Positions 1-40,775 of a stretch of DNA of 40,775 nucleotides are shown here, piece after piece. The notes beneath the pieces are model-generated. The model ran no database searches, was not told the DNA's origin, and saw only the letters and a program-made list of their open reading frames with translations. Source of the stretch: a bacterium (GTDB lineage: Bacteria; Patescibacteriota; Patescibacteriia; JACQRZ01); contig JAHFJA010000001.1 of assembly GCA_023246095.1 (NCBI GenBank), positions 66,865-107,639 of the forward strand, in the 5' to 3' direction. Both the position numbers and the translations under genes were made by a program. How positions within the stretch are numbered: position 1 is the stretch's first letter; the number at the start of each line of letters is the position of its first letter.

Positions 1-136
1 CCTTATCGGTATGATCTGTGGATCCATCGTTAACCAACACCACCTCGATATCTGTATAATTCTGTGCAAAAATTGACTCCAATGTCATCGGCAAGTCGTC
101 CGCTTGATTGTAGCTTGGAATAATTAATGAAATCAT
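1..136 (-). CDS. Family 2 glycosyltransferase, N-terminal part (runs off the window)
   Basis: This is the first 45 codons of a GT-A fold glycosyltransferase of family GT2, which moves a sugar from a nucleotide-sugar to a growing glycan at the cytoplasmic membrane. The visible protein begins MISLIIPSYNQADDL, the usual first beta strand and loop, and continues to VVLVNDGSTD, the nucleotide-binding strand with its first conserved aspartate. The rest, including the DxD metal site, lies outside the window. Its ATG overlaps the stop of the upstream GT4 gene as ATGA (133-136), so the two are translationally coupled. It belongs to the polysaccharide cluster with the GT4 and the flippase. Family is clear; acceptor and donor cannot be told. 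Confidence 0.88.
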   Translation of the reverse strand, partial: MISLIIPSYNQADDLPMTLESIFAQNYTDIEVVLVNDGSTDHTDK

Positions 137-1263
137 AACGTATATTGTTCAATAGCTTTTACAAGGCCATTTGCTTGGACTTTCCACTGGAACTCCCGCT
201 CTATTCGCTCCTTCCCTTGTTTCCCTAATGTATATGCAAACGAAGGACTTCCGAGCAAGCTGCATATGGCGTCAGAAATAGCCGACACATCTTTTTGTGA
301 GACCACCAATCCGGTTTTGCCATCCAACACCGCCTCGCCAACACCACCGCTCTCCGCTGCGATTACAGGAAGACCAAACGCGTTTGCTTCCAAATATACG
401 ATACCAAACCCTTCCACGTCACCTTGAAGGTCTACGGGGGTCATTATAAACACGTTAGCCTGCGTATACCAATCACGCACTTCGGCATCTGAAAGTGCAC
501 CAAGAAATTGCACGTGTTCCTGCAATCCCAACTGTGTCACCAACATTTCAAGTTCATGACGGTATGGACCATCGCCCAGAATTACATACTGAATATCCGG
601 AATCTGTTTCAAAACTTGCGACAATGATTTAATAACATATTCATGTCCCTTACGCGCGACAATTCGACCCACCGTCAATATTATATGGCCAGATTTTTGC
701 CCATCACTGAGTATCATTTTTTCTTCCTGAGGACTTCTTACCGGACACGGATGGACAATCGATACTTTTTCCGATGGGACCCCAAAAGATTGGATTGCGG
801 TACTGGTATAGTGACTATTGCCAACCGTGCCACATGCTCGCCCAAATATTTTCTTCATAAGCCAACGCTTTCGACTAGATTTTTGATGAATAATATCCAT
901 CCCATGGCAGGAAATAATATAGGGAATATGTAATACATAGGAAAGCAAAAACACTGCAGTCCCAACAGGTAATATTTGACCGACAACAATAACGTCGGGT
1001 CGCTCTTTTCGCAATACAGACCACAAACCCATCAACAAAGATATCCAGCGCGGTTGCATCCACGATGAAAGAAATTTTTTTCTAATGATTTGATAAGATA
1101 CTGGTAACTCTTTTGTGTCAGTCGATAGTAAGGGCGCAACTACCACCAAACGATCAGCAGTCAGTTGCTCGGCCAACTTCATCCAATAATAAGATACCCC
1201 TCCAACGGAAGGGTAAAAATCAAGCGTTACGAGTAGGACTTTCTTCATATGTTGTAGGTTCAT
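133..1263 (-). CDS. Family 4 glycosyltransferase
   Basis: A GT-B fold glycosyltransferase of family GT4, 376 residues, a usual length. The N-terminal domain starts with KKVLLVTLDFYPSVGG, the glycine-rich acceptor-side loop. The C-terminal domain has ILTVGRIVARKGHEYVIKS, then the loop with EGFGIVYLEANAFGLPVIA, where the first E and the later E are the EX7E nucleotide-sugar contacts. It probably adds a hexose to a lipid-linked surface polysaccharide on the cytoplasmic face. An in-frame ATG at 1248 (MKKVLL) is as likely a start as 1263; neither has a Shine-Dalgarno. It overlaps the flippase upstream by 29-44 bp and the next GT2 by 4 bp, so all three form one operon. Substrate unknown. Confidence 0.88.
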   Translation of the reverse strand: MNLQHMKKVLLVTLDFYPSVGGVSYYWMKLAEQLTADRLVVVAPLLSTDTKELPVSYQIIRKKFLSSWMQPRWISLLMGLWSVLRKERPDVIVVGQILPVGTAVFLLSYVLHIPYIISCHGMDIIHQKSSRKRWLMKKIFGRACGTVGNSHYTSTAIQSFGVPSEKVSIVHPCPVRSPQEEKMILSDGQKSGHIILTVGRIVARKGHEYVIKSLSQVLKQIPDIQYVILGDGPYRHELEMLVTQLGLQEHVQFLGALSDAEVRDWYTQANVFIMTPVDLQGDVEGFGIVYLEANAFGLPVIAAESGGVGEAVLDGKTGLVVSQKDVSAISDAICSLLGSPSFAYTLGKQGKERIEREFQWKVQANGLVKAIEQYTL

Positions 1264-2767
1264 CTTTTTTTACAACGGCCTTTATTACATCATGAATCTG
1301 TTTAATAGAAATCCCTTGCAATACCAAGAGAGTTCCGCCATACACAACAGCACCAACAAAAACATATATAAGAGCATGCAAAACAGAATGCATTACTCCT
1401 ACGGGGATATGCAGAGAGCTCAACATATCTGTTATACGCGTGCTCAAGAAATGTTGCATTTCAATTATCACTCCCGCCATGACGGCTGCAGCGACGGTCA
1501 TTTTCAATAGAGACATAATAAGAAACTTTTTATAATCTTTCCATAAACGCCATGTCAATATTAGACTTGCTACCAATATAAACGTATAAGTAATTGATGA
1601 TGCCCATGCTGCTCCCACTTCTTGCCACTGAGGGATGAGGAACAAATTGATCCCCACGTTAATCACTCCCGCAATGCTGAGGATAATACTGTTATGCTTT
1701 TGTTGATTACTTGCAGCCAATAGTGACCCCAAAGGAAATATAAGGAATGAACTGACGAGAGCAACAGACAACACTTGCAACACTGGAATTGATCGCGTAT
1801 ATTCAGCTCCTCCCACAACAGAGATAAGATACGGTGCAAGCGCAGCGAGACCTACCCCCATTGGAATAACCAACAACATGAGATAATACGTCGCCAACGA
1901 ATATGTCCGCCCCACAAGTCTTTTATCATTTTCAAATTGGGAACTCATCGTGGCATACACAGCAGCAGCGAGCGCAGACGGAATAAATTGTAACGCCAGT
2001 ACAATTTTGTTAGCCGCTGAATACCATCCCGCATGAGCATCCCCTGCCATGCGCTGAATCATAACCGCATCAGTGTATGTATAGATGCGAGAAGCAATAG
2101 CTGCGACAGCAAACGGTGCAGCCCATATCAAAATCTGTCGCATCAACACGCGATCAAACTTCAGTGTCACGCGTATCTGTGCTTTTCGTTTCAACAATGT
2201 AAGTGCATAGAAAAAACTCAAGACACTCGAGATCAAAATAGCTACGATCAGCAAATATAACGGTCCATGCAACAACGCGACAGTACTTCCCATACCAACC
2301 ATGATCCCCGTCACCATAAGTACACTAGTCGACTCATACTGAAGCCTCTGCAAACCACGAAAAACTGCCCAACATGGTGTAGCTATCAAATCAAACCATG
2401 TCGCGATTCCTGCCAACGCCACAAGGACTATCATTTGTGTTGAGTATCCCCACCACCACACCAACAACATAGTTATTGCGTAAATCAATATTCCCATCAC
2501 CATACGAAACAATAACGCTTGGTTCAAAAGTTCACTAGCTCTCTCTGGTCGACGAGCTACTTCGCGCGTAAGAACAAAGGAAATACCTAAATCAGTAAGC
2601 ACAGCAAATAGCCCCGCGAAAGCAAGCGAGGCACTGTATTGACCTTGTCCCGCAGGACCATAGACACGAGCAACAATGACAAAATACCCCAGCGTAAGCA
2701 TCTTTTGAATGATGTATGCCATCGTGAGGTAAGAAGTATTTTTTGTAAGACGTGAAGGTGCAGCCAT
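1220..2767 (-). CDS. Wzx/RfbX-type polysaccharide flippase
   Basis: A polytopic membrane protein of 515 residues with about 12-14 hydrophobic segments spread over its whole length, in the MOP/MATE-like polysaccharide transporter superfamily. The opening (TKNTSYLTMAYIIQKML, then GPAGQGQYSASLAFAG and DLGISFVLTREVAR) is typical of Wzx-like flippases that move undecaprenyl-linked glycan units across the membrane. It is encoded immediately before two glycosyltransferases with overlapping ends, which fits a lipid-linked surface glycan route. The last 30 or so residues are polar (IKAVVKKDEPTTYEESPT), a cytoplasmic tail. Translation starts at an ATG 54 bp after rpsI ends, with the rpsI terminator in between, so it likely has its own start of transcription, though I see no convincing promoter. 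Confidence 0.85.
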   Translation of the reverse strand: MAAPSRLTKNTSYLTMAYIIQKMLTLGYFVIVARVYGPAGQGQYSASLAFAGLFAVLTDLGISFVLTREVARRPERASELLNQALLFRMVMGILIYAITMLLVWWWGYSTQMIVLVALAGIATWFDLIATPCWAVFRGLQRLQYESTSVLMVTGIMVGMGSTVALLHGPLYLLIVAILISSVLSFFYALTLLKRKAQIRVTLKFDRVLMRQILIWAAPFAVAAIASRIYTYTDAVMIQRMAGDAHAGWYSAANKIVLALQFIPSALAAAVYATMSSQFENDKRLVGRTYSLATYYLMLLVIPMGVGLAALAPYLISVVGGAEYTRSIPVLQVLSVALVSSFLIFPLGSLLAASNQQKHNSIILSIAGVINVGINLFLIPQWQEVGAAWASSITYTFILVASLILTWRLWKDYKKFLIMSLLKMTVAAAVMAGVIIEMQHFLSTRITDMLSSLHIPVGVMHSVLHALIYVFVGAVVYGGTLLVLQGISIKQIHDVIKAVVKKDEPTTYEESPTRNA

Positions 2768-2768
2768 A

Positions 2769-2803
2769 CAAGAAGGCTAAAGGCCTCCCAAGTAAGGAGG
2801 CCT
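2769..2803 (-). terminator. Intrinsic terminator after rpsI
   Basis: An 8-bp perfect stem (AGGCCTCC at 2781-2788 with GGAGGCCT at 2796-2803) and 7-nt loop lie just downstream of rpsI. Read on the minus strand the stem is followed by TTT and then a T/C-rich run rather than a clean U tract, so termination may be partial. It separates the ribosomal operon from the polysaccharide genes. Confidence 0.55.
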
Positions 2804-2821
2804 GTGCATAATCCTGACGGA

Positions 2822-3283
2822 TTAACGTTTCGAAAACTGAGGAGCTCGGCGTGCTCGACGGAGACCCGGCTTCTTTCTTTCTTTGACTCGCGGATCGCGA
2901 GTGAGAAATCCTTCTGAGCGAAGAGTTTTTCTAAATTCAGGATTGTATTCAAGAAGCGCACGTGAAATACCATGACGAACCGCTTCCGCCTGACCACGAA
3001 TACCGCCCCCTAATACCTTTACCATAACGCCCATCATTTCCTTGGTGCTTGTAATATCCAGAGGGGCATTAACGAACAATTGAAGTTCAAAAGTTGGAAA
3101 ATATGTTGCGAGTGGTTTGCCATTAATCACAATATCAGTATTGTCACCACCTCGTTGAAGGCGAACACGAGCGATTGCTTCCTTACGTCGTCCTACTGCT
3201 GTATAGACATCCCCTGCCATCTTCAAAACAGCTGAAGGTTCTTCAGGTGTTGCTTTTACTACTTTTTTCTTCGTTTCTGCCAT
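2822..3283 (-). CDS. rpsI: 30S ribosomal protein S9
   Basis: Ribosomal protein S9, 153 residues. The body has YTAVGRRKEAIARVRL near residue 27, the middle block GGGIRGQAEAVRHGISRALL, and the basic C-terminal tail ending GLRRARRAPQFSKR; that last SKR reaches into the P site in ribosome structures. The start is taken at the ATG at 3283 (MAETKKK); an upstream in-frame TTG would run into the rplM stop. About 25 residues precede the conserved core, a modest Lys-rich N-terminal extension. It follows rplM by 10 bp, the usual L13-S9 pair, and is last in the operon. No Shine-Dalgarno is visible. Confidence 0.97.
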   Translation of the reverse strand: MAETKKKVVKATPEEPSAVLKMAGDVYTAVGRRKEAIARVRLQRGGDNTDIVINGKPLATYFPTFELQLFVNAPLDITSTKEMMGVMVKVLGGGIRGQAEAVRHGISRALLEYNPEFRKTLRSEGFLTRDPRVKERKKPGLRRARRAPQFSKR

Positions 3284-3293
3284 AGGGTAAAAG

Positions 3294-3665
3294 TTATGCC
3301 TCAAGAGTGAGACGCTTTAACATCGAGGAACGCAACTTTGTTCGAGGTAACATACGTGCTACCGCCACCTCTAAAATTGAAGTGGGATCTTTTTTAACCA
3401 TTTCTGACATCTTCTGCGTTTTCAATCCGCCTGGATGCCATGTGTGATGGTGATATACCTTATCTTCCATTTTCTTTCCCGTGACTTTTATTTTGCTTAC
3501 ATTCGTAATTTTAACGAAATCACCCTCATCGAGGTGCATTTCGAAACTTGGTTTGTGTTTACCACGCAATAAAACAGCGATGCGTGTCGCAAGTCGTCCA
3601 AGGACTTCTCCTTCGGCATCAATCACATGTACCGCTCTTACTGTATTTTTTCGGAATGGGATCAT
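3294..3665 (-). CDS. rplM: 50S ribosomal protein L13
   Basis: Ribosomal protein L13, 123 residues, an early-assembly protein of the large subunit. Recognisable blocks are VHVIDAEGEVLGRLATRIAVLLRGKHKP, VKITNVSKIKVTGKK, and HPGGLKTQKMSEMVKKDP followed by AVARMLPRTKLRSSMLKRL. It stops right after this block, so it lacks the last 15-20 residues of the roughly 142-residue E. coli protein; shortened L13 proteins are common. The start at 3665 (MIPFRKNTVRAVHV) fits the family; in-frame codons further upstream overlap rplQ and are not L13-like. The gap to rplQ is 1 bp. Confidence 0.97.
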   Translation of the reverse strand: MIPFRKNTVRAVHVIDAEGEVLGRLATRIAVLLRGKHKPSFEMHLDEGDFVKITNVSKIKVTGKKMEDKVYHHHTWHPGGLKTQKMSEMVKKDPTSILEVAVARMLPRTKLRSSMLKRLTLEA

Positions 3666-3666
3666 A

Positions 3667-4017
3667 TTATACAAATTCAATTTGTGCCATCGAAGCACCA
3701 TCTCCTTGGCGAACACCCAATTTCGTAATACGCGTATATCCACCCGGGCGACCAATATAACGAGGGCCAATAACTTCCAATAACTTCTTGGTTGCATTTG
3801 GCATATTCATACGACGCATCAAAAGACGACGCGTTGCAATGTCATTTGTTCTTGATTTGGTAACTAAAGGTTCAATATACATACGCAATACCTTTGCTTT
3901 TGTCTGAGTAGTCCTAATTTTTTCATGTAAAACAAACTGAGCCGCCAACGTCTTCATAAGCGCGGTGCGGGGAGCCTTCTTTCGATCTAGAATCTTAGTT
4001 TTATTGCGGTGTCTCAT
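3667..4017 (-). CDS. rplQ: 50S ribosomal protein L17
   Basis: Ribosomal protein L17, 116 residues, near the usual 115-127. It begins MRHRNKTKILDRKKAPRTAL, a variant of the conserved RHR..LNR....R.A(L/M) opening, followed by LAAQFVLHEKIRTTQTKAK and the C-terminal RYIGRPGGYTRITKLGVRQGDGA block, which is nearly invariant. It sits between rpoA and rplM, the standard bacterial order. The upstream gap to rpoA is 42 bp and shows no Shine-Dalgarno. Confidence 0.97.
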   Translation of the reverse strand: MRHRNKTKILDRKKAPRTALMKTLAAQFVLHEKIRTTQTKAKVLRMYIEPLVTKSRTNDIATRRLLMRRMNMPNATKKLLEVIGPRYIGRPGGYTRITKLGVRQGDGASMAQIEFV

Positions 4018-4059
4018 AGTATGACGATATTAGCACAATTCGTGCGACATGTCTAGATA

Positions 4060-4899
4060 TTACTCGTCTTCATGCTTTTTAGGGCGTCCTCGCTTCTTTT
4101 TGCTTTCATCTTCGTCGTCTTCCCCTTCCTCGAGAGGGTTTTCTGGTGTAAATGTCGCCTCGACCTCTTCTACTGCCTCCTGAGCGTCTTCTGGTAGGTC
4201 TGTCCGGCTGACTCCCGGAGCAAGAATCATTTTAAACTGATCAATAAGGATCTGAGCGCTCTGTTCCACTGCTTCTTTGGCAGTGATGCTCCCATCAGTC
4301 TCGACCGTCAAAATGACGCGGTTAAAGTTTGTCATCTGTCCCACACGTGCATTCTCAACATGTAGCGATACATTTCGGACAGGAGTAAAAGTCGCATCAA
4401 CGAGTATAGTGCCAACTTCAGGCTTTTCTCCCTCATGCATTTCTGTGGAAAAGTATCCACGACCGCGACGAATAGTGAGTTCCATTTCAACCTGTGCATT
4501 CTTGTTTGTCATTGTACAAATATGCGCATTTGGAGTAGAAACCTCTACTTCGTGAGTACCTTCAATGTCAGCACCCGTGACCGCCTTCTCTCCTTTTGCC
4601 CTGAGCATCACTTTAACAGGTTCATCAGTATGGATGTTGAATTTTAAACTTTTAAGATTGAGAATGATGTCAACGACATCTTCCTCAACGTATGGCAATG
4701 TTGAAAACTCATGATCGGCACCCTTGATCTTAACGGCAATGACCGCACCGCCTGATAAAGACGAGAGAAGAACGCGGCGAAGTGCATTTCCAATAGTAAG
4801 ACCATACCCTGAATACAGAGGTTCAATTGCGACGATCATCTCATTGTCTTTACTGCCGGCTTTGTAGTCAACGCGCATCGGCAATAAAATATGTTCCAT
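4060..4899 (-). CDS. rpoA: RNA polymerase alpha subunit lacking the standard C-terminal domain
   Basis: Alpha subunit of RNA polymerase, 279 residues. The N-terminal assembly domain is intact: EPLYSGYGLTIGNALRRVLLSSL (about 27-48), KGADHEFSTLPYVEEDVVDIILNLK (59-83), and the helix KEAVEQSAQILIDQFKMIL (208-226). After residue 228 the protein has no helix-hairpin-helix alpha-CTD; instead an acidic linker (about 235-266) ends in KKKRGRPKKHEDE (267-279), with an AT-hook-like RGRP core at 270-273. E. coli alpha has 329 residues with the CTD at about 249-329. The start at 4899 (MEHILLP) is chosen over a longer one at 4938 that overlaps rpsD. It lies between rpsD and rplQ as usual. Confidence 0.96.
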   Translation of the reverse strand: MEHILLPMRVDYKAGSKDNEMIVAIEPLYSGYGLTIGNALRRVLLSSLSGGAVIAVKIKGADHEFSTLPYVEEDVVDIILNLKSLKFNIHTDEPVKVMLRAKGEKAVTGADIEGTHEVEVSTPNAHICTMTNKNAQVEMELTIRRGRGYFSTEMHEGEKPEVGTILVDATFTPVRNVSLHVENARVGQMTNFNRVILTVETDGSITAKEAVEQSAQILIDQFKMILAPGVSRTDLPEDAQEAVEEVEATFTPENPLEEGEDDEDESKKKRGRPKKHEDE

Positions 4900-4918
4900 A
4901 CTTAAGCGTGGTAAAAAA

Positions 4919-5554
4919 TTATCGTGAGTAAAACTCAATGATTGCTTTCATGTCAAAAATCCCCTGCACTGCTTCTTCGGTCTTTGGAGCATCAACAACT
5001 TTTGCAGAGTAAGCTCCTTGTTCCATAGTTGCCCAAGAAGGAAGCTGCTTTCCTGAAAGCGAAGGAAGAAGTGTTTCGAAATAGCTATACTTCTCACTGC
5101 GTGGTTTAAGAGTGATAACACTCCCTGGTTTCACGTGAAAGGAAGGAATGTTTACTTTCTTGCCATCAACACGGAAATAACCATGACCGACGAATTGACG
5201 TGCCTGAGCGTGAGAATTTGCCCATCCAAGACGGTAAATCACATTATCAAGACGCATTTCCAAAAACTGAATCATAATATCAGCCGTATTACCCTCTTTG
5301 CTGTTAGCGCGTGAAAAATAATTTGAAAACTGCGTTTCAGAAACACCATAAAACTGCTTTGCTTTCTGCTTTTCGCGCAATTGAATACCGTAACCAGTCA
5401 AACGGGGCTTAGAATTCTTTGCTCCTGCCTGTCCTGGTGGATAATTGCGTCGCACGATGGCACACTTTGTAGTATAACAACGTTCCCCTTTTATGAAGAG
5501 TTTCATGCCTGCTCGGCGACACATGCGACATTTTGGTCCAAGAACTTTTGCCAT
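4919..5554 (-). CDS. rpsD: 30S ribosomal protein S4 (zinc-binding form)
   Basis: Ribosomal protein S4, 211 residues, a primary 16S rRNA binder. The N-terminus has a four-cysteine zinc site, C9-x2-C12 and C26-x4-C31, as in the C-plus forms of S4. This is followed by RRNYPPGQAG, the REKQKAKQFYGVSE block, and the S4 RNA-binding domain (RLDNVIYRLGWANSHAQARQFVGHGY, about 108-133). The C-terminus ends with the usual FYSR. The ATG lies 6 bp after rpsK. AAGGA occurs 12-16 bp upstream but overlaps the end of rpsK, so it is doubtful as a ribosome binding site. Confidence 0.97.
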   Translation of the reverse strand: MAKVLGPKCRMCRRAGMKLFIKGERCYTTKCAIVRRNYPPGQAGAKNSKPRLTGYGIQLREKQKAKQFYGVSETQFSNYFSRANSKEGNTADIMIQFLEMRLDNVIYRLGWANSHAQARQFVGHGYFRVDGKKVNIPSFHVKPGSVITLKPRSEKYSYFETLLPSLSGKQLPSWATMEQGAYSAKVVDAPKTEEAVQGIFDMKAIIEFYSR

Positions 5555-5560
5555 ATAGTA

Positions 5561-6040
5561 TTATATCCTTCTTACTTTCTTCGGACGACATCCGTTGTGG
5601 GGAATCGGCGTCACATCTTTAATAGAAATTATATTTAAACCATTCGCATGCATAGCACGGATTGCGCCTTCTCGTCCAGATCCAACACCGCGGACGAATA
5701 CTTGTACATCAACTAAACCAAATGGTTTAAGACGTTCTGCTGCTTCTTTTACGATCACCGATGCGGCATAAGGAGTTGACTTCTTAGGTCCTTTAAACCC
5801 ACACGCACCTGCTGACGAAGCTGCAATCACATTTCCGTTGAGATCACAAAAAGTAACAATCGTATTGTTGTATGTTGCCTGGATATGAGCTTGACCGGTG
5901 GCAACTTGACGCGCAACAACCTTCTTCTTCTTTCCCTTTTTCTTGTTGCTCCCTGCTTTTTCGGGCGCAGAAGCCTCCTGACCCTTAGGGGCTGAAGGAG
6001 TGGCTGCTAACTCTGCAAATAATTTTTCCTCTTCATTCAT
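5561..6040 (-). CDS. rpsK: 30S ribosomal protein S11 with N-terminal extension
   Basis: Ribosomal protein S11, 159 residues against about 129 in E. coli. The core starts near residue 45 with ATGQAHIQATYNNTIVTFCDLNGNVI and continues with SSAGACGFKGPKKSTPYAA and VFVRGVGSGREGAIRA, ending in ITPIPHNGCRPKK-type residues (TPIPHNGCRPKKVRRI). The first 44 residues are extra: an acidic and Ala/Pro stretch, then a run of lysines (NKKKGKKKK) just before the core. The lysine block probably contacts rRNA; the acidic head has no assigned role. It lies between rpsM and rpsD as usual. Confidence 0.96.
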   Translation of the reverse strand: MNEEEKLFAELAATPSAPKGQEASAPEKAGSNKKKGKKKKVVARQVATGQAHIQATYNNTIVTFCDLNGNVIAASSAGACGFKGPKKSTPYAASVIVKEAAERLKPFGLVDVQVFVRGVGSGREGAIRAMHANGLNIISIKDVTPIPHNGCRPKKVRRI

Positions 6041-6052
6041 ACATCAAGGATA

Positions 6053-6445
6053 TTAGGTCTTCTGAGCCGACATCTTCTTTCCGGATGCGGCTGTCTTTCG
6101 GACGTTACCACGAACCGTGCGAGAATTTGTTTTTGATCGCTGACCGCGAGCAGGGAGACGTTTGGCATGGCGACTTCCGCGGAAACTGCCGATTTCTTTC
6201 AAGCGCTTTACGTTACCTTGAACTTCGCGACGCAAGTCACCTTCGATTTTGTAGTTCTTTTCAATATAATCACGCAACTTATTTGCGGTTGCCTCATCAA
6301 GATCTTTGATACGTACGTTTGGGTCTAATGCAAGCGTAGAAATAATAAAACGTGAAGCCGTAGCTCCCACACCGTAAATATACGGCAGTGCGTACTCAAT
6401 TTTCTTATTTTGGGGAAGGATTGCTCCTGCAATACGAATTACCAC
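6053..6445 (-). CDS. rpsM: 30S ribosomal protein S13
   Basis: Ribosomal protein S13, 130 residues. The start is inferred as GTG at 6445, giving (M)VIRIAGAILPQNKK, which aligns with the family opening ARIAGVDLP. A longer reading up to 6499 would overlap rpmJ and is not S13-like. The middle has IYGVGATASRFIIS and the helix block RDYIEKNYKIEGDLRREV; the C-terminal tail has RGSRHAKRLPARGQRSKTNSRT, which reaches the tRNA sites, and ends in a basic stretch. It begins 19 bp after rpmJ. There is no Shine-Dalgarno before the GTG, so a non-ATG start with no SD is worth noting. Confidence 0.95.
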   Translation of the reverse strand: MVIRIAGAILPQNKKIEYALPYIYGVGATASRFIISTLALDPNVRIKDLDEATANKLRDYIEKNYKIEGDLRREVQGNVKRLKEIGSFRGSRHAKRLPARGQRSKTNSRTVRGNVRKTAASGKKMSAQKT

Positions 6446-6464
6446 AATACTGACAATTAAAAAA

Positions 6465-6578
6465 TTAACCTTGGCGTTGCTTGTGCTTAGGATTCTCACA
6501 GACTACCCGAAGACGACCTTCGCGACGAATCCGCTGGCACTTAAGACACATTGGTTTTACTGAAGCTCGGACTTTCAT
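6465..6578 (-). CDS. rpmJ: 50S ribosomal protein L36 (zinc-ribbon form)
   Basis: A 37-residue gene between infA and rpsM, the classical place for L36. The translation begins [14 protein letters not shown] and ends [10 protein letters not shown]. It has the zinc-binding set C11, C14, C27 and H32 of the C-plus type L36, and the length is that of the family. Its ATG lies 2 bp after the infA stop, so the two are co-translated. The stop codon is at 6465-6467. Confidence 0.96.
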
Positions 6579-6580
6579 AA

Positions 6581-6811
6581 TTAATAACGATAGGTAATGC
6601 GTCCTTTAGTCAAGTCGTAAGGGGTCATTTGAAGTTTGACCTTATCCCCTGGCAAAAGACGTATTCTATTCATCCGCATCTTTCCCGAGAGATGACCCAT
6701 GACTTCATGGCCATTTTCAAGCCGAATACGGAACATTGCAGCGGGTAAAAGCTCAAGAACCTCCCCATCTACGTCGAGGAAATCCTTGCCCACATTGCCA
6801 CTTTCACTCAT
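6581..6811 (-). CDS. infA: Translation initiation factor IF-1
   Basis: Initiation factor IF-1, a single OB-fold domain that binds the A site of the 30S subunit during initiation. The protein (76 residues with the start at 6811) has the diagnostic blocks [42 protein letters not shown] and the C-terminal SPYDLT-like [16 protein letters not shown] second in-frame ATG at 6820 would add three residues; neither start has a Shine-Dalgarno. It is the first gene of the ribosomal operon. Confidence 0.97.
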
Positions 6812-6830
6812 AATTCGCATTAAAATAAAT

Positions 6831-6900
6831 AATAATCTCTGCGCTTTAGAGATTATTATACTAAAGCTTTAGTGAATATAGCAAAATCTGTCAGATTTGC
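6831..6900 (-). promoter_or_regulatory. Two hairpins in the infA 5' leader
   Basis: In the predicted untranslated leader of infA there is a perfect 10-bp stem (6831-6840 with 6848-6857, 7-nt loop) ending 19 bp before the start codon, preceded by an imperfect stem (6881-6900, GCAAATCTG against CAGATTTTGC on the minus strand). The position suggests control of infA translation or attenuation of the operon. The stems are seen; the function is inference. Confidence 0.45.
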
Positions 6901-6962
6901 AAGCGAATTCAGGGTTTTAAGGGGTTTTGTGCTGAAAGTGCCCTTTGGGTATCGGTACGGCT

Positions 6963-6991
6963 ATGATATCACAAGGATAAAAGGCTTGCAA
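6963..6991 (-). promoter_or_regulatory. Promoter of the infA-rpsI operon
   Basis: Read on the minus strand: -35 TTGCAA (6986-6991), exactly 17 bp, then -10 TATCAT (6963-6968). Transcription would start near 6956, leaving a leader of about 145 nt to infA. The -10 has five of six consensus bases and the -35 four of six. Confidence 0.6.
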
Positions 6992-6994
6992 GGG

Positions 6995-7066
6995 GGTATG
7001 TCGGCCTGAAAGATATAGGTCCTCAAGAGGGTGCGTCCTCAGCCCTGTAAGCTGCCGTCCGACACC
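6995..7066. other. Self-complementary intergenic segment of unknown role
   Basis: The 353-bp gap between infA and the next gene holds the infA promoter and leader, a terminator, and this more GC-rich block. Its ends pair (GG plus TGTCGG at 6995-7004 with CCGACA plus CC at 7059-7066). Inside, GAGG (7027-7030) can pair with CCTC either before it (7021-7024) or after it (7037-7040). It lies upstream of the infA -35 box. It may be a small RNA or an upstream regulatory structure; no family is recognised and the strand is unclear. Confidence 0.3.
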
Positions 7067-7108
7067 TTATATCACTACACAGAACCATTCGAGCCAGGAT
7101 GTTTTAAC

Positions 7109-7140
7109 AAAAGAAAAAGACTATGTATTCCTACATAGTC
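7109..7140 (-). terminator. Intrinsic terminator after the 7.2-kb gene
   Basis: A 9-bp perfect stem (GACTATGTA at 7119-7127, TACATAGTC at 7132-7140, 4-nt loop) followed on the minus strand by TTTTTCTTTT. It is a textbook rho-independent terminator 25 bp downstream of the preceding gene. Confidence 0.85.
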
Positions 7141-7164
7141 TCAATTACTGGTTATTTTTTGTTT

Positions 7165-7845
7165 TTATTCTTTTAGAGCAAAAATGTATGTTTGATCCAA
7201 ACAACTATTTTTACGATCTTTATCACAACACCAACGATTGGTTTCCAGAGCTGTTCCATTATCCCATACTGCCCCGAGCCAATAATTATAGTGCATTATC
7301 TCCAACAAATATGGCGATTTCGAATCACTGGTTATTGGTTCACTAACTACATTATACCCGTCCATCGCTTCTTTCAAATCCGCATGACATTGGCGTAATA
7401 ACTGGATCCCTGTTTCCTGAGGACATAATGCTAAACCGCACTCATCCGCATTTCTACATAGATCTTCGTGTGTCCAATATTCTTCCAATCCTAATTGTTT
7501 TGGCTGAATCCGAACGAGTTTAATATCTTTTTCTACTGGACTAAGAGAAATATGAGATTTTTTAATAATTTCTCTTTGTTCTTCCTTCAGATACCAATTC
7601 GTTTTTTTGAATGTTGGAATTTCATCTACTAACAAACTGAGATCGCTATGAGTACCGATCTCAATACTTTTCCAGACGTTCCAGGTTGGAATAACGTCGC
7701 CCTTACTTATGCGTAGTAATCCTGCATAAGCTTGTGCGTATGTCATCTCACCGTTTTCAATCTTTTCAACCAATTTATTTACTGAGCCATATAATGACCC
7801 TGTTTTATTATTAGGCAACACTACCTTCGTTTCTGTTTTACTCAC
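7165..7845 (-). CDS. Protein of unknown function, paralogue of the C-terminal half of its neighbour
   Basis: A 226-residue soluble protein with no signal peptide or membrane segment; I do not recognise a named domain. It aligns along its whole length with residues about 210-430 of the next gene upstream. Shared landmarks in order: KIENGEMTY, WNVWKSIEIGTHSDLS against WGVWKTITLGTHKSLN, ISLSPVEKDIKLVRI against IPISPIETKLKLIRV, LGLEE, ADECGLALCPQETGIQLLRQ against ADELGLMPIPAEGALQLLKQ, and the identical end FALKE. I recall similar GTH and LCPxExGxQL motifs in many hypothetical proteins from Patescibacteria, but cannot confirm that here. The start is GTG at 7845, fixed by AGGAGG eight bases upstream. 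It follows its paralogue by 31 bp and is probably co-transcribed. Confidence 0.8.
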   Translation of the reverse strand: MSKTETKVVLPNNKTGSLYGSVNKLVEKIENGEMTYAQAYAGLLRISKGDVIPTWNVWKSIEIGTHSDLSLLVDEIPTFKKTNWYLKEEQREIIKKSHISLSPVEKDIKLVRIQPKQLGLEEYWTHEDLCRNADECGLALCPQETGIQLLRQCHADLKEAMDGYNVVSEPITSDSKSPYLLEIMHYNYWLGAVWDNGTALETNRWCCDKDRKNSCLDQTYIFALKE

Positions 7846-7876
7846 TTAACTTACCTCCTACTAATAATAAATATAC

Positions 7877-9169
7877 TTATTCTTTCAATGCAAAAATCAA
7901 TGCTGGATATCCATTTGTTGCGCTATGGAAAGTTCCACTCAAACTATCCCACTCTAAACGCATATGCCTCTCGGTGGTGTTCCAATACTTTTTTTCAGCC
8001 TCAATACCAAATATATACGTACTATTTGGAAACTCTTTCCGGAGTGGAAGCGGTTCTATAGCAATTCGTCTAGCACTGTCTCCTTCAGTATAAATGCCGT
8101 ACTGCTTTAGTAACTGAAGCGCTCCCTCAGCAGGAATGGGCATTAAACCAAGTTCGTCCGCATGTCTGTATATATCTTCCTCGTCATATATTGATTCCTT
8201 TAATCCGAGCTCAATTCCGTTCACTCTGATAAGCTTCAGCTTAGTTTCTATCGGACTAATGGGGATGCCTATGTCTCTAATTCGTTCTTTTAGCTCTTCA
8301 TCAATGCCGGCGCCATCACGTGATTTACTTACCGGAAGATCATCTAACAGTTCATTGAGGCTTTTATGTGTCCCCAGTGTGATTGTTTTCCATACCCCCC
8401 ATCTCGGTTTAACTTTATCTGCAAGCAATAACTGTAAACCGCGGTTGACTTTTTCAAAAGTCATTTCTCCGCCGTCTATCTTATTTCTGAAATCATCAAT
8501 GATTTCATATAGAGCTCCTAGCTCGTAATTTGAAATTGCTGTTTTTTTAATGACAGGAGCAGGCTTATCATCATCCTTAGAAGGAGTGATTTTTTCCATT
8601 AAAGGTTTAACGGACTCATCGCTGACGTCAATCGTTTCTTCATTTTCTTTCTCAACAATCTGTCCGTCTTGAGAATCTGTCTGAACTTTTTTAGTACGCC
8701 CAAAAACACAGCCGTTTATCCACTCAACTACTTTCTGTACTTTACTCATCTGTTCAAAAGAGTCTAATTCTTTTTGGTCGTAAATTCCCGACTTGGCTAA
8801 CAAAGATATACATGACCTGTCGAACAAAGACTCATCACCTGTGATACCCATTGTCGGACGATTTCCTGTACGTCCTCCTTCTTTAACTGCAAGAGGATAA
8901 TCTTTTCCGTAATATGCCATGTCTGCGTTAATGGCGGCAATAAATTTCTCGTCCCTTTCCAGAACCATTTGGGTAAATTTTTCTGGATCTTCATCTGCGA
9001 ACTTTATACCAGCATACAATTGCTCGCCTCTAACGTTCATATCATCTAATATTTCCAGAACTTTTACGTCGTGGATGAGATGAGTTATGAACATAAGTGC
9101 GCCCATATTGCCATCAACAATCATCACTTTTGCAGTGGCGAGATCGCCGATATTAATGTTTGTTCTCAT
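7877..9169 (-). CDS. Two-domain protein of unknown function
   Basis: A 430-residue soluble protein. The N-terminal part (about 1-160) has DGNMGALMFITHLIHDV, then LEILDDMNVRGEQLYAGIKFADEDPEKFTQMVLERDEKF, which I associate loosely with small conserved proteins having a GNPGA...IRG...YK.VC..D pattern; this is memory, not a search. A charged linker (about 170-205, TDSQDGQIVEKENEE) leads to a C-terminal domain (about 210-430) that is the paralogue of the downstream 226-residue protein. GGAGA lies 8 bp before the ATG, and a near-consensus promoter lies about 100 bp upstream. No catalytic motif is visible. Together the pair looks like one domain used twice, once alone and once fused. Confidence 0.8.
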   Translation of the reverse strand: MRTNINIGDLATAKVMIVDGNMGALMFITHLIHDVKVLEILDDMNVRGEQLYAGIKFADEDPEKFTQMVLERDEKFIAAINADMAYYGKDYPLAVKEGGRTGNRPTMGITGDESLFDRSCISLLAKSGIYDQKELDSFEQMSKVQKVVEWINGCVFGRTKKVQTDSQDGQIVEKENEETIDVSDESVKPLMEKITPSKDDDKPAPVIKKTAISNYELGALYEIIDDFRNKIDGGEMTFEKVNRGLQLLLADKVKPRWGVWKTITLGTHKSLNELLDDLPVSKSRDGAGIDEELKERIRDIGIPISPIETKLKLIRVNGIELGLKESIYDEEDIYRHADELGLMPIPAEGALQLLKQYGIYTEGDSARRIAIEPLPLRKEFPNSTYIFGIEAEKKYWNTTERHMRLEWDSLSGTFHSATNGYPALIFALKE

Positions 9170-9277
9170 TTTCTGTTCTCCTTTTCTTTTTTGGTAACTA
9201 ATATTATTTTTAAAGGTTCTTTAACAATCTGAGAAATATCTCCCAAAACCATCAATTTCACCCTTTTCTTATTGGAA

Positions 9278-9306
9278 ATCATAGCACAAAGATCAAGATT
9301 TGTCAA
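9278..9306 (-). promoter_or_regulatory. Strong sigma-70-type promoter of the paralogous pair
   Basis: On the minus strand: a perfect -35 TTGACA (9301-9306), 17 bp, then TATGAT (9278-9283, five of six). Transcription would begin near 9271 and give a leader of about 100 nt. It is one of the best promoter matches in the window. Confidence 0.75.
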
Positions 9307-9325
9307 TGGTCAGTTAGATATACTT

Positions 9326-9380
9326 TTCCTTATAAATATAAGCATTCTATCTATTTAGACTATTTCCTTGTAAATATAAG
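9326..9380. repeat. Two 17-bp direct repeats with palindromic cores
   Basis: TTCCTTATAAATATAAG (9326-9342) and TTCCTTGTAAATATAAG (9364-9380) differ at one base and are 38 bp apart. The core of the first is a palindrome, CTTATA-AA-TATAAG; the second has one mismatch. They lie 20-75 bp upstream of the -35 box of the paralogous pair, a usual place for operator or activator sites. Confidence 0.6.
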
Positions 9381-9453
9381 TAAAAGGATCTAAAACGTAG
9401 AAAATACAAGCTTTTTGAGGTATTTCCCCAAAAATAGGTAATTTTACTCCATA

Positions 9454-9602
9454 GTCCTCTTGGTCTCTTTTTCAAAAATGTTATGAGCGAGTCAGGGTAT
9501 GGGTTAAATATTGAGACGAACGAATACAAGTGAGGAAGGGAACAAAAACACTCATTACGACCAGCGTGGCCGAACGGTTTTTGAAAAAGAGACCAAGAGG
9601 AC
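9454..9602. repeat. Perfect 25-bp inverted repeat enclosing 99 bp
   Basis: Bases 9454-9478 are the exact reverse complement of 9578-9602. A second, weaker inverted repeat lies inside (9480-9487 with 9551-9558, seven of eight). The enclosed 99 bp has no credible gene. The outer edge is 13 bp from the alaS stop codon. Possible readings are a miniature inverted-repeat element, an invertible segment, or a long-stem RNA between alaS and its neighbour. No clear target-site duplication flanks it. The remaining gap between 9170 and 9453 holds only the promoter and repeats listed separately. Confidence 0.8.
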
Positions 9603-9615
9603 AGCGCGCAGCACA

Positions 9616-11511
9616 CTAGGCTACACTCGCCCGAATCCTTCTCACTCCAGACCCAGACGATTCCTCCTTATTGATCTTAAACACCCCTATCTCTCCCGTA
9701 TGGGTCACATGGGGTCCACCACAGAACTCTTTGCTGTACGCATCTTCGAGGGTATTACCGGCAAAATACACATTCACGCTCTCAGGATACTTTTCTTTGA
9801 AGAAATAAAGGGCACCGGTATGTTTTGCTTCTTCAAACGGCATAACTATCATTTGCATCGGAAGGTCTTTTTGGATTACTTCATTCACCACAGATTCAAT
9901 CTTTCGCAGTTCTTCGTCAGTTAACTTCCGGTCAAAATTAAAATCAAAACGCGTGCGCTCAGCGGTGATGTCTGAACCCATTTGATGGACTGCTGGTCCG
10001 AATAGGTCGCGAAGTGCTTGTTGCATGAGATGAGTTGCTGTATGAAGGCGTGTTACGATTTTCAACTCTTCCTCACTCCCTGCCTTGAGTTCACCCGTAT
10101 CAAGAAGCAACCCGTGTCCACCGAATTTCTTTTCCAACCCAGCGCGGGAAATTTCTTGGTGCTTTTCAAACGCTTTTCTAAATTCTCCGTATTCAACGTT
10201 TTGTCCCCTCTCTCGAGCGATTTCTTCAGTGAGTTCAAAAGGAAATCCAAACGATTCGTAGAGTTTGAACGCAATGTCGCCATCCAAGATTGGATTCTTA
10301 TTTACTTCTTTCAACCCTTGAGCAAGCGTGGTGCTAAACTTTGTTTCTTCTTTTGTAAGAACATCACAAATATGATCCTTTTTCTCAAGAAGCTCTGGAT
10401 ATTGATCCTTATACATTTCAATCACAACTTTTACCACTTCAGCACCAAACGTGTTTGCATGCATGAACGGATGGATACGAGAAAAACGCACTGCACGACG
10501 AATAAGGCGACGAAGATAATACCCTTGTGCTTTGTTTGATGGCTCAACACCGGCCGCGATAAGCATGGTCGCTGCTTTCAAGTGGTCTGACATGATGCGA
10601 TATACGCGCGGTTCGCTTTTGTAATCATTGAGTCCTTCCTTTGCATCAAAAATCTCTTCCAGACGTTTGATAATCGGCTCGAAACTATCAGTCAAAAATA
10701 CATCAGGCTGATTCTGTGAAGCAGCCACCATGCGCTCAAGTCCTCCTCCAAAATCAACGTTCTTCGAGGGTAAAGAAGCGAACGAACCATCCTCTTGCTT
10801 GATATATTCCATGAACACGTTATTGCCGATTTCCATGAAACGACCGCAATCGCAATTGACATGGCATACGTCCCCAAAGACGGCTTTGTCGTGTTGTCCC
10901 GTATCGCCGAAATCGTAAAACATCTCGGTATCAGGACCCCCTGGTTCACCCGCAGGCATATTGGCAGGAACTCCCGCACGCGACCACCAATTTTTCTTTT
11001 CTCCGTAATAAAAAATCCTGCCACCTTGCATACCATCACTTTCCGCGTTATCGATGTCCTTTGCGTCGATCCCTACACCAGCAAACAATCCTTTCCAGAT
11101 CTCAACCGATTCTGTATCACGAGCAATCTGATCGCTTCCTCCAAAAACCGTTACATAAAAATTCTGCGGATTGATCCCCATTTCTTTTATAAGTAACTCA
11201 AACATCCATGAGATCTGTTCTTTTTTATAATAATCACCAAATGACCAGTTTCCTAGCATTTCAAAAAACGTCGTATGGCGGTTGTCTCCGACTTCCTCAA
11301 TATCAGTAGAGCGAAAACATTGTTGTGAATCAGCAATGCGTGTGCCGCCCGGATGCGTTTCTCCTAGCAAATACGGCATCATCGGCTGCATGCCGGCAAT
11401 CGTAAACAAAACAGTATGTTCATCAGGCAATAATGAAACCGACGGCACAATGGTGTGCCCCCTCTCTTTTAAAAACTCCAGATATTTTGTTCGAATTTCG
11501 TTTGCAGTCAT
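9616..11511 (-). CDS. alaS: Alanyl-tRNA synthetase, short form without the C-Ala domain
   Basis: Charges tRNA-Ala in the cytoplasm. The protein has 631 residues against about 876 in E. coli. The class II catalytic core starts at the N-terminus (MTANEIRTKYLEFLKERGH, motif 2 region FFEMLGNWSFGDYYKKE). The tRNA-recognition part follows, then the editing domain with its zinc ligands: H490 and H494 in HTATH, and C597 and H601 in CGGPH. The protein ends at GVRRIRASVA, exactly where the editing domain ends, so the DHHA1/C-Ala domain is wholly missing. Proofreading should be kept. Its ATG is 5 bp after mnmA, so the two are co-transcribed. Short AlaRS proteins occur in reduced genomes; the inverted repeat just beyond the stop makes a late truncation worth excluding. 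Confidence 0.95.
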   Translation of the reverse strand: MTANEIRTKYLEFLKERGHTIVPSVSLLPDEHTVLFTIAGMQPMMPYLLGETHPGGTRIADSQQCFRSTDIEEVGDNRHTTFFEMLGNWSFGDYYKKEQISWMFELLIKEMGINPQNFYVTVFGGSDQIARDTESVEIWKGLFAGVGIDAKDIDNAESDGMQGGRIFYYGEKKNWWSRAGVPANMPAGEPGGPDTEMFYDFGDTGQHDKAVFGDVCHVNCDCGRFMEIGNNVFMEYIKQEDGSFASLPSKNVDFGGGLERMVAASQNQPDVFLTDSFEPIIKRLEEIFDAKEGLNDYKSEPRVYRIMSDHLKAATMLIAAGVEPSNKAQGYYLRRLIRRAVRFSRIHPFMHANTFGAEVVKVVIEMYKDQYPELLEKKDHICDVLTKEETKFSTTLAQGLKEVNKNPILDGDIAFKLYESFGFPFELTEEIARERGQNVEYGEFRKAFEKHQEISRAGLEKKFGGHGLLLDTGELKAGSEEELKIVTRLHTATHLMQQALRDLFGPAVHQMGSDITAERTRFDFNFDRKLTDEELRKIESVVNEVIQKDLPMQMIVMPFEEAKHTGALYFFKEKYPESVNVYFAGNTLEDAYSKEFCGGPHVTHTGEIGVFKINKEESSGSGVRRIRASVA

Positions 11512-11516
11512 AGTAT

Positions 11517-12599
11517 TTATATTATGATTCCTCCTCCTATCATTCTTTGCCCCTTGTACATAACGATCGCTTGTCCAGGGGTCACCGCACGATGAGGTAT
11601 GGTAAATTCTGCTGAGTAGGTCATGTCATCGATCTGATCGATAACACACGTGCCCAAAACTTCCCGATATCGCAGTCGTGCTTTGCATCTAAAAGGAAAA
11701 GAGAGCCGGCTATCTTGCCAATTTACCCTAGCAAACTCTATCGAAGTCTTAAAGTAGGCATCTTCTTTGCTTGGAGGAACGACGTAGACAATATTTTTCT
11801 TCATATCTTTGCCAATAACTACGTAGCTTGCTGAACCTCCCTTGAAACCGATCCCATGGCGCTGGCCGATAGTATAATACCATGCACCTTCATGCTCTCC
11901 GACCTTCACGCCATCAGGGGTCATTAAGACCCCTCTCTTTGGTTTTATTTTATCTTTAAGAAACTCTTGCATAGAGATTTTTCCAATAAAACACACACCT
12001 TGACTGTCTTTTTTTGCCGCCGTCGGTATCCCCCATTTTTTTGCCATTATCCGCACATCGGGTTTTTTATAATCTCCAATAGGAAATAAACAACGTGCGA
12101 GCTGTTTTTGTGTCAAACCCCATAAGAAATATGTTTGGTCTTTATTACTATCAATTGTCTGCAACAATTGCTCCTCTTCCATGCGCACATAATGCCCCGT
12201 CGCAATGAAGTCAGCGCCTTCTTTGAGTGCTTTATCCAAAAACACACCAAACTTAATATGGGTGTTACACATCACGTCAGGGTTAGGAGTCCGACCTGCT
12301 TTGTATTCGGCCACCATATAATCAACCACTTCCTTGTGGTACTCTTTGCGGAAATCCCACTCACGAAACGGAATATCAAGATGTGCTGCAACGGCAATAG
12401 CATCGCGACGATCCTGTTGCCAACCACATTCAATTATACGGGTGTCTGACTGCCCAAGCTCACTGTCATATTGACGCATATATACGCCTACTACATCGTA
12501 ATCTTGCTTCAACAACAAAGCAGCAGCGACTGCCGAGTCAACACCGCCCGAAAGGGCAACGTAAACTAATGGTTTCTTTGTAGCTTTTTTTGATATCAT
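11517..12599 (-). CDS. mnmA: tRNA-specific 2-thiouridylase MnmA
   Basis: Thiolates U34 of tRNA-Lys, tRNA-Glu and tRNA-Gln using ATP and a persulfide sulfur. The 360-residue length is normal. The PP-loop SGGVDS is at 17-22; the two catalytic cysteines are C111 in NPDVMCN and C203 in GVCFIG; GRTPNPDVMCN, ATGHYVR and KDQTYFLWGL are typical family blocks, and the C-terminal beta barrel contains YYTIGQRHGIGF. Its sulfur would come from a cysteine desulfurase, and one is encoded at 16.1-17.2 kb. It is followed by alaS with 5 bp between them. No Shine-Dalgarno before the ATG at 12599. Confidence 0.96.
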   Translation of the reverse strand: MISKKATKKPLVYVALSGGVDSAVAAALLLKQDYDVVGVYMRQYDSELGQSDTRIIECGWQQDRRDAIAVAAHLDIPFREWDFRKEYHKEVVDYMVAEYKAGRTPNPDVMCNTHIKFGVFLDKALKEGADFIATGHYVRMEEEQLLQTIDSNKDQTYFLWGLTQKQLARCLFPIGDYKKPDVRIMAKKWGIPTAAKKDSQGVCFIGKISMQEFLKDKIKPKRGVLMTPDGVKVGEHEGAWYYTIGQRHGIGFKGGSASYVVIGKDMKKNIVYVVPPSKEDAYFKTSIEFARVNWQDSRLSFPFRCKARLRYREVLGTCVIDQIDDMTYSAEFTIPHRAVTPGQAIVMYKGQRMIGGGIII

Positions 12600-12700
12600 A
12601 TATAGGCTACTCTACCAAAGAATGGTGTATAAAAAAAGAGGAAATGTCTCTCATATAGATAAAAGCCCTTTGTGAGCCTCAACATGAAAAACATTACCTC

Positions 12701-12776
12701 GGTCGGCTTTGGTGAGCATTCTTATTTCCCGACACCTTCTGGTGTGGTACAGTTTGAGTGTTCGCCAAAATCGGCT
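12701..12776 (+). other. Long near-palindrome, strongest as a plus-strand RNA hairpin
   Basis: An 18-position outer stem (12703-12720 with 12757-12774) pairs at 17 positions if read as plus-strand RNA, four of them G-U. Read on the minus strand those four become C-A mismatches. Inside, ACACC-TTCT-GGTGT forms a terminal hairpin (12732-12745). It overlaps the 3' end of the small minus-strand gene. No U tract follows, so it is not a simple terminator. Confidence 0.5.
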
Positions 12777-12913
12777 GTCCTGCAATCGATTATGTTTGCA
12801 GTTTTATCAGTAGAGTGTCGTTCCAAAGAACGAAGACACATCCACAAAGTTACTACGAGTACACCCATCAATATTTCATGGGTACCTATTTGAACCTGTC
12901 CTACATACGACAT
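12722..12913 (-). CDS. Small single-pass membrane protein, unknown function
   Basis: A 63-residue reading frame that I take as real because it has its own signals: GAGGGG eight bases before the ATG and a TTGACA promoter about 40 bp upstream. Residues about 13-30 (EILMGVLVVTLWMCLRSL) form one hydrophobic helix with basic residues on its C-terminal side; the rest (ERHSTDKTANIIDCRTADF and on) is polar. It points the same way as mnmA, 122 bp upstream of it, and could be the first gene of that transcript. No family is recognised. The end of the frame lies in a palindrome, which constrains its sequence. Confidence 0.5.
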   Translation of the reverse strand: MSYVGQVQIGTHEILMGVLVVTLWMCLRSLERHSTDKTANIIDCRTADFGEHSNCTTPEGVGK

Positions 12914-12950
12914 TATGTTTTCCCCTCATCGCCTCAATCATTACTTTTGT

Positions 12951-12978
12951 ACCATATCACATCCATTAAGATTGTCAA
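12951..12978 (-). promoter_or_regulatory. Promoter of the small membrane protein gene, possibly also mnmA-alaS
   Basis: On the minus strand: -35 TTGACA (12973-12978, perfect), 16 bp, then TATGGT (12951-12956) preceded by TGA, an extended -10. Predicted start near 12944, about 30 nt before the small gene. Confidence 0.55.
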
Positions 12979-13018
12979 CCGAGTCCTTGTCATGTACTCT
13001 GATCTCAAATAAATCCGT

Positions 13019-13789
13019 ATGAAAATACGCACAACTTTTCTCATTATTTTCCCGATAATCGTTGCTTTAGGTATCAGCGCTTATTTCCTATGGCTCCATT
13101 TTAAATCATTAACCACATTTCCTATGCAACCAGTTACTTTTGATACCACCGACGGCGTTACGATCGCCGGCGACTATGCCGCGCCAAAAACCCCTATCGG
13201 AGCCGTTCTGCTCCTTCCAATGATGCCTGCCACCAAAGAAAGCTGGTATAACCTCCAACAGGCATTAGGACGTGCCCATATCGCAAGCCTAGCCATCGAT
13301 CTTCGTGGTCACGGACAAAGCACACAAGGACCAGCAGGCATACGGCTTGATTATCACACTTTCACTGACACGGAACACCAACTTACCAAAAATGATGTCA
13401 CTGCTGGAATCGAGTTTCTCACCAACCATAGTTTTACCAAAAATCACATCTCGATAATAGGAGCGAGTATTGGCGCAAATTTTGCGATACAACAACTCGC
13501 ACAAGACCCTGAAATTAACAGTGCTGTACTCCTCTCTCCTGGTCTTGACTTCCACGGTATTGAAACGGAACAATACAGCCGAAGTCTCTCGCAAAACCAA
13601 GCGCTGTACACGATTGCTTCGCGCGACGATCAATATTCATTTGATTCCAGTCGTACTCTCTTTAATGCAACTACAGTAAAGAAAGATATCGGCGAATACG
13701 ATACTATTGGTCACGGCACTGCAATGCTCGAAAACAATCCCGAATTGATGGATGCAATTACCCAGTGGATCATCGCACGATTCCAGTAA
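13019..13789 (+). CDS. Membrane-anchored alpha/beta hydrolase
   Basis: A 256-residue serine hydrolase of the alpha/beta fold. Residues about 7-27 are a hydrophobic N-terminal anchor or uncleaved signal, so the enzyme probably faces outside. The catalytic domain starts near 40 (VTFDTTDGVTIAGDY). The nucleophile elbow is GASIG with S150; the acid is probably D203 or D204 (ASRDDQYS) and the base H232 (GHGTAM). LRGHGQS at 95-101 is the usual loop after strand 4. The overall look is that of dienelactone-hydrolase or acyl-esterase-like proteins; the substrate cannot be told. The start ATG has no Shine-Dalgarno. It opens a short plus-strand island between two minus-strand operons. Confidence 0.85.
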   Translation: MKIRTTFLIIFPIIVALGISAYFLWLHFKSLTTFPMQPVTFDTTDGVTIAGDYAAPKTPIGAVLLLPMMPATKESWYNLQQALGRAHIASLAIDLRGHGQSTQGPAGIRLDYHTFTDTEHQLTKNDVTAGIEFLTNHSFTKNHISIIGASIGANFAIQQLAQDPEINSAVLLSPGLDFHGIETEQYSRSLSQNQALYTIASRDDQYSFDSSRTLFNATTVKKDIGEYDTIGHGTAMLENNPELMDAITQWIIARFQ

Positions 13790-13833
13790 TCCCCTGAAAT
13801 ATAAGGAAAACGCCAATTTTACATCATTTTCCA

Positions 13834-13862
13834 TTGACAATAACCTTTTTCTGTGATAGTTT
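13834..13862 (+). promoter_or_regulatory. Promoter of the 13.9-kb gene
   Basis: A perfect -35 TTGACA (13834-13839), 17 bp, and a weak -10 TAGTTT (13857-13862). Predicted start near 13869, giving a leader of about 40 nt with GAAGGAG before the ATG. Confidence 0.5.
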
Positions 13863-13909
13863 TTTCACTAGAAACTTAATAATTTAAAAGAAACGAAGGA
13901 GCAACAGAA

Positions 13910-14365
13910 ATGATTGTAAAAGGGTTCACCGGTCGCAAGGACCATTGGCAACACAATGCTATTATTGGGGGGATAACTCAAAATTGTCTCGACACGTCGC
14001 AAAAATATAAAGTCCCTGCAAAATATATTGTTCAAGCGCTGGTAAATGCAAATAAGTCACCCCACCATGCTCGCATGCATGACGTTTCAGAAATCAGATT
14101 ACTCTTTGAACAGTTTGCAAAACTCATCGCTGTTGCGCAAGACACGGGGGGCACAATTCGTCTCTCTCAGGAGACAGCTAAGCAACTTATAAGCACACAC
14201 ACCCTCAGTGCCCCACAAATGGCAGCACTGCTCTTCTTCCAGTCACGTTGGGTTACAGAACCACAAGGAAAAGTTCTCCCACAAATGTCTATCCTCTACG
14301 AGGAGGTTCGTAAAGACATGAAAGAGAAACAATCCTTCCTCATGGAGAATTCAAACCACTTGTAA
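13910..14365 (+). CDS. Hypothetical protein
   Basis: A 151-residue soluble protein, no signal peptide, no membrane helix. I do not recognise a family. It starts MIVKGFTGRKDHWQHNAIIGG, has predicted helices in the middle (IRLLFEQFAKLIAVAQ and APQMAALLFFQSRWV), and ends in a charged helix (LYEEVRKDMKEKQ). No catalytic motif is visible. The gene is well supported: GAAGGAG lies 7 bp before the ATG, a TTGACA promoter lies upstream, and a strong terminator follows within 40 bp. It is therefore a single-gene transcript. Confidence 0.75.
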   Translation: MIVKGFTGRKDHWQHNAIIGGITQNCLDTSQKYKVPAKYIVQALVNANKSPHHARMHDVSEIRLLFEQFAKLIAVAQDTGGTIRLSQETAKQLISTHTLSAPQMAALLFFQSRWVTEPQGKVLPQMSILYEEVRKDMKEKQSFLMENSNHL

Positions 14366-14402
14366 ATAATGCAACCTTCAAAGTAGCTTCCTGAATAATT
14401 TT

Positions 14403-14436
14403 AAAAAGATCGCATAAGCGATCTTTTTTTATTTTT
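14403..14436 (+). terminator. Bidirectional terminator between convergent genes
   Basis: An 11-bp stem (14403-14413 with 14418-14428, loop ATAA) followed on the plus strand by a long T run to 14436. The A run on the other side gives a shorter T run on the minus strand, so it can also end the transcript of the convergent gene that stops at 14460. Confidence 0.88.
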
Positions 14437-14459
14437 CCCTTATAACATAGAAAGTTTCC

Positions 14460-16070
14460 CTACTCAATCTCATCCTTCTTTTCTCTCATAAAACTCCACC
14501 ACTCTTCCGTAATTTCAATAAGTGCCTGCAATGGAAGTTCAATTAATATATCAAATATAAATACAAAAACATTCACCCGTGAAACATTAAACGACAACCA
14601 GCGCCCCACCTGTACAATTGGAAGCAAAAAGGGATCAACAAAGGCCAGCCACAATGATTGTTTTGGTTTGAGAAGGGTAAGTTCTTTTGCAGAGCGTCGC
14701 AGTGTAACACCAAAAAAAGTAATAAGACAGAAAAAGAGAAAAAATATTATACCACTTGCAACATTGAAATGTAGTAGTTTCAAAATGTACCCAAGCAAAG
14801 CAAACGAACCGATAAACAGAGCGAGATAAACGAAAGAGAAGATAACCCACAGTGCAACTTTTCTTTTTTTCTGACCAATCGCTTGTGGAATGAATACCAT
14901 GCGTGGTTCATCTACGTACACAATTTCGTTTATCGCTTGGATGACGCTCGCAGTATTGTCTTTCCCAGGAAATTTAGCACTGAACGCAATAAATCCCAAT
15001 AGAACTGGCGGAAACAGAAGATTGATGAGGAGTGGCACTGGCGCAATATGACCTACTGTTAATAAATCATACGGTAACTCAATCAACAACCCCAACAACA
15101 TTTTAGTGATAAATATATATACGAATGCGCGAATGGCGCGAATATGAAGTTTACGCTTGTATACATTATAAAAACCCTCACAGATGCGCGTTACTTCTTT
15201 TGCAAGAACATCCTTCTCCTCAAATAGTGCCTCCCCGTTGCTACGTAGTACAGTCACCAGAACAACAAAAGGGATCCGAAATCGACGATATGCACCCATA
15301 AATTTCTTCTGAAGTGGATGGCGTATAAGATCGCGAATTTTCTTTCGCAACTCATAACACTCTGCCGCCAACTGTTCAACACTCATTGAACCCGGGATAG
15401 CCCAATGGGGTGCAAGAGTTTTAAGAAGGAAATACTCTGTACGATGCACATCAGGTTTGAGCAAAATACGATAGACAGATAGATACAACTGAACCCTCCG
15501 CGTTCGAGGATCAACATTGATTCCCTGCAAATTCGTCATTGGTTCCACCTCCTGATACATAACATGAACAAGCGCTTCGAGTTCAGTTGTTGGCGATAAG
15601 ACTTCATCAATAGCGCACGATACCATAAACAAAATCCAGTCTTGATCCTTGTCAGTCAAAATATGACGCATGCGCAATTGATCCAGCACTCCCAAATATT
15701 GATCGAGGAGTGCTTGAATAGTATGTACTTTTGAAAGTGAAATAGTCTGATTGCGAAAATAACGAGATCGCACCAATTCTTTCACCAGACCCATTGCCAT
15801 CGTCTCGGTTGGTTGGGTTAAAATAAAACGCCGCCCTAATACGCGACGAATCGCATGTTGGCGGACAAGATGTTCATCGCGATATTCTGCAATGCCGCGT
15901 ATTTTTTCATAATAAAACGCAATGGCACCGACCGCATCATTGACAGTGACATGAGCATCGTCTGGAGATGAATCTTCGGGAATAGTTCGAGCTTCTAAAA
16001 AAGTCCTGAATACGTTGGAGAATTTGGAAGTTACCATTGCCTGTGATTCTGCGATTTCCTCGGGGGCCAT
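14460..16070 (-). CDS. Membrane protein of unknown function
   Basis: A 536-residue protein in two parts. Residues 1-310 are soluble, rich in helices and charged residues. Then come four likely membrane segments (about 314-334, 343-363, 404-430, 437-456), a short amphipathic or hydrophobic stretch (499-520) and an acidic/basic tail ending EKKDEIE. No named domain is recognised. Its ATG lies 1 bp before the stop of the cysteine desulfurase, and the whole run down to 20.3 kb is one tight minus-strand set, so it is likely co-expressed with the desulfurase and the TraD-like pair. The long N-terminal half without a signal peptide should face the cytoplasm. Confidence 0.8.
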   Translation of the reverse strand: MAPEEIAESQAMVTSKFSNVFRTFLEARTIPEDSSPDDAHVTVNDAVGAIAFYYEKIRGIAEYRDEHLVRQHAIRRVLGRRFILTQPTETMAMGLVKELVRSRYFRNQTISLSKVHTIQALLDQYLGVLDQLRMRHILTDKDQDWILFMVSCAIDEVLSPTTELEALVHVMYQEVEPMTNLQGINVDPRTRRVQLYLSVYRILLKPDVHRTEYFLLKTLAPHWAIPGSMSVEQLAAECYELRKKIRDLIRHPLQKKFMGAYRRFRIPFVVLVTVLRSNGEALFEEKDVLAKEVTRICEGFYNVYKRKLHIRAIRAFVYIFITKMLLGLLIELPYDLLTVGHIAPVPLLINLLFPPVLLGFIAFSAKFPGKDNTASVIQAINEIVYVDEPRMVFIPQAIGQKKRKVALWVIFSFVYLALFIGSFALLGYILKLLHFNVASGIIFFLFFCLITFFGVTLRRSAKELTLLKPKQSLWLAFVDPFLLPIVQVGRWLSFNVSRVNVFVFIFDILIELPLQALIEITEEWWSFMREKKDEIE

Positions 16071-16071
16071 A

Positions 16072-17229
16072 TTATAATTTTGAAAGGATGGAGGGAATTT
16101 CCTTAATGACCGTACGAATATCGTCAGCGGTAGTATCGAGGCCTAGGGAAAACCGTACTCCCCCTCTCACTCGATCTGCATCAAATCCACACGCCTTGAG
16201 TACATGAGATTCCTTCCCTGCTTGTGCAGTGCACGCAGCACCGGTTGCTGCAGCGATACCGCGACTATTCAAATACAATACGACCGCTTCGCCGTCATAG
16301 CCGGGAAATGAAACATGTACATTATTAGATAGTCGATTAGTCATTGGGCCATTTATATTTACTTGAGGTACACTGCGCTGAATGCCTCTCATAAGCATCG
16401 TACATAGTTTCTCAAGTCGAATCGCTTCTGTTTTAGCACGCTTTCGAGATAATTGCAATGCTGAGGCCATACCAACAATTCCCGCCACGTTTTCCGTACC
16501 AGGACGCAATCCCGACTCCTGTTGCCCACCCCACATGAGAGGCTGTATAGCAGTGCCTGCACGTACGTATAACACACCCACTCCTTTAGGGCCGTATACT
16601 TTACTCGCATTGAGTGTCATGAGGTCAACATGAAGCTTCTGGGTGTCCATTTCGCAGTACGCACTTGCTTGACATGCGTCGGTATGGAAATAGGGATATG
16701 TATGTCCAAAACGAGATCTAACGTCACGAATTATTTTTGCAATATCACGAATAGGCTGAACCGTACCGATCTCATTGTTCGCATAGATAACAGATATCAA
16801 AACAGTTCGCTTGGTGATGGCCTTTTTCAACGCCTGCATGTCGATGAATCCTTCTTGATTCACAGGAACAATAGAAACGCTGATTCCCCGTCGCTTTAAT
16901 TCTTTTACAGGCTCCAAAACAGAGCTATGCTCAATACTCGATATAATCACATGGGGATGTGAAACTTTTGATGCTGCGACCACACCAAACAAAGCCAGAT
17001 TATTGCTCTCTGTTCCTGACCCAGTAAAAAAGATTTCACGCGAACGAGCGTTGAGTAATTCTGCCACGTCAGTGCGAGATTTTTCTACTACAATGCGGGC
17101 TTGCTGACCGAGTGAATGCAGTGCTGACGGATTCGCATATTGATCATGAAAAAAAGGCTGCATCGCCTTTTTTACGTCGGGATGCAGAGGTGTAGCCGCC
17201 GCATGATCGAGATATATTATCTTTTTCAT
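16072..17229 (-). CDS. Cysteine desulfurase (NifS/IscS family)
   Basis: A PLP enzyme that takes sulfur from cysteine and passes it on as a persulfide, for tRNA thiolation or Fe-S clusters. Residue landmarks: YLDHAAATPLHPDV at the N-terminus, SGTESNN (71-77), EHSSV with H101, HTDACQA (182-188), the PLP lysine K210 in NASKVYGPKGVG, and the mobile-loop catalytic cysteine C333 in GAACTAQ. The 385-residue length is normal. No IscU or other Fe-S assembly gene is next to it; the plausible client here is MnmA, 4 kb away. It is flanked within 4 bp on both sides by membrane and TraD-like genes. IscS-like rather than SufS-like by the shape of the cysteine loop, but I leave the symbol blank. Confidence 0.93.
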   Translation of the reverse strand: MKKIIYLDHAAATPLHPDVKKAMQPFFHDQYANPSALHSLGQQARIVVEKSRTDVAELLNARSREIFFTGSGTESNNLALFGVVAASKVSHPHVIISSIEHSSVLEPVKELKRRGISVSIVPVNQEGFIDMQALKKAITKRTVLISVIYANNEIGTVQPIRDIAKIIRDVRSRFGHTYPYFHTDACQASAYCEMDTQKLHVDLMTLNASKVYGPKGVGVLYVRAGTAIQPLMWGGQQESGLRPGTENVAGIVGMASALQLSRKRAKTEAIRLEKLCTMLMRGIQRSVPQVNINGPMTNRLSNNVHVSFPGYDGEAVVLYLNSRGIAAATGAACTAQAGKESHVLKACGFDADRVRGGVRFSLGLDTTADDIRTVIKEIPSILSKL

Positions 17230-17232
17230 GGA

Positions 17233-18909
17233 TTATGATTGTTTAAATCTAGTAGGACGTTGTGCGGTCAACTGTGAAAGAGAAACTGTTGAAGGTGTCT
17301 CGACTGGTGCAGGCGCACGTTCTTCTTGAAGTGCAGTAGGCTGCAAGACCGCAACAGGGGGGATGGGAACCGGTCCTTGCGGCACCGCCGCCGCAGAAAC
17401 CAAAGGAGTTGGTGATGATATGCCTTTTTCTTTTTCGTCACGGATAATAGCAAAACAATCTCGGCAATACACTGGACGCTTACCATCGGGAATAAAATTC
17501 AAATATACTGTTTTTCCGCAACGGCTACAAATACCTTGATGAGGTCGTTCTGGCGTAGGACCCGTTGGTTCTTCAAATTTTTTTGCTTTCTTGTCTGGCG
17601 CCGCCGAACCCGCCGCCTCATTCAAGGTTTCTGACCATCGAACGATCTTTTCTTCGACAATTGACTTATGGGTCGCATATCGCTCACGACTTACATTGAT
17701 CACTTTCTCAAAACTGTGACTACGATAATCATCACTCCATGGTGGAAGACCAATGGCGGAAAAAGGTTCTGAAGCCACGCCATCAATCATGAGCTTAATG
17801 AAAAAATTAAACTTTGCGATATTTACAAAATCTTCCTCGGTGAAACGAGGGGCAAATTCTTTTGCCAAAAATTCAGCGTCCCCTGCACCAACACGAAAAC
17901 AAATAAGAGTTCCGACGTTTCCAAAAACACCTGCGCGCACCGTTTCATCAAGCTGCTCAATATATTGGTGTGCCATGATGAGATTAAGACGGTACTTTCG
18001 AGCTTCTGACAAAATACTCGCAAAACTCTCATTAGCGAAGTTCTGAAATTCATCAACATAAAGATAAAAATCTCGTCGTTGATGCTCAGGGATATCAGCG
18101 CGCTCCATAGCTGCCATCTGAATTTTTGTAATAAGCATTCCTCCCAACAACCGACTATTATCTTCTCCGATACGCCCCTTGGAGAGGTTCACAATAAAAA
18201 TCTTTCCGGAGTCCATGATCTCTCGGATATTCACCGTCGATTTGACTTGACCTATAATGTTACGAATTACCGAAGCAGACAGAAACTGTCCGACTTTGTT
18301 TTGGATAGGCGCAATCGCCTCTTGGGCAAATTTTTCACTATATTTTCCAAATTCATCAATCCAAAAAGATTTTACGACGGGGTCCTTAATGTGTTCTATC
18401 ACTTTTTTTCGAAATTCTTTATCAGACAGCATGCGATTGACTGCAAGCATTGTGCTGCCTTTATAGTCCAACAAAGCTAATAAGGTGTTGTTAAGTATAT
18501 ATTCCATACGTGCACTCCATACATCAGGCCATATTTTCTTGAACACCCCCATCAATGCTGAGGCAACCAAATGTTTTTGCGTTTCGTTGACCGTCTCCAA
18601 GATATTGAACGCCACAGGATAATCAAAATCAGCAGGGTTAAAATATACCACGTCATTTACGCGGCTCGGAGGAATAAAATCAAGGATTTTTTCCGCCGTC
18701 TCTCCGTGAGGATCAACAAAAGCCAAACCCTGTCCCTCAAAAATATCGTCCAAAATCATGGTCTCAAGCGTATTGGACTTTCCCATACCGGTTTTACCTA
18801 TCAGGTACATATGGCGACGACGATCATCTCGTTTAATACCAAAACGCCGCCGTTTATTACGGTAATTTGTCTCGGCAAACACGGTGATGTCAGGATCTTG
18901 GTCGTACAT
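17233..18909 (-). CDS. TraD/VirD4-like DNA-translocation ATPase with zinc ribbon
   Basis: A RecA/FtsK-like ATPase of the family that couples DNA to type IV secretion channels. Walker A GKTGMGKS is at 38-45, FVDPHGE at 64-70, Walker B FYLYVDEF at 281-288 (D286, E287), and the TraD-like AHQ motif at 313-315. Residues 461-485 hold a zinc ribbon, CSRC and CRDC 17 residues apart, followed by a Pro/Ala-rich tail. No membrane segment is present; the next gene upstream supplies one. Patescibacteria commonly carry such an ATPase without a full conjugation system; its role there (DNA uptake, pilus work, or DNA export) is not settled. The gap to the partner gene is 3 bp. Confidence 0.85.
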   Translation of the reverse strand: MYDQDPDITVFAETNYRNKRRRFGIKRDDRRRHMYLIGKTGMGKSNTLETMILDDIFEGQGLAFVDPHGETAEKILDFIPPSRVNDVVYFNPADFDYPVAFNILETVNETQKHLVASALMGVFKKIWPDVWSARMEYILNNTLLALLDYKGSTMLAVNRMLSDKEFRKKVIEHIKDPVVKSFWIDEFGKYSEKFAQEAIAPIQNKVGQFLSASVIRNIIGQVKSTVNIREIMDSGKIFIVNLSKGRIGEDNSRLLGGMLITKIQMAAMERADIPEHQRRDFYLYVDEFQNFANESFASILSEARKYRLNLIMAHQYIEQLDETVRAGVFGNVGTLICFRVGAGDAEFLAKEFAPRFTEEDFVNIAKFNFFIKLMIDGVASEPFSAIGLPPWSDDYRSHSFEKVINVSRERYATHKSIVEEKIVRWSETLNEAAGSAAPDKKAKKFEEPTGPTPERPHQGICSRCGKTVYLNFIPDGKRPVYCRDCFAIIRDEKEKGISSPTPLVSAAAVPQGPVPIPPVAVLQPTALQEERAPAPVETPSTVSLSQLTAQRPTRFKQS

Positions 18910-18912
18910 AGA

Positions 18913-20337
18913 TTATGCGAATGGGAGATTTGAGGGTACCTCCTCTTCTGAAAATGCTTTTGGCTTTCCGGATGGCAGTGATTGCTTAGGCAGTGCCGAC
19001 AATCGACGTTGCTTATCAGCTTCTTCAGATCGCATAGGCAAGAAAAACGGAGGTTCAGCTGTCTTAACTTCAGAACGTTGGATCAATGGAACTTTCATAT
19101 CCATCATGGGGAAATGCCAAAGGGTAGCGAGTTCTTCAATATTGAGAATGTAAGGCTTTCCGCCTGCCATCGAACGATTAACATACGCTTTGAATACCTT
19201 ATTCTGAGTTCGAATTGCCGCGCTTTTCTTCATAAAATTATCAGAAAAACGTTTTGGATATTTAAAGGGTTTAAAACTATTAATATGCGGAGAGCCAAAT
19301 TGTCGATATGCCCCCAATACACCAGTGGCAATTCTCCCCTTGCTGAATACTTCTTTAGGTGCGACATAGGCAATACGCATTTTCGCCCAATACCCCGGCT
19401 TTGCTGCTTTGAGTTGAACATGTTCCAAGACCACTTTTTCACCGGGAGAAAGATTTCCAATATTTGAACCCTCCGCCTTTTCAGGTTTTTTTGGTGCTGC
19501 AGGAGCTGCCCCAGGAGTCAGCTGGTCAAGAAATAAATTGGCAATGGTTCCACCGTGCTCAAGCGCTTTGTCAATACGCCCTTTCTTTTTAGCCGGCTCT
19601 TTTACTCCAGTAAGTTTGCGAACTAAACTTGCAGTAGTTTCTACCCAACTATCATCGGTTGCCTGCAACACGATTTGTATCCATACTTCTTCTCCGTTTT
19701 TGACAGTACCCAAGAACTCAAATAAAGAGTTAAGTGGATCTTTAAACGTTGCGTCCAACGAATGTTCAAATGCGGTATAGGTCTTAATTGGATAAGGAAA
19801 TGCTTTTGCCAAAGTAACCTCGGCTCCCCAGGTTTCAATGTTTTCATCAGGATAGGTCTGCGGGGCGATACTGGTGTAATCAGCAACTTCCACTACTTCC
19901 GCATCAGGGTATTGAGCATACAACGACGCCTCAATCACATCACGAAACGAAACAGGTGCATGGATGAAGTATTGAATAAACCCACCGCGACTAACGATCT
20001 CCACTGAAAATGTATCGGGAACTTTTCCCTGCCAGTACGCTTCTTTCCAATTTCCCGGTCCCGACGCAGTACCCGTCAAATGCGCAAAGATATTTTCTAC
20101 TGCCTTAGGGGTCTGCTCAGTCATGCGAGGAACCCGAATAGCCAGTAAAACCTTTGGGATACTTGCCGCGTAGGCGCCCTGCACTTCACTCACCCACATA
20201 GTCCACAACGCCCGCAAAACAATAATAAGTACGATTAAAAATCCCCCATGTATAAAAAGAAACCAAGCAGCATAAAAGGGATTTGAAAACAAAGCGAGTG
20301 CGCTCGTAATTTGTTCCGGGTCGATAGTAAATTCCAT
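18913..20337 (-). CDS. Membrane partner of the TraD-like ATPase, unknown function
   Basis: A 474-residue protein with one N-terminal membrane helix (about 22-48, AAWFLFIHGGFLIVLIIVLRALWTM) and a large domain that should lie in the cytoplasm beside the ATPase. Notable blocks: FSVEIVSRGGFIQYFIHAP (about 110-128), a linker rich in Pro/Ala/Lys (about 280-300), and LNIEELATLWHFP (about 400-412), which I recall as a hallmark of Patescibacteria proteins encoded next to this ATPase. I cannot name the family with certainty. The tight spacing and the TM-less ATPase next door suggest the two form one membrane complex. The 47-bp gap to secF has no terminator. Confidence 0.78.
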   Translation of the reverse strand: MEFTIDPEQITSALALFSNPFYAAWFLFIHGGFLIVLIIVLRALWTMWVSEVQGAYAASIPKVLLAIRVPRMTEQTPKAVENIFAHLTGTASGPGNWKEAYWQGKVPDTFSVEIVSRGGFIQYFIHAPVSFRDVIEASLYAQYPDAEVVEVADYTSIAPQTYPDENIETWGAEVTLAKAFPYPIKTYTAFEHSLDATFKDPLNSLFEFLGTVKNGEEVWIQIVLQATDDSWVETTASLVRKLTGVKEPAKKKGRIDKALEHGGTIANLFLDQLTPGAAPAAPKKPEKAEGSNIGNLSPGEKVVLEHVQLKAAKPGYWAKMRIAYVAPKEVFSKGRIATGVLGAYRQFGSPHINSFKPFKYPKRFSDNFMKKSAAIRTQNKVFKAYVNRSMAGGKPYILNIEELATLWHFPMMDMKVPLIQRSEVKTAEPPFFLPMRSEEADKQRRLSALPKQSLPSGKPKAFSEEEVPSNLPFA

Positions 20338-20384
20338 GCAAGAAAGTATTGCACAAATTTAACAAAAAATCAATTTGAATCCGA

Positions 20385-21287
20385 CTACTTGCTGGATGTT
20401 TTTCTGCGCTTTGAAACGTTGTGCCAGACAACCAAGAGAGGTGAAGCAACGAAAATAGATGAGTAAGTACCAAAGAGAACTCCCAAGATGAGAACTAATG
20501 TGAAATTTCTGATTGACTCACCACCAAAGAAATAAACAGCCGTCATAACCAACAATACGGTTAATGAAGTATTGATAGATCGGCCCAGCGTCTGGTTGAC
20601 TGAATATTCAACGACATCTTCAAAGTTTCCCCCTCTCTTAAGAAGATTTTCTCGGCTTCGATCAAACACCACGATCGTGTTGTGAACTGAAAAGCCCAAA
20701 ACAGTAAGGAATGCCGCGATAAACGATGCAGTGACTTCAACACCAGCGAACTTACCCAAAACAGCAAACACTCCCGCCACCAAGACGATATCATGGACTA
20801 AACCGACGATAGCTACTGCTCCGTATTTCCAAGAAGCTACTGTATGAGACACTTTTCTGAAGACATAACTCAAATATGCCAAGATAAGCACCAATGCGAT
20901 TATAATCGCCCACATCGACTTATTACGCAAATCTTGTCCGATGACCGGTCCAATAGAATCGAAACTCTTTTCGGTAAATTCACCCGACGGCTTCAGTGCA
21001 TCAAGTATTTTCTGGTGCGTGGGTTGATCAACGTTCTTGAAACGCAAAATAATATTTTGTTCCCCCGCCCTTCTCGCTTCAACTTCTCCAAGATTAAGGG
21101 GGGCAAGTTTTTCGTGAATAACTTCATTAGTCGGTGCACTGTTCTTATATGAAACTTCCAGAATACTCCCTCCTGTAAAATCAACACCAAACTTAAGTCC
21201 CCATGACAGAAGCGCTATCACTGCGGCTACAAAAAAAACTGATGAGATGATGAGCCAGATACGACGAGTTTTGACGATATGAATCAT
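20385..21287 (-). CDS. secF: Protein translocase subunit SecF
   Basis: Partner of SecD in the proton-driven pulling of exported proteins. The protein has 300 residues and six membrane segments. The first is about 11-35; the SecF signature FGVDFTGGSILEV follows, then a short extracytoplasmic domain. The membrane core has GLVHDIVLVAGVFA, VLGFSVHNTIVVFDRSRENL and NQTLGRSINTSLTVLLV, all classical. The start at 21287 (MIHIVKTRRIW) is chosen because the family begins at this point and a longer reading overlaps secD. The secD stop is 13 bp upstream, so both are one operon. No Shine-Dalgarno. Confidence 0.96.
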   Translation of the reverse strand: MIHIVKTRRIWLIISSVFFVAAVIALLSWGLKFGVDFTGGSILEVSYKNSAPTNEVIHEKLAPLNLGEVEARRAGEQNIILRFKNVDQPTHQKILDALKPSGEFTEKSFDSIGPVIGQDLRNKSMWAIIIALVLILAYLSYVFRKVSHTVASWKYGAVAIVGLVHDIVLVAGVFAVLGKFAGVEVTASFIAAFLTVLGFSVHNTIVVFDRSRENLLKRGGNFEDVVEYSVNQTLGRSINTSLTVLLVMTAVYFFGGESIRNFTLVLILGVLFGTYSSIFVASPLLVVWHNVSKRRKTSSK

Positions 21288-21300
21288 ATGATATACAGGA

Positions 21301-23481
21301 TTATTGAACCGAAGATGCTCCAGGTGCTCTTTGGACAAGTTCAGGAGTTGCTTTTTGACGAGGACCACCAAAAAGCCAGACATTTTTACTAATACGCCAT
21401 CCGGCAACTAATCGCAATAATTGACGTGTTACAACGATTGCAGAGAACATACTAACAACGATACCAACAGACAATGTCAACGCGAATCCCTTAATAAGGC
21501 TCGTTGAGAACGAATAGAGAACGAATGCAGTGATAAGGGAAGATACGTTACTGTCACTAATAGAGGTCCAGGCGCGAGTGAAACCATCTCGTATCGAAGC
21601 ATCAAGTGACTTGCCCGCACGTAACTCTTCTTTCATACGTTCAAAAATCAAAATATTCGCATCCACTGCAATACCTATCGAAAGGATAAACCCTGCGATA
21701 CCTGCCAACGTAAGGGTGACGCCAAATAACTTAAAGATTGCCAAAATGAGCGTACTATAGAGACACAACGCAATGACTGCCAAAACGCCCGGAACACGGT
21801 AATATAGAATCATGAACAGAGCTACTAAAAGCAAACCAATAAACCCTGCAAATATGCTCTTATGTAACGAATCAGCACCTAAACTTGCTCCTACAGTGTT
21901 CTGACTCACTAAAGCCACGGGAACCGGCAATGCACCGGCATTGAGTCGTTGAGCAAGGATTTTTGCTTCCTGGCTCGTCATGTTTCCGGAAATAACCGCG
22001 CTCCCACCGATAATTTCATCGTTCACATTTGGCGCATAGGTATCACGTTGGTCGATAACATGGTCGCCATTGGTATCAATGATGGAATTACCATCAAGAA
22101 AGATGCCGAGAGGCTTACCTTTGTTACGCTTTGTAATCTCTTGAAAGAGTTTCGTTCCTTCGTCGTTAAAATCCAATCCAACCTGAATTTGCCCTGTCTG
22201 CTGAGCACTCGTGACATAGGCTTTCTTCAGGTGTTTACCGGTAAGTCCTGTAGACTTCCAAAATTCTGGTGGTGGTAAAAAGTCTGACGCAGACTTCTTA
22301 TAAATCAACGCACGAGCAACATGGTATTCAGAAACCGGTCGTTCGTCTGTCTTGAGGATAATATGAAACCCAAAATCACTTTCGACTACATCCGAGATCT
22401 GTCCTTTTTGCAACGCAAAGGCTGCTGCTTCAAAAACAGGAACCATCATGCCTTTTCCAAAGAATCCCAAATCTCCACCTCGTGTTGCTGAACCTGTATC
22501 ATCTGAATTTTTTGTAGCAAGATCGGCAAAGTTTTCGGGAGTAATCGTCTTTTTTAATGTTTCAGCCAGAGCTTTTGCCTCATCCTTACTTCGTTCTTTT
22601 GTACAAGACGCAACACCTTTATAACAAATCAATATATGTCGCGCTCGTATTTCTTTGTCTGAGGTATCTCGCTTTTCAAGAAATTTCACGACTTGATACC
22701 CTCTTTCATCCTCAAACAACGTTGGCGAAATTTCACCCGGCTTGAGTGGTTGCACCGAAGGAATGAGCGGTCCTTCAGGACTTTTTGATGTAATCCATCC
22801 TAGATCGCCTCCCTTGTCTTTTGTTGGATCGTCTTGAGAGTACTTTGCAACTAACGCATTGAAATCTGCTCCAGGCGCGCGCACTGCAGTAAGTGCCTCA
22901 TCTGCTTGCTTCTTCGCTACGGTATTAAAATCAGCCAATTGTTTTTTTTGCTCAGGATTCAATTCAGTCGAACGATCGGCAGTCAACGCAGCAGGATTCT
23001 GTTCTTTGAATTCCAATAATGTCCTCTCTCCGATTTGTTCAATCGTCTTGGTAGGATCTGAAACACCGGCAAGCTCAACAACAACGCGATATGCTCCACC
23101 TGTTTTTGACGTTTGCACAACCGGCTCAGATACGCCAAAGATATTGACACGACGTTCAATCACATCGCGAACCCCCTCTAATGCTGAATCTCTATCCCCT
23201 CCCGCAACGTCTTTCATATCTGCTTCATAGACGAGGTGGGTACCCCCTTGAAGATCAAGCCCCAAAGCAAAATCACGAGGTGGCCATGAAGGCCATCCGA
23301 GTGCAGGCAATAATTCTCCCATTCCGCGCGCTTTAAGTCCTTTGTTCCAATTATCGCGATTACCATTATAGTACTGCAAACCATCATACAGTGTTGCGAC
23401 CAACCCCAATATGATCAAAAATGTAATACCCCAACGAAGTTTTCCTCGAGCTCGAGGGCGAAATAGACGTCCAATTCTCAT
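21301..23481 (-). CDS. secD: SecD with two inserted parvulin-type prolyl isomerase domains
   Basis: Protein translocase subunit SecD, 726 residues, about 200 more than many plain bacterial forms. Order: TM1 (18-34); LGLDLQGGTHLVYE (73-86); P1 base (103-160); degenerate parvulin-like domain (about 182-271, GGDLGW at 224-229); second, complete-looking parvulin (about 278-383: ARHILI, FADLATKNSDD, GGDLGFFGKG, FGFHIIL); return to SecD at TGLTGKHLKKAYV (411-423); DTNGDHVIDQRD, an EF-hand-like loop (469-480); ISGNMTSQEAK; then five TM helices from about 541. The isomerase domains sit in the extracytoplasmic P1 head, where emerging chains pass. The first parvulin has GYQVV where the second has GFHII, so it lacks that histidine. 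A TTGCAT/TATACT promoter lies 25-60 bp upstream. Confidence 0.95.
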   Translation of the reverse strand: MRIGRLFRPRARGKLRWGITFLIILGLVATLYDGLQYYNGNRDNWNKGLKARGMGELLPALGWPSWPPRDFALGLDLQGGTHLVYEADMKDVAGGDRDSALEGVRDVIERRVNIFGVSEPVVQTSKTGGAYRVVVELAGVSDPTKTIEQIGERTLLEFKEQNPAALTADRSTELNPEQKKQLADFNTVAKKQADEALTAVRAPGADFNALVAKYSQDDPTKDKGGDLGWITSKSPEGPLIPSVQPLKPGEISPTLFEDERGYQVVKFLEKRDTSDKEIRARHILICYKGVASCTKERSKDEAKALAETLKKTITPENFADLATKNSDDTGSATRGGDLGFFGKGMMVPVFEAAAFALQKGQISDVVESDFGFHIILKTDERPVSEYHVARALIYKKSASDFLPPPEFWKSTGLTGKHLKKAYVTSAQQTGQIQVGLDFNDEGTKLFQEITKRNKGKPLGIFLDGNSIIDTNGDHVIDQRDTYAPNVNDEIIGGSAVISGNMTSQEAKILAQRLNAGALPVPVALVSQNTVGASLGADSLHKSIFAGFIGLLLVALFMILYYRVPGVLAVIALCLYSTLILAIFKLFGVTLTLAGIAGFILSIGIAVDANILIFERMKEELRAGKSLDASIRDGFTRAWTSISDSNVSSLITAFVLYSFSTSLIKGFALTLSVGIVVSMFSAIVVTRQLLRLVAGWRISKNVWLFGGPRQKATPELVQRAPGASSVQ

Positions 23482-23512
23482 ATAGCCATGCAGTTATTCA
23501 CAAGTAGACAGT

Positions 23513-23541
23513 AGTATAGCGAGTGATTCCTGTATATGCAA
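23513..23541 (-). promoter_or_regulatory. Promoter of secD-secF
   Basis: On the minus strand: TTGCAT (23536-23541), 17 bp, TATACT (23513-23518, five of six). Predicted start near 23506, about 25 nt before the secD ATG, with no Shine-Dalgarno in the leader. Confidence 0.6.
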
Positions 23542-23635
23542 GTCGCATATATCTCAATCGACGCTTCTGGGTTACCAATCAAACATCTATTTAAATCTAT
23601 CGAGGAGTGACGATCAATCTCTCTGAATACCCCCA

Positions 23636-23661
23636 ATCATAAAAGCACCCCTATTGGGTGC
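23636..23661 (-). terminator. Terminator after the 23.7-kb glycosyltransferase gene
   Basis: A 6-bp stem (GCACCC 23645-23650, GGGTGC 23656-23661, 5-nt loop) followed on the minus strand by TTTT. It lies 25 bp after the stop codon. The stem is short but GC-rich. Confidence 0.6.
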
Positions 23662-23686
23662 CTTTATGATTCTTTGCAGTGCGTGT

Positions 23687-24805
23687 TTATGCAGTACCGT
23701 ATGCTCGAATCGCCTTCCTCACTAAGTGATCAAAATTATAGTTCACTTTAACGTGCTCACGGTTTTGCTTTGACGCCTCAGCACGTCTTGAAGGAGCTTC
23801 CAAAATTGATTCAAGTCGTGAAGCAAGATCATTAGAATCTTTATTACGAAATGTATAGCCAACACAGGGAAGCACTTCCTTATTTTCAGCAATATCAGAT
23901 ACCAACACAGGAGCGCCGTAACTCATTGCTTCGAGCAACGCCAATGAAAGTCCTTCCTGCTCAGATGGCTGCACAAATAATTTTGTATTGCTAAACAACT
24001 CAGCCAATTCATCTCCGTGTTTTTCGCCAAGAAATAATATATCCTTATCGCCAGACGCTTGCTTTTTAAGTTGAGTGACATATACATCAGTAAACGCTGA
24101 GCTTCCAACAATTACCAGCTTCGGCAAGATCGCTCCTTGAGATTTAAGAGTAAGATATGCATCTATCAAATAGTGAATACCTTTATGGCGAACAAGCCTA
24201 GATACTGATAAAATATAGCCTTTTGGAGTTAAACCATAGCGAGCTACTTTATTCAATGGTTGACGATGAGGCATGGAAACACCGTTAGGAATATAGATCG
24301 CCTTGCGACCATATTTTTTTGCTACGTATCTTCGCAGTACTTTCGAGACGACAATCGTTTCGTGGGTAAACCGACATGCAACAAATTCTCCGATATGGAA
24401 AACTGCTCGTGCTACGACTCCCCACTTCTGATGAAAATAATCTTGACAGTGGAATGTTGCATATACCTTCGCACGTGGTTTTAGTACACGAGGAATCCAA
24501 GCAAAAATCGATGGTCCGATACCATGATAATGAATAATATCTGCATCACTAAACACTGCATGCATGGTGCTCAAAAACGTATGAATGACCATGTCAAAAT
24601 ATTTTGATTTTATTGTAGGAAGATACACCAGCTTTACGCCTTTATAATCCTGAACACAATTTGCATTCAGCGTGTAATGTTTTCGGCAGTACACAACAAC
24701 CTCATGGCCTGTCGCCGCGAGTCGCGTAGCTAACTCATCCACGTGGCGCTCAACGCCCCCAGAATGAGCAGGTAATCCTTTTTGTCCGATCATGGAAATC
24801 TTCAT
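23687..24805 (-). CDS. Family 4 glycosyltransferase
   Basis: A GT-B fold glycosyltransferase of family GT4, 372 residues. It opens MKISMIGQKGLPAHSGGVERHVDEL, a form typical of GT4 enzymes that extend surface polysaccharides; the middle has DIIHYHGIGPS and the C-terminal domain has LSVSRLVRHKGIHYLIDAY and PSEQEGLSLALLEAMSYGAPVL, with the EX7E pair. The start at 24805 is chosen because the family begins there; an ATG eight codons upstream is possible. It has its own promoter (24881-24909) and terminator, so it is a single-gene unit beside the larger glycan cluster. Donor and acceptor unknown. Confidence 0.9.
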   Translation of the reverse strand: MKISMIGQKGLPAHSGGVERHVDELATRLAATGHEVVVYCRKHYTLNANCVQDYKGVKLVYLPTIKSKYFDMVIHTFLSTMHAVFSDADIIHYHGIGPSIFAWIPRVLKPRAKVYATFHCQDYFHQKWGVVARAVFHIGEFVACRFTHETIVVSKVLRRYVAKKYGRKAIYIPNGVSMPHRQPLNKVARYGLTPKGYILSVSRLVRHKGIHYLIDAYLTLKSQGAILPKLVIVGSSAFTDVYVTQLKKQASGDKDILFLGEKHGDELAELFSNTKLFVQPSEQEGLSLALLEAMSYGAPVLVSDIAENKEVLPCVGYTFRNKDSNDLASRLESILEAPSRRAEASKQNREHVKVNYNFDHLVRKAIRAYGTA

Positions 24806-24880
24806 AAAAACAGTTGAATATAGCGACAAATTGCATTAAATCTTTAAAATATAACGAAAATGTCCTTTTTCTTCTCGACG

Positions 24881-24909
24881 ACTGTATCATGAAATAAGGA
24901 CTTTGTCAA
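24881..24909 (-). promoter_or_regulatory. Promoter of the 23.7-kb glycosyltransferase
   Basis: On the minus strand: a perfect -35 TTGACA (24904-24909), 17 bp, then TACAGT (24881-24886, four of six). Predicted start near 24874, leaving a leader of about 70 nt. The same -10 variant TACAGT is used before the first lipoprotein gene. The 374-bp gap from 24806 to 25179 holds this promoter and the small-RNA unit. Confidence 0.6.
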
Positions 24910-25020
24910 GGTCATTTTGAGGCCAGGCTACTTTGAAAGAAGATATCCTGACAATATTAAACAATTTCCGTATGGTTATAAGAATATCGACTGTACACTA
25001 AAGTTATTCACATGGAAAGC

Positions 25021-25049
25021 TTGATATTAAAAGGTTTTTATGATATTAT
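25021..25049 (+). promoter_or_regulatory. Plus-strand extended -10 promoter of a small RNA
   Basis: TTGATA (25021-25026, five of six), 17 bp, TATTAT (25044-25049, five of six), with TG at 25041-25042 making an extended -10. No protein gene lies downstream on this strand; transcription from near 25056 would enter the hairpin block and stop at 25.19 kb. Confidence 0.65.
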
Positions 25050-25098
25050 TACCAATGTAAAGGTCGTTGCTTTACACCCTCCAAAATTAAGAGAGGGA

Positions 25099-25131
25099 AA
25101 ACAAAAAAACTATAGGTTTTAACTATAGTTT
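25099..25131 (-). terminator. Terminator of the second polysaccharide cluster
   Basis: A 9-bp stem (AAACTATAG 25107-25115, CTATAGTTT 25123-25131) followed on the minus strand by seven T, then GTTTT. It lies about 50 bp after the GT4 stop at 25180. Confidence 0.75.
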
Positions 25132-25144
25132 CAATCGTCGACCA

Positions 25145-25193
25145 TATACCCTTCTGAGTGTCATCGGAAGGGTATAATTTTATCTATTTTTTA
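25145..25193 (+). terminator. Terminator of the candidate small RNA
   Basis: A 10-bp perfect stem (TATACCCTTC 25145-25154, GAAGGGTATA 25167-25176, 12-nt loop) followed on the plus strand by ATTTTATCTATTTTTTA. On the minus strand no T tract follows, so it points to plus-strand transcription. Confidence 0.7.
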
Positions 25194-26409
25194 TTGCTTT
25201 TTTATACAACTCAATGAGTCTATTGTAGTAATCTTCAGGAAATAGATTCTTCTGCACCCATGAACGAGACTTCTGACCCAGACGTTCCAATCTTGTGTTA
25301 TCACATAGCAAAGCAAGGGCTTTTTTGGCCAAATCATCACTGTCGCCAGGGGTAAACAGCAAACGAGCATCAACTGAACCTAAAATCTCCTCAATTGCCC
25401 CAATGCGTGACCCCAACACCACTTTATTGGCCGCCATTGCTTCAACTATTGTATACCCAAACACTTCAAACCAAACGGAAGGAACCAGTACAATGCGCGA
25501 TTCTCGAATAAGCTTTTTAAGTGCAGCGCCTTTTACAAATCCTACAAAATCCACGCGATCAGAGACACCCTCTTCGTAAGCCAAACTAACAAGGAGATCC
25601 TTCATCGGACCTTCACCCGCTATTTTTAAGCGCTGGCCGGGCAATGATTTCATCGCCTGTATCGCTACATGAAAACCCTTTTCTTCAGAGAGTCGACCAT
25701 AACACAGAATATACTTTCCCACCGAAGTTGCCGGAGTCACCGCAGTAGTATCAAAAAAATGATGCATTACGTTGATTCTTTCTTTAGGCATGCCGTATTC
25801 TACGAGAATATCTTTCACTGCTTTAGATGGTGCAATCCAATACTTCACTCCCCTGTCATATATGTGCAACCACTTATGAATATACATTTCCAAAGCTGTC
25901 AGAGCACTAGCTGAGATTGAGCCACTGGTACACTTATGGAATATCTCTTTATAGAAATCTCCCCCCTTGCAAAACGTTTCAATTTTTCCATTACAAAAGA
26001 GTTTGTAATTTGGGCAAATCAACTTGTAGTCATGCACCGTCTGCACAACAGGGATGTTATATTTCCGACAAACATTCAATATGGAAGGAGATATCTCGTG
26101 ATAGATATTTTGAATATGCACAATGTCCGGGTTTGTCTCTTTTACTAATCTTTCAAATTTTCTTTTTGCTTCTGCAAAATAAATCGCTCGAGATGCAATA
26201 GCTAGTTTTCCACGAATCCCCTGAGGAGCGCGAAGGTCGATGTTTGAAACAAAGTATTTACTCCATGGAGTCTTCTCATTTTCAGAATGATGCATAGCAA
26301 ATGGAATCACCTCATGACCATGCACTTTCAATAAATCCATAACATCAAAAAGATAGGTTTCGGCACCCGCTTTGCGATAGTAATATTTATGAGCAAAAAT
26401 GATCTTCAT
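25180..26409 (-). CDS. Family 4 glycosyltransferase
   Basis: A GT4 glycosyltransferase of 409 residues. The opening MKIIFAHKYYYRKAGAETYLFDVMDLL, with FAHKYYYRxGGAE-like residues, marks a common group of surface-glycan GT4 enzymes. It has TNPDIVHIQNIYHEISPSIL, then TVHDYKLICPNYKLFCNGKIE with several cysteines typical of this group, and the donor domain with LCYGRLSEEKGFHVAIQAM and PSVWFEVFGYTIVEAMAANKVVL. The start at 26409 follows the family; upstream in-frame codons overlap the GT2 gene. The gap to that gene is 2 bp. It is the last gene of the O-antigen-ligase-like operon. Confidence 0.9.
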   Translation of the reverse strand: MKIIFAHKYYYRKAGAETYLFDVMDLLKVHGHEVIPFAMHHSENEKTPWSKYFVSNIDLRAPQGIRGKLAIASRAIYFAEAKRKFERLVKETNPDIVHIQNIYHEISPSILNVCRKYNIPVVQTVHDYKLICPNYKLFCNGKIETFCKGGDFYKEIFHKCTSGSISASALTALEMYIHKWLHIYDRGVKYWIAPSKAVKDILVEYGMPKERINVMHHFFDTTAVTPATSVGKYILCYGRLSEEKGFHVAIQAMKSLPGQRLKIAGEGPMKDLLVSLAYEEGVSDRVDFVGFVKGAALKKLIRESRIVLVPSVWFEVFGYTIVEAMAANKVVLGSRIGAIEEILGSVDARLLFTPGDSDDLAKKALALLCDNTRLERLGQKSRSWVQKNLFPEDYYNRLIELYKKAIKNR

Positions 26410-26411
26410 AT

Positions 26412-27329
26412 TTAGAGAGAGCGCCACTGTTGCCAGTAACGAGCCCGTTGATCTTCGGGAATTCCCTTTATTGATAAAACTAGCTTTATCGCCAACTTTA
26501 TTTTCAATAAAAATCGCAGTAGCGTACGCTGGGTAATATGTTGTGGGTACCAATTCATCCAGAACTGCAACACACTATGTGCTTCAAGAATGTTTGAATA
26601 CATAAAGCGCCCTTTACCACTGCCAAATGAAGCACTATGTACATGTTTGGCATACGCAGACGCAAGATACCAAATTCGGTATCCATTTTTTGATATTCGC
26701 AGACAGGTATCTATGTCCTCCAAATACATAAAGTAAGCCGGATCAAAAATGGTCTTACTTTTTCCCAATGCGTCACGACGAATCATCATACATCCCCCAC
26801 TCACCCAGGCAACTTCATGGCTCTTGTTAAATAATGAAGCTGTTTGAGAAGAAGGAAGCACCACCCTTCCCACAGGAAAATAGTGATACAACAGTGCCAT
26901 CTGGAGAAGCTCACGCAAAAATGTCGGTCGATAGCCAAAGCTGCCTTGTAGCGACCCATTTTCATATCGCATCTGTGTACCAACAACACCGACGTCTTCA
27001 TTCTTTTTCATCACCTTTAGAATTTCCAAAGCACATTTCACCCCTACAAAAGCATCAGGATTTACCAGCCATATGTATTCCCCTTTAGTTTTGGTATATC
27101 CCAAATTCATAGCTTTACCGAATCCTTTGTTTTCTTTTGATGCAATCAGCGTAATTCGTTTTTTGAATTTTTGTAAAACTTTCACCGTATCATCAGTTGA
27201 GGCGTTATCGACAATAATCACTTCACTCTTGATTCCCTCAAGTGACACAAAAAGCGACGCGAGACATTTTTCAATGTACTTGCTGCTGTTGTAGGTAACA
27301 ATAATTACCGAAATTTCTGGAGTATTCAT
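26412..27329 (-). CDS. Family 2 glycosyltransferase, rhamnosyltransferase-like
   Basis: A GT-A fold GT2 enzyme of 305 residues. It opens with PEISVIIVTYNSSKYIEKCLASL, then VIIVDNASTDDTV (nucleotide site), GFGKAMNLGYTKTKGEYIWLVNPDAF (the DxD-equivalent NPD), GGCMMIRRDAL and FDPAYFMYLEDIDTCLRI, in which ED(I)D is the usual catalytic base region of WbbL-like rhamnosyltransferases. Naming the sugar from this is a guess. The ATG at 27329 overlaps the upstream stop as ATGA, so translation is coupled. Middle gene of a three-gene polysaccharide operon. Confidence 0.9.
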   Translation of the reverse strand: MNTPEISVIIVTYNSSKYIEKCLASLFVSLEGIKSEVIIVDNASTDDTVKVLQKFKKRITLIASKENKGFGKAMNLGYTKTKGEYIWLVNPDAFVGVKCALEILKVMKKNEDVGVVGTQMRYENGSLQGSFGYRPTFLRELLQMALLYHYFPVGRVVLPSSQTASLFNKSHEVAWVSGGCMMIRRDALGKSKTIFDPAYFMYLEDIDTCLRISKNGYRIWYLASAYAKHVHSASFGSGKGRFMYSNILEAHSVLQFWMNWYPQHITQRTLLRFLLKIKLAIKLVLSIKGIPEDQRARYWQQWRSL

Positions 27330-28648
27330 GATTGTGTTTTTGAATATGCAGAAAAAATACCAATAACGTACCAAAACAGAATGCCGTAAATGAGACCAAC
27401 AATCGTTACCTCAAACGCTGCGTTTATCGCTACCGTAACAAGAAACGAGGTAAATATTGCCGTCATAAACGGTTTTGCCCTTCGATGTTTCAGATACTCT
27501 TTTGTGTAGAGACGAACGATCTGGTACACCATGAAAGCAAAAAGAGCCAATCCCAATAAACCAAATTCTGCAGCAAATTGCACGATGATATTATTTGCCT
27601 CACCATCATAGAACCCAGTGTAATGCTTATATGCGACTTTTAAATTACCAGCGCCCTGTCCAATCCACGGACTGTCCCGAAAGATACGCGCTGCCGTCTC
27701 GAGTTCAAGCAATCGAAACTGTGTGCTGGGGTCAGAACTAATGTTTGCAAAACGACTCAGTAATACATCGACCGCCGATCGAGTTGACACAGAAGAAGAT
27801 GTTGGAACGTTTGCTATATTACCCACTTCCACCGCCGATACTGAGGCAGGTTGCATTGAAGTCACAGTGGAAAATAAAATTATAGCACAGGCAGTAAGTC
27901 CGATGACGACTATTCGCCTCTGCTTAATTAAAATAAGCATGCAAATAACCCCACAAAAAGCCGACAATATCGCCGCTTTGCTCGCCGCGTGAAGAAGAGC
28001 AGCAACCAGAAATATATATACGCCCGATCCGATGACTCGATAGATTAATCTGTTGGTCATCTGATACAAACCCAATACAACAGGAATAAAAAGTGCCACC
28101 ATTCCGGCAACCAAAGACAATGCACCGACTGGAGTGGTCAAGAACGCACGATTCATCTTTAATAGTTCTTGATAGGGTACCCCCGACACAGCCTGAATTA
28201 CATATACGCCACATACGACAGCAGGAACAAACAAAACAGCGAGCGCGATCATACATTGACGTTTCGTTTTTAATAAATTTGCCACAATAAAAAATGTTGC
28301 ATACTGATACGTCAAAACACGAATTGCTATAACCCACTTCTCATAACTTTCTACCCACAGTACCGAGACGAGATTAAGTAGAAACAGCAGTACGAGCGCA
28401 TATCCAATAGGTGTTGCGCGCCATTTACTACGATATTGTGGTGACAAAAGATATACAAAACAAATTATTGAAACTGCCGCGATAATGATTTCAGTTAACG
28501 TAATTTCATATTGAAATCCTGCAACGGGGATCGTGAGAACTTTTCCAAAAATAAATAACACTGGTATAGCAAGGAGTGCATACCACAATTTTGTTTCAAC
28601 AAATGATCGTATTTTTTGAGAAGAAAGTAATCGAGATGAAGAACTCAT
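27326..28648 (-). CDS. O-antigen ligase/polymerase-like membrane protein
   Basis: A 440-residue polytopic protein with about 11-12 membrane helices and one large outer loop (about residues 270-350). The Wzy_C-type signature is present: SPWIGQGAGNLKVAYK followed by EANNIIVQFAAEFGLLGLALF. In most members a histidine stands just before the second block (HN); here it is NN. Such proteins polymerise or ligate lipid-linked glycans on the outer face of the membrane. It is the first gene of an operon with a GT2 and a GT4. Upstream is an extended -10 box so close to the ATG that the mRNA may be leaderless. Confidence 0.82.
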   Translation of the reverse strand: MSSSSRLLSSQKIRSFVETKLWYALLAIPVLFIFGKVLTIPVAGFQYEITLTEIIIAAVSIICFVYLLSPQYRSKWRATPIGYALVLLFLLNLVSVLWVESYEKWVIAIRVLTYQYATFFIVANLLKTKRQCMIALAVLFVPAVVCGVYVIQAVSGVPYQELLKMNRAFLTTPVGALSLVAGMVALFIPVVLGLYQMTNRLIYRVIGSGVYIFLVAALLHAASKAAILSAFCGVICMLILIKQRRIVVIGLTACAIILFSTVTSMQPASVSAVEVGNIANVPTSSSVSTRSAVDVLLSRFANISSDPSTQFRLLELETAARIFRDSPWIGQGAGNLKVAYKHYTGFYDGEANNIIVQFAAEFGLLGLALFAFMVYQIVRLYTKEYLKHRRAKPFMTAIFTSFLVTVAINAAFEVTIVGLIYGILFWYVIGIFSAYSKTQS

Positions 28649-28656
28649 ATACCGCT

Positions 28657-28665
28657 CATTATATC
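28657..28665 (-). promoter_or_regulatory. Extended -10 element, possible leaderless start
   Basis: On the minus strand TGATATAAT: a perfect TATAAT (28657-28662) with TG one base before it. No -35 match lies 16-18 bp upstream, where the terminator stem of the preceding gene stands. Transcription would start near 28650, 2 nt before the ATG at 28648. Confidence 0.5.
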
Positions 28666-28666
28666 A

Positions 28667-28704
28667 CAAAACGTAAAACAGCTCTCAGTATTTTGAGAGC
28701 TGTT
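28667..28704 (-). terminator. Terminator after the first lipoprotein gene
   Basis: A perfect 12-bp stem (28675-28686 with 28693-28704, 6-nt loop). On the minus strand it is followed by TTTTACGTTTT. It lies 16 bp after the lipoprotein stop and overlaps the space where the next gene's -35 would be. Confidence 0.8.
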
Positions 28705-28719
28705 TATTTACAATATTAT

Positions 28720-29466
28720 TTATTGATATTTATTGTCACGGATACCAATGTCCGTACGCTGGGAACCGTAGTTCCAAAACGTATCAACATTACTGAACAG
28801 CAGATAGAAATATGACTTACTACCCCATGCAATAATGGTACTCAAGGAGACAGTAGCGCCCTTTGGTGCGACGACAAACTGTCCAGTCCCATTCATGTCG
28901 GTAGGGTCACAATACAAAGAATAGGGAGCTATGGTACTTCCACCATAGAGGTACACAGGACTAAGCACTTCACATGGCTTTGCCTTATCTGGTGTGTATC
29001 TCCATTCATAGGCGATGTAGTCACCATTCCTCAATTTTGTTTCAAACACTGTAGGTGTGTCGGTGACGCCAGTAAAACTGTAATAAGAAAGTGGGAACGT
29101 TCCCGTAAACTCAATCTTATTACTTGGATACGGTGATGGTGTAACGGTGGGAAATGGAGTTGGGTACGGATACGGACTGACGGTTGGTGTTGGAATGAAG
29201 CAGCCACCCGGAACAGGGATGCACCATGGTGTGGGTGTTGGCGTTGGGATAACCGTTGGTGCGGGAGTAGGAACTACCGTTGGCAGTGGGGTTGGTGTCG
29301 GAACAACGGTTGGTACCGGTGTAGGTGTGGGTGTTGGAGCCACTGTCTGTGTTGGTGTCGGTGTTGGGGCCGGCGGAATAATTTGTGTTTCACAACTGGT
29401 GACCATCAGAAGAATCAGCATCACCAAGGAAACAATTATATTGTTAAAAGACGATTTGAAATTCAT
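28720..29466 (-). CDS. Lipoprotein with Pro/Thr stalk, paralogue of the next
   Basis: A 248-residue surface lipoprotein of unknown function. A signal peptide (1-24) ends in the lipobox VTSC with C25 as lipid site. Residues 32-80 are PT repeats, then WCIPVPGGC (C82, C89), a second Pro-rich stretch (92-115) and a globular domain (about 118-248) with C165 and C186. PT stalks of this sort lift a domain away from the membrane or through a wall. The C-terminal domain aligns with that of the next gene upstream: FTGTFPLS with FDGAFPLN, MNGTGQFVVAPKG with MDGVGQFIVVPYG, IIAWGSKSYFYLLFSN with ALAWGNKTYFDSLFSN. AAAGGAGAG stands before the ATG; it has its own promoter and terminator. Confidence 0.82.
   Translation of the reverse strand: MNFKSSFNNIIVSLVMLILLMVTSCETQIIPPAPTPTPTQTVAPTPTPTPVPTVVPTPTPLPTVVPTPAPTVIPTPTPTPWCIPVPGGCFIPTPTVSPYPYPTPFPTVTPSPYPSNKIEFTGTFPLSYYSFTGVTDTPTVFETKLRNGDYIAYEWRYTPDKAKPCEVLSPVYLYGGSTIAPYSLYCDPTDMNGTGQFVVAPKGATVSLSTIIAWGSKSYFYLLFSNVDTFWNYGSQRTDIGIRDNKYQ
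29122..29373 (-). repeat. Pro/Thr-coding repeat tract of the first lipoprotein gene
   Basis: Degenerate hexamers such as GTTGGT, GTAGGT and GTGGGT (plus-strand reading) code the PT stalk in two blocks, 29227-29373 and 29122-29193. The period of six preserves the frame, so slippage would change stalk length without a frameshift. The plus-strand Gly-Val frame opened by the same repeat is a shadow. Confidence 0.8.
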
Positions 29467-29515
29467 TTTTTACTCTCCTTTCATCTATAATATAACAAAA
29501 ATGATTTCGCGGACC

Positions 29516-29544
29516 ACTGTAGCACCGAGGTTCTTTTGTGTCAA
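29516..29544 (-). promoter_or_regulatory. Promoter of the first lipoprotein gene
   Basis: On the minus strand: a perfect TTGACA (29539-29544), 17 bp, TACAGT (29516-29521). Predicted start near 29509, about 40 nt before the ATG. Confidence 0.65.
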
Positions 29545-29545
29545 G

Positions 29546-29582
29546 ACAAAAAAAGGCCTTCTCATCGAGAAGGCTTTTTTAT
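29546..29582 (-). terminator. Terminator after the second lipoprotein gene
   Basis: A long stem with core CCTTCTC (29557-29563) and GAGAAGG (29567-29573), extended on both sides by G-C, one G-T and an A/T run. It is followed on the minus strand by seven T. It lies 12 bp after the stop codon, directly before the next promoter. Confidence 0.88.
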
Positions 29583-29593
29583 TTCAACGCTTC

Positions 29594-30553
29594 CTATTTA
29601 GGATACGCGTTGTTTTGGATAAGGATGTCAGTGCCGCCGCCGCCAGCACTGAAAAATAATGGAGTGTTAGAGAACAAACTGTCAAAGTATGTTTTGTTAC
29701 CCCATGCCAAAGCGGCAGTGGCATTTATTGCAATCACCGGTGTCCCATAAGGAACCACGATAAACTGCCCTACTCCATCCATACCAAACGGATTACATCT
29801 AACTGTATTATTGTTATTTTCCAATGTGCACTGTTTTGACTTTACTGGAGTGGTCGGAGTCGAGTATATCAATATTTCTATTAATAGTTCGCCTCTTTTT
29901 ACTTTTCCAACAAAATCATCAGCAGTATTTCCACTAAATGCTGTAAAAGCATTCTGATTCAATGGAAATGCTCCATCAAACACTGTTTTCCCGGGTGATG
30001 GTACTGGTGTTGGTGTGGGTAACGGTGTTGGTGCTGGAGTTGGCGCAACTGTAGGTGTGGGTGTTGGAGTAGGAGCTACGGTAGGTGCAGCAGTGGGCGT
30101 CGGTGTTGGAGTAGGTGTTGCAGTCTGTGTTGGTACTGGTGTAGGTGTTGCAGTAGGAGCTATAGTAGGTGTAGGTACAACTGTGGGTGTTGCCGTTGGT
30201 GTAAACGTTGGGCCAGGACTGAAGATCGGAACTGGTATACAACCGTTTGGTGTTTGTATACAGTTACTACTCGGAACTGGCTTCGGTGTGGCACTTGCAC
30301 TTTGCTGTGGTGCGTTGTTGTCAACGACCGTTAAAGGTGTGCTGCTTTGAATTGCAGGAACCGTAACATTAATGACTGTAGGTGAAGTGGAAACCACAGG
30401 ACTTACCTGAGTATTTGTACCAGTTTGCTGATACGAATATGTTCCGGGGTTCATGGCTGCTGTACTTGGGGTACTTACCTCACAACTACTGAGGAATACG
30501 CTGACTACCAAAAGAAAGGTAGCCAAATATTTGTAAATGTGCTTTAAATTCAT
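29594..30553 (-). CDS. Lipoprotein with long Pro/Thr stalk
   Basis: A 319-residue surface lipoprotein, function unknown. The signal peptide ends in lipobox LSSC (C24). A Ser/Thr-rich region (about 27-95) follows, then CIQTPNGC (C98-C105), matching the CIPVPGGC motif of its paralogue, a PT-repeat stalk (about 116-186), and a C-terminal domain (190-319) with C242 and C253. The two Cys pairs are probably disulfides outside the cell. AAAGGAG lies 6 bp before the ATG and a TTGACA/TATAGT promoter about 50 bp upstream. It and the downstream paralogue are separate transcription units, so each may be set independently. Their order suggests a tandem duplication. Confidence 0.83.
   Translation of the reverse strand: MNLKHIYKYLATFLLVVSVFLSSCEVSTPSTAAMNPGTYSYQQTGTNTQVSPVVSTSPTVINVTVPAIQSSTPLTVVDNNAPQQSASATPKPVPSSNCIQTPNGCIPVPIFSPGPTFTPTATPTVVPTPTIAPTATPTPVPTQTATPTPTPTPTAAPTVAPTPTPTPTVAPTPAPTPLPTPTPVPSPGKTVFDGAFPLNQNAFTAFSGNTADDFVGKVKRGELLIEILIYSTPTTPVKSKQCTLENNNNTVRCNPFGMDGVGQFIVVPYGTPVIAINATAALAWGNKTYFDSLFSNTPLFFSAGGGGTDILIQNNAYPK
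29996..30208 (-). repeat. Pro/Thr-coding repeat tract of the second lipoprotein gene
   Basis: About 210 bp of degenerate hexamers (GTTGGT/GTAGGT/GTGGGT with GTTGGAGTAGGA variants on the plus strand) code the stalk. It is longer than the tract in the paralogue and more varied, which fits independent expansion. Confidence 0.8.
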
Positions 30554-30600
30554 CTTTTTTCTCCTTTCTCTTTCGAGTCTATAATAAATGAATTTCTCGC

Positions 30601-30629
30601 ACTATATCACCAAAAAAGCGTTTTGTCAA
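30601..30629 (-). promoter_or_regulatory. Promoter of the second lipoprotein gene
   Basis: On the minus strand: a perfect TTGACA (30624-30629), 17 bp, TATAGT (30601-30606, five of six) with TGA before it. Predicted start near 30594. Its -35 lies 39 bp from the -35 of the divergent plus-strand promoter. Confidence 0.75.
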
Positions 30630-30668
30630 GGGTATTATTGCCTCCCTACCTCAAAAACCCCTGGGGGC

Positions 30669-30697
30669 TTGACAAAACCATATCTTTCTGCTATTAT
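30669..30697 (+). promoter_or_regulatory. Promoter of the 30.8-kb secreted protein gene
   Basis: A perfect TTGACA (30669-30674), 17 bp, TATTAT (30692-30697, five of six). Predicted start near 30704, leaving a leader of about 93 nt in which TTATGTA and TACATAA (7 bp) can pair. It is divergent from the lipoprotein promoter. Confidence 0.75.
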
Positions 30698-30796
30698 GGG
30701 CCTAGTCAAAAAGGAAAGCACTTATGTAGTCAAATACATAAACAAGCTCTTTCTGAAGTAAATTGACAAATTATTATATTCTTCTAAGGAGGTCGC

Positions 30797-32197
30797 ATGA
30801 TGATGAAATCATCAATGATCGCCATCGTCATGGCGATCCTGTTAATCATTGGTGTAACGGTTACACCAGCAAATGCAAACCCAATACAGCAAAGTGCCAG
30901 TATCACACAACACGAAATGCCGGCATTAGCAGACATTCTAGTGGATCCTGGTGATGGGAAACACTACGTTCCCGTTGGAGAAACTTTCCTGTATAAGATC
31001 CCCACAAGGGGTGCCAAAACCATCAAAATATTCCTTACTGGTCTTACATTTAACGCTGTAAAACAAAAAGAGGAATTAATTGAAGGCGGGAGGTATAGAG
31101 TTAAAGAGAGTACACTTCAAACACTCTATCTTGAATCCGTAGCATCAGCAGACTCAACTGAGCAAATTTTGACAGTACCCTGTTCGATGACTACCATTGA
31201 AGGTAAAATGGCAATTGGAGTTACTATTCAAACAGCTAACCAAGGGCCACTGACTACACAAAAATGGTTTGAGGGTGTTTATCCCCCCAGACTAAAAGTG
31301 ACCTCAGTACCTGAGATACCTCAAGAAGGTGATGCTGTTACTATAACAGCTACTACACCAGATTCACTACTGTACAACGGCAAATCAGTTACGACTACAG
31401 ATGGAAAATTTTCCGATACATTCATTTTGAATGGATCGGCAATCAAAGAGTTTGTAGCTTGTAACAAAGCGGGTGTTTGTTCCCCAGTTATTCCGGCCAA
31501 GTTTTCAGCAGGTGTAAAAACAGTATATGTGACCGAACCACGTGCCCCTTGGGTGCTGCTGGCTCGTAACGAATACGGTCATGACACGAGAGCCGACAAC
31601 ATTAATCGTTGGAGCAACACGTTTAAGAGTCAGTTAATGATTCCGTTAAACGAAAAATTCCATCTGATTACCGGAATATCGGTTGGTAGTGGAGATAAAA
31701 ATCCATTTTATTTAACCTGCGGGTTACTCAATGACCCTACAAGATTCGGATCGACTGTCATTCCAACTTTGGGCGGATCATACACGAACGAAGGTTTCTT
31801 TATAAAACTTTTATTCGGAGTAAACCTTCGCGCAGAACGAATACTTCGCATGCAAGACAGACCACTAAACGTAGAATTGGAAAGTGGCTTTACACTTCCT
31901 ACTCCAATCGGATCAGCAATGTTTTTAACTGAGATGTCTTCCCAGTTAAATAATATTAAAGGTTCAAGCACGATTTTGTTTTCACCTTTTAAGGAAAATA
32001 AAATTGCAACAATAAGATTGGGCGGGGGTATTTACTACTCAGCCAGTTATGATTATAAATTCTTTGATGGCGGTCCCGCTATCACTGGTAACTTTTTAGA
32101 TGATCTGATCCAAATGAAGGTGGTTTATCTACCCAATAGCGGACAGCTCATGCTCCAAGGGACAATTAAGCTTTCATTACCGAAGGCTGAAAATTAA
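30797..32197 (+). CDS. Large secreted protein of unknown function
   Basis: A 466-residue exported protein. The signal peptide has a basic head, a hydrophobic core (IAIVMAILLIIGVTV) and a probable cleavage after ANA (about residue 27). Residues about 40-260 look like beta-rich Ig-like domains (LKVTSVPEIPQEGDAVTITATTP is a typical domain start), with three cysteines (VPCSM, VACNK, GVCSP). The C-terminal 200 residues alternate polar and hydrophobic residues with glycines (HLITGISVGSG, IRLGGGIYYSA, LMLQGTIKLSL), like beta-barrel or beta-helix strands. AAGGAGGT stands 4 bp before the first ATG; two more ATGs follow directly, and the third at 30803 has better spacing. It opens a plus-strand set of three exported-protein genes. 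Confidence 0.8.
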   Translation: MMMKSSMIAIVMAILLIIGVTVTPANANPIQQSASITQHEMPALADILVDPGDGKHYVPVGETFLYKIPTRGAKTIKIFLTGLTFNAVKQKEELIEGGRYRVKESTLQTLYLESVASADSTEQILTVPCSMTTIEGKMAIGVTIQTANQGPLTTQKWFEGVYPPRLKVTSVPEIPQEGDAVTITATTPDSLLYNGKSVTTTDGKFSDTFILNGSAIKEFVACNKAGVCSPVIPAKFSAGVKTVYVTEPRAPWVLLARNEYGHDTRADNINRWSNTFKSQLMIPLNEKFHLITGISVGSGDKNPFYLTCGLLNDPTRFGSTVIPTLGGSYTNEGFFIKLLFGVNLRAERILRMQDRPLNVELESGFTLPTPIGSAMFLTEMSSQLNNIKGSSTILFSPFKENKIATIRLGGGIYYSASYDYKFFDGGPAITGNFLDDLIQMKVVYLPNSGQLMLQGTIKLSLPKAEN

Positions 32198-32204
32198 ATA
32201 TAAA

Positions 32205-32245
32205 GAGAGAACGAATGATAATGTGATATTAGCATACGTTCTCTC
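32205..32245 (+). other. Hairpin between the secreted protein and the next gene
   Basis: A perfect 9-bp stem (GAGAGAACG 32205-32213, CGTTCTCTC 32237-32245) with a 23-nt loop. On the plus strand it is followed by A, not T, so it is no classical terminator for the upstream gene. It may protect the 3' end of the upstream mRNA or mark a processing site. Confidence 0.5.
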
Positions 32246-32301
32246 AAAAAAAATAAAAAAATATTTAGCGCTTCAACATGAAGCAAAAGGAGAAAAACCA
32301 A

Positions 32302-32970
32302 ATGGCTATTAACCCAAACCCACTCACACCCCCAGCAGGAACACCTGCAGCCCCTGCCCCTGCAGCAACACCAGTTAACCCTGCACCTGCAGGACCAGCG
32401 GCTGTTGTTAATGTAAATAACAACAATGGCGGCGGAAGATGGAGATGGCTGCTAGGTATATTACTGATAGCAGCAATAGTAGGAATCAGTGGATGGTACT
32501 ACTATGACAGACAAAAAGACATTGACCACAAAATTAATGTCGTCGACAAGAAGGCAGATAATGCTCAAAACACCGCAGACATTGCAAACGGAAAAGCTGA
32601 CGAAACTGCAGGCCTCTTAAACGAGCAGGCAGGAATTGTTGACAAAGCATTCGGTGGCGAAGAAAGTACTGAAATTGAAAAACCAGTTAAACCAGAAATT
32701 TCCATTTCATCATCTTATTCTGATAATGTTGCAGCTATTAAAAAGCGTCTTGCCAGTCAAAAGCATAAACTTCAGACAAACAAGTTTAGAAGAACAGTAA
32801 CACAACCAGAACCTTCATCTGTTCCTCATCAGATTGTTCAAAAGTTTAAACCAAAAACTGGCGTCGATATAACTGTAAAAATCGACTTAGACAAGCTAGA
32901 GGCTGAGAGGCAACGTTGGGCAGCGAGCATCCCATCAATGACGCCCAAATCACCAAACTTGCCACAGTAA
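32302..32970 (+). CDS. Single-pass membrane protein with coiled-coil stretch
   Basis: A 222-residue protein, not recognised. The N-terminal 45 residues are Pro/Ala/Asn-rich and lack a signal peptide. One membrane helix (about 49-66, LLGILLIAAIVGISGW) follows a GGGRWRW motif. Residues 70-115 (KINVVDKKADNAQNTADIANGKAD) carry repeated Ala-Asp and look like a coiled coil. The C-terminal part has a basic segment (KKRLASQKHKLQTNKFRR) and a short region with KTGVDITVKIDLDKLEAE. The start at 32302 is fixed by AAAGGAG nine bases upstream; a frame beginning at 32278 has no such site. Probably N-in, with the coiled coil outside. It lies between two exported-protein genes. Confidence 0.72.
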   Translation: MAINPNPLTPPAGTPAAPAPAATPVNPAPAGPAAVVNVNNNNGGGRWRWLLGILLIAAIVGISGWYYYDRQKDIDHKINVVDKKADNAQNTADIANGKADETAGLLNEQAGIVDKAFGGEESTEIEKPVKPEISISSSYSDNVAAIKKRLASQKHKLQTNKFRRTVTQPEPSSVPHQIVQKFKPKTGVDITVKIDLDKLEAERQRWAASIPSMTPKSPNLPQ

Positions 32971-32980
32971 GGTATCAGGG

Positions 32981-33001
32981 GCGTAGATCAAAAATCTGCG
33001 C
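32981..33001 (+). other. Short hairpin before the third lipoprotein gene
   Basis: GCGTAGAT (32981-32988) pairs with ATCTGCGC (32994-33001) over 8 bp with one G-U pair and a 5-nt loop. It lies 10 bp after a stop codon and 56 bp before the next ATG. No U run follows. Confidence 0.4.
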
Positions 33002-33056
33002 TCCAAAAAATTTATAAAAAATTAGTGATATATAGAAAACCTTTAGGAGGTTACAA

Positions 33057-33719
33057 ATGAAAAGATCAAGTTTAATAGCCCTTATCCCATTCATGATGGG
33101 GGTAGTCGGTTGTGAACCCGACAACATGAGTGGACGTTGTGCAACAGGTAACTGCAATGTAGGGGTCACTCAGCCCTACCCGAATCAATACTACATACCG
33201 CCACAGCCCACACAACAGCAACAACCTATAGTAGTAAATCTTATAACGCCTGGTGGTACAACAACTCCAGCAGCAAGTGCTACTAATACCAACACCGGGA
33301 ATACTGGCAACACTGGCTCAACAGGTTATGTTCCACCGATAACAACCGGCAAAGTTACTATCGCCGTAGAAAACAGTGTAATCGTAATAAAAAATATAAG
33401 TGCTTACAGTTTACAGACATTCTTCCCACCTGTTGTACCGGGTGTGATACAGCAAGGAACTAAATTCCTGTTTGGATATACATATGATAAATCAGGAAAT
33501 TCCTGGTTCATCAGTGATCTGAACAACATAGGAACTACTCCATACTGTATTGTCAGTGGTACAGATTGTGTCTCAAACATGCCAGCACAAAGTGGCAACG
33601 AATTTAATGCATACACAATCATTAACGGAGTTAGAGACTGGATAAATATCGACGACGTAAAGCCCATCAATGGGGTCGTATATGCAGTACCAGGCTCCGG
33701 CCGATACCACATAAATTAA
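33057..33719 (+). CDS. Lipoprotein with Gln/Asn/Thr-rich stalk
   Basis: A 220-residue lipoprotein of unknown function. The signal peptide ends in lipobox GVVGC with C19. C28 and C33 follow (RCATGNCN), then a low-complexity stretch (about 45-95: PPQPTQQQQP, then TNTGNTGNTGSTG). The C-terminal domain (about 98-220) has a Cys pair (YCIVSGTDCV). The plan of lipobox, short Cys loop, linker and Cys-pair domain matches the two Pro/Thr lipoproteins upstream, but the C-terminal domain does not align clearly with theirs. TTAGGAGG stands 7 bp before the ATG. A strong terminator follows directly, ending the plus-strand set. Confidence 0.8.
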   Translation: MKRSSLIALIPFMMGVVGCEPDNMSGRCATGNCNVGVTQPYPNQYYIPPQPTQQQQPIVVNLITPGGTTTPAASATNTNTGNTGNTGSTGYVPPITTGKVTIAVENSVIVIKNISAYSLQTFFPPVVPGVIQQGTKFLFGYTYDKSGNSWFISDLNNIGTTPYCIVSGTDCVSNMPAQSGNEFNAYTIINGVRDWINIDDVKPINGVVYAVPGSGRYHIN

Positions 33720-33721
33720 AT

Positions 33722-33772
33722 AAAGCTGAAGCATATTGTAAAAAACAATACTGCTCCAGCTTTTTTTCTTTT
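33722..33772 (+). terminator. Terminator between the lipoprotein gene and secA
   Basis: A long imperfect stem (AAAGCTG...AGCA and ATTGT with ACAAT, TGCT, CAGCTTT; loop of A) followed on the plus strand by seven T and CTTTT. The minus strand has a shorter T-rich flank, so it may also end the secA transcript, which stops at 33805. Confidence 0.88.
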
Positions 33773-33804
33773 CCAACAATTTTCTGAATCACTGTTCCAC
33801 TACC

Positions 33805-36606
33805 CTACTTCCCATGACACTTCTTATACTTCTTCCCGCTTCCACAAGGACACAGATCATTTCGGCCCGTCTTATCGCTGTGAGAAAATCCATCAGAACT
33901 TGATGAGATTTGAGTGGCACCGCTGTCCCCTTCCTTGGCAGGAGCGGAGTAAACGGCATTTTCTGGAAGTACCGTCGATTCTTGTGTTTCTTGTTGTGGG
34001 GCAAATCCGATCTTGTAGATATTATAGACCACCTGCTTGTTTACAAGCGCAATCATCTCAGTAAAGAGACGGTACGCTTCACGCTTGTATTCCACCAACG
34101 GATCTTTCTGACCATAACCACGCAGACCAATTCCCGCGCGCATGTGATCCATTGCCTCCAAGTGTTCCATCCACAATGCATCGACTGCTCGCAGACAAAT
34201 ATCACGTTCCACCTGACATATCGCATGCCACGCATCAACGGTATTCATATTCAACACTTGCAGTTGAGTTATCACTCTATTTTCAAAATCCCCAAATGAT
34301 TTGACTGCCAGATCATACAGATACTGGATAATCTGAGTACGCGCATGTGCATCAGCAAGCTTGTCACCCGCCGTATGCTGAATAGATTCAATCTGAACAC
34401 GCGACTCAGGCGCGATGTGAAAGATAGTTGCGACCGCATCATAGATATGATTGATATCCCAAACATTTTCATCATCACTCTGTGTATGAAACATGACAAT
34501 ATGTTCTATCTCCTCTTCAATCATCTTTAGAATCAATGTTTTTAATTGTGGAGTTGCCGATGCGACATCACCCTCCTCTTTTATTTCAGCAACATCATGT
34601 TCATATCCAAACAAAATTTCTCTGCGTCGGCGGTAGATGGCATTACGGTGTTTGTTGAGCACATCATCATACTCCACCACATGTTTACGAGTGTCAAAAT
34701 TGTGACCTTCAACTTTACGTTGAGCCTCTTCGATTGATCGCGTTATCATCTTGTTCTCGATATGCTGATCTTCAGGAATACCGAGACGTTCCATCATACC
34801 TTGCATTCGTTCCGAACCAAAGATACGCATAAGATCATCGTCCATCGACACAAAAAATTGACTTGCTCCCGGATCACCCTGACGACCAGAACGACCACGC
34901 AACTGATTATCGATACGACGTGACTCATGGCGCTCACTTCCGATAACAAACAACCCGCCATGCTCCTTTACATTTTCTTGATCCGCTTTGTCAGGAGGAT
35001 TACCACCGAGAATAATATCGACACCACGACCGGCCATGTTTGTTGCTACGGTCACTGCACCAGGACGTCCTGCTTGAGCAATAATTTCTGCTTCATGTTC
35101 ATGATTTTTTGCATTCAACACTTTGTGCGGTACTCCTTCCTGCTCAAGCAATGCACTGAGGAGTTCATTTTTATCAATCGACACCGTACCCACCAAAATA
35201 GGTTGGCCTTTCTCGTGACGAACTTTGATCTCTTGAGCGATAGCAGTAAATTTTCCTCGAGCATTTTTAAAAATGCGGTCAGGAAGATCTTTTCTCGCAG
35301 TTGGTTTGTTCGTAGGAATCGTAACAACTTCCAGTTTATAGATTTTCGAAAATTCCTCTGCTTCGGTGACAGCCGTACCGGTCATACCGGCAAGCTTTTC
35401 ATACATACGAAACAAATTCTGAAACGTAATCGTTGCATAGGTCTGACTCTCTCGCTGAATCTTCACTCCTTCTTTAGCTTCGATCGCTTGATGAAGCCCT
35501 TCTGAATATCGACGACCATGGAGCATACGCCCCGTAAACTCGTCGACAATAATCACTTCATCATCTTTCACCACGTAATCGCGATCGCGTTTAAAAAGCG
35601 CATGTGCTTTGAGCGCTTGTTCGATATGATGCACAACTTTGATATGTTGAGCAGTATATACGTTGCCCAATCCCAAAAATTCTTCCATCTTTTTTAGTCC
35701 GCTTTCCGTCAACGTCGATGAATGCATTTTCTCATCAACATTGTAATCATCTTTTTCAATCAACTGTGATACTAATTTTGCAAAACGATAATATTCTTCA
35801 CTCGATTCTTCTGCGGGACCGGAAATAATAAGCGGAGTACGCGCCTCGTCGATAAGGATCGAGTCAACTTCATCGACGATCGTATAATACAAATCGCGCT
35901 GGACCATTTGAGCAGCATCAGTCACCAGGTTGTCACGAAGATAATCAAAACCAAATTCATTGTTCGTGCCATACGTAATGTCTGCCATGTAACTTTCTTT
36001 TCGATTACAGGGACGCATGAAATCGTGTTCAACTTTGAAGCTTCCGGTCAGCGTGAGTTCGTTTTCAATTTCCTCCTGCGCTTCTTCTTCTAACTTTTCA
36101 ACTTTATATGCAGGATCATACACAAAACTAACTTGGTTCTGAATACAACCGACAGTAAGTCCTAAAGCATGGAATACCTGTCCCATTAACACCGCATGCA
36201 GTTTCGCCAAGTAATCGTTTACTGTAACCAAGTGTGCACCTTTGCCTGCCAATGCATTCAAGTAGAGGGGCAACGTTGCTGTAAGGGTCTTTCCTTCCCC
36301 AGTATGCATTTCTGCAATTTGTCCCCGATGCAGTACTACGCCACCAATCATCTGCACATCAAAATGTCGCTGTTTTATTGTTCGTTTTGCCGCCTCACGA
36401 CATACCGCAAACGCCTCCGGCAAAATACCGTCTAAGGTTTCCCCTTTTGCAAGTCGATTTTTAAACACTATTGTCTGTTCTTTTAATTCATCATTCGAAA
36501 GAGCGGCAAACCGTTCTTCCAACGAATTAATACGTACAACCAAAGGCTTAATGGAGTCCACCACCTTTACATTGGGATCGCCAAATAATTTTGAGAATAT
36601 ACTCAT
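33805..36606 (-). CDS. secA: Preprotein translocase ATPase SecA
   Basis: The motor of Sec export, 933 residues. Walker A is MHTGEGKT with GEGKT at 103-107; the DEVD box stands in YTIVDEVDSILIDEARTPL; ITFQNLFRMYEKLAGMTGTA, ATNMAGRGVDI and LRGRSGRQGDPGASQFF are the classical second-domain motifs. The C-terminal end is a SEC-C zinc motif, CPCGSGKKYKKCHGK, which usually binds SecB and lipids; no SecB is seen here. An extra helical stretch rich in Glu (about residues 175-200, KLEEEAQEEIENELTL) sits in the first nucleotide-binding domain. It follows hpf by 19 bp in the mur operon and lies next to lipoprotein genes that need it. No Shine-Dalgarno. Confidence 0.97.
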   Translation of the reverse strand: MSIFSKLFGDPNVKVVDSIKPLVVRINSLEERFAALSNDELKEQTIVFKNRLAKGETLDGILPEAFAVCREAAKRTIKQRHFDVQMIGGVVLHRGQIAEMHTGEGKTLTATLPLYLNALAGKGAHLVTVNDYLAKLHAVLMGQVFHALGLTVGCIQNQVSFVYDPAYKVEKLEEEAQEEIENELTLTGSFKVEHDFMRPCNRKESYMADITYGTNNEFGFDYLRDNLVTDAAQMVQRDLYYTIVDEVDSILIDEARTPLIISGPAEESSEEYYRFAKLVSQLIEKDDYNVDEKMHSSTLTESGLKKMEEFLGLGNVYTAQHIKVVHHIEQALKAHALFKRDRDYVVKDDEVIIVDEFTGRMLHGRRYSEGLHQAIEAKEGVKIQRESQTYATITFQNLFRMYEKLAGMTGTAVTEAEEFSKIYKLEVVTIPTNKPTARKDLPDRIFKNARGKFTAIAQEIKVRHEKGQPILVGTVSIDKNELLSALLEQEGVPHKVLNAKNHEHEAEIIAQAGRPGAVTVATNMAGRGVDIILGGNPPDKADQENVKEHGGLFVIGSERHESRRIDNQLRGRSGRQGDPGASQFFVSMDDDLMRIFGSERMQGMMERLGIPEDQHIENKMITRSIEEAQRKVEGHNFDTRKHVVEYDDVLNKHRNAIYRRRREILFGYEHDVAEIKEEGDVASATPQLKTLILKMIEEEIEHIVMFHTQSDDENVWDINHIYDAVATIFHIAPESRVQIESIQHTAGDKLADAHARTQIIQYLYDLAVKSFGDFENRVITQLQVLNMNTVDAWHAICQVERDICLRAVDALWMEHLEAMDHMRAGIGLRGYGQKDPLVEYKREAYRLFTEMIALVNKQVVYNIYKIGFAPQQETQESTVLPENAVYSAPAKEGDSGATQISSSSDGFSHSDKTGRNDLCPCGSGKKYKKCHGK

Positions 36607-36625
36607 AGGGCTCTACCGTATCACA

Positions 36626-36970
36626 TTACTCAGTCTCGCGCAACTCACGGACTGCCTCTTTATCGACCTGATTTCGTGTTCCTTTATATCGCTCAATAAC
36701 ATGTTTCAACTTCCCCACTGCGTTATCAAGTGCCTCATGCATATCACTCGCCGTGTCTTCGCTCATGAGAACCTCACCTCCTATTGCAGAATGCACGGAA
36801 ATCTCAACGTGTGCGACATCACCTTTGTTGTGGTGCGTTTCCTGTTCCAAAATCACATGAGCTTCTTTAATATCAGAAAGATATTTGGTAACATTACCCA
36901 CCTTCTCATCAGCATAATTTTTCATTTCGTCAGTAAGCTCATAACCTTTGGCGCGAATGTTGACCTGCAT
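36626..36970 (-). CDS. hpf: Ribosome hibernation factor HPF/RaiA, short form
   Basis: A 114-residue protein that binds the 30S decoding centre and keeps idle ribosomes silent. The fold blocks are VNIRAKGYELTDEMKNYADEKVGNVTKYL at the N-terminus, AHVEISVHSAIGGEVLMSEDTASDMHEALDNAVGKLKHVIERYK in the second half. It ends soon after, so it lacks the C-terminal dimerisation domain of long HPF; it is a short YfiA/HPF-like form. It stands between murB (11 bp) and secA (19 bp). Coupling hibernation, wall-precursor and secretion genes in one transcript may only reflect operon packing. Confidence 0.92.
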   Translation of the reverse strand: MQVNIRAKGYELTDEMKNYADEKVGNVTKYLSDIKEAHVILEQETHHNKGDVAHVEISVHSAIGGEVLMSEDTASDMHEALDNAVGKLKHVIERYKGTRNQVDKEAVRELRETE

Positions 36971-36981
36971 ATAATAAGGTA

Positions 36982-37929
36982 TTAATGATTAGTGGGCACA
37001 CTGCCCGGGTTTCCAATGTATTGTATTTCTTCTTTTAGAAGAATGCCAAATTTTGACATCACCCGATCTTTTGCAAATTCGATGAGACTACGCATATCTT
37101 GATAGGTCGCACCCCCCATATTAAGAAAAAAATTAGCATGCTTCAAAGAGATGACTGCTTGTCCGATTACATGACCCTTGAGATTACATTGATCGAGAAG
37201 CCAACCGGCAGGAAGCCGTTCTCGTGAAAGAAACTCAACAGGCACTTCACTGATTCGAGACAATTCGCTGATCAAAGGATTCTGAAACAGTGATCCTGCA
37301 CAATTCTTCCCCGCAGGTTGTGCCGCAATTTTTTGCTCCAAAAATTCATGAGCGCGCGACATACATACCACAGGATCTTCGGGCCTCAATTGAAACATCG
37401 CCCGTATCACTACCCACGTCGGTTCTTTTTTAAATCTGCTTGAACGATATCCAAATGCAAGCTCATCGGGGGAGATATGAAACACCGTACCTTTTTCGAT
37501 ATCAATTACTTCGGCGTCAATTAGGGAATCCATAACACTAGACCCAAATGCACCCGCATTCCCCCGAACCGCACCCCCTATTGTTCCCGGAATACCAAAC
37601 GCCCATTCAAATCCTGATAACCCCGCTTCAGATGCAGTATGTGCCATCGTTGCAAATACTGCGCCAGCAGATGCGCTGATAATAGTTCCTTGAATCTGAG
37701 TGTCTCGATCTTCCATTTTAATGACCACACCCTCAAATCCATCATCGTGCACCAATACATTACTCCCCCCACCCAAAATAACCAATGGCATTTCCTGTTC
37801 ATGCACCCAATTAAGTGCCTCCTTAAGTTCATCATACGATCGCACACGAATAAAATATCGAGCAGGGCCACCGATCTTAAATGAGGTAATCGGTGCGAGC
37901 GGTTCAAATTCTCGAATTTCTACTGGCAT
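36982..37929 (-). CDS. murB: UDP-N-acetylenolpyruvoylglucosamine reductase MurB
   Basis: Reduces UDP-GlcNAc-enolpyruvate to UDP-MurNAc with NADPH and FAD in murein precursor synthesis. The 315-residue length fits the type II form, which lacks the extra loop of E. coli MurB. The FAD site is VILGGGSNVLVHDDGF; WAFGIPGTIGGAVRGNAGAFG is the central block; GYRSSRF carries the catalytic arginine region; NCAGSLFQNP holds the catalytic Ser; and EEIQYIG near the end has the proton-donor Glu. It follows murC by 2 bp. No Shine-Dalgarno before the ATG. Confidence 0.96.
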   Translation of the reverse strand: MPVEIREFEPLAPITSFKIGGPARYFIRVRSYDELKEALNWVHEQEMPLVILGGGSNVLVHDDGFEGVVIKMEDRDTQIQGTIISASAGAVFATMAHTASEAGLSGFEWAFGIPGTIGGAVRGNAGAFGSSVMDSLIDAEVIDIEKGTVFHISPDELAFGYRSSRFKKEPTWVVIRAMFQLRPEDPVVCMSRAHEFLEQKIAAQPAGKNCAGSLFQNPLISELSRISEVPVEFLSRERLPAGWLLDQCNLKGHVIGQAVISLKHANFFLNMGGATYQDMRSLIEFAKDRVMSKFGILLKEEIQYIGNPGSVPTNH

Positions 37930-37931
37930 AT

Positions 37932-39311
37932 TTATATATCTTCAAGAAGATCAGCGCCCACTTTCCATACATCTCCAGCACCCATTGTGATAAGAACATC
38001 AATCTCATCAAGATGATCTTTTAAAAACACCACCGCATCGGCATTACTATGGACATGTATTGCGTTTCGTGATAGTACATTTATTTTTTCGACTAAATCT
38101 TTCGACGTGACTTCTGTCTCGTTTGCAACTTCTCGTGCAGAAGCATAAATATCAAGTACGATAACTTTTTCTACATCTCTAAAACTATGAGCAAACTCTT
38201 CAAGAAGTGCTGCTGTTCTCGAAAATGTATGAGGAACAAATACGCACCAAATACGCTTACCATCAAAATGCTTCTTTGCCGCTTCCAATGTAGCTTGCAC
38301 TTCGATAGGATGATGCGCATAATCATCAATGATAATCGTTTCACCTACTACCCCTTTTTGTTCAAACCGACGAGCGGTACCTTTGAAACTGGATAATGCC
38401 TGAGTAAATGCTGCATCAAGCGGGATGTGCATCATGTCGCATAACGCGATAATTGAAATCGCATTGCTCGCATTATGCTGGCCAACCAAACCAATGTAAA
38501 ATTCCCCGAGTGATGCACCGTTTTTTAATACTTCAAATACCCCCTGACCTTCTTCAATACGATAATTGATGCCACGATAATATGCATCGACGTTCCAACC
38601 ATATGTTATTACGTTCCCCTGTTCGATGTCGTTGAGAAGTATCCCCACACCTCCGTTATCACTGCAAACAACAATATTCTTTTGACAATCTTTACTCAGA
38701 AAATCAACAAATACTTTTTTATAATCATGAAATGTTTTGAAAAAATCGGGATGGTCGTAATCTACACTTGTGAGAATAGTCGCTTTCGGTTCATACAACG
38801 CCAACTTGTTCTTATACTCATCCGCCTCCAAAACAAAATAATCAGAATGACCAACTAATGCATTGGTACCAAACTGAGTAACTCTTGAACCAATCACTGC
38901 GGTGGGATCTTTCCCTAATTCTGAAAGGACATATGCAAGCATCGCCGATGTGGTAGTTTTCCCATGACTGCCAGCCACTGCAATTCCATAACGAGAGTTA
39001 AAATAATACGCGATTGCTTGTGCATACGACATCAATGGAACCCTCTTCTCTCGAGCCGCTTTACACTCATCATGATCTTCCCATGCTGCCGAATAGATCA
39101 CCATATCAACATCCTCAGTAATGTTATCAACGGTAAACAATTTCGGCACGATACCAAGCTGTTTCAACGTGTCGTCTGTGAAAAAATATTCAGCCACATC
39201 AGAACCGGTCACCACGATTCCATCAGCAAGTAAAAGCTGGGCTAAAGCAGCCATTCCGGAACCTTTTATTCCGACAAGGTGAGTATGTTTTACATTGGTT
39301 AAGTCGTACAT
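37932..39311 (-). CDS. murC: UDP-N-acetylmuramate--L-alanine ligase MurC
   Basis: Adds the first alanine to UDP-MurNAc with ATP. The protein has 459 residues. HTHLVGIKGSGMAALAQLL opens the UDP-binding domain; the P-loop is AGSHGKTTTSAML; VLEADEYKN and NIISI-type central residues follow, with IIDDYAHHPIEVQATL and FVPHTFSRTAALLEEFAHSF in the C-terminal domain. The start is taken at 39311 (MYDLTNVKHTHL); eleven more in-frame codons upstream would overlap the GT2 gene. It forms a compact set with murG, GT2 and murB. Confidence 0.96.
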   Translation of the reverse strand: MYDLTNVKHTHLVGIKGSGMAALAQLLLADGIVVTGSDVAEYFFTDDTLKQLGIVPKLFTVDNITEDVDMVIYSAAWEDHDECKAAREKRVPLMSYAQAIAYYFNSRYGIAVAGSHGKTTTSAMLAYVLSELGKDPTAVIGSRVTQFGTNALVGHSDYFVLEADEYKNKLALYEPKATILTSVDYDHPDFFKTFHDYKKVFVDFLSKDCQKNIVVCSDNGGVGILLNDIEQGNVITYGWNVDAYYRGINYRIEEGQGVFEVLKNGASLGEFYIGLVGQHNASNAISIIALCDMMHIPLDAAFTQALSSFKGTARRFEQKGVVGETIIIDDYAHHPIEVQATLEAAKKHFDGKRIWCVFVPHTFSRTAALLEEFAHSFRDVEKVIVLDIYASAREVANETEVTSKDLVEKINVLSRNAIHVHSNADAVVFLKDHLDEIDVLITMGAGDVWKVGADLLEDI

Positions 39312-39312
39312 A

Positions 39313-39960
39313 TCATTTGATGTGCATTGCAGCAATTTCAGCACGGAGAATCTGATACACCATCCTCATCCGTGCCTTGAATCCCCGCCAAAAACCGTAC
39401 TTCTTTTCCTTAATGATTTGAGTCACTCCCCACATTGGAATATACTCTACGGGTAAACGTTTTTTCGCGCAATATGCGTTCATTATTGTCTCAATTCCAA
39501 AGTCTTTTATGGCTTCCCCAGACAGTGCTTCAAAAATCTCTCGCCTCATCACCCTCTCACCACCCAGTACGGGTGCAAAGTACGGCAATACCCGGGTAAG
39601 AAATGTACCCCGGTCACGTAACCCAACCGTCATGGCGACAACACCATCGACAACGGGCGCAATCAAACGATGTGCATGTTTTGGTGTCCATCCAACAAGA
39701 TCTGCATCGGCGAAAAAAACATAGGACGCTTTTGTTGCGTTCACCCCTGTTTGCATAGCGACACCTTTCCCTTGATTTTTTTGTTTAATAACACGAGCAC
39801 CCGCCTGTATGGCATGTTCGCTGGTTTGATCAGTCGAACCATCATCGACAACGATGACCTCGTCGCATTCTTTCATCGACGCAAAAACTTTCACCACGCG
39901 TGCAATATTGTCTGCTTCGTTGTAAGCCGGGATAATGACCGCAAGCGTTGAGGTAGACAT
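39313..39960 (-). CDS. Family 2 glycosyltransferase inside the mur cluster
   Basis: A short GT-A fold enzyme of 215 residues with only the catalytic domain: LAVIIPAYNEADNIARVV, EVIVVDDGSTDQT, QKNQGKGVAMQTGVNA and VFFADADLVGW (DAD as the metal site), with a final basic segment (WRGFKARMRMVYQILRAE) that may touch the membrane. It resembles dolichyl- or undecaprenyl-phosphate sugar transferases without the membrane anchor. Placed between murG and murC with gaps of 3 and 1 bp, it may work on a lipid-linked envelope precursor, or simply share the transcript. The substrate is unknown. Confidence 0.85.
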   Translation of the reverse strand: MSTSTLAVIIPAYNEADNIARVVKVFASMKECDEVIVVDDGSTDQTSEHAIQAGARVIKQKNQGKGVAMQTGVNATKASYVFFADADLVGWTPKHAHRLIAPVVDGVVAMTVGLRDRGTFLTRVLPYFAPVLGGERVMRREIFEALSGEAIKDFGIETIMNAYCAKKRLPVEYIPMWGVTQIIKEKKYGFWRGFKARMRMVYQILRAEIAAMHIK

Positions 39961-39963
39961 ACG

Positions 39964-40775
39964 TTAAAGTATTGATTTAATAGCAGTAACAACCCGCTGC
40001 GATGCACCAATTTTAATGGTCGTTTCTAGTGCCTGTTGCATAGCTTTATATCGCGTTGGTTTCAAAATTAAAGCGACATCAGCGACTAATTTCCCTGAAG
40101 TGTAGGTATCTTGAGAGCGCCAAAGCGCACCTCCTTTTGACTCAAAATATTCAGCATTCTTTTCTTGTGGACTCTTTGGTAAGGGAATGACGATCATAGG
40201 TTTCTGCGCACACGCAAATTCTGATAATGATCCAATACCTCCTCTGGTCACTACTACATCAGCAGCAGACAGATAATGCATATAAGTGTCCGAAAGAAAT
40301 TCAAACTGATGATACCGCTCCGCATGAGCACTCGATAACGAAATGGCTGCTTCCTTATTTTTGCCGGTAAGGTGAACGACATTGTAATGCTTCACTAACT
40401 CAACGAGGGCATCCGTCACGATCTGGTTAAGCGCTTGTGACCCTGTCCCTCCCCCTGTAATAAAGACAGTGGGTATTGTAGGATCCAAGCCCAATTTTTT
40501 CTTTTGCACATCTGAACACTTTTTTGAATCACCTAGTTCATAACGTACAGGAAGACCTGTCAGTACTGTTTTGGTCTTCGGAAAATCCTTAACTTGCCCA
40601 TCAAAGCTCAAGAGAATAATATCCACCATCGAAACACACATCAGATTAGCAAGACCGGGCACCATATCAGACTGTAAAATGGCAGATTTTTTTTTCATAA
40701 ACCATGCAGCCCCAATTACCGGTACTTGTACATACCCACCCGCGCCAATAACAATGTCAGGTTTAAACCGATGGA
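39964..40775 (-). CDS. murG: MurG, C-terminal part (runs off the window)
   Basis: UDP-GlcNAc:lipid I transferase, which makes lipid II on the inner face of the membrane. The reading frame is open to the window edge. The first visible residues, RFKPDIVIGAGGYVQVPVIGAAW, match the MurG acceptor-domain block PDVVIGxGGYxSxPxxxAA. Then come the linker (VLTGLPVRYEL), the donor-domain loop FITGGGTGSQALN, HLTGKN, YMHYLSAADVVVTRGGIGSLSEFA with the usual SRAGA-like site written TRGGI, and IPLPKSPQEKNAEYF, a variant of the P.....DHQ..NA motif with EKN for the usual QxxNA. The N-terminal third lies outside. It heads the visible mur operon. Confidence 0.93.
   Translation of the reverse strand, partial: HRFKPDIVIGAGGYVQVPVIGAAWFMKKKSAILQSDMVPGLANLMCVSMVDIILLSFDGQVKDFPKTKTVLTGLPVRYELGDSKKCSDVQKKKLGLDPTIPTVFITGGGTGSQALNQIVTDALVELVKHYNVVHLTGKNKEAAISLSSAHAERYHQFEFLSDTYMHYLSAADVVVTRGGIGSLSEFACAQKPMIVIPLPKSPQEKNAEYFESKGGALWRSQDTYTSGKLVADVALILKPTRYKAMQQALETTIKIGASQRVVTAIKSIL

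Follow-up and report, generated by a model that had tools for sequence, protein, structure and literature searches.

Transcription activation in bacteria has one of its main targets in the C-terminal domain of the alpha subunit of RNA polymerase (alpha-CTD), which also reads UP elements. This domain reads the A/T minor groove, and so do AT-hooks, the DNA-gripping elements of animal HMGA proteins. The rpoA gene of the window (the whole stretch of DNA that was analysed, 40,775 nucleotides) encodes an alpha subunit that has lost this domain and carries near its C-terminus the peptide KKKRGRPKK, which contains the RGRP core of AT-hooks. The initial annotation proposed that one minor-groove reader had been swapped for another. 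The locus thus raises the question of which part of the work of the alpha-CTD, if any, such a tail could do.

The rpoA gene (positions 4060-4899, minus strand) encodes a protein of 279 amino acids that matches TIGR02027 with 240.6 bits (cut-off 227.8). It lies in a minus-strand ribosomal-protein block, rpsM-rpsK-rpsD-rpoA-rplQ, having rplQ and rpsD as neighbours as elsewhere in bacteria; the conserved order rpsK-rpsD-rpoA-rplQ, together with PF01193 and PF01000 matches far above cut-off, supports its identity. The reading frame, with its 3' end at 4060, is open from a TTG at 4938 that overlaps rpsD, however, ATG 4899 is the likely start because a matching M[EQ].I..P opens all family RpoAs. The N-terminal domain (NTD, residues 1-226, 4222-4899, minus strand) comprises both Pfam domains, has pLDDT values mostly >90 and ends with its last helix at residue 226. 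It is followed by an acidic, disordered and fast-evolving linker (residues 227-266, 4102-4221, minus strand) with pLDDT 41-59 over most of its length and 15 D/E versus 1 K/R in the 32 residues scored. The AT-hook-like motif occupies residues 267-275 (4075-4101, minus strand), its RGRP core being encoded by the codons CGA GGA CGC CCT at 4092-4081 (minus strand), where the initial annotation had placed it. The terminal HEDE (4063-4074, minus strand) is shared with the sister species of the genus alone.

The Pfam scan of RpoA returned both NTD domains, no alpha-CTD and only a sub-threshold AT_hook. The alpha-CTD model PF03118 had zero matches in the assembly (all 40 contigs, 985,568 bases; completeness 94.8%), while the same search matched in 9 of 14 named genomes used as a control. 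The AlphaFold2 model, built with 29 class sequences, is confident to residue 226, shows a low-confidence helix at 237-250 and is disordered beyond; pLDDT is <50 at residues 251-271, therefore the tail hides no folded domain. The absence of PF03118 and of any folded domain after residue 250 rules out a hidden alpha-CTD in RpoA or elsewhere in the assembly, which disposes of a separate CTD gene, named at the outset as a finding that would overturn the proposal. In two sister genomes of the family an alpha-CTD-like domain is found in ORFs of ~200-310 amino acids devoid of the RpoA NTD (L054 in G003 and L090 in G008).

The loss of the alpha-CTD is a class-level trait, dating to the root of the class or before it, because the class RpoAs read do not match PF03118 while 306 sampled Patescibacteria outside the class do. 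Over the phylum, 313 of 380 genomes have matches, 7 of them within this class, and among the matches listed most are ORFs of ~310-340 amino acids, the size of a complete RpoA. In the same family and class, 9 of 95 relatives had a PF03118 match. Those matches that were inspected fall outside RpoA, two in sigma-70 region 4 proteins and the others in small or unrelated ORFs; among the class RpoAs read, none carries the domain. The named relatives without CTD include Uhrbacteria, Kerfeldbacteria, Falkowbacteria and Kuenenbacteria, known as GTDB class ABY1, and one member of the window's own family (G007) and a Ca. Uhrbacteria assembly have identical RpoA tails. The sampled Yanofskybacteria and Azambacteria also lack the CTD. 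Loss of the domain has already been published for Parcubacteria (PMC8321222); the main text of Nelson and Stegen 2015, cited there beside that statement, does not mention rpoA.

The loss implies that classical CTD-dependent activation is missing on RpoA, as had been anticipated. In two genomes of the class (G011 and G016), whose RpoAs are likewise without CTD, the domain sits on a sigma-like protein instead: separate proteins join sigma-70 region 4 to a C-terminal alpha-CTD (L051 and L053, with Pfam E 7e-15 and 3e-21; 4e-21 and 3e-20). Such fusions, absent from the window's genome, are a possible detour for CTD-dependent activation.

Close relatives keep RGRP, which excludes the random lysine-rich tail that the initial annotation had set against its own reading. 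All 10 family RpoAs compared end in KK[R/K]GRP[K/R]K with 2-4 residues after the motif, and the preceding linker varies in length and is unalignable across the family. The order K-R-G-R-P-K-K is retained in these ten members with one R-to-K and one K-to-R change. Codon comparison over the eight residues of the motif gave pN 0.069 and pS 0.908, hence pN/pS 0.076, as against 0.254 for the NTD and 0.722 for the linker; this low ratio at a pS of 0.91 means that the amino acids are held while the codons drift. Among the 214 eight-codon windows of the NTD, just 7 reach the conservation of the motif. The motif is clearly under selection.

The motif is also restricted to RpoA. The DNA pattern for K[RK]GRP[KR]K matches exactly once per genome, always in rpoA, in nine family genomes; the tenth (G002) spells one motif arginine CGC and was for that reason missed by the pattern. 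Across all 57 genomes searched the pattern gave 17 matches, 12 of them in rpoA, and a reversed control pattern gave ~11 scattered matches. We rejected on these counts the possibility that the tail is a generic one, common in these genomes. Among the matches outside rpoA are two of KRGRP[KR]K in the ribosomal protein S9 ORF of class members G051 and G021, within an N-terminal extension before the conserved part.

To the class at large the motif extends unevenly. We sampled 125 RpoAs with differing NTDs, 100 of them without CTD. Among the latter, [RK]GRP[KR]K is present in 28, always 1-7 residues from the C-terminus, where shuffling the last 25 residues of each, which preserves composition, predicts 0.015 cases. 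On the NTD tree the tail state needs 12 changes (shuffled labels: mean 24.7, never <17); this tree, made from a single protein, is compatible with an ancestral hook followed by frequent losses or with several gains. The motif follows the tree in blocks: the whole family has it, as do both Kuenenbacteria and the greater part of a Falkowbacteria-like clade, and outside these it is scattered. Sister tails read KKKRGKAKK, are runs of lysine or contain nothing basic, and 38 of the sampled RpoAs have lysine-rich tails without RGRP. The existence of class members with lysine tails or no basic tail shows that the motif is not obligatory after CTD loss.

How far the tail resembles a true AT-hook depends on the yardstick. 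The Pfam AT_hook model (PF02178, 13 positions) aligns to residues 267-278 with 15.9 bits, below its 17.4 cut-off, and matches only 4 of 29 relatives at E <= 1. The tail has the RGRP core in a basic context, and its layout, an acidic segment and then RGRP, is that of CarD and HMGA, in one copy rather than several. The hallmark by which AT-hook proteins are known is RGRP flanked by lysines together with an acidic segment (PMC4374960). The CarD_CdnL_TRCF RNA polymerase-interacting domain was not found in RpoA by the Pfam scan, which returned RpoA domains only.

The swap as first proposed predicts A/T tracts upstream of -35 boxes. Near-consensus promoters were aligned on their -35 boxes; the DNA covered was ~440 kb from the own genome, sets of 180-220 kb from further hook genomes, from relatives without the tail and from CTD-bearing Patescibacteria, and 200 kb from Escherichia coli. 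The power of this comparison is low, CTD-bearing controls showing a small enrichment and E. coli yielding only 3 near-consensus promoters. In the own genome there are 53 sense as against 11 antisense promoters, so that the sense set is mostly real. Within the limits of this low-power test, the 53 sense promoters have an A/T content of 0.610 over the 22 bases that precede the -35 versus 0.625 in intergenic DNA, and A/T tracts, likewise, are not enriched there (0.32 versus 0.33). The other family genomes also show no A/T enrichment at this place; the distant hook genome, the tail-less genomes and the CTD genomes show a slight one. Only the rrn promoters show a weak trend in the predicted direction: there the A/T difference upstream of -35 is +0.094 in hook genomes and +0.022 and -0.035 in the others (one-sided p = 0.057, n = 20). 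A fixed UP-like site at ordinary promoters is not supported.

The core elements of these promoters are strong. The own genome has 46 combinations of TTGACN with an extended -10 where local shuffles predict 3.4, as compared to 1 versus 1.2 expected in the 200 kb of E. coli. The excess over shuffles is 9-16x in hook-bearing genomes (G000, G006, G002 and G051), 2-8x in other sampled Patescibacteria and nil in the E. coli sample. Such elements in the own genome fit recognition by sigma alone; since genomes with a CTD and those without the tail are also enriched, mostly less so, the excess is not bound up with the hook.

Three near-consensus promoters share the sequence ATTTATRAGGAAA ~20-30 bases upstream of the -35 (window 9325-9337, minus strand; G000:C17:43052-43064, minus strand; G000:C23:22747-22759, plus strand). 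In the window a near copy is found another ~45 bases upstream. The sequence may mark a site for a regulator. Upstream of the -35 of several class 16S rRNA promoters we observed TGTGGATA or TGTGGATT, which resemble part of the DnaA box. Two adjoining genes of the window (7165-7845 and 7877-9169, minus strand) encode paralogous proteins with 39% identity over 148 amino acids.

We propose, giving the proposal about an even chance, that the RpoA tail may be a selected, non-positional DNA anchor on the polymerase that replaces only the DNA-holding role of the alpha-CTD. With the helix-hairpin-helix domain lost, the C-terminus would have become a flexible acidic linker bearing a single AT-hook-like peptide, and the two alpha subunits would furnish each polymerase with two hooks, each on a linker of ~40 residues. 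These hooks would most likely insert into the minor groove where DNA beside the polymerase contains A/T, and would thereby raise the affinity of the enzyme for, or its residence on, promoter-region DNA, with neither a fixed position nor a strict sequence. DNA-holding would be taken over in this manner, unlike the site-specific reading of UP elements and the contact with activators. DNA binding, minor-groove contact and an effect on transcription are what we infer for the tail, and an anchor comparable to the polymerase-tethered hooks of CarD and WhiB7 is the best explanation. The wider reading, to which we give somewhat less than an even chance, is that the class dropped the alpha-CTD and that several lineages, this family included, have kept or re-evolved an AT-hook on alpha, an HMGA-type minor-groove binder within a core polymerase subunit that would act as a non-positional anchor on promoters or DNA beside near-consensus promoters. 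An anchoring role for the hook is weakened by the promoters of the own and the other family genomes, which are not A/T-enriched ahead of the -35, by the sub-threshold AT_hook score with its few matching members, and by the many CTD-less relatives with plain lysine or non-basic tails.

The main rival is that charge alone matters: the tail would be a general polybasic anchor for nucleic acid, RGRP being one well-kept basic end, and its charge would hold the polymerase on any DNA, on nascent RNA or on the ribosome, irrespective of A/T preference. The 38 lysine-rich tails without RGRP, which include those of CTD-less Yanofskybacteria-like lineages, agree with this, as does the absence of an A/T positional signal at promoters. 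Nevertheless, an anchor working by charge alone would have no need of Gly-Arg-Pro, the exact K-R-G-R-P-K-K is kept throughout the family and recurs in distant clades, and composition falls far short of predicting the 28 cases seen; we consider this rival unlikely, although it deserves serious weight. A like-for-like swap, in which the AT-hook would recognise A/T-rich UP elements in a fixed position upstream of the -35, we judge improbable. It would accord with the established affinity of both the alpha-CTD and the AT-hook for the A/T minor groove and with the slightly A/T-richer rrn promoters of hook genomes, but in the own genome, albeit in a weak test, neither A/T nor tracts are enriched upstream of -35 at the 53 near-consensus promoters. 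What stands of the initial proposal is the loss of the CTD and its succession by a conserved AT-hook-like tail after an acidic linker, a tail that recurs elsewhere in the class; what does not stand is like-for-like UP-element reading. Just as improbable is a motif that does not bind nucleic acid but is modified or docks a partner protein. Disordered tails often carry short linear motifs to such ends; however, no candidate partner is known, and lysine-flanked RGRP with an acidic segment is the AT-hook hallmark cited above. A tail left over from CTD loss and evolving neutrally, as genome reduction, the class members without a basic tail and the loss reported in Hodgkinia and Tremblaya with no replacement described (PMC8321222) might suggest, is highly improbable and, for the family, already refuted by the contrast in pN/pS between motif and adjoining linker.

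Should the anchor prove true, a core RNA polymerase subunit would have a built-in minor-groove binder of the HMGA type. A lineage devoid of the CTD but endowed with a selected AT-hook-like tail lets one ask which job of the domain is indispensable, the holding of DNA, the reading of sites or the contact with activators, and bears on gene regulation in the reduced genomes of Patescibacteria, of which little is known so far.

The tail shares with the alpha-CTD (PF03118) its C-terminal place and its flexible linker from the alpha NTD, and hypothetically the A/T minor-groove contact, however, it amounts to ~9 residues in place of a helix-hairpin-helix of ~60, has no similarity to it in sequence or fold and offers no activator surface. 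The CTD-less RpoAs of Parcubacteria, Hodgkinia, Tremblaya and Euglena chloroplasts have undergone the same loss, and the part of PMC8321222 that covers them does not describe an AT-hook tail. We found no report that joins RpoA and the AT-hook in the literature searched (bioRxiv and most subscription journals lay outside the search). The closest precedents are hooks tethered to the polymerase by other proteins. Mycobacterial WhiB7 binds the sigma subunit of RNA polymerase, and its C-terminal AT-hook binds an A/T-rich motif next to the -35 (PMC3905903); the tail of RpoA is similarly a C-terminal hook held on the polymerase, whereas WhiB7 is a regulon-specific iron-sulfur activator whose target promoters have that A/T motif, none being seen here. 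In Myxococcus CarD, which attaches to the beta subunit, the HMGA-like end is disordered and has an acidic segment with RGRP hooks after it (PMC4374960), the same make-up as in RpoA; CarD, however, is a separate factor with four hooks, while RpoA has a single one within alpha itself. HMGA proteins likewise combine an RGRP core in a basic context with a segment that is acidic and disordered, but they bear three hooks and are bound to chromatin, whereas the hook of RpoA is part of the polymerase.
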